Shown piece after piece: positions 1 to 21,971 of a stretch of 21,971 nucleotides of DNA. The notes beneath the pieces were generated by a model that was given only the letters and a program-made list of their open reading frames with translations, was not told where the DNA came from and did no database searches. How positions within the stretch are numbered: position 1 is the first letter of the stretch; each line of letters opens with the position of its first letter. Source of the stretch: a virus; the IMG/VR virus record IMGVR_UViG_3300006802_000663, positions 1 to 21,971 of that record; one strand, written 5' to 3'. Made by a program: the position numbers and the translations under genes.

Positions 1-4
1 AAGA

Positions 5-145
5 TTAACGCTTACCGCCTTGGCCATTGTGCCGTCGGCCGTGGATTTTCCACCGCCGGTCGTGCTTGTTGGTCGTCTTACGATAGCGCCCCGGCCGCCG
101 AGAACGCTTCGGCGGCATGTAGGAAGAATCGACTTTCTTAGCCAC
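5..145 (-). CDS. Small, highly basic protein (46 aa), unknown function
   Basis: A 46-residue open frame starts at a GTG that overlaps the stop of the ribbon-helix-helix gene and ends in TAA at the window edge. GAGGAG lies about 10 bases upstream of the GTG. An in-frame ATG at codon 10 is an alternative start. The product is extremely basic, with repeated Arg/Lys pairs (KRSRR, DRRWK, GRRH), several His and Gly, and no acidic residue after Asp29. This composition fits a nucleic-acid-binding or ribosomal-like peptide, but I do not recognise a family. It is probably co-transcribed and translationally coupled with the gene before it. The small size keeps confidence moderate. Confidence 0.5.
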   Translation of the reverse strand: MAKKVDSSYMPPKRSRRPGRYRKTTNKHDRRWKIHGRRHNGQGGKR

Positions 146-299
146 GGGCGCGCCGCTCCTCTTTTAGGATTTCCCGGTACGCCTCGAACATGATACGCAG
201 TTGACCGCTGATCGTGCGGCCTTGGTCGCGCGCCATGATCTTGATCTCTCGGTATACCTCGATGGGCACGAGGATCGATTTCCACTTCGTTGTATCCAT
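138..299 (-). CDS. Ribbon-helix-helix (Arc/CopG-like) small DNA-binding protein
   Basis: A 53-residue protein with a textbook AGGAGG (305-310) five bases before its ATG. The layout is that of a ribbon-helix-helix repressor: a short beta strand with alternating hydrophobics (KSILVPIE, residues 7-14), a first helix (VYREIKIMARDQG), then a second helix opening with Thr-Ile-Ser (TISGQLRIMFEAYREILK). Family members bind short palindromic operators as dimers or tetramers and often autoregulate. It has its own promoter (324-351), and an inverted repeat between the -10 and the ribosome site (308-323) is a candidate operator. The fold call rests on pattern only. Its role in this phage, perhaps early-gene repression, is inferred. 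Confidence 0.75.
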   Translation of the reverse strand: MDTTKWKSILVPIEVYREIKIMARDQGRTISGQLRIMFEAYREILKEERRARG

Positions 300-307
300 C
301 TGGACCT

Positions 308-323
308 CCTACAACTGAGTAGG
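308..323. promoter_or_regulatory. Inverted repeat in the leader of the RHH gene (possible operator or SD-sequestering hairpin)
   Basis: Perfect 5-bp arms CCTAC and GTAGG flank a 6-base centre (aactga on the plus strand). The repeat lies between the -10 box and the Shine-Dalgarno sequence and overlaps the latter. It could be a binding site for the RHH protein itself or an RNA hairpin that masks the ribosome site. The arms are short, so chance occurrence is possible. Confidence 0.4.
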
Positions 324-351
324 AATATATACGATATGACGCGCCCGTCAA
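324..351 (-). promoter_or_regulatory. Sigma-70-type promoter for the RHH/basic-protein pair
   Basis: On the minus strand TTGACG (346-351) is followed after 16 bases by TATATT (324-329), close to the bacterial housekeeping consensus at correct spacing. It sits directly after the U-tract of the terminator that ends the replication operon, so the short downstream pair has an independent transcript. The -35 and spacer share TTGACG-N8-ATATCG with the other minus-strand promoter at 7190-7218. Confidence 0.65.
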
Positions 352-352
352 G

Positions 353-382
353 AAAAAACCCCGCCGAATTTCTTCGGCGGGG
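353..382 (-). terminator. Rho-independent terminator of the replication operon
   Basis: A perfect 10-bp stem, CCCCGCCGAA (359-368) with TTCGGCGGGG (373-382), encloses a 4-base loop. On the minus strand it is followed by six T residues (353-358 read as the complement). It lies 43 bases past the stop of the DNA polymerase gene, in the orientation needed to end leftward transcription. Confidence 0.9.
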
Positions 383-424
383 AGTTTAGGGAGGAGCCAT
401 GATGGGGGAGCCGCGCTGGCACAG

Positions 425-2317
425 CTATGCGGCCTCCCCCCAACTTGGTCCTATCTCTATATCACACAAACTCGGCACTTCCAAGGGCACCGCCGACTTC
501 ATTATCTTGGCGATCTCCATCGCTTCGTCCATGTCCTGCACCGACATCGCGATCTCGTCGTGTATCTGGATCAGCGGAATTCGGCCTGTGGCGTAAATGT
601 CCACCATCGCCTTCTTCGTCATGTCGGCGGCGGACGCTTGGATCAGCCGGTTCAGCGCCTTGTAGGTGTAGGCGCGCTTGAGACGGGTGGTATCGCCGTA
701 CTCTTGAATCGCCTCTCGGTACGGCAGCGCCTTGTTCATGCCAAAGGAGGCTGGTTCCCACAGGTCGAAACGGCACTTACGCCCGAGGATCGAGCGGATC
801 GAGCCGCTGCTCGACTTGTCGTCAAGCCTGTTCATCACGCCGTTCATCAGGCCCTTAACGAAAGGAACGCGGTCGTGATACTGGCGGATCAAAGATTTTG
901 CCTCGTCCACGGAGATGTCTAGCTCGTCCGCCAGCTTGTTGACGCCCATGCCGTACATCATGCCGAGGTTAATCGTCTTGGCCTGCTTGCGGGCTATCTT
1001 TGCCATCTCGGCGACCATTGTATGGAAGTCTGTGCTGGGGTCCTCGTTGTAGCGCGACACAAACTCAGACGCGCCGGTCAATTCGACTCCTTTGCTCCGC
1101 CCATAGACGTGTGCGTAGTGCACGAGGATACGTGGCTCTTGCTGCGAGAAATCGATAGCCGCCCACTGCTGCTCTTCTTCCGGCAGGAAGAGCGAGCGGA
1201 TCATGGGTCCCAGCTCTGGATCGCGGGCCGGGATTTGTTGCAAATTCGGGTTGTTCATCGAAATACGGCCCGACACCGTGCCGCCGTCATCCGACCTGAT
1301 CTGGTTAATGTGCGCGTGGATACGGCCGTCGCTATGACAGTGCGACAGGATAGTCGAGATGAACGTGCCGCTGACCTTGTTGAGATTACGCGCTCTGGTT
1401 ATGAGGCGCGGAAGCTCGTGAGGATGGTCTGACAGGAACGCCTTTGTGAAGGACGGCGCGCCCTTCTCTGTCTTCGGGTAGTCGATACCGACCGCATCGA
1501 ACGCCTTCGACAGAGACTGGGCTGCCCATATCTCGATGTTGGCCCCGGTCAGTTCCTTGATCTGCTTCATCACAGCCTGCTCCTGTTTCAGGATGTGATT
1601 TCTGGTCCGTTCCGCGCGGTCCAAGTCCACTCGGACGCCGCGCCACGTCATGTCGATCAGGACGGGGAGCAGATCGAGTTCGAGATTGGCAATCGGCCAA
1701 AGCTCTTCCTTGCCGAGTTCCACGGAGAAATAGGACCAGAGTTCCAGCGCCAACTGGGCGTCGTTCTCTGCGTAGGGGCCGACGAACTGGGCCGGCATCT
1801 TCCACATTTCTGCTTTTGGATCGAGGCCGAATTCCCGAGCGGCCTCTATCAGGCCCTTCTCCGATTTAGTCTTGTTGAGATAGTCGTAGCTCAACGAGTT
1901 GAGGGAGTAGCTGAAACGGTTTTCGTCAAGAAGGGACGCGATGACCATCGTGTCGATGATGCGGCCGTTTAGGGTGAAACCCATTCGGCGTATCCAGCCG
2001 GCGTCGTACTGGGCGTTGTGCATGATCTTGTCGGCGGGACACTCGAAAACCCTTTTGAGCCACTTGCCAATCACGCGCTCGTCCACGTTTCCGCCGCCGA
2101 GATCACGCACAGGGACATAGCCGCGCCAATCTTCTGTAGCGATGGCGTAGCCCACCACCTCGCCGTTCCCCGTGGCCCAGCCGGGGCCACGCGTCTTGAT
2201 GTCGGGGTCTCTCGTTTCGACATCGATTGCGATGCGCTTCGCCTGCGTTAGGTCAGGATATTCAGCGTGGGGGACCCACTCGGATTTCGGCGGGAACATG
2301 GCCATTTGAAGGGTCAT
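425..2317 (-). CDS. Family A DNA polymerase with 3'-5' exonuclease domain
   Basis: A 630-residue replicative polymerase of the PolA/T7 gp5 type. The N-terminal proofreading exonuclease has DVET (Asp32, Glu34), a second motif HNAQYD (to Asp105) and YAENDA (Tyr182, Asp186), so it should be active. The polymerase domain carries motif A AAIDFSQQEPR (Asp389), motif B with Arg443, Lys447 and Tyr455, and motif C IHDE (His586-Asp587-Glu588). There is no 5'-nuclease domain, as is usual for phage enzymes of this size. The residue equivalent to E. coli Phe762 is Leu451. The start overlaps the upstream gene by ATGA. It is the last gene of the replication operon, just before a strong terminator. Confidence 0.97.
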   Translation of the reverse strand: MTLQMAMFPPKSEWVPHAEYPDLTQAKRIAIDVETRDPDIKTRGPGWATGNGEVVGYAIATEDWRGYVPVRDLGGGNVDERVIGKWLKRVFECPADKIMHNAQYDAGWIRRMGFTLNGRIIDTMVIASLLDENRFSYSLNSLSYDYLNKTKSEKGLIEAAREFGLDPKAEMWKMPAQFVGPYAENDAQLALELWSYFSVELGKEELWPIANLELDLLPVLIDMTWRGVRVDLDRAERTRNHILKQEQAVMKQIKELTGANIEIWAAQSLSKAFDAVGIDYPKTEKGAPSFTKAFLSDHPHELPRLITRARNLNKVSGTFISTILSHCHSDGRIHAHINQIRSDDGGTVSGRISMNNPNLQQIPARDPELGPMIRSLFLPEEEQQWAAIDFSQQEPRILVHYAHVYGRSKGVELTGASEFVSRYNEDPSTDFHTMVAEMAKIARKQAKTINLGMMYGMGVNKLADELDISVDEAKSLIRQYHDRVPFVKGLMNGVMNRLDDKSSSGSIRSILGRKCRFDLWEPASFGMNKALPYREAIQEYGDTTRLKRAYTYKALNRLIQASAADMTKKAMVDIYATGRIPLIQIHDEIAMSVQDMDEAMEIAKIMKSAVPLEVPSLCDIEIGPSWGEAA

Positions 2318-2571
2318 ACCAATTCCCCGCCGAGGGCTGAATAGCCGCAGATATCAATCCAAGAGTCGTCATGGTCAGGGCTCTTTGCGAGCCGCGCCAT
2401 CTTCACCCCGATCATACACAGAGCTACTTCTTTGGTGGTGACCGGTCTATTGAGGATGACGGACCAGATGTCGGCGATATCCATGAAATTTTTTTGGGCA
2501 TCACCGTAATCCTTGTTTCGGTCGTGGTTAATCAAACGACCCGCTTCCGACAAGAACTCATCTCTGGTCAT
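2314..2571 (-). CDS. DUF6378-like small phage protein
   Basis: An 85-residue, mostly helical protein overlapping the genes on both sides by ATGA, so translation of helicase, this gene and polymerase is probably coupled. Recognisable features are NKDYGDAQKNF near residue 20, IWSVILN, a KMARL segment and HDDSWIDICGY near the C-terminus. I associate this pattern with the DUF6378 family found in many tailed phages near replication genes. The acidic/His pattern faintly recalls all-alpha NTP pyrophosphohydrolases of the MazG type, but I cannot show a complete metal site. Biochemical function is unknown. Confidence 0.75.
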   Translation of the reverse strand: MTRDEFLSEAGRLINHDRNKDYGDAQKNFMDIADIWSVILNRPVTTKEVALCMIGVKMARLAKSPDHDDSWIDICGYSALGGELV

Positions 2572-4079
2572 ATGTTGTAGCTCCGGCTGTAATCTTCTGG
2601 TTCTACGAGGAACAGGTTTTCTTTTGTACGGGTTACCCCTACGTAGAAGACCCTGTGTAGATCATCCGCATCGACTTGTGCGGCAGCCTCGGCGGCAGGT
2701 GACAAATCGGTCAGTAGAACGACATTGTCAGCTTCGCCACCTTTTGATCCGTGGATCGTGGATATTGTGATACGGGGAGGAGCATTGAACTTTTCCCCTC
2801 GGCGCAGTAGCGCCACAATATAAGCTCGTTCTCGATCCGGCAACAAATCCATAGCGTCGTGCCAAATCATATCGCGATCTGCCAGAAGGCCGTGATGCGT
2901 GATCAGCGTTTCGAGATCGACGGCGGCGTCATCTTCGAGCGTGGTCAGTTTCTTGAAACCGCGTTGTATCCGGTCGCCTGTAGACATGAAGCTGTAGACG
3001 ATACGGGCTTCGGCCCCCGTAATTTTGTAGTCCTTCCGCAGGCGCTCCCATGCGTTGACCGCCGTGCTTATCTTCTCGGGAATGGACCGACGGCCGCGAT
3101 CATAGAACAGCAGACCGAGACCCCTTAGCTCTCCCGCAATCGAGTTGAGCATGTAACCGGCCTGCGCGAGGATCAGCCACGTGCCCTCGTGCATGTCAAT
3201 TTCCGACACCGTGGACACACGCTGGATGCGGCCCTTCTCGGGGCGCGGTCTATACTTCTTGGGATATCGGCGCACGATGCGCTTGGCGATGGTGTCCGCG
3301 ATCTCGTGCACGGCCCACGGCACGCGGTAGGACTGTTCGAGGACCTCGGCGCTACCTTCGAGATTGATGAAGTGGTCAACGTCTGCGCCGGCCCACCGGA
3401 AGATAGCTTGATCATCGTCACCAGCGGCGTACATCCGCTCAGAATGGGCGTCCAGTATGTGGGCGATGTCCCACTGTAGTGGGGACAGGTCCTGCGCCTC
3501 ATCGAGGAACGTCAGCTTGAACTTCGGGCAGACCTGCGCTTGCTGCTCTATGAAGACACTCAGCATGTCCGTGAAATCGTAAAGCCCGAACTTGTTCTTG
3601 TACTCGGTCAGGGCCTGAGAAACGAACTGGACGAGGTTCCAGTCCTCCCACAGGTTGCTGCTGTTGTACTGCTCGCGCAACTCCACTTTTCTCAGGCGCG
3701 CCAGACTGATGAGGCTCAGAATCGGATCGTTCATCTTCATGTTGAAGATATCGTCGTCCGCAGAGTCCGCTACGTTACGAAACGAGTATCCGATCACTGC
3801 CGCTAGGTCACGGTAGTGGTTTGCCTGCATGACCTGTTCTGTCCGGATGCCAGCACGAGCCAATGCCAGACTATGTATCGTCCGGAAGAAAGGCAGGTCC
3901 TTATCCGGGTCGAGGTTGAAGCGGGATGCTGCCCGCTCCTTTGCCTCGTTAGCTGCTTTCCGCGTGAAGGCAAGAAACGCTATGCTGTCTGGCCGGATGC
4001 CGCTCGCCAGAGCGTCATCCACCATATTAAGCAGCGTCGTTGTCTTCCCTGTTCCCGGTGGTCCGAATATTCGGAACAT
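2568..4079 (-). CDS. UvrD/Rep-like superfamily 1 DNA helicase
   Basis: A 503-residue ATP-dependent helicase. Visible motifs in order are Walker A GPPGTGKTTT (residues 6-15), Ia AFTRKAANEAKER (37-49), Walker B DEAQD (193-197), III GDDDQAIFRWAGAD (220-233), IV QSYRVP (249-254), V STIHGSKGGE (440-449) and VI FYVGVTRTKENL (478-489). It is shorter than UvrD (about 720 aa) and begins almost at the Walker A motif. That fixes the start at 4079, supported by AAAAGGA eight bases upstream. Its 5' end overlaps the small HTH gene by 53 bases in another frame. Within this primase-polymerase operon it is a candidate replicative or recombination helicase. Confidence 0.95.
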   Translation of the reverse strand: MFRIFGPPGTGKTTTLLNMVDDALASGIRPDSIAFLAFTRKAANEAKERAASRFNLDPDKDLPFFRTIHSLALARAGIRTEQVMQANHYRDLAAVIGYSFRNVADSADDDIFNMKMNDPILSLISLARLRKVELREQYNSSNLWEDWNLVQFVSQALTEYKNKFGLYDFTDMLSVFIEQQAQVCPKFKLTFLDEAQDLSPLQWDIAHILDAHSERMYAAGDDDQAIFRWAGADVDHFINLEGSAEVLEQSYRVPWAVHEIADTIAKRIVRRYPKKYRPRPEKGRIQRVSTVSEIDMHEGTWLILAQAGYMLNSIAGELRGLGLLFYDRGRRSIPEKISTAVNAWERLRKDYKITGAEARIVYSFMSTGDRIQRGFKKLTTLEDDAAVDLETLITHHGLLADRDMIWHDAMDLLPDRERAYIVALLRRGEKFNAPPRITISTIHGSKGGEADNVVLLTDLSPAAEAAAQVDADDLHRVFYVGVTRTKENLFLVEPEDYSRSYNI

Positions 4080-4206
4080 TCTGAGTCCTTTTCTTGCTAA
4101 CGATCTGGCGCACGCGCTCGCGCGTCAGCCCAAACCGCTTGCCAATGGCTGACAGGGTCATGAGTTCATTTTTCCAGAGATGAACGATCTCCTCGTCCCT
4201 ATTCAT
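4027..4206 (-). CDS. Stand-alone sigma-70 region-4-like HTH protein (59 aa)
   Basis: The ATG at 4206 overlaps the primase stop as TGATG, giving 59 residues that end inside the helicase gene. Residues 17-38 (TLSAIGKRFGLTRERVRQIVSK) closely resemble the helix-turn-helix of sigma-70 region 4.2, which contacts the -35 element: a TL.EIG..FG.TRERIRQI pattern. Regions 2 and 3 are absent, so it cannot be a complete sigma factor. The C-terminus (residues 45-59) is polar and probably disordered. Possible roles are a transcription modulator acting on promoters or host RNA polymerase, or a generic small HTH DNA-binding protein. Longer reading upstream of 4206 lies out of frame inside the primase and is not real. 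Confidence 0.75.
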   Translation of the reverse strand: MNRDEEIVHLWKNELMTLSAIGKRFGLTRERVRQIVSKKRTQNVPNIRTTGNREDNDAA

Positions 4207-5735
4207 CAGAAAGGAACCTCCTCGTCGTTGAAGTTTGGTCCATCGAACTCGATGTCGGCGAAGCCGTATGCCGGGATCGCCCAGACACGGATAGGCCGCC
4301 CCTTGATCTTCAGTAGGACGCTCTGACCGTTTATGTCGCGCAGGCGCTGGGCAATCTTGTGGCTCTTGAACTCGAAGAATTTGTTCTTCCGCAGATGCGC
4401 CTCGAAGTCGCGCAAGCGGAAGTAGGTGATCTTCTGCTCCTCGTCGGTCCAAGGCCGGCGGAGCAGAATCTCTTCCCTGTCTTGAGCCTGCTGTAGGTGA
4501 CGGCAGAACTCTTCGAGGTAATCGTAGAATTGACCGTTAATGCTGGCATCCTCGGCGACCTCTACGATAGCGCTTTCGTTGTCGCGCATCTCGGTCATCA
4601 GGGTGCCTATACGCGCTTCCCAGTTCTGCTTGCTCATTGTGCCGGGCATGAAGTTTAGCTGCTCCATGCAGGCGCGCTGGAAGGCCTTCTGTTCGATTAG
4701 AGCGTCTGTGTCGAGTTCGAGCGGCTCACCGTTCACGTCTATGAACCAGACGGGCGGTGCCGAGTTGTACTTCCGCAGATTGCCGACAAGGGCGTTCTGC
4801 GCGCCGCCCCCTACACCAAACTTTCGCGTGCGGCAGAGAACCTTATCGCAGTGGGCGTTGATCGGCGCATCGCTGCATTTATATGCGTAGTCCTTGCGGC
4901 CTAGCTGTTTGGCGATGATGTTGACTTCGCTGAGAGGAAGCGGTGGCTCAAGATACGTGAGGTTATACGTGAGGATTTCCGTTTCCCAGCTATCAGGGAA
5001 CGCCTTGCGGAGGTAGACGCCGATATTGAACAGGCCGTTGTTGCGGCCGCCCTCGCTGATCTTATTCGCGCAGATTATCTGTAGACACGGCGGCGCGCCT
5101 GTCCAAGACGACTGACTGTCGTCCGTGATCTGTAAGGCGAGAAGCGCCTCTGGTGTTAGGGCGTGAGCCTCGTACAGCGAGAAGAATTCATCGAGCGTCG
5201 CCGCCGTGCCGTCATCGTTGATGGCATAACGGAGGCCTTCCTCCGCATTGAAGTAAGGCAGGTTCAGGAAGTTTCCGACATCGCCACGGTCCAACCGCAG
5301 GGCGACCTGCTTGGGGAAAATCTCGCTGCCGCCATACCCCAGCGCCGCCGAAACCTGCTGTAAGGTCGTCTGCATATCCTTGGCCGATACCCGGCCACGG
5401 ATGAATACGAAACAATGCGCGCCGCCTGACTTCGAGCGACACACGATGATCGGCAGCTTCATGCGCCGAATCTTCTCGACAAGCAGCTTGTGATCGAGGG
5501 GATACTGGTCGATGTCGATGCAGCCCCACCGACATTCGTTATTCTCGTCAATAGGAATTATGCCAAGCGAGCGTTTGCCAGCGAGGTGTTCCTCCCAAGT
5601 GCGCGCGGTCCGTGGTTCACGGACGATACCGGCTCTTCCCGTATTTTTGCCATTCGCAGCAGTCTTCTCGATGACGAACGTGCCATGCGCGGCCTGAAGA
5701 CCGTCGAAAATGGCAGCAAATTTTTCTGCTGACAT
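4206..5735 (-). CDS. Archaeo-eukaryotic-type DNA primase (AEP/TOTE-like) with C-terminal extension
   Basis: A 509-residue protein. Its N-terminal half fits the AEP primase fold: catalytic CIDIDQYP (Asp74, Asp76), the SKSGGAHCF motif (101-109, His107), then SEIFPKQ (137-143) and GNFLNLPYF (154-162). This pattern is typical of phage and TOTE-system primases. Around residues 229-310 lies a primase C-terminal-like segment with a Cys/His cluster (Cys287, His295, Cys296, Cys301) and CRTRKFGVGG, possibly a zinc site. Residues 330-509 are unassigned and have no Walker A, so no helicase is fused. The last residues, DEEVPF, copy the acidic tip of bacterial SSB. The start codon follows a hairpin and a weak GGGG ribosome site. 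It likely primes synthesis for the polymerase in this operon. Confidence 0.88.
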   Translation of the reverse strand: MSAEKFAAIFDGLQAAHGTFVIEKTAANGKNTGRAGIVREPRTARTWEEHLAGKRSLGIIPIDENNECRWGCIDIDQYPLDHKLLVEKIRRMKLPIIVCRSKSGGAHCFVFIRGRVSAKDMQTTLQQVSAALGYGGSEIFPKQVALRLDRGDVGNFLNLPYFNAEEGLRYAINDDGTAATLDEFFSLYEAHALTPEALLALQITDDSQSSWTGAPPCLQIICANKISEGGRNNGLFNIGVYLRKAFPDSWETEILTYNLTYLEPPLPLSEVNIIAKQLGRKDYAYKCSDAPINAHCDKVLCRTRKFGVGGGAQNALVGNLRKYNSAPPVWFIDVNGEPLELDTDALIEQKAFQRACMEQLNFMPGTMSKQNWEARIGTLMTEMRDNESAIVEVAEDASINGQFYDYLEEFCRHLQQAQDREEILLRRPWTDEEQKITYFRLRDFEAHLRKNKFFEFKSHKIAQRLRDINGQSVLLKIKGRPIRVWAIPAYGFADIEFDGPNFNDEEVPF

Positions 5736-5752
5736 CTCAACCCCGAGAGAGT

Positions 5753-5774
5753 AGCGGGGGCTGTCGCCCCCGCT
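5753..5774 (-). other. GC-rich stem-loop between the SSB-like and primase genes
   Basis: Nine-base arms AGCGGGGGC (5753-5761) and GCCCCCGCT (5766-5774) flank a 4-base loop. It lies 6 bases after the stop of the SSB-like gene. On the minus strand no T-tract follows, so it is not a standard intrinsic terminator. It may reduce read-through, protect upstream mRNA or tune the primase level. Confidence 0.6.
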
Positions 5775-5780
5775 TTATGA

Positions 5781-6560
5781 TCAGAACGGCACGTCGTCGT
5801 TATTGACGGTACGAGTCTCGCTCTCGTGCTTTACGACGACATCGCCGGAAAGCACGCTCTCAGAGAACGCCTTCGCACGGAGGTAAACGGCCATGTCCTC
5901 GACCGGCCCTTCGCGCGACATCTCCCAGCCATGCCAAGAACCCTTCGAGTTCTCTTCGCTGGCAGACTTGACACGATACACGTGGCTGAAGCGCGGCGGC
6001 GTGAACGGGCCGTTCTTCCCCTGCATCGTCAACGACTGGATCATGGAGTTCCATTTTCGGCTCTTCTTTAGCTGCGTGGACTTCATCGCCATGAGCGCCG
6101 TCTCGACGGTGCCGTCATCGTTGAGGATCAGCACGAAATGCTGATGCGTCTCCTCAATGTACTCACCGCCGCCGCCGACAACGTATTCCTTGTTGTCATC
6201 CGGCGACCGCTGCGTCTTGGGGATATTATCCCCCGGCGCGTAGATAGCCGACGGCGCTCCACTTCCAGAGCCTCGGGGCGCCCACTGGATGAACCGACGC
6301 ATGTAGGCACACGGGATAACACGGACACCGTCCTTGCCCTTGTACACCGCACCGGACACGGTGTTGTAGATGTCGCCCTTACGCGCTTCCTCAAGCTCGT
6401 CAAGGATGGGGTCAAGCCCTGACAGAATTTTGAGGAACGGCAGGGCGAGGTCATCGACACCCATGTTCTGGTTGCCGGCACCAGCATCTGCCTCAAACAT
6501 CGACGCATCGAATACTGCGACAGCGTTCTCTTCCTTCTTCGCAACCTGTTGCGTAGCCAT
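5781..6560 (-). CDS. Putative phage ssDNA-binding protein with SSB-like acidic tail
   Basis: 259 residues from the ATG at 6560, chosen because AGAGGAG lies about 9 bases upstream and the next gene ends one base before; a longer in-frame reading would run through that gene. The N-terminus is acidic and flexible, followed by DDLALPFLKILSGLDP (36-51), a beta-rich core with GDIYNT, VRVIPC and FVLILNDDG (142-150), and an acidic linker ending NNDDVPF. The tip matches the conserved C-terminus of bacterial SSB (DDIPF), which recruits partner proteins. I cannot show an OB fold from sequence alone. The position beside primase and polymerase supports the role. An alternative is an uncharacterised replication accessory protein. 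Confidence 0.7.
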   Translation of the reverse strand: MATQQVAKKEENAVAVFDASMFEADAGAGNQNMGVDDLALPFLKILSGLDPILDELEEARKGDIYNTVSGAVYKGKDGVRVIPCAYMRRFIQWAPRGSGSGAPSAIYAPGDNIPKTQRSPDDNKEYVVGGGGEYIEETHQHFVLILNDDGTVETALMAMKSTQLKKSRKWNSMIQSLTMQGKNGPFTPPRFSHVYRVKSASEENSKGSWHGWEMSREGPVEDMAVYLRAKAFSESVLSGDVVVKHESETRTVNNDDVPF

Positions 6561-6561
6561 G

Positions 6562-7140
6562 TTACTTGCTCCTCTTGATAGTAGCGCGCTGTCCAACGAA
6601 TGCGCCGAAAAGTTCCATTGGGAATTCATCCCCATTCTCGCAGCGCTCTTTGACGAAAGCGCGTAGCGTTTGGGGGTGAATTTCTGTCTTTTGTTCGGGC
6701 AGGTAGCCCTGCTGCTCTGCGAACGACGCAAACGCGCTAGCTTGGTCATCCTCGCCGCGCCCGAACGAACACGTGACTGAGTTCTTGATGATATCGTCAT
6801 AGCCGTTCTCCCTTAGCCAATCGTAGGCCGCTGGCCTGTTATCGACCAAGATCGAAGCGCCGTATGTCGGTCGGACCTCTATCTGAGACCCGTCATCGAG
6901 AGCCAGCTTGGAGAGACCCATCTCGGAGAAGATGTTAGGAAGCTCCTCGTCTGTCAGCTTGAGCATCAGACGCTTTTCTTCCTTGAGCAGAGCCTCAAGC
7001 TCGGCTATCCTTATCTCCTTGTCCCGGATTTCTCTCGCCAAGCGAGCTACCGTAGTTAGCTCTCCTTGGTCGATCTTATCTACGGAAGAGGCGGCCGTAG
7101 CCTCAAAGTCCTCTTCCATCTGTGACAGAATGTCTGTCAT
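6562..7140 (-). CDS. Conserved phage protein with N-terminal coiled coil, first gene of the replication operon
   Basis: 192 residues; GAAGGAG lies six bases upstream of the ATG. Residues 25-65 form a charged heptad-rich coiled coil (REIRDKEIRIAELEALLKEE). The C-terminal part is globular, with YDWLRENGYDDIIKN (106-120), FGRGED (126-131) and IHPQTLRAFVKER (154-166). This arrangement is familiar from phage early regions, but I cannot assign a function. It is first in the leftward transcript and one base upstream of the ssDNA-binding candidate, so the two are likely made together and may interact. Confidence 0.85.
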   Translation of the reverse strand: MTDILSQMEEDFEATAASSVDKIDQGELTTVARLAREIRDKEIRIAELEALLKEEKRLMLKLTDEELPNIFSEMGLSKLALDDGSQIEVRPTYGASILVDNRPAAYDWLRENGYDDIIKNSVTCSFGRGEDDQASAFASFAEQQGYLPEQKTEIHPQTLRAFVKERCENGDEFPMELFGAFVGQRATIKRSK

Positions 7141-7177
7141 TGCAGTCTCCTTCGTCGTTAAAGGCTCCTGTCGGGCC

Positions 7178-7205
7178 TTGACAATCCCCTATATAATTCG
7201 ATATT
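7178..7205 (+). promoter_or_regulatory. Candidate sigma-70 promoter for the SNF2 helicase gene
   Basis: A perfect TTGACA (7178-7183) is followed after 16 bases by GATATT (7200-7205, four of six matches). Transcription would start near 7212, leaving a leader of about 20 bases before the ATG at 7233. A better-looking TATAAT at 7192 has only 8 bases to this -35 and is probably not paired with it. The site overlaps the opposing promoter. Confidence 0.5.
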
Positions 7206-7218
7206 GTTCCTGCGTCAA
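7190..7218 (-). promoter_or_regulatory. Candidate sigma-70 promoter for the leftward replication operon
   Basis: On the minus strand TTGACG (7213-7218) is followed after 17 bases by TATATA (7190-7195). It shares TTGACG-N8-ATATCG with the promoter at 324-351. The leader to the ATG at 7140 would be about 45 bases. It overlaps the rightward promoter almost completely. Confidence 0.55.
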
Positions 7219-7224
7219 CAGGAA
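7207..7224. promoter_or_regulatory. Inverted repeat in the divergent control region (possible operator)
   Basis: Perfect 6-bp arms TTCCTG (7207-7212) and CAGGAA (7219-7224) flank CGTCAA. The centre is exactly the -35 of the leftward promoter, and the right arm contains the AGGA ribosome site of the SNF2 gene. It could be a repressor site controlling both directions, or an RNA hairpin hiding the SNF2 Shine-Dalgarno. The 6-base spacing is the same as in the repeat at 308-323. Confidence 0.45.
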
Positions 7225-7232
7225 ATCGCATC

Positions 7233-8675
7233 ATGTACGAATTCGAGACGAAGCCGTTCCAGCACCAAGAGGACGTGTTCCGTGGTTCGTGGTCCGCGCC
7301 GTTCTATGCACTGTTCATGGAGATGGGGACCGGCAAGTCCAAGGTGGCCATCGATACCATCGCCGCGCTCTACGAGGACGGGAAAATCAACGCCGCTCTT
7401 ATCGTCGCGCCAAAAGGCGTCTACGACAACTGGGTGCGCGGTGAAATTCCAATTCACATGCCGAAGCGCATCGAGAGGCTCGTGGTCCGTTGGACGCCGG
7501 CCAAGACCAAGAAATTCGAGGAGGAGATTGCAGGGCTCATGGACCACGGTCCACGGCACTTGCGCCTGTTCGTCATGAACATCGAAGCGCTGTCCACGCC
7601 TCGTGGTACGGCTGCCGCGCTAAATTTTCTCAAGCGTTATCCCGATAACATCATGGTGGTGGACGAGAGCACGACAATCAAGAGCCGCACCGCGACGCGG
7701 ACGCGTAATGTTGTGGCGCTAGCGGCGTACACCAAATATCGCCGCATCCTGACCGGATCGCCGATTACGAAGAGCCCCCTCGATCTTTACAGTCAATGTC
7801 TGTTCCTCGAACCGAAAGCCCTTGGCTACAATTCGTACTTCGCCTTCCAGAACAGGTATGCCGTAGTACAGCGCCGTGCGATGGGGCACCGGTCGTTCCA
7901 AGAGGTCGTAGGTTACCGCCGGCTGGACGAGTTGTCGGAGAAGCTCGACAAGTTCAGCAGTCGCGTTCTGAAGGAGGATTGTCTCGATCTTCCGGAGAAG
8001 CTCTACATACGGCGCGATGTGCCACTGACCGACGAGCAGAAATCTCTGTACCTACAGATGAAGAAACTGGCGCTGGCCATGTTCGACAACGGCGAACTGG
8101 CGACAACGGCTAGCGTTTTAACGCAGATCATGCGGCTTCAGCAGATTTGTTGCGGGTTCCTGACGCCAGACGATGGCGTTACGCAGGAGATACCCAACAA
8201 CAGACTGAGCGAATTGCTTGATATCTGCGACGAGCTTCAGGGCAAAGCTATCATCTGGGCGACGTGGACACACGACATCCAGAAGGTTGCCGAGGCCCTG
8301 CGCGACCGCTTCGGGCCCGAGGCGGTCGCAACCTATTACGGTGATACGCCACAAGATGATCGTCAGATCACCGTCGAGCGGTTCCAAGATAAGGATAGCC
8401 CGCTGCGGTTTTTTGTGGGTCAGCCGCGCACCGGCGGATACGGCATTACGTTAACAGCCGCAAACACAGTGATCTACTATTCTAACAGCTACGATCTGGA
8501 GATACGGTTACAGTCCGAGGACCGCGCACATCGTATCGGTCAGCGGAACGCCGTGACCTACATAGACCTGATATCGCCCGATACGGTCGATGAAAAGATC
8601 ATCGGCGCACTACGCAACAAGATCGACCTCGCCGGCCAAGTCCTCGGTGAGAATGCCAAGCAGTGGCTTATCTGA
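7233..8675 (+). CDS. SNF2-family (SF2) DNA helicase/translocase
   Basis: 480 residues and the only rightward gene in the window. The Swi2/Snf2 core is complete: FQHQ (9-12), motif I MGTGKSK (31-37), Walker B VVDEST (142-147), III LTGSP (173-177), then the second RecA lobe with IIWATW (340-345), V GGYGITLTAA (401-410) and VI QSEDRAHRIGQ (427-437). It is a minimal phage-type enzyme without accessory chromatin domains. Such ATPases translocate on duplex DNA and occur in many phages near replication genes, with roles in replication, recombination or protein displacement. AGGA nine bases upstream supports the ATG. The 3' end overlaps the last virion gene tail-to-tail by eight bases. Confidence 0.95.
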   Translation: MYEFETKPFQHQEDVFRGSWSAPFYALFMEMGTGKSKVAIDTIAALYEDGKINAALIVAPKGVYDNWVRGEIPIHMPKRIERLVVRWTPAKTKKFEEEIAGLMDHGPRHLRLFVMNIEALSTPRGTAAALNFLKRYPDNIMVVDESTTIKSRTATRTRNVVALAAYTKYRRILTGSPITKSPLDLYSQCLFLEPKALGYNSYFAFQNRYAVVQRRAMGHRSFQEVVGYRRLDELSEKLDKFSSRVLKEDCLDLPEKLYIRRDVPLTDEQKSLYLQMKKLALAMFDNGELATTASVLTQIMRLQQICCGFLTPDDGVTQEIPNNRLSELLDICDELQGKAIIWATWTHDIQKVAEALRDRFGPEAVATYYGDTPQDDRQITVERFQDKDSPLRFFVGQPRTGGYGITLTAANTVIYYSNSYDLEIRLQSEDRAHRIGQRNAVTYIDLISPDTVDEKIIGALRNKIDLAGQVLGENAKQWLI

Positions 8676-9486
8676 CCGGGAAGAAGCTGCCGATACCGCC
8701 TCGTACAGCGCCACCGTTTCGGTAACCACGGGACGCGAACGACGTTACAGCACCATACGGGCTGTAACCCGGATCAGCCTCGAAACCGAACAAGCCGCCC
8801 GGATTGCCGTAGTCCACGCTTGGTGCAGTTACGGATGGTGCAGTTACGGATGGCGCGCCTAGTCCGCTTATCGCGTTACCAATAGCATTGGACGCCGTAT
8901 TGGCTACGTTGGTGGCCGTGTTAATTGCGTTACCCACAACATCGTTCGGCGCTACGAGGCTGCCAATGCCTTCAAGACTGACAGACGGTGCTGTCCCGAA
9001 TTCTGCGCCGGGAACGGCCGTTGTGCTTCCGAGAGCGATGTTCGGGCCGCCGAGGGCGTTATACGCAAAGCCAGTTCCCGGTACGCCGATTGCCGACCCG
9101 AAAACGGCCCCCGGATTAACGGAATAATTCGTTTGTTCCGTTAGCGTCGGCGTAACGTAGCTCCGCGTATCAAATGGCGTGAAAAAGTTGACGAGGTCCT
9201 GCATGAAGCTGGTTTCTACGGCGACATTTTCGGGGGCCACACCCGTTATGGATTCTTGCGTACCCGGCGCGCCACCCATACCTACGGCAGCCTCCGCCAT
9301 TTCTACGTCGACAGGTTGATCTACCGCAGGGTCTGTACCGAGATATCCGCCGGCATCCCCGGAACCACTCCCGCCACCATCCCCGCCAAGCAGAAGACGA
9401 CGCGCACCGAATTCGTCAGCGCATTCAACACCCGAATAGATGTCGTTCAGACCGTCGCACCACGGGGACCGTCGTTTATAGAACAC
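8668..9486 (-). CDS. Gly/Ala-rich putative virion protein (272 aa), downstream of the acyltransferase
   Basis: The start is a GTG with AAGGAG about 8 bases upstream, 11 bases inside the end of the acyltransferase gene. The product has no recognised domain. It has a short basic N-terminus (YKRR), a Gly/Asp/Ser-rich stretch (residues 34-51), an acidic/Ala region, an Asn/Ala-rich segment (180-210) and an APSV(T) triplet repeat (211-224). It ends with YRNGGAV (255-261) and GGIGSFF. The YRNGG motif links it to the neighbouring 972-aa virion candidate. Lys4 is the only lysine in the protein. A virion role is inferred from context and composition. Confidence 0.75.
   Translation of the reverse strand: MFYKRRSPWCDGLNDIYSGVECADEFGARRLLLGGDGGGSGSGDAGGYLGTDPAVDQPVDVEMAEAAVGMGGAPGTQESITGVAPENVAVETSFMQDLVNFFTPFDTRSYVTPTLTEQTNYSVNPGAVFGSAIGVPGTGFAYNALGGPNIALGSTTAVPGAEFGTAPSVSLEGIGSLVAPNDVVGNAINTATNVANTASNAIGNAISGLGAPSVTAPSVTAPSVDYGNPGGLFGFEADPGYSPYGAVTSFASRGYRNGGAVRGGIGSFFPVR
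8822..8851. repeat. In-frame 15-bp tandem repeat (APSVT)
   Basis: Two perfect copies of GGTGCAGTTACGGAT (8822-8836, 8837-8851) followed by a diverged third. They encode repeated APSVT in the 272-aa protein. Confidence 0.9.
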
Positions 9487-9922
9487 AGCTTTCTCTCCTT
9501 AATGCGATGTCCGTACAATGTCCGTACACGTAGTTCAAGCGGTTACCGACATTACGCCGAGTAAATGCGCCGTCCTTCTTGTACAGGCTGATGTAACGAT
9601 CCGTAAGGTCCCTCTGCACCTGACGGGCGATCTTGAAGCCGTTCTTATACGGCGCGATCATGTCGATTACGTACAAGGTCCCAGATTCGTGGTCCGTGAA
9701 CCAGTCTTCGGGCCGTATCTTCCGCGATCCAGTAAGGTAGCCCGTCGCAGCGTCGGTCGTGAGGAAGGCGTGCGAATAGAGGCCCACGGGCCGCGTGTCG
9801 TCGTAGAACACCGTCAGCTTATCCGCTTGGATGGCGGGGAGGATCAGGCGCTCCAGATCATGGACATACCACTTCCTGTGGATGTCAGACTGGAGCATCA
9901 AGCTGATCGCATCCCCGATCAT
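9476..9922 (-). CDS. HlyC-like toxin-activating lysine acyltransferase
   Basis: 148 residues; ATGA overlap with the 1211-aa gene upstream. By memory it aligns along most of its length with E. coli HlyC: HRKW (His15) with HlyC LHRNW (catalytic His23), LPAIQAD (28-34) with LPAIQAN, DDTRPVGLYSHAFL (41-54) with DNYPVAYCSWANL, PEDW (71-74) with AEDW, and VIDMIAPY (85-92, Asp87) with FIDWIAPFG (catalytic Asp92). HlyC-family enzymes move a fatty acyl group from acyl-ACP to internal lysines of RTX toxins. Both catalytic residues are present. The conserved Trp of SWA is His here, and the protein is about 20 residues shorter at the C-terminus. No RTX toxin is visible. The position between virion genes suggests a virion protein substrate, which is inference. 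Confidence 0.82.
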   Translation of the reverse strand: MIGDAISLMLQSDIHRKWYVHDLERLILPAIQADKLTVFYDDTRPVGLYSHAFLTTDAATGYLTGSRKIRPEDWFTDHESGTLYVIDMIAPYKNGFKIARQVQRDLTDRYISLYKKDGAFTRRNVGNRLNYVYGHCTDIALRRESCVL

Positions 9923-12900
9923 CCCATCAGGCTCCCGATACCCTGCTGACGGATCATGCCTGACGCTAGGTCAGACGGAAAAAGTGCCGCGTACTGCGCT
10001 CTCGTCGCTGGATTGGGTGGTGCCGTCACCGGGGGGACCGGTGGTATCGGCGCAGGACGAGCCGCAGTAGCGGCGGGTGCGGCAGCCGCGACTGTCGTGG
10101 GACGGACAGTTGCGGGCTGCTGCACGGAGCTTTGTTTCCCGACAGGGGCTGTTTGTGGGGCAGCGGGTGTCGTTTCTGCCTCGGGTGTCGTTTCTGCCTC
10201 GGGTTCGTACCTCTCGCGGGTCGTCTCCCGCAACGTGGCGGGAATAGCCGGTTTGACGGAGCGCGTGATAAAGTTACCGAACGCTTCGGCCACCCGTAGG
10301 CTCAGGCGCTCTCTTTCCTTTTTGGTTTTGGGGTTACGCATCATCATAGCTAGTTTTTCCGGGTCTCTCATCAGCTCTGACATAACGTCGAGTTTCATCA
10401 TACCCGGTATCTGGTTGAAGACGCGTCTAGCTGCTTCCGCGCCACGGCCAGAGGCTATGATTGCGCCAGCCCCGCTACCACCGCTCAATAGACTGTGCGC
10501 CCGGCTACCGGCCGCAGAACCGACTATAGAGACATAGAAGTCCATGATTGGTCCGGCCTTATCAACCAATTGACCGAGAGAGCCGGAAGCCTCCGCTGCT
10601 TCAAATCGGACCATCTCCGTGAGAAGGGTTTTGAGGTTGTCTAGCTCGGGTGCGCTTATAACCCCCCGAGACTTCATCCATTCCGCTAGAGAGAGACGGC
10701 CCTCTGAACCTTTCATCGGTTTATATATCTGATCATAGAGGGCACTTGGACTGAACGTGCCGCCCGTGATACCCGCCTTCGTCGCGGCCCATTCTAGGAT
10801 AGCGGATTTCATGCCCGATATTGCCGCAGTACGCTGGTCCTCCGGTAGGTCAGGGCTATTAACGACCTTGAATAAACGATCCAGCCCACGGCGGGGAGCC
10901 TTCCCGCCCACAACACTAGATATCACCGTGGTCGGACTTTCTGCGCCGAGTAGCCGGCCATTTACTGTTCTAGGATTTATAAGATCGTAGAAGCTACGTT
11001 GAGCCATCTCTTCCTGTAGCCGTGCTTTGTTTAGAGTGGTGGTCTGGTCAAGAAGGACATTGGCCCTCTCTGCATTAAGCAAGTCGGCTTTCAAGTCTGG
11101 GAAAAGATCAAGTACCTCTTTATTTTCCTCGATTGATTTACGTAGCTTTGCGGGATCAATCTGGCCCGTGTCCAGATCAAAGGCAGATGCCCGTATATTA
11201 CGGAGCACTTTCTGCGTTACGGACTTCACCGACCCCGTTGTTTCTTCTGCGCCTTCTAAACCTTCTCTAAGGGCAAAACGGCCAATATCGTTGATCTGCT
11301 TCAGACGTAGATACGTCGGGTCATTACCACCTTGGAAGATACGTTTCGCCAGCAACTCCGGCGCGATTCGCTCCTCGCCGGTCTTCGCTGTAGCGAGAGC
11401 CTTACCACCAAACGCCCTTGTATAGGTGTCGTTCAGAGCCTTCGTGTACGCCCTTGCCAGATCGTAAGCTAGCGCGAAGTTTGAACCCGGCTTGAACAAA
11501 TCAGCCTGCCCCGTCAAGGACTGCAAGTCGTCCATCATCGCATCAGCCATCTCATAGGCGATGCGCGCGTTATTTTCTTTGCCGGCGGCGCTTAACTCAC
11601 GGCCCATCTGAAGAGCGACACTCCGCATCTTGATAAGCTCGGTCGTTCTCAGATCATCGCTTGGTGGTATAGGGTTTCCCTGCGCGTCAAAGGTATAACC
11701 AAGCTCTTGCTTTTTTCTGGCCGCAAATTGGCCTAATTTAGCAAGGCCCTCCGTGACGTAGTCTTTGGCTTCTTGCGGCAGACCATCAAGGTCATCCCAA
11801 TACTTCAAGAAATTAGGCATTGTCGCGGGGTCGGTAGGGATGACGACCTCGGGAACACGACTCCAAACCTGACGCTCTTTTTGGCGAGCGAAGTCTAGGC
11901 TCTGAGCCACCGTATCATACAGACGTTCAGAGAGCGCGATGTTGGATTCAGGCGTATCCCCTCTAACCCGGTAGAAGGCCGTCAGGACGGTATCAGATGC
12001 ACGAGCAAGGTCATCGATCATCTTTTGCTCAAAGATGCCCGCTGCCATATCGGCCGCCGCCTTCATTGCCTCTTGGTCGCCCGTCTGAGCCATCGCCAAG
12101 ATGACATTTTTCAGTGCCTGTGTGGAGGCCTTCGCCGCCGCTATACGCTCCCCGCCAAGGCCTGAACCTATTTGGTCGAGCGACGCCTCGATGGCCAGAA
12201 GGGTTGGGCTAGCTGCTTTCATACCGGCGGTCTGGAGAATGGGCTTGCCGCTATCGTCTACAAGGTACTGCGCTAGTTCCTTCGAGGCCAGACGTTCGAT
12301 GATGGCGTTTACGTCCTCTCCCCCCTGTTCAAGAAGAGTTATGATCTTCCTTACCGCCTCTTCTTGCCGTGCGCGCTGGCCAAAACCTGCCCCCGCCGCG
12401 ACCCCCTCAAGACCCCCCGATTTGTATCGCTCGGATACACCTTTGAAGAGTTCTTTAATCCTCCCGAAATTACCGAGAATAGCGGTGGCCGGCTGGGCTA
12501 ATGATGCGGCTGTCGCGCCACCGAGTAATTCTAACCCGACACGGGACCACGCCCCGCCGGGGGCGTACTCCTCCGCAAGACCCGCACCGAGGGTTTGGCC
12601 CGTTCCTATAATTCCTTCCGCCAACGTGGTGGCGATGGGTGCAGCACGTGCCGCTTCCCCAGAACCGCCGACCATTCTGGCCGCGGCGTCCGCGAACCGA
12701 ATTGCTCTGGTGGGGCGCACGGGGCCAACGGCAGGCCTACTGGCTAAGTTGGCTACGTTAGCCAGATATTCCGCAGTACCCAAGTTGACTTTCGACGGCA
12801 GCATAAAGGGGAGGGCCAACCAAGCCAGCGCCCCCATGCTGGTCTTACCCATTTCATAGGCAGCGGTATGGCCCGGTAGGATCGGGCGTTCTTTGCCCAT

Positions 12901-13554
12901 GAGCTTATCGGTTATATACTCACCGCCAAACTGACCGCCTAGAGCACCAACAGCGCCTCCGGCACCCACAACTACTAACTTCGCCAATGGGTGCGCCAAA
13001 TAAGGCGTAGCGAGCGCAGCGGCTCTTCCGCCCGCAAGCGCGCCAGAAAAACTCAGCACCGAGGGGATTGCCGCTCTTTGAACACCTTCAAAGAAGGTGG
13101 CTCCCTCAATAGGGCGTCCCTCAGAATCTTGAGCAAAAGCGCTAACTATCTGCTCATCGCTCATGGCCCTTTCTCGCGGGGACAGGTTTGCGGTCTCCGG
13201 CATCCTGTCAAAATACCCCGCCGTTCCGTCCCGAAGACCCTTGTACGAGAAAAGAGCAGGATCAATCCCCACGCCGACCTCTCCCGCTATCACGGAAGCA
13301 ATCTTGCTCGCCGGGTCCCCGCTCTCAGATGAGAACAACCCAGTGAAATAGTCTAGTTGGGGTTTATCCAAGGTCACTGGAAAAAGTTCAGGTAGGGGCT
13401 GCTGTTCCCCAACGGGTTCCTGCGGCTCTGGCTGCGGCGCGGGCTCTGGCTGCGGCGCGGGCTCTGGCTGCGCCCCAATGGTGACCTGAAGCGGCTTCCG
13501 CTCAGGTGGGGACACATTTTCCAGATACTGGAGGACCGGATCAGTTTCAGCCAT
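9919..13554 (-). CDS. Large glycine-zipper internal/ejection-like virion protein (1211 aa)
   Basis: A 1211-residue protein with a Pro/Glu/Gln-rich N-terminus carrying PEPAPQ repeats (about residues 28-46). It then has two hydrophobic, Gly/Ala-rich stretches (about 160-212, including VVVGAGGAVGALGG, and 238-253) and a long helical middle. The C-terminal tail is low-complexity Pro/Ala/Thr with an EAETTP duplication (about 1119-1130). The end, TRAQYAALFPSDLASGMIRQ, resembles the conserved tail of large internal virion proteins of environmental podoviruses. Size, glycine zippers and position suggest a DNA-ejection protein that enters the host envelope. I see no clear lysozyme or transglycosylase motif. 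The start has only a weak AGGGG upstream. Confidence 0.75.
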   Translation of the reverse strand: MAETDPVLQYLENVSPPERKPLQVTIGAQPEPAPQPEPAPQPEPQEPVGEQQPLPELFPVTLDKPQLDYFTGLFSSESGDPASKIASVIAGEVGVGIDPALFSYKGLRDGTAGYFDRMPETANLSPRERAMSDEQIVSAFAQDSEGRPIEGATFFEGVQRAAIPSVLSFSGALAGGRAAALATPYLAHPLAKLVVVGAGGAVGALGGQFGGEYITDKLMGKERPILPGHTAAYEMGKTSMGALAWLALPFMLPSKVNLGTAEYLANVANLASRPAVGPVRPTRAIRFADAAARMVGGSGEAARAAPIATTLAEGIIGTGQTLGAGLAEEYAPGGAWSRVGLELLGGATAASLAQPATAILGNFGRIKELFKGVSERYKSGGLEGVAAGAGFGQRARQEEAVRKIITLLEQGGEDVNAIIERLASKELAQYLVDDSGKPILQTAGMKAASPTLLAIEASLDQIGSGLGGERIAAAKASTQALKNVILAMAQTGDQEAMKAAADMAAGIFEQKMIDDLARASDTVLTAFYRVRGDTPESNIALSERLYDTVAQSLDFARQKERQVWSRVPEVVIPTDPATMPNFLKYWDDLDGLPQEAKDYVTEGLAKLGQFAARKKQELGYTFDAQGNPIPPSDDLRTTELIKMRSVALQMGRELSAAGKENNARIAYEMADAMMDDLQSLTGQADLFKPGSNFALAYDLARAYTKALNDTYTRAFGGKALATAKTGEERIAPELLAKRIFQGGNDPTYLRLKQINDIGRFALREGLEGAEETTGSVKSVTQKVLRNIRASAFDLDTGQIDPAKLRKSIEENKEVLDLFPDLKADLLNAERANVLLDQTTTLNKARLQEEMAQRSFYDLINPRTVNGRLLGAESPTTVISSVVGGKAPRRGLDRLFKVVNSPDLPEDQRTAAISGMKSAILEWAATKAGITGGTFSPSALYDQIYKPMKGSEGRLSLAEWMKSRGVISAPELDNLKTLLTEMVRFEAAEASGSLGQLVDKAGPIMDFYVSIVGSAAGSRAHSLLSGGSGAGAIIASGRGAEAARRVFNQIPGMMKLDVMSELMRDPEKLAMMMRNPKTKKERERLSLRVAEAFGNFITRSVKPAIPATLRETTRERYEPEAETTPEAETTPAAPQTAPVGKQSSVQQPATVRPTTVAAAAPAATAARPAPIPPVPPVTAPPNPATRAQYAALFPSDLASGMIRQQGIGSLMG
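10165..10200. repeat. In-frame 18-bp tandem repeat (EAETTP)
   Basis: Two perfect copies of an 18-bp unit beginning GGGTGTCGTTTC (10165-10182 and 10183-10200), encoding EAETTP twice near the C-terminus of the 1211-aa protein. Confidence 0.93.
13426..13472. repeat. In-frame 18-bp tandem repeat (PEPAPQ)
   Basis: An 18-bp unit (CTCTGGCTGCGGCGCGGG) occurs at 13426-13443 and 13444-13461, with an 11-base partial third copy to 13472. It encodes PEPAPQ repeats at the N-terminus of the 1211-aa protein. Confidence 0.93.
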
Positions 13555-13579
13555 TGTTAATGACCCCTACTCTTAGCGC

Positions 13580-16498
13580 TTACGGCTGTTTCTGGCGTAG
13601 CAAATTTTGGAATGCGCCTACAGAGGAGCCGCTTTTTGGTGTAGCTGATACCGGAACATCTTCCAGCAACGACAGAAGCCTATCGATCTCGGTATTGTTC
13701 ATAATGGCTTGGTCTATAGACTCGGCGGTTGCCATCGGGGATTGGATACGTTGGAGATTGCTCCTCCGTTGAGAGAGCGCAAGGTTCTTCAATGTCACAA
13801 GTTTCTTAGCTTCGGTCTCTGGCGAGGTCCAGAACCGGTCTGGGTCGGGGAATAGTGTACCAACTTGTGCCATTTCTGCGACAGGGAACTTGTTGTTGAC
13901 GACTAGCGCAGAACGACCAAGTATCATTACGCCGCGCAGGTAGTTGGCGTTCTCAGGGATTTTCTCGAAGACCTCGAACGGAGTTAGACCGCCTACAACG
14001 GCGTTAACGAAAGTGCCTATCCGCGCATACGGGCCGGTGGCTGTCCTTGCAGAGTACATAGCGTCGCGGACCAAGTTCAGGTCGTTCTCAGAGAGCATCG
14101 TCGGTTTTTCCGCCGTGCCCCCACGCATGGGACTTACTCCCGCCTGATATAGACCTAACTGCCGGTCCATCTCATCTAGGGCCTCTCCGGCTACGGCCTG
14201 CATATGGCCCTTCGCAGCGTAACTTGCGGCGTTTTCCGGGCTCAACGGCGTAGCAGTACTTGGGATTTCTTGGGTAACCCCATTTTCATCAACGTAGCTG
14301 CGACCCTTGTTGTAACTGAGGTATACCTTTCCATTCGGCAGTCGATACGCGGTCGGGGTCACGACGGCGTCTGTACCGATATTCGATATGGTGAATCGGC
14401 TTGACTGGTTATCTACGTTGTACCGGTTGATACGATTGACCGCCGCCATACCCTCCGTTGTATTGAGGTCAATGATCGTCTTCGTACCGTTGTCCGCGTC
14501 GCTAAGGACTCTGTAATCGGGATTAATCTTCACGTCCTTTGGTATAACGACTTTTGCTTTTCCATCCTCTATCACGACGAGTTTGCCGTCCACCGCCATA
14601 TACTCTGGCTTTGTGGGGGCCGTGAATATGGGGGTGGCTTTGTTGTTCTCACGATTAACAACAACAATGTTGTCCCCGAATTTAATTATCTCGTCTTGCT
14701 TGCGTGTGCCTCGCAGCAGAGATTGGGTTTCCGGGGGGAGTTTGTTAAACTCATCCGGGGTCATACCGAACTTACCAAAGAAATCTTTCTCGCTCACGGT
14801 ATCCGGTACGCCGAAGTAAGAACCGGGATTTTCCGCCATGAGTTTCTTGGCGGCCGCATAGTCAGCCGGGTTATTCACATTGAATACCCCCAGAGCAACG
14901 CCCTTCGAAGAAACTACGGTCTGTGGTTTAACCTCTTGTGTCTTCGCCCGCTCCCTAGCGACAGCCTCTGCCCTATCCGAAGCCGCCTTCTGCTGCTGTA
15001 GTAGAGAGGCCTCTGCCGCCTGTATCGCGGCCAGATCAAGCTGCCGTTCTGCCGCCCGCTGCTGACCAGTGAGGGCCGTGATGTTCTCGAAGGTCTTGGC
15101 CTCTGCCGCCGCGCGGGCAAGGTTCTCCGCCGGGCTGCCGCCGCCAGTGCCGGCCCACTGAAGGCCCAGCTTGGCAATTTCAAATAGAATACTGGCGTCG
15201 CGCTGCTGCTTGGCCTCCTCCGGGTCGCCGAGGATGGTGCGATACACGTCCTTCTTCTCGGCGAAAACGTCCTTCAGCGCGGGAACCCCCGCAATCATAC
15301 CCGGAAGGGCAGGCTGCGCTTCTGCTGCCGACTGCGCTTCCGCTGCCGACTGCGCTGCGGCTGCCGGAACGGGAAGAGGGAGGCCGCGAGCCTGTGCAGC
15401 CATGTTTGCGCGACCAACCACCCCCTGTTGAACAGATGGCGGGAGTCCCACACGCGGACCAATATACTGATCCGGGAACCCAGCTACCCGGTTATCATTC
15501 TGCGGTGCGAAGTACTGGACTTCGCCGCCCCGGCTAAAATTTGCGGGCGGCTGGCTGCCAGCCTCCTGCATCATGGGCCCCGCCGGCATCGGTTCGGGAA
15601 CCGAGGCTAGAGACATGACGCCTTCGGCCATATCCCCCTCAACCGGGGTCGTCATTTCTTCGGCGGCCAGACCGCCGATCCCCTCGTCAACCGCCGCCAT
15701 CTGCATGATCGGCTGGACCAAGGCCAGAACTGAGTCCGGGGTCTGCTGCGCGTCCTGCTCACCAACCACGTTAGCCAGTTCCGCGCGCCGCTCAGTGATC
15801 GTGGCCTGATCACCACGGACCATGTTCATCATCTGCTCAAAATCTTGAGCCGTCTCCGGATCGCCAATATCCTCGGCAGCGGCAGCGAGCATACGCTCCA
15901 TCATCACCGGGTCGATGTTCTGGGCCATCGCGCCAAGGCCCTGCTGGATCGACTGTGCGCCGGCCGCTACTTCAGGTCCGGGAGCCGTGGGCATCAGTCC
16001 GGCGGCAGCTTCCATCGCCATCGCGTCATTGTTCGCGGCCATGCCGCCGTTCGCATAACGATGAACCATCCCGCCGTGACGATAGCCTTCAAGATCGCCA
16101 CGCGGGGGATAATAATCCTCACCGGGCATATATTGACGGAGATAATCGCCCATCTCCTGCTGCGGGATGCCGCGCGGCAGTACCTGACCCGCGTCCTCAA
16201 CAACGGGAGCCTGACGACCGCCTTGGATCATCGGTCCGAGGGCCTCGGGCATTGGGATGAAATCACGCTGCTCGGGCATTGGGACATATTGAGGGGCCGG
16301 CCGCAGGGGGCCGGTCATGTCGGCCTGCATGCGGCTCAGGGAATCAATCTCGTCCCGACGAGGCGGCCGCCCGTTCATCTCCGTGAAGATACGAATAGCT
16401 TGCGCCAAAGCCGCGTCACCGGGGCTGCCGCCCTGCTGCATACGGACGACACCGCCGTTACGGAACATCTGGCGGCTCATTACGTCGCGATTCATCAT
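13580..16498 (-). CDS. Large putative virion/internal protein with FRNGG-type motifs (972 aa)
   Basis: 972 residues; ATG at 16498 overlaps the previous stop as ATGA, with a second ATG next to it. The N-terminal third is Met/Pro/Gly-rich and carries four copies of an aromatic-x-x-GG-[VM] motif: FRNGGVV (12-18), YRHGGMV (139-145), YANGGMA (148-154) and FSRGGEV (321-327). An AQSAAE duplication (382-393) precedes an Ala/Gln-rich coiled coil (about 455-520). The C-terminal half is more globular, with KVYLSYNKGRSYVDENG and helical segments. No enzymatic motif was recognised. Context places it among injected or internal virion proteins. An alternative is a tail or scaffold protein. Confidence 0.75.
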   Translation of the reverse strand: MMNRDVMSRQMFRNGGVVRMQQGGSPGDAALAQAIRIFTEMNGRPPRRDEIDSLSRMQADMTGPLRPAPQYVPMPEQRDFIPMPEALGPMIQGGRQAPVVEDAGQVLPRGIPQQEMGDYLRQYMPGEDYYPPRGDLEGYRHGGMVHRYANGGMAANNDAMAMEAAAGLMPTAPGPEVAAGAQSIQQGLGAMAQNIDPVMMERMLAAAAEDIGDPETAQDFEQMMNMVRGDQATITERRAELANVVGEQDAQQTPDSVLALVQPIMQMAAVDEGIGGLAAEEMTTPVEGDMAEGVMSLASVPEPMPAGPMMQEAGSQPPANFSRGGEVQYFAPQNDNRVAGFPDQYIGPRVGLPPSVQQGVVGRANMAAQARGLPLPVPAAAAQSAAEAQSAAEAQPALPGMIAGVPALKDVFAEKKDVYRTILGDPEEAKQQRDASILFEIAKLGLQWAGTGGGSPAENLARAAAEAKTFENITALTGQQRAAERQLDLAAIQAAEASLLQQQKAASDRAEAVARERAKTQEVKPQTVVSSKGVALGVFNVNNPADYAAAKKLMAENPGSYFGVPDTVSEKDFFGKFGMTPDEFNKLPPETQSLLRGTRKQDEIIKFGDNIVVVNRENNKATPIFTAPTKPEYMAVDGKLVVIEDGKAKVVIPKDVKINPDYRVLSDADNGTKTIIDLNTTEGMAAVNRINRYNVDNQSSRFTISNIGTDAVVTPTAYRLPNGKVYLSYNKGRSYVDENGVTQEIPSTATPLSPENAASYAAKGHMQAVAGEALDEMDRQLGLYQAGVSPMRGGTAEKPTMLSENDLNLVRDAMYSARTATGPYARIGTFVNAVVGGLTPFEVFEKIPENANYLRGVMILGRSALVVNNKFPVAEMAQVGTLFPDPDRFWTSPETEAKKLVTLKNLALSQRRSNLQRIQSPMATAESIDQAIMNNTEIDRLLSLLEDVPVSATPKSGSSVGAFQNLLRQKQP
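15318..15353. repeat. In-frame 18-bp tandem repeat (AQSAAE)
   Basis: Two 18-bp copies (15318-15335 and 15336-15353) differing at one base (GCTTCTGC versus GCTTCCGC), followed by a degenerate third. They encode AQSAAE repeats in the 972-aa protein. Confidence 0.88.
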
Positions 16499-17490
16499 CC
16501 GAATAACCCCGATTTAGCTGCGCCACCAGCGGCGGCAAGACCGGCAATGCCGAGACCAAGATACTGCTGCGCCGGCGAGACCGCAGGGGAAGTTGCCGTC
16601 GCGATAGTTTGCTGCGTTGACGGCGCGCCTTTGTAGATATCAGACAAGAAAGACAGCCGCTGGTAAGGCTCGTAAAGCTGCGCCAGTTCGGACTGACGCT
16701 GTGCTTCGAGAATAGCCTGCTGCTGGGCCTGCTGCCGAGCACCCATCGTATAGAGCGCTTCCTGCTCCCGAAGTCCAAGGTTCTGGGCCGTCTCACCAAG
16801 AGCGGCCTGCCGCAGACCGAGGGTGCCGAGGGCCTCACCGGTCTGAAGACCCATCGTACCGAGCGTCTGACCAGCCTGAAGTCCAAGGCTACCAATCTGC
16901 TGACCAGCCTGCTGGCGTCTCAGCATTTCGTTCTGTGCCGCCTGCTGGGCCTGAAGGAAGTTTGCCGCCTGCGCCTGTGCGAGAGCGGAAGCCCGGTTAC
17001 GGCCAAGTTCGCTCTCCATCACCGCCGAGCGGCTACCGCCGAACGCGCCGGCACCGGCCGCCTGCTGGCCAAGCTGCGCCTGCTGGATGTTGTACGAACG
17101 GTTGATTTCGTCAAAAACCGCCTGCTGGTACGGGTTCATGTAACCCGAGATCATCTCCGGCGTCAGAGCGCCCGCGCCGGAAGCCAAAAGGCCCTGCCCT
17201 GTACTGACGCCGGGAGCAATATAGCCCGTTGCGGCATCAAGAGCACCAGAAATCGGCGCATAGGCGTCGCCCGTCGTAAAGCCGGCTTCGGTAAGATAGG
17301 GCTCGTAAGCCCCAATGCCCGCTTGGGCGGTATCAAAGGCAGCCTGCTGGAGGCCTGAGATGCCCGCTACCTGCTGGACAGGGAGCGTAATCGGCTGGTC
17401 GGAGAGCGCTTTGGCGGATTCAAGGAGGCCTAGCTTGTAGGCCTCAACTTCCGGCGCTTCCCGGACAATTTGTTCTTGTATTTCGGCCAT
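16495..17490 (-). CDS. Gln/Ala-rich ejection-like virion protein with hendecad repeats (331 aa)
   Basis: 331 residues. Conserved-looking blocks are YMNPYQQAVFDEI (117-129) and GAFGGSRSAVMESELGRNR (148-166), which I associate with a phage virion family seen near gp10-like proteins. Residues about 202-234 show an 11-residue periodicity (LGLQAGQTLGT, MGLQTGEALGT, LGLRQAALGET), typical of hendecad coiled coils. A long Gln/Ala helix surrounds it. The C-terminus is Gly/Ala-rich and hydrophobic (YLGLGIAGLAAAGG, 310-323), possibly membrane-interacting. The stop-start junctions on both sides are tight (ATGA, TAATG). P22 gp7/gp20-like DNA-injection function is inferred from composition and place, not homology. 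Confidence 0.75.
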   Translation of the reverse strand: MAEIQEQIVREAPEVEAYKLGLLESAKALSDQPITLPVQQVAGISGLQQAAFDTAQAGIGAYEPYLTEAGFTTGDAYAPISGALDAATGYIAPGVSTGQGLLASGAGALTPEMISGYMNPYQQAVFDEINRSYNIQQAQLGQQAAGAGAFGGSRSAVMESELGRNRASALAQAQAANFLQAQQAAQNEMLRRQQAGQQIGSLGLQAGQTLGTMGLQTGEALGTLGLRQAALGETAQNLGLREQEALYTMGARQQAQQQAILEAQRQSELAQLYEPYQRLSFLSDIYKGAPSTQQTIATATSPAVSPAQQYLGLGIAGLAAAGGAAKSGLFG

Positions 17491-19226
17491 TACGAGAGCG
17501 CCCTTCCACGCCGTTCGAGGTTTCGCATCATGCTGTACATGTTACGAATTCCACCCCGCATGTTACCATCTGGGCTCGCGCCGCGCACCGCATCCGTCGT
17601 CATGACAAACTCGCCCGGCATAAGCATCGCGCGGACGCTGTCCCTGCCCGGAACGCCCTCATCCGGCATGATACCGCCTACCCGACGCGGGTAGACCGCG
17701 CCGCCCTCGGCCGCCGCCATCACGGGCCTCCGGAAGGGGGCATATGTCGGTATGCCACGCGGCGCTACGGGAACCGCGCCGAAGGTGGTTGGAACCCCAT
17801 ACGTGACGCCCGTCGGAATAGTCGGGGTGGTGGCAGCAGCGCTAAGTTGGTACTTGTCCCTGTCCGCCGCGAGAAGTTCCGCGCCCGTCGGTCCTTGGGC
17901 CAGTTGCAGGGGCGATTCTTCCTGCTTTGGTGTATCAAAGAAGCCACCGGCAGCGGCCGCGCCCAATCCGAGCGCCGCAGTCGGGCCATATTTGCGAAGC
18001 AAGCTGGGCGCGCTCTCGGCAACCTTGTCCCTAGCCAACGCTAAAGCAACCGTCGGAGAGGTGCCGGGATTAGCGTCAATGACTGATTTATAAGCCGCTT
18101 CCAGCGACATAGGTTTCTGGCCGAACATCGCCGTTTCCGCCGTAGTTAGCGACGGGTTCTTAACGGCGTTGACTAGATCGGAGAAGAAGTCCGACGGCTG
18201 CGAGGGGGTCACCGTCCCTCCAGAGAGCGGCGTCCCTCCAGAGAGCGGCGTCCCTCCAGAGAGCGGCGTCCCTCCTACCTGCGGCCGGTAAGTTCCGAGT
18301 ACAACATTATTCGTTCCGCCCGAGGGCGGCGGAATGTCTGACGAAAGGGTAAAGGTTGGTGCGGGTTCTGGGCCGAAGTTGACCGCCGCATCTCTAACCC
18401 CCTCAACGGAGGTGCCAGTTGGTGCTGTCGCTTCGGGCGCAGACCCCATCAAATCTTTATAATATTGACCGCCGGGCTCGAAGAGCGACCCCTCGGTGAA
18501 GAATTCACCCGAAGACAGGGTCTTTCCCAGACCCGACGCCGTCTGCGCGAAGCGACCCGCCGGGTCGGTAAACCCGCTGGTAAGGCCCTCCATAAACGAG
18601 CCGCCAGACAACGAACTGCTGAGACCCGAGCCAACAGCGCCCACACCACCAGCAACCAGCGCGGACATAGCCGCCTGCTTCAGGTCACCGCCGTTGATCA
18701 GGGTCCCGATACCCGAGCCAAGCGCCGCACCGAATACAGGACCCAGCGGCGTTGCGGACAGAACAATCGGCAGAACAATCGGGGCCGCCTTCTTGAGGAC
18801 CTTGCCGACGCTGCTAACTGCCGATTTGACCTTTTTGACGATCTTCGAGAACCAGCCAAACTCCATAAGGCCCGTCTCGGGATTGAAGGAGTTCGCCGAA
18901 CTACCGACTACATACTGCTCCGGGTCCTCAATGCCCATCTCGCGCAGATGCGAGAAAATAGACTCACGAAGCTCAGGACTGCGTTCGATCAAGGGCCGTG
19001 GTACGACGATCTCGCCCGGTGCAAGGTGAGCCACGAACTGGTCACCGCCGCGCCCATAAGAGGCCATGCGGCGCGCAACATCACGAAATTCCGCGACACC
19101 CGCGTCACCGTACACGGACCGCGTTTCTTCGTCCTCAAGCCGCGCGATATCCTCGTCATCCATGACGAAGTCAGCGATACCGCCAGACGGGATGATTTCC
19201 TCTTCAAGTTCCTGAGCTACAGCCAT
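17490..19226 (-). CDS. Virion protein with twin PGE motifs and glycine-zipper hydrophobic core (578 aa)
   Basis: The ATG at 19226 overlaps the upstream stop (TGATG); a GTG one codon earlier is possible. An acidic N-terminus leads to YGRGGDQFVAHLAPGEIVVP (57-76), then REMGIEDPEQYVVG (95-108) and NSFNPETGLMEFG (112-124). A long hydrophobic Gly/Ala/Leu region follows (about 146-205, PIVLPIVLSATPLGPVFG), then low-complexity sequence with GGTPLS repeats (about 318-337). A second PGE motif lies at the C-terminus (GRDSVRAMLMPGEFVM, 527-542), before MYSMMRNLERRG. The PGE[FI]V signature is common in phage tail and tape-measure-like proteins. A membrane-active injection or tail role is likely. The exact function is unknown. 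Confidence 0.78.
   Translation of the reverse strand: MAVAQELEEEIIPSGGIADFVMDDEDIARLEDEETRSVYGDAGVAEFRDVARRMASYGRGGDQFVAHLAPGEIVVPRPLIERSPELRESIFSHLREMGIEDPEQYVVGSSANSFNPETGLMEFGWFSKIVKKVKSAVSSVGKVLKKAAPIVLPIVLSATPLGPVFGAALGSGIGTLINGGDLKQAAMSALVAGGVGAVGSGLSSSLSGGSFMEGLTSGFTDPAGRFAQTASGLGKTLSSGEFFTEGSLFEPGGQYYKDLMGSAPEATAPTGTSVEGVRDAAVNFGPEPAPTFTLSSDIPPPSGGTNNVVLGTYRPQVGGTPLSGGTPLSGGTPLSGGTVTPSQPSDFFSDLVNAVKNPSLTTAETAMFGQKPMSLEAAYKSVIDANPGTSPTVALALARDKVAESAPSLLRKYGPTAALGLGAAAAGGFFDTPKQEESPLQLAQGPTGAELLAADRDKYQLSAAATTPTIPTGVTYGVPTTFGAVPVAPRGIPTYAPFRRPVMAAAEGGAVYPRRVGGIMPDEGVPGRDSVRAMLMPGEFVMTTDAVRGASPDGNMRGGIRNMYSMMRNLERRGRALS
18216..18275. repeat. In-frame 18-bp tandem repeat, three copies (GGTPLS)
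   Basis: Three perfect copies of CCCTCCAGAGAGCGGCGT (18216-18233, 18234-18251, 18252-18269) plus a 6-base start of a fourth. They encode GGTPLS repeats in the 578-aa virion protein. Confidence 0.95.
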
Positions 19227-19456
19227 CACGCTGCTCCGCCTTTAATAGCTTCAGGTACAGTCACTTTGATTACTATACCCTTAGCCTCGTCCCCAGTCCA
19301 CGGATTACCGCAATCTGGGCAATTTCCATTCGGATAGCTCAAGATTTCCTCTGGCGTATCCACTAAGTTGTCGCACGTTACACACTTGACAGTAGAACGG
19401 CTGGTCGAAGGCGTCCACTGACTACCGTCCGACATAACAATCATACCATCCACCAT
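19226..19456 (-). CDS. Small zinc-ribbon protein in the virion operon
   Basis: 76 residues with AAGGAG eight bases before the ATG. Two CxxC knuckles, KCVTC (Cys25, Cys28) and NCPDC (Cys46, Cys49), are separated by 17 residues, which fits a four-cysteine zinc ribbon. The rest is a short polar N-terminus (SDGSQWTP) and a beta-like C-terminus (IVIKVTVPEA). It is coupled by TGATG to the 578-aa virion gene. Such small ribbons occur in phage late operons, but the role is unknown. It may be a minor head/tail component or a nucleic-acid-binding factor. Confidence 0.85.
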   Translation of the reverse strand: MVDGMIVMSDGSQWTPSTSRSTVKCVTCDNLVDTPEEILSYPNGNCPDCGNPWTGDEAKGIVIKVTVPEAIKGGAA

Positions 19457-19466
19457 TCCACGCTCC

Positions 19467-19766
19467 TTACGGTGTGCTTACCGTGACCGAGCCAACCGAT
19501 CCGGTTGAACCCGAGCCTGCTACATGCGGGCTAGAAAGAAGAGAAACCTTAACAAAACCATCTACTTGGAAAAGAGAACCCTGCTCAAGGCCGACATCGT
19601 TGGTCGGGAGAGCCGTCAACGTAAGCGTCGTACCCCGCATAGCACCCGGCTGCTGTAGCTGGATAATATACGTCGTCAAGAGCCTCACCATATCAGAGAA
19701 ATAGTCCTTCCGGTATTCCACCGGAGGAACTGCAAATCTAGGTGGGACTAGATCACGCGTACTCAT
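19467..19766 (-). CDS. Conserved small phage structural-type protein (99 aa)
   Basis: 99 residues overlapping the stop of the gp10-like gene by ATGA, so probably translated by coupling (no good ribosome site). It has a Pro-rich start (PPRFAVPPVEYRKDYF), a helix RLLTTYIIQLQQPG, then beta-type sequence (LTLTALP, GLEQGSLFQVDGFVKVS) and a Gly/Ser/Val tail. I recognise the PP.EY...YF / LP / L..G pattern from phage structural clusters next to gp10-like proteins. No specific function is known to me. It may be a head-tail or tail-tube accessory protein. Confidence 0.78.
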   Translation of the reverse strand: MSTRDLVPPRFAVPPVEYRKDYFSDMVRLLTTYIIQLQQPGAMRGTTLTLTALPTNDVGLEQGSLFQVDGFVKVSLLSSPHVAGSGSTGSVGSVTVSTP

Positions 19767-21586
19767 CGGCGGCCGTCCGGCCGGATTTCAAGTCGCGTCG
19801 CGCCGAGCCGCCAAGCCACCCCGAGGCCATCCGTCTCAACACGGAGACCAAAAGCGCGCCCTCGCGCCCTAATACGGTTCTGGGTCGCCGTATTCGAGAC
19901 GGTAGTCGATACAGAACCCGTGTAGCCAGTGCCCGGAAAACGCTCTGTATTGACCGTAAATGTCGCCTGCTGGAGCGCCATATCGCTTGATTTCTCAAAG
20001 CTGATGTCCGGGATCAAGCGGCTCGCAAACACAAAATTGTCGCCCTCGGCGATCTCCAGCGGGCTCGACTGGATGTAGGCCGTCATGGCCGAACCATCGT
20101 CGTCCGAGCCAATCTCATGCTCATACAGATAACCGTTGAACGCCGCCGCAACAGGGTATGGCTTCAGGCCACGGTCCAGCCACGCAGACCTAGAGAGCGA
20201 GCCAAAATACCAAATCTGCTGCTCGTAGTTGTACGTTACATATTTGTTGTTGTTCTCCGAGTCCGCCGACGGGTAGAACCACGTGACCTCTCCAAACGAG
20301 GAGTTGACGGAGGCAAACACCTTCTCCGATTGGGTCGTGTTGAAGTCTTGGAACACCGTATCGCGCACCGCGCAGGGCAGCGGAGAAACCTGACCGTCGT
20401 ACAGGTAGAACTTGTCCCGGCCCATCCAGAAGACCGCGTCTCCTACAGCCACTGCGGCATTGGGGCCGATAATCGTCGTATTCGCGCTGATTTGCGTTAG
20501 ACCGAAAGTATACGGCGCGCCGATATACTGGAGCGAATGTACTGAAGAATCTGTGATGATTATAATTTCTCGCCGCGTTTCGACGCCTTGCACGATCTCA
20601 GAGCCGTTACCGACGATCAAATCACCTGCCGTGTTCTCAGGTGTAGGGGCCCAGTCAGCGGCGTTTTCTTGGTCGGACCAACGAATCAGAAGTTTATCTT
20701 GCGTGTTGGTTGCATCCCCATACGCATCGCAACCCAGAGCAATAACGTGTCGGTCACGGTCAGATACCAACATCTGACGTGCGATAGTCGGCGCATTACT
20801 GTCTAAAGAGGACAGCGCGACACCGCGCGTAGACAAGAGAGAGTCGTAAGCCCAGTAATATATTCCGCCGTCACGGATGTTGTAGACGAGGTCCTGACCG
20901 AAGTTGTCCTGTTTCCATATGCGGATGTTACCTCCGCCCGCTACCACAGTAGCGGCAGAGCCCCACGAACCACGGCTCCATGTGCCCGCGCCCCAGCCCG
21001 TACCGGGGACAACGGTGTCGGTACCGACATTGATCTGATAAGCCGCGACGACCGACCCGCCGCCGTTGCCAGTATCCGAGGAGTTAGCGGTGGCCGACAC
21101 CTGAATGGTGTATTGGTTATCGTTCGGAACCGTAAGAATTTCGTATTCTTGGTTCAGCACCGCTGCGGTTACGTTGCCACCTAGCGATACAGCGTCGCTA
21201 AAGGTTACAAAATCACCCGGAATACAGCCGTGTGCGTTGTCCGATACAGTTATCGTTGAGGAACCGTCTACTGCTGCAAAAGTTGCCGTTCCGGTCGTAG
21301 TGGCCCGCAAGGGCGTGATGTCGTAGTACGCTTCTCCCACTTCCACATAGAACTTTAGGTTAGTACCGACCCCCATAAGCTCTGTACCGTCCAGCGCTTT
21401 CCAATTATGAAGAGAACGGGCAGTACCAAAGATTTGCGCGTTGCTGTATTTGACCCAGCCGCCGATCTTTTCGGGGAACCCAAAGCGAAAGCGCACTTTA
21501 TCGCTATCTTCCCAGCCGCCTTCATTGGCATAGGAAGTGAATTCTGTATTAATCCCCGGCCGATACTGGAGCTTCGTCAGGGGCAT
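19763..21586 (-). CDS. P22 gp10-like DNA-stabilisation / tail protein
   Basis: 607 residues; GGAG nine bases upstream of the ATG. It has the layout of the phage stabilisation family (P22 gp10-type tail accessory factor): an N-terminal RPGINTEFT / GGWEDSDKVRFR block, repeated beta-sheet motifs such as LLIRWSDQENAADWAP (297-312 region), DSSVHSLQYIG, WMGRDKFYLYDGQVSPLPC, EVTWFYPS, NKYVTYNYE and YLYEHEIGSDDDGS, and a C-terminal beta domain. In P22 this protein caps the portal after packaging and bridges to the tail. A beta-rich insertion around residues 93-195 (ATTTGTATFAA, VNPG-like turns, Ser/Thr-rich) may be an added Ig-like domain. The call relies on motif recognition, not a search. Confidence 0.82.
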   Translation of the reverse strand: MPLTKLQYRPGINTEFTSYANEGGWEDSDKVRFRFGFPEKIGGWVKYSNAQIFGTARSLHNWKALDGTELMGVGTNLKFYVEVGEAYYDITPLRATTTGTATFAAVDGSSTITVSDNAHGCIPGDFVTFSDAVSLGGNVTAAVLNQEYEILTVPNDNQYTIQVSATANSSDTGNGGGSVVAAYQINVGTDTVVPGTGWGAGTWSRGSWGSAATVVAGGGNIRIWKQDNFGQDLVYNIRDGGIYYWAYDSLLSTRGVALSSLDSNAPTIARQMLVSDRDRHVIALGCDAYGDATNTQDKLLIRWSDQENAADWAPTPENTAGDLIVGNGSEIVQGVETRREIIIITDSSVHSLQYIGAPYTFGLTQISANTTIIGPNAAVAVGDAVFWMGRDKFYLYDGQVSPLPCAVRDTVFQDFNTTQSEKVFASVNSSFGEVTWFYPSADSENNNKYVTYNYEQQIWYFGSLSRSAWLDRGLKPYPVAAAFNGYLYEHEIGSDDDGSAMTAYIQSSPLEIAEGDNFVFASRLIPDISFEKSSDMALQQATFTVNTERFPGTGYTGSVSTTVSNTATQNRIRARGRAFGLRVETDGLGVAWRLGATRLEIRPDGRR

Positions 21587-21592
21587 ACTTGT

Positions 21593-21971
21593 CTACTCCG
21601 TGGCAGGCCAGTTATAGATCGGAGCGTTACCTGTCGGATCGCCATTCGCGTCTACAGGCGTATCGAAGAGGCCGATGAAGGCATCCAGCGTGGTGCACTG
21701 GGTTATCTGATCCTCGATAATCCCGGCAGCCAGACGTACCTCGTTGCGGTACTGCTGAATGTCAGCCGGAACTTCAACACCGGTATCCGCCTTCCGAATA
21801 TACGCCCAATCGGTGGCGGACAATAGCGATCCCTGCGTCTGCTTCGTCTGGGCAATCCACTCGGTCTTCAGGCCGGGGGTTGATAGCTGCTTCAGGGTAA
21901 TCGGATCAATAACCGGAATACCTGCATCATCAACCGTCGGAATGTCTTCCAGAGCCTTCGGGACGGTCGTG
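21593..21971 (-). CDS. Tail-fibre-assembly/chaperone-like protein (5' end outside the window)
   Basis: The frame is open from the right window edge to TAG at 21593-21595, giving 125 residues without a start. The first apparent start inside is only a TTG at 21823, so the gene continues beyond the window. The visible part has VPKALEDIP, then an ITLKQLSTPGLKTEWI region, QTQGSLLSATDWAYIRKADTG and VPADIQQYRNEVRLAA. The LL.ATDW..IR...TG..VP....YR..VR pattern is that of small phage tail-assembly chaperones (XkdW / tail fibre assembly type). Its place next to a gp10-like gene fits. The N-terminal part cannot be judged. Confidence 0.68.
   Translation of the reverse strand, partial: TTVPKALEDIPTVDDAGIPVIDPITLKQLSTPGLKTEWIAQTKQTQGSLLSATDWAYIRKADTGVEVPADIQQYRNEVRLAAGIIEDQITQCTTLDAFIGLFDTPVDANGDPTGNAPIYNWPATE

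Follow-up and report, generated by a model that had tools for sequence, protein, structure and literature searches.

In the replisome of phage T7, the single-stranded DNA-binding protein (SSB) gp2.5 and the primase-helicase gp4, a TOPRIM primase fused to a ring helicase, end in acidic tails that terminate in Phe (DGDF and DTDF, respectively, read directly from the sequences). Basic patches on the polymerase serve as docking sites for the acidic gp4 tails, and processivity falls when these tails are deleted (PMC12593628); the gp2.5 tail has been implicated in contacts with both the polymerase and the primase-helicase (PMC5686142). The C-terminal Phe of gp2.5 is described as essential for strand displacement synthesis (Ghosh et al. 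2009, as cited in PMC9917605). In bacterial SSBs, the tip (MDFDDDIPF) consists of acidic residues followed by hydrophobic-Pro-Phe-COOH on the disordered tail of an OB-type protein. Phage T7-type SSBs of the Enc34 ORF6/DUF2815 kind also combine an OB-fold with ssDNA binding and an acidic C-terminal tail (PMC5686142).

A stretch of 21,971 nt from an uncultured phage (IMG/VR record IMGVR_UViG_3300006802_000663; hereafter the window) was found to carry a minus-strand replication module encoding gp33-like, gp34-like, primase, HTH, UvrD-type helicase, DUF6378 and PolA proteins (ORF calls and Pfam). The primase and its gp34-like neighbour were reported in a first-pass annotation to end in DEEVPF and NNDDVPF, respectively, and both translations agree with this and with the positions of the genes. 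With regard to a TOTE conflict system, UvrD and SNF2 helicases are encoded near the primase, but the locus has the look of a module for phage replication. The features are as follows, where a receptor is a protein on which the tips could dock.

425 to 2317, minus strand: family A DNA polymerase carrying a 3'-5' exonuclease, foremost candidate receptor (Pfam)
2568 to 4079, minus strand: UvrD-type helicase, candidate receptor, without a tip of its own (ORF, Pfam)
4027 to 4206, minus strand: small sigma-70 region-4-like HTH protein, the ATG overlapping the primase stop codon (TGATG) (ORF, Pfam)
4206 to 5735, minus strand: AEP-TOTE-type primase, 509 aa, C-terminus DEEVPF (ORF, PF22548, PHROG 21866)
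4209 to 4226, minus strand: DEEVPF codons of the primase tip (sequence, conservation in 87 relatives)
4209 to 4271, minus strand: primase C-terminal tail, residues 489-509, predicted unstructured (pLDDT per block, no secondary structure)
4217 to 4222, minus strand: AGGAGG, Shine-Dalgarno-like, within the E-E-V codons of the primase tip (read from the sequence)
5781 to 6560, minus strand: Pam3-gp34-family protein, 259 aa, C-terminus NNDDVPF, predicted OB-type ssDNA-binding protein (PF23977, AlphaFold2 model, structural matches)
5784 to 5804, minus strand: NNDDVPF codons of the gp34-like tip (sequence, conservation in 87 relatives)
5784 to 5840, minus strand: gp34-like C-terminal tail, residues 241-259, predicted disordered (pLDDT ~50-65)
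6562 to 7140, minus strand: Pam3 gp33-like protein (DUF7307), upstream of the gp34-like gene, ending in IKRSK, without a tip (Pfam, translation)
7233 to 8675, divergent from the module: SNF2-type helicase (ORF, Pfam)

As in the T7 replisome, near-identical acidic, Phe-terminated tails are found on a primase-bearing protein and an SSB of the same phage, the SSB being a candidate in this case, and a family A polymerase is encoded in the same genome. However, no homology to the T7 system was detected, the primase being of the AEP-TOTE/PriCT type and the SSB candidate a member of the Pam3-gp34 family, and the window-type tip is usually x-P-F, closer to that of bacterial SSBs. Both tips consist of one or more acidic residues and hydrophobic-Pro-Phe at a free C-terminus that is predicted to be disordered, as in SSB tips. 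Unlike the bacterial tip, the tip here is also present on a primase, occurs without a PF00436 domain and changes to PY, IV, II, IM, EM or DL in both proteins of some phages. No sequence match to the Enc34 ORF6/DUF2815 proteins was found, and the window protein belongs to another Pfam family. An SSB-type tip on a primase had been called unusual at first pass, and no SSB-tip mimic on a phage primase was found among open-access papers, but the claim is qualified by the acidic Phe-terminated tail of T7 gp4, which matches that of gp2.5. By analogy, the primase/gp34 system may work like the T7 tails, on proteins without detected homology, and a shared primase/SSB tip, if true, would repeat the T7 arrangement in a second and apparently independent system.

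The primase translation, which ends in GPNFNDEEVPF, matched PF22548 AEP-TOTE (E=3.9e-13; 50 bits versus a cut-off of 27) and PHROG 21866 'primase' (E=2.9e-97), and the label given to it earlier therefore holds. The catalytic DxD and S...H motifs are present as D74, D76, S103 and H107, which were invariant among 65 relatives. By profile and catalytic motifs the protein is a member of the AEP superfamily and a predicted enzyme; the nearest solved relatives by sequence are the primase-polymerase chains 7nqf/7nqd (E=1.6e-14, profile search). In the model of the primase (pLDDT 85.3), the final ~21 residues are without secondary structure (pLDDT 56-58), hence the C-terminus is predicted to be exposed and not buried in a domain. 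The tips had been likened to the DDIPF end of bacterial SSB. This description was overstated for the primase, in which the family consensus (-E[A/S/V]PF) has fewer acidic residues than that of the gp34-like proteins (-D[D/S/G][I/V/T]PF).

The gp34-like protein, which ends in RTVNNDDVPF, belongs to PF23977 Pam3_Gp34 (E=4.8e-62; 210 bits versus a cut-off of 27; profile positions 11-234 of 235). The PF23977 entry carries no function annotation. The earlier description as a putative ssDNA-binding protein was thus initially a guess, but an OB-type fold is now backed by structure prediction. The AlphaFold2 model (pLDDT 88.8, pTM 0.81) is mostly beta in its body, and confidence is low in the tail, which starts near residue 241. 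Ranking of structural matches with VIA-align placed the PhiC31 recombination directionality factor (RDF) at the top (Z 8.4), ahead of a BRCA2 OB-fold (6.4), RB69 gp32 (6.3) and gp32-Dda (5.3), with RPA and bacterial SSBs lower in the list. Most of the matches are OB-fold nucleic-acid binders, mostly ssDNA-binding proteins, with middling Z scores of 8.4 at most. The top match (9teh chain I; 147 residues, rmsd 4.3, 8% identity) comes from an entry that is an integrase-RDF fusion, in which the matched part of the chain is to be confirmed, and the likeness is one of fold only and does not imply the same function. Foldseek returned no match to the model at E<=0.001, and no solved structures related to the protein by sequence were found. 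The model supports a probable OB-type ssDNA-binding fold.

The PF00436 SSB domain was absent from the Pfam matches of the gp34-like protein of the window up to E=1. Profile searches of 17 related named phages (complete records) also gave no PF00436 SSB, which makes the gp34-like protein a plausible SSB in window-like phages. Matches to it were found in 503 of 50,697 phage records, including Pbunavirus and Wifcevirus. Pam3-gp34-like proteins are therefore encoded by hundreds of sequenced phages, many of them Pseudomonas Pbunaviruses, and the model and the tail point to a role in ssDNA binding in the replisome. Many PF23977/phrog_2402 members occur without an AEP-TOTE primase, and these end in EEF, DNF, PVF or APF.

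A total of 508 loci with intact C-termini of both proteins were collected, and the paired-tip arrangement of primase and gp34-like neighbour was kept in hundreds of relatives. In a set of 87 close relatives (primase at least 60% identical to that of the window and <95% to one another), the PF end was retained by the primase in 83 and by the gp34-like protein in 78, with an aromatic last residue in all 87 of each. The check named at first pass came out in favour of the reading, with tips that are conserved while the linkers drift; the linkers directly before both tips are among the least conserved columns. For the gp34-like protein, the linker columns were 0-52% conserved (N 14%, V 28%, T 24% and R 24%) versus 90% for the Pro and 98% for the Phe, and those of the primase were mostly drifting (D 27%, N 27% and D 28%, versus P 96% and F 98%). 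The codons of the primase tip varied silently in the 87 relatives, with Pro encoded by all four codons and Phe by both, and selection therefore acts on the peptide.

An acidic residue with a hydrophobic end is common by itself, at 38% of long ORFs when loosely defined, which counts against the shared-motif reading. A P[FYW] end was present in 0 of 728 other ORFs of at least 250 aa (224 loci), such that among long ORFs the tips are specific to these two proteins. In loci where both proteins end in PF, the other ORFs of at least 60 aa numbered 9,696, of which 17 ended in PF, 3 of these preceded by an acidic residue, and no third tip-bearing protein was found to recur in these loci. One 65 aa ORF in DSL-LC04 ends in EFEPAPF. 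A chance origin of the paired tips was rejected, based on conservation in the 87 relatives and rarity in other ORFs. The paired tips are real, conserved and specific, and are a new variant of the shared acidic tails in phage replisomes.

Matched tips of types other than PF were identified in further loci. The primase and gp34-like protein, respectively, end in NIV and DIV (HTVC027P group), DII and SII (L429), KDIM and EDIM (L539), RVEM and EVEM (L541), KPNY and SGNY (L546), KENY and SSNY (L487), EAPY and KQPY (L411), PDL and PEL (L239), AEF and SEF (Kokobel2), or PPPFV and DIPFA (L162, one extra residue each). In the 023Pt_psg01 group, a primase ending in E[N/H/D]F is paired with a gp34-like protein ending in TPY. 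Counting against a shared docking role, only one tip was found in some phages. The Nanhaivirus primase ends in GEA or GQD and the gp34-like protein in E[I/V]PF, and in HTVC023P the primase ends in FRT while the gp34-like protein keeps the PF tip. In L527 and L529, GL or ML on the primase is found with APF on the gp34-like protein, and L564 likewise has an aliphatic primase end and a gp34-like protein ending in PF. Of the two tips, that of the primase is thus the one more readily dispensed with.

The terminal residues matched in 56 of 72 representatives versus 44.0 +/- 1.8 for random re-pairing (0 of 5000 as high), a statistic that ignores ancestry. When the gp34 end was simulated along the primase tree, 54 of 82 class matches were seen versus 36.3 simulated (p=0.006), with p=0.05 when both ends were simulated on the tree. 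For non-Phe matches, 14 were seen versus 2.8 simulated (0 of 2000, or p=0.025 when both ends were simulated). A sister-pair test was null; in 26 independent pairs differing in the last residue of the primase, the own pairing was better in 6, worse in 4 and tied in 16 (p=0.75), and aromatic versus aliphatic sister pairs gave 4:1, which is not significant. At shallow depth, F and Y look exchangeable in the sequences compared, and the tip types of both proteins appear often to switch together on deep branches. This co-switching is supported, with moderate phylogenetic support, and the claim of covariation depends on the deep switches, which are modest in number.

Both tips may well be the same short linear motif, docking on a shared, most likely phage-encoded, replisome partner to form a T7-like shared-tail tether. 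In such a system, the chain of each protein would end in a disordered, acidic linker capped by a hydrophobic residue, aromatic in most cases, and both tips would fit pockets of one kind on the shared partner. The partner is most likely phage-encoded, and the family A DNA polymerase would be the first choice and the UvrD-type helicase the second. The gp34-like protein would coat exposed ssDNA and offer many tips, concentrating the partner there, and the primase would offer one tip, so that a single socket could serve for the handover of priming and synthesis. We infer the common receptor, its phage origin and identity, and handover or competition at it. A common receptor is probable; because both tips tend to change type jointly on deep branches, a common partner, as had been suggested at first pass, is the simplest reading. 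PF00476 (PolA) was present in 12 of 12 named phages carrying an AEP-TOTE primase, and its presence or absence is therefore uninformative on the receptor.

Matched ends could also arise if the two acidic tails were separately conserved for different partners and were alike only through shared inheritance. The null sister-pair tests, and the weaker p values when both tails were simulated, are consistent with this reading, but the presence of several unrelated tip types in both proteins of one phage and the excess of non-Phe matches make it rather unlikely. It was also considered whether the primase tip arises in part at the RNA level, as a by-product of the Shine-Dalgarno sequence of the next gene, with the gp34-like protein carrying an ordinary acidic SSB tail. 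The AGGAGG in the primase tip codons lies 10 nt upstream of the ATG that starts the overlapping HTH gene, and the tip Glu was encoded by GAG in 71 of 73 cases versus 1525 GAG to 1738 GAA (~47% GAG) in the primase bodies. However, the PF codons are downstream of the AGGAGG and are fixed at the amino acid level, PF was retained in 33 of 33 relatives without a nearby downstream ATG, and the IV/IV, DIM/DIM and VEM/VEM pairs are beyond the reach of this explanation. As a cause of PF it is largely refuted by the codon variation and the 33 of 33 retention, and it is highly improbable as a whole. The AGGAGG adds a nucleotide-level constraint that accounts for the GAG bias and not for PF, and the Glu residues of the primase tip alone may be doubly constrained.

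Other readings place the receptor elsewhere. The gp34-like protein may itself be the socket, its own tail folding onto the OB cleft and the primase tail copying that tail and docking on gp34, which would recruit the primase to coated ssDNA. This reading is motivated by the acidic tips of E. coli SSB, which transiently bind their own DNA-binding domain (PMC7145534). The T7 gp2.5 tail and ssDNA are likewise described as competitors for one surface (Marintcheva 2008, as cited in PMC5686142), Enc34 tails insert into a groove of the neighbouring molecule (PMC5686142), and matched tips would be explained without a third protein. However, terminal-aromatic gp34 tails occur in phages without an AEP-TOTE primase (LMA2, Mansfield and XcP1), indicating a use independent of the primase, though self-inhibition would fit, and this reading is considered unlikely. 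Host SSB mimicry, in which both tips would dock on the readers of the host SSB tip (RecO, PriA, ExoI, chi and DnaG) and draw host factors of repair or replication to phage DNA, is suggested by the closeness of the window-clade tips (DDVPF and EEVPF) to bacterial ones (DDDIPF), and in E. coli the SSB tip serves to recruit 17 proteins or more (PMC7145534). However, the SSBs in three SAR11 assemblies that hold phage contigs end in DDDIPF or DDEIPF, whereas the phage pairs there end in PY/PY or AF/PY. A II/II pair was found in another SAR11 assembly, where no SSB was found, and pelagiphage HTVC027P carries IV/IV. The receptor is therefore more likely to be phage-encoded than a host SSB-tip pocket, the host option allowed for at first pass is disfavoured, and host mimicry as a general explanation is quite unlikely. 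The window tips would still fit host SSB-tip pockets, so host mimicry may yet apply to the window phage.

With a phage-encoded receptor, it is possible, though put forward tentatively, that the shared tip is a phage-private docking code that, with its receptor, has drifted from the one used by bacterial SSBs (PF to PY, IV, II, IM, EM or DL), insulating the replisome from host SSB-interacting proteins and arising independently of T7 on non-homologous proteins. The natural variants PF, PY, IV, IM and EM are ready tools for finding the receptor and for testing a phage versus host docking code. Lokivirus-like phages encode a separate small protein ending in DDDLPF or DDDIPF, whereas their primase and gp34-like protein end in EF, EY or EM, and this distinction between an SSB-type tip and the shared tip favours a receptor other than host SSB-tip pockets. 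Small proteins ending in DDD[I/L]PF are also encoded by ZP6 and JSF9, that of JSF9 being annotated as an SSB.

The C-termini of the three other large replication enzymes encoded in the window, PolA (425-2317), UvrD (2568-4079) and SNF2 (7233-8675), were found to carry no acidic tip of the kind seen on the primase and the gp34-like protein, and these enzymes are therefore candidate receptors rather than tip carriers. Further proteins ending in PF were identified in the phage loci gathered for comparison:

L155:26165-26362, + strand, 65-aa ORF ending EFEPAPF, phage DSL-LC04, around annotated WJZ48098.1
L173:30130-30429, small protein ending DDD[I/L]PF
L159:19099-19440, same ending
L156:29926-30252, same ending
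L168:8942-9268, same ending
L169:8882-9358 (JSF9), same ending

Judged from its terminal residues, the DSL-LC04 ORF could be a third tip-bearing protein. The five small proteins, some of which are annotated as ssDNA- or DNA-binding, occur alongside gp34-like proteins without the PF tip, and a PF00436 search detected no SSB in the four records containing L173, L159, L156 and L168.

In the 023Pt_psg01 group, made up of L161 and its relatives, the L161 primase tail, ...KTPYQIENF, includes an internal TPY followed by extra residues and resembling the TPY terminus of gp34, and this TPY is perhaps a displaced tip. At the end of the window primase, two elements coincide:

4204-4226, overlap of the primase stop and the start of a sigma-like HTH ORF (TGATG), with AGGAGG

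As the AGGAGG lies inside the final primase codons, this junction appears to be under dual constraint.

The top structural match of the predicted gp34-like structure (mb0d65dbda61d; 5781-6560) was 9teh_I (Z 8.4), a chain of a PhiC31 integrase-RDF entry, with RB69 gp32 ranking below it, and Pam3-gp34-like proteins may possibly be kin to PhiC31-type recombination directionality factors. One gp34-like region is likely mis-annotated in its record, MW202510.1, where two overlapping opposite-strand ORFs are annotated in place of the following:

L162:9098-9880, + strand, gp34-like ORF
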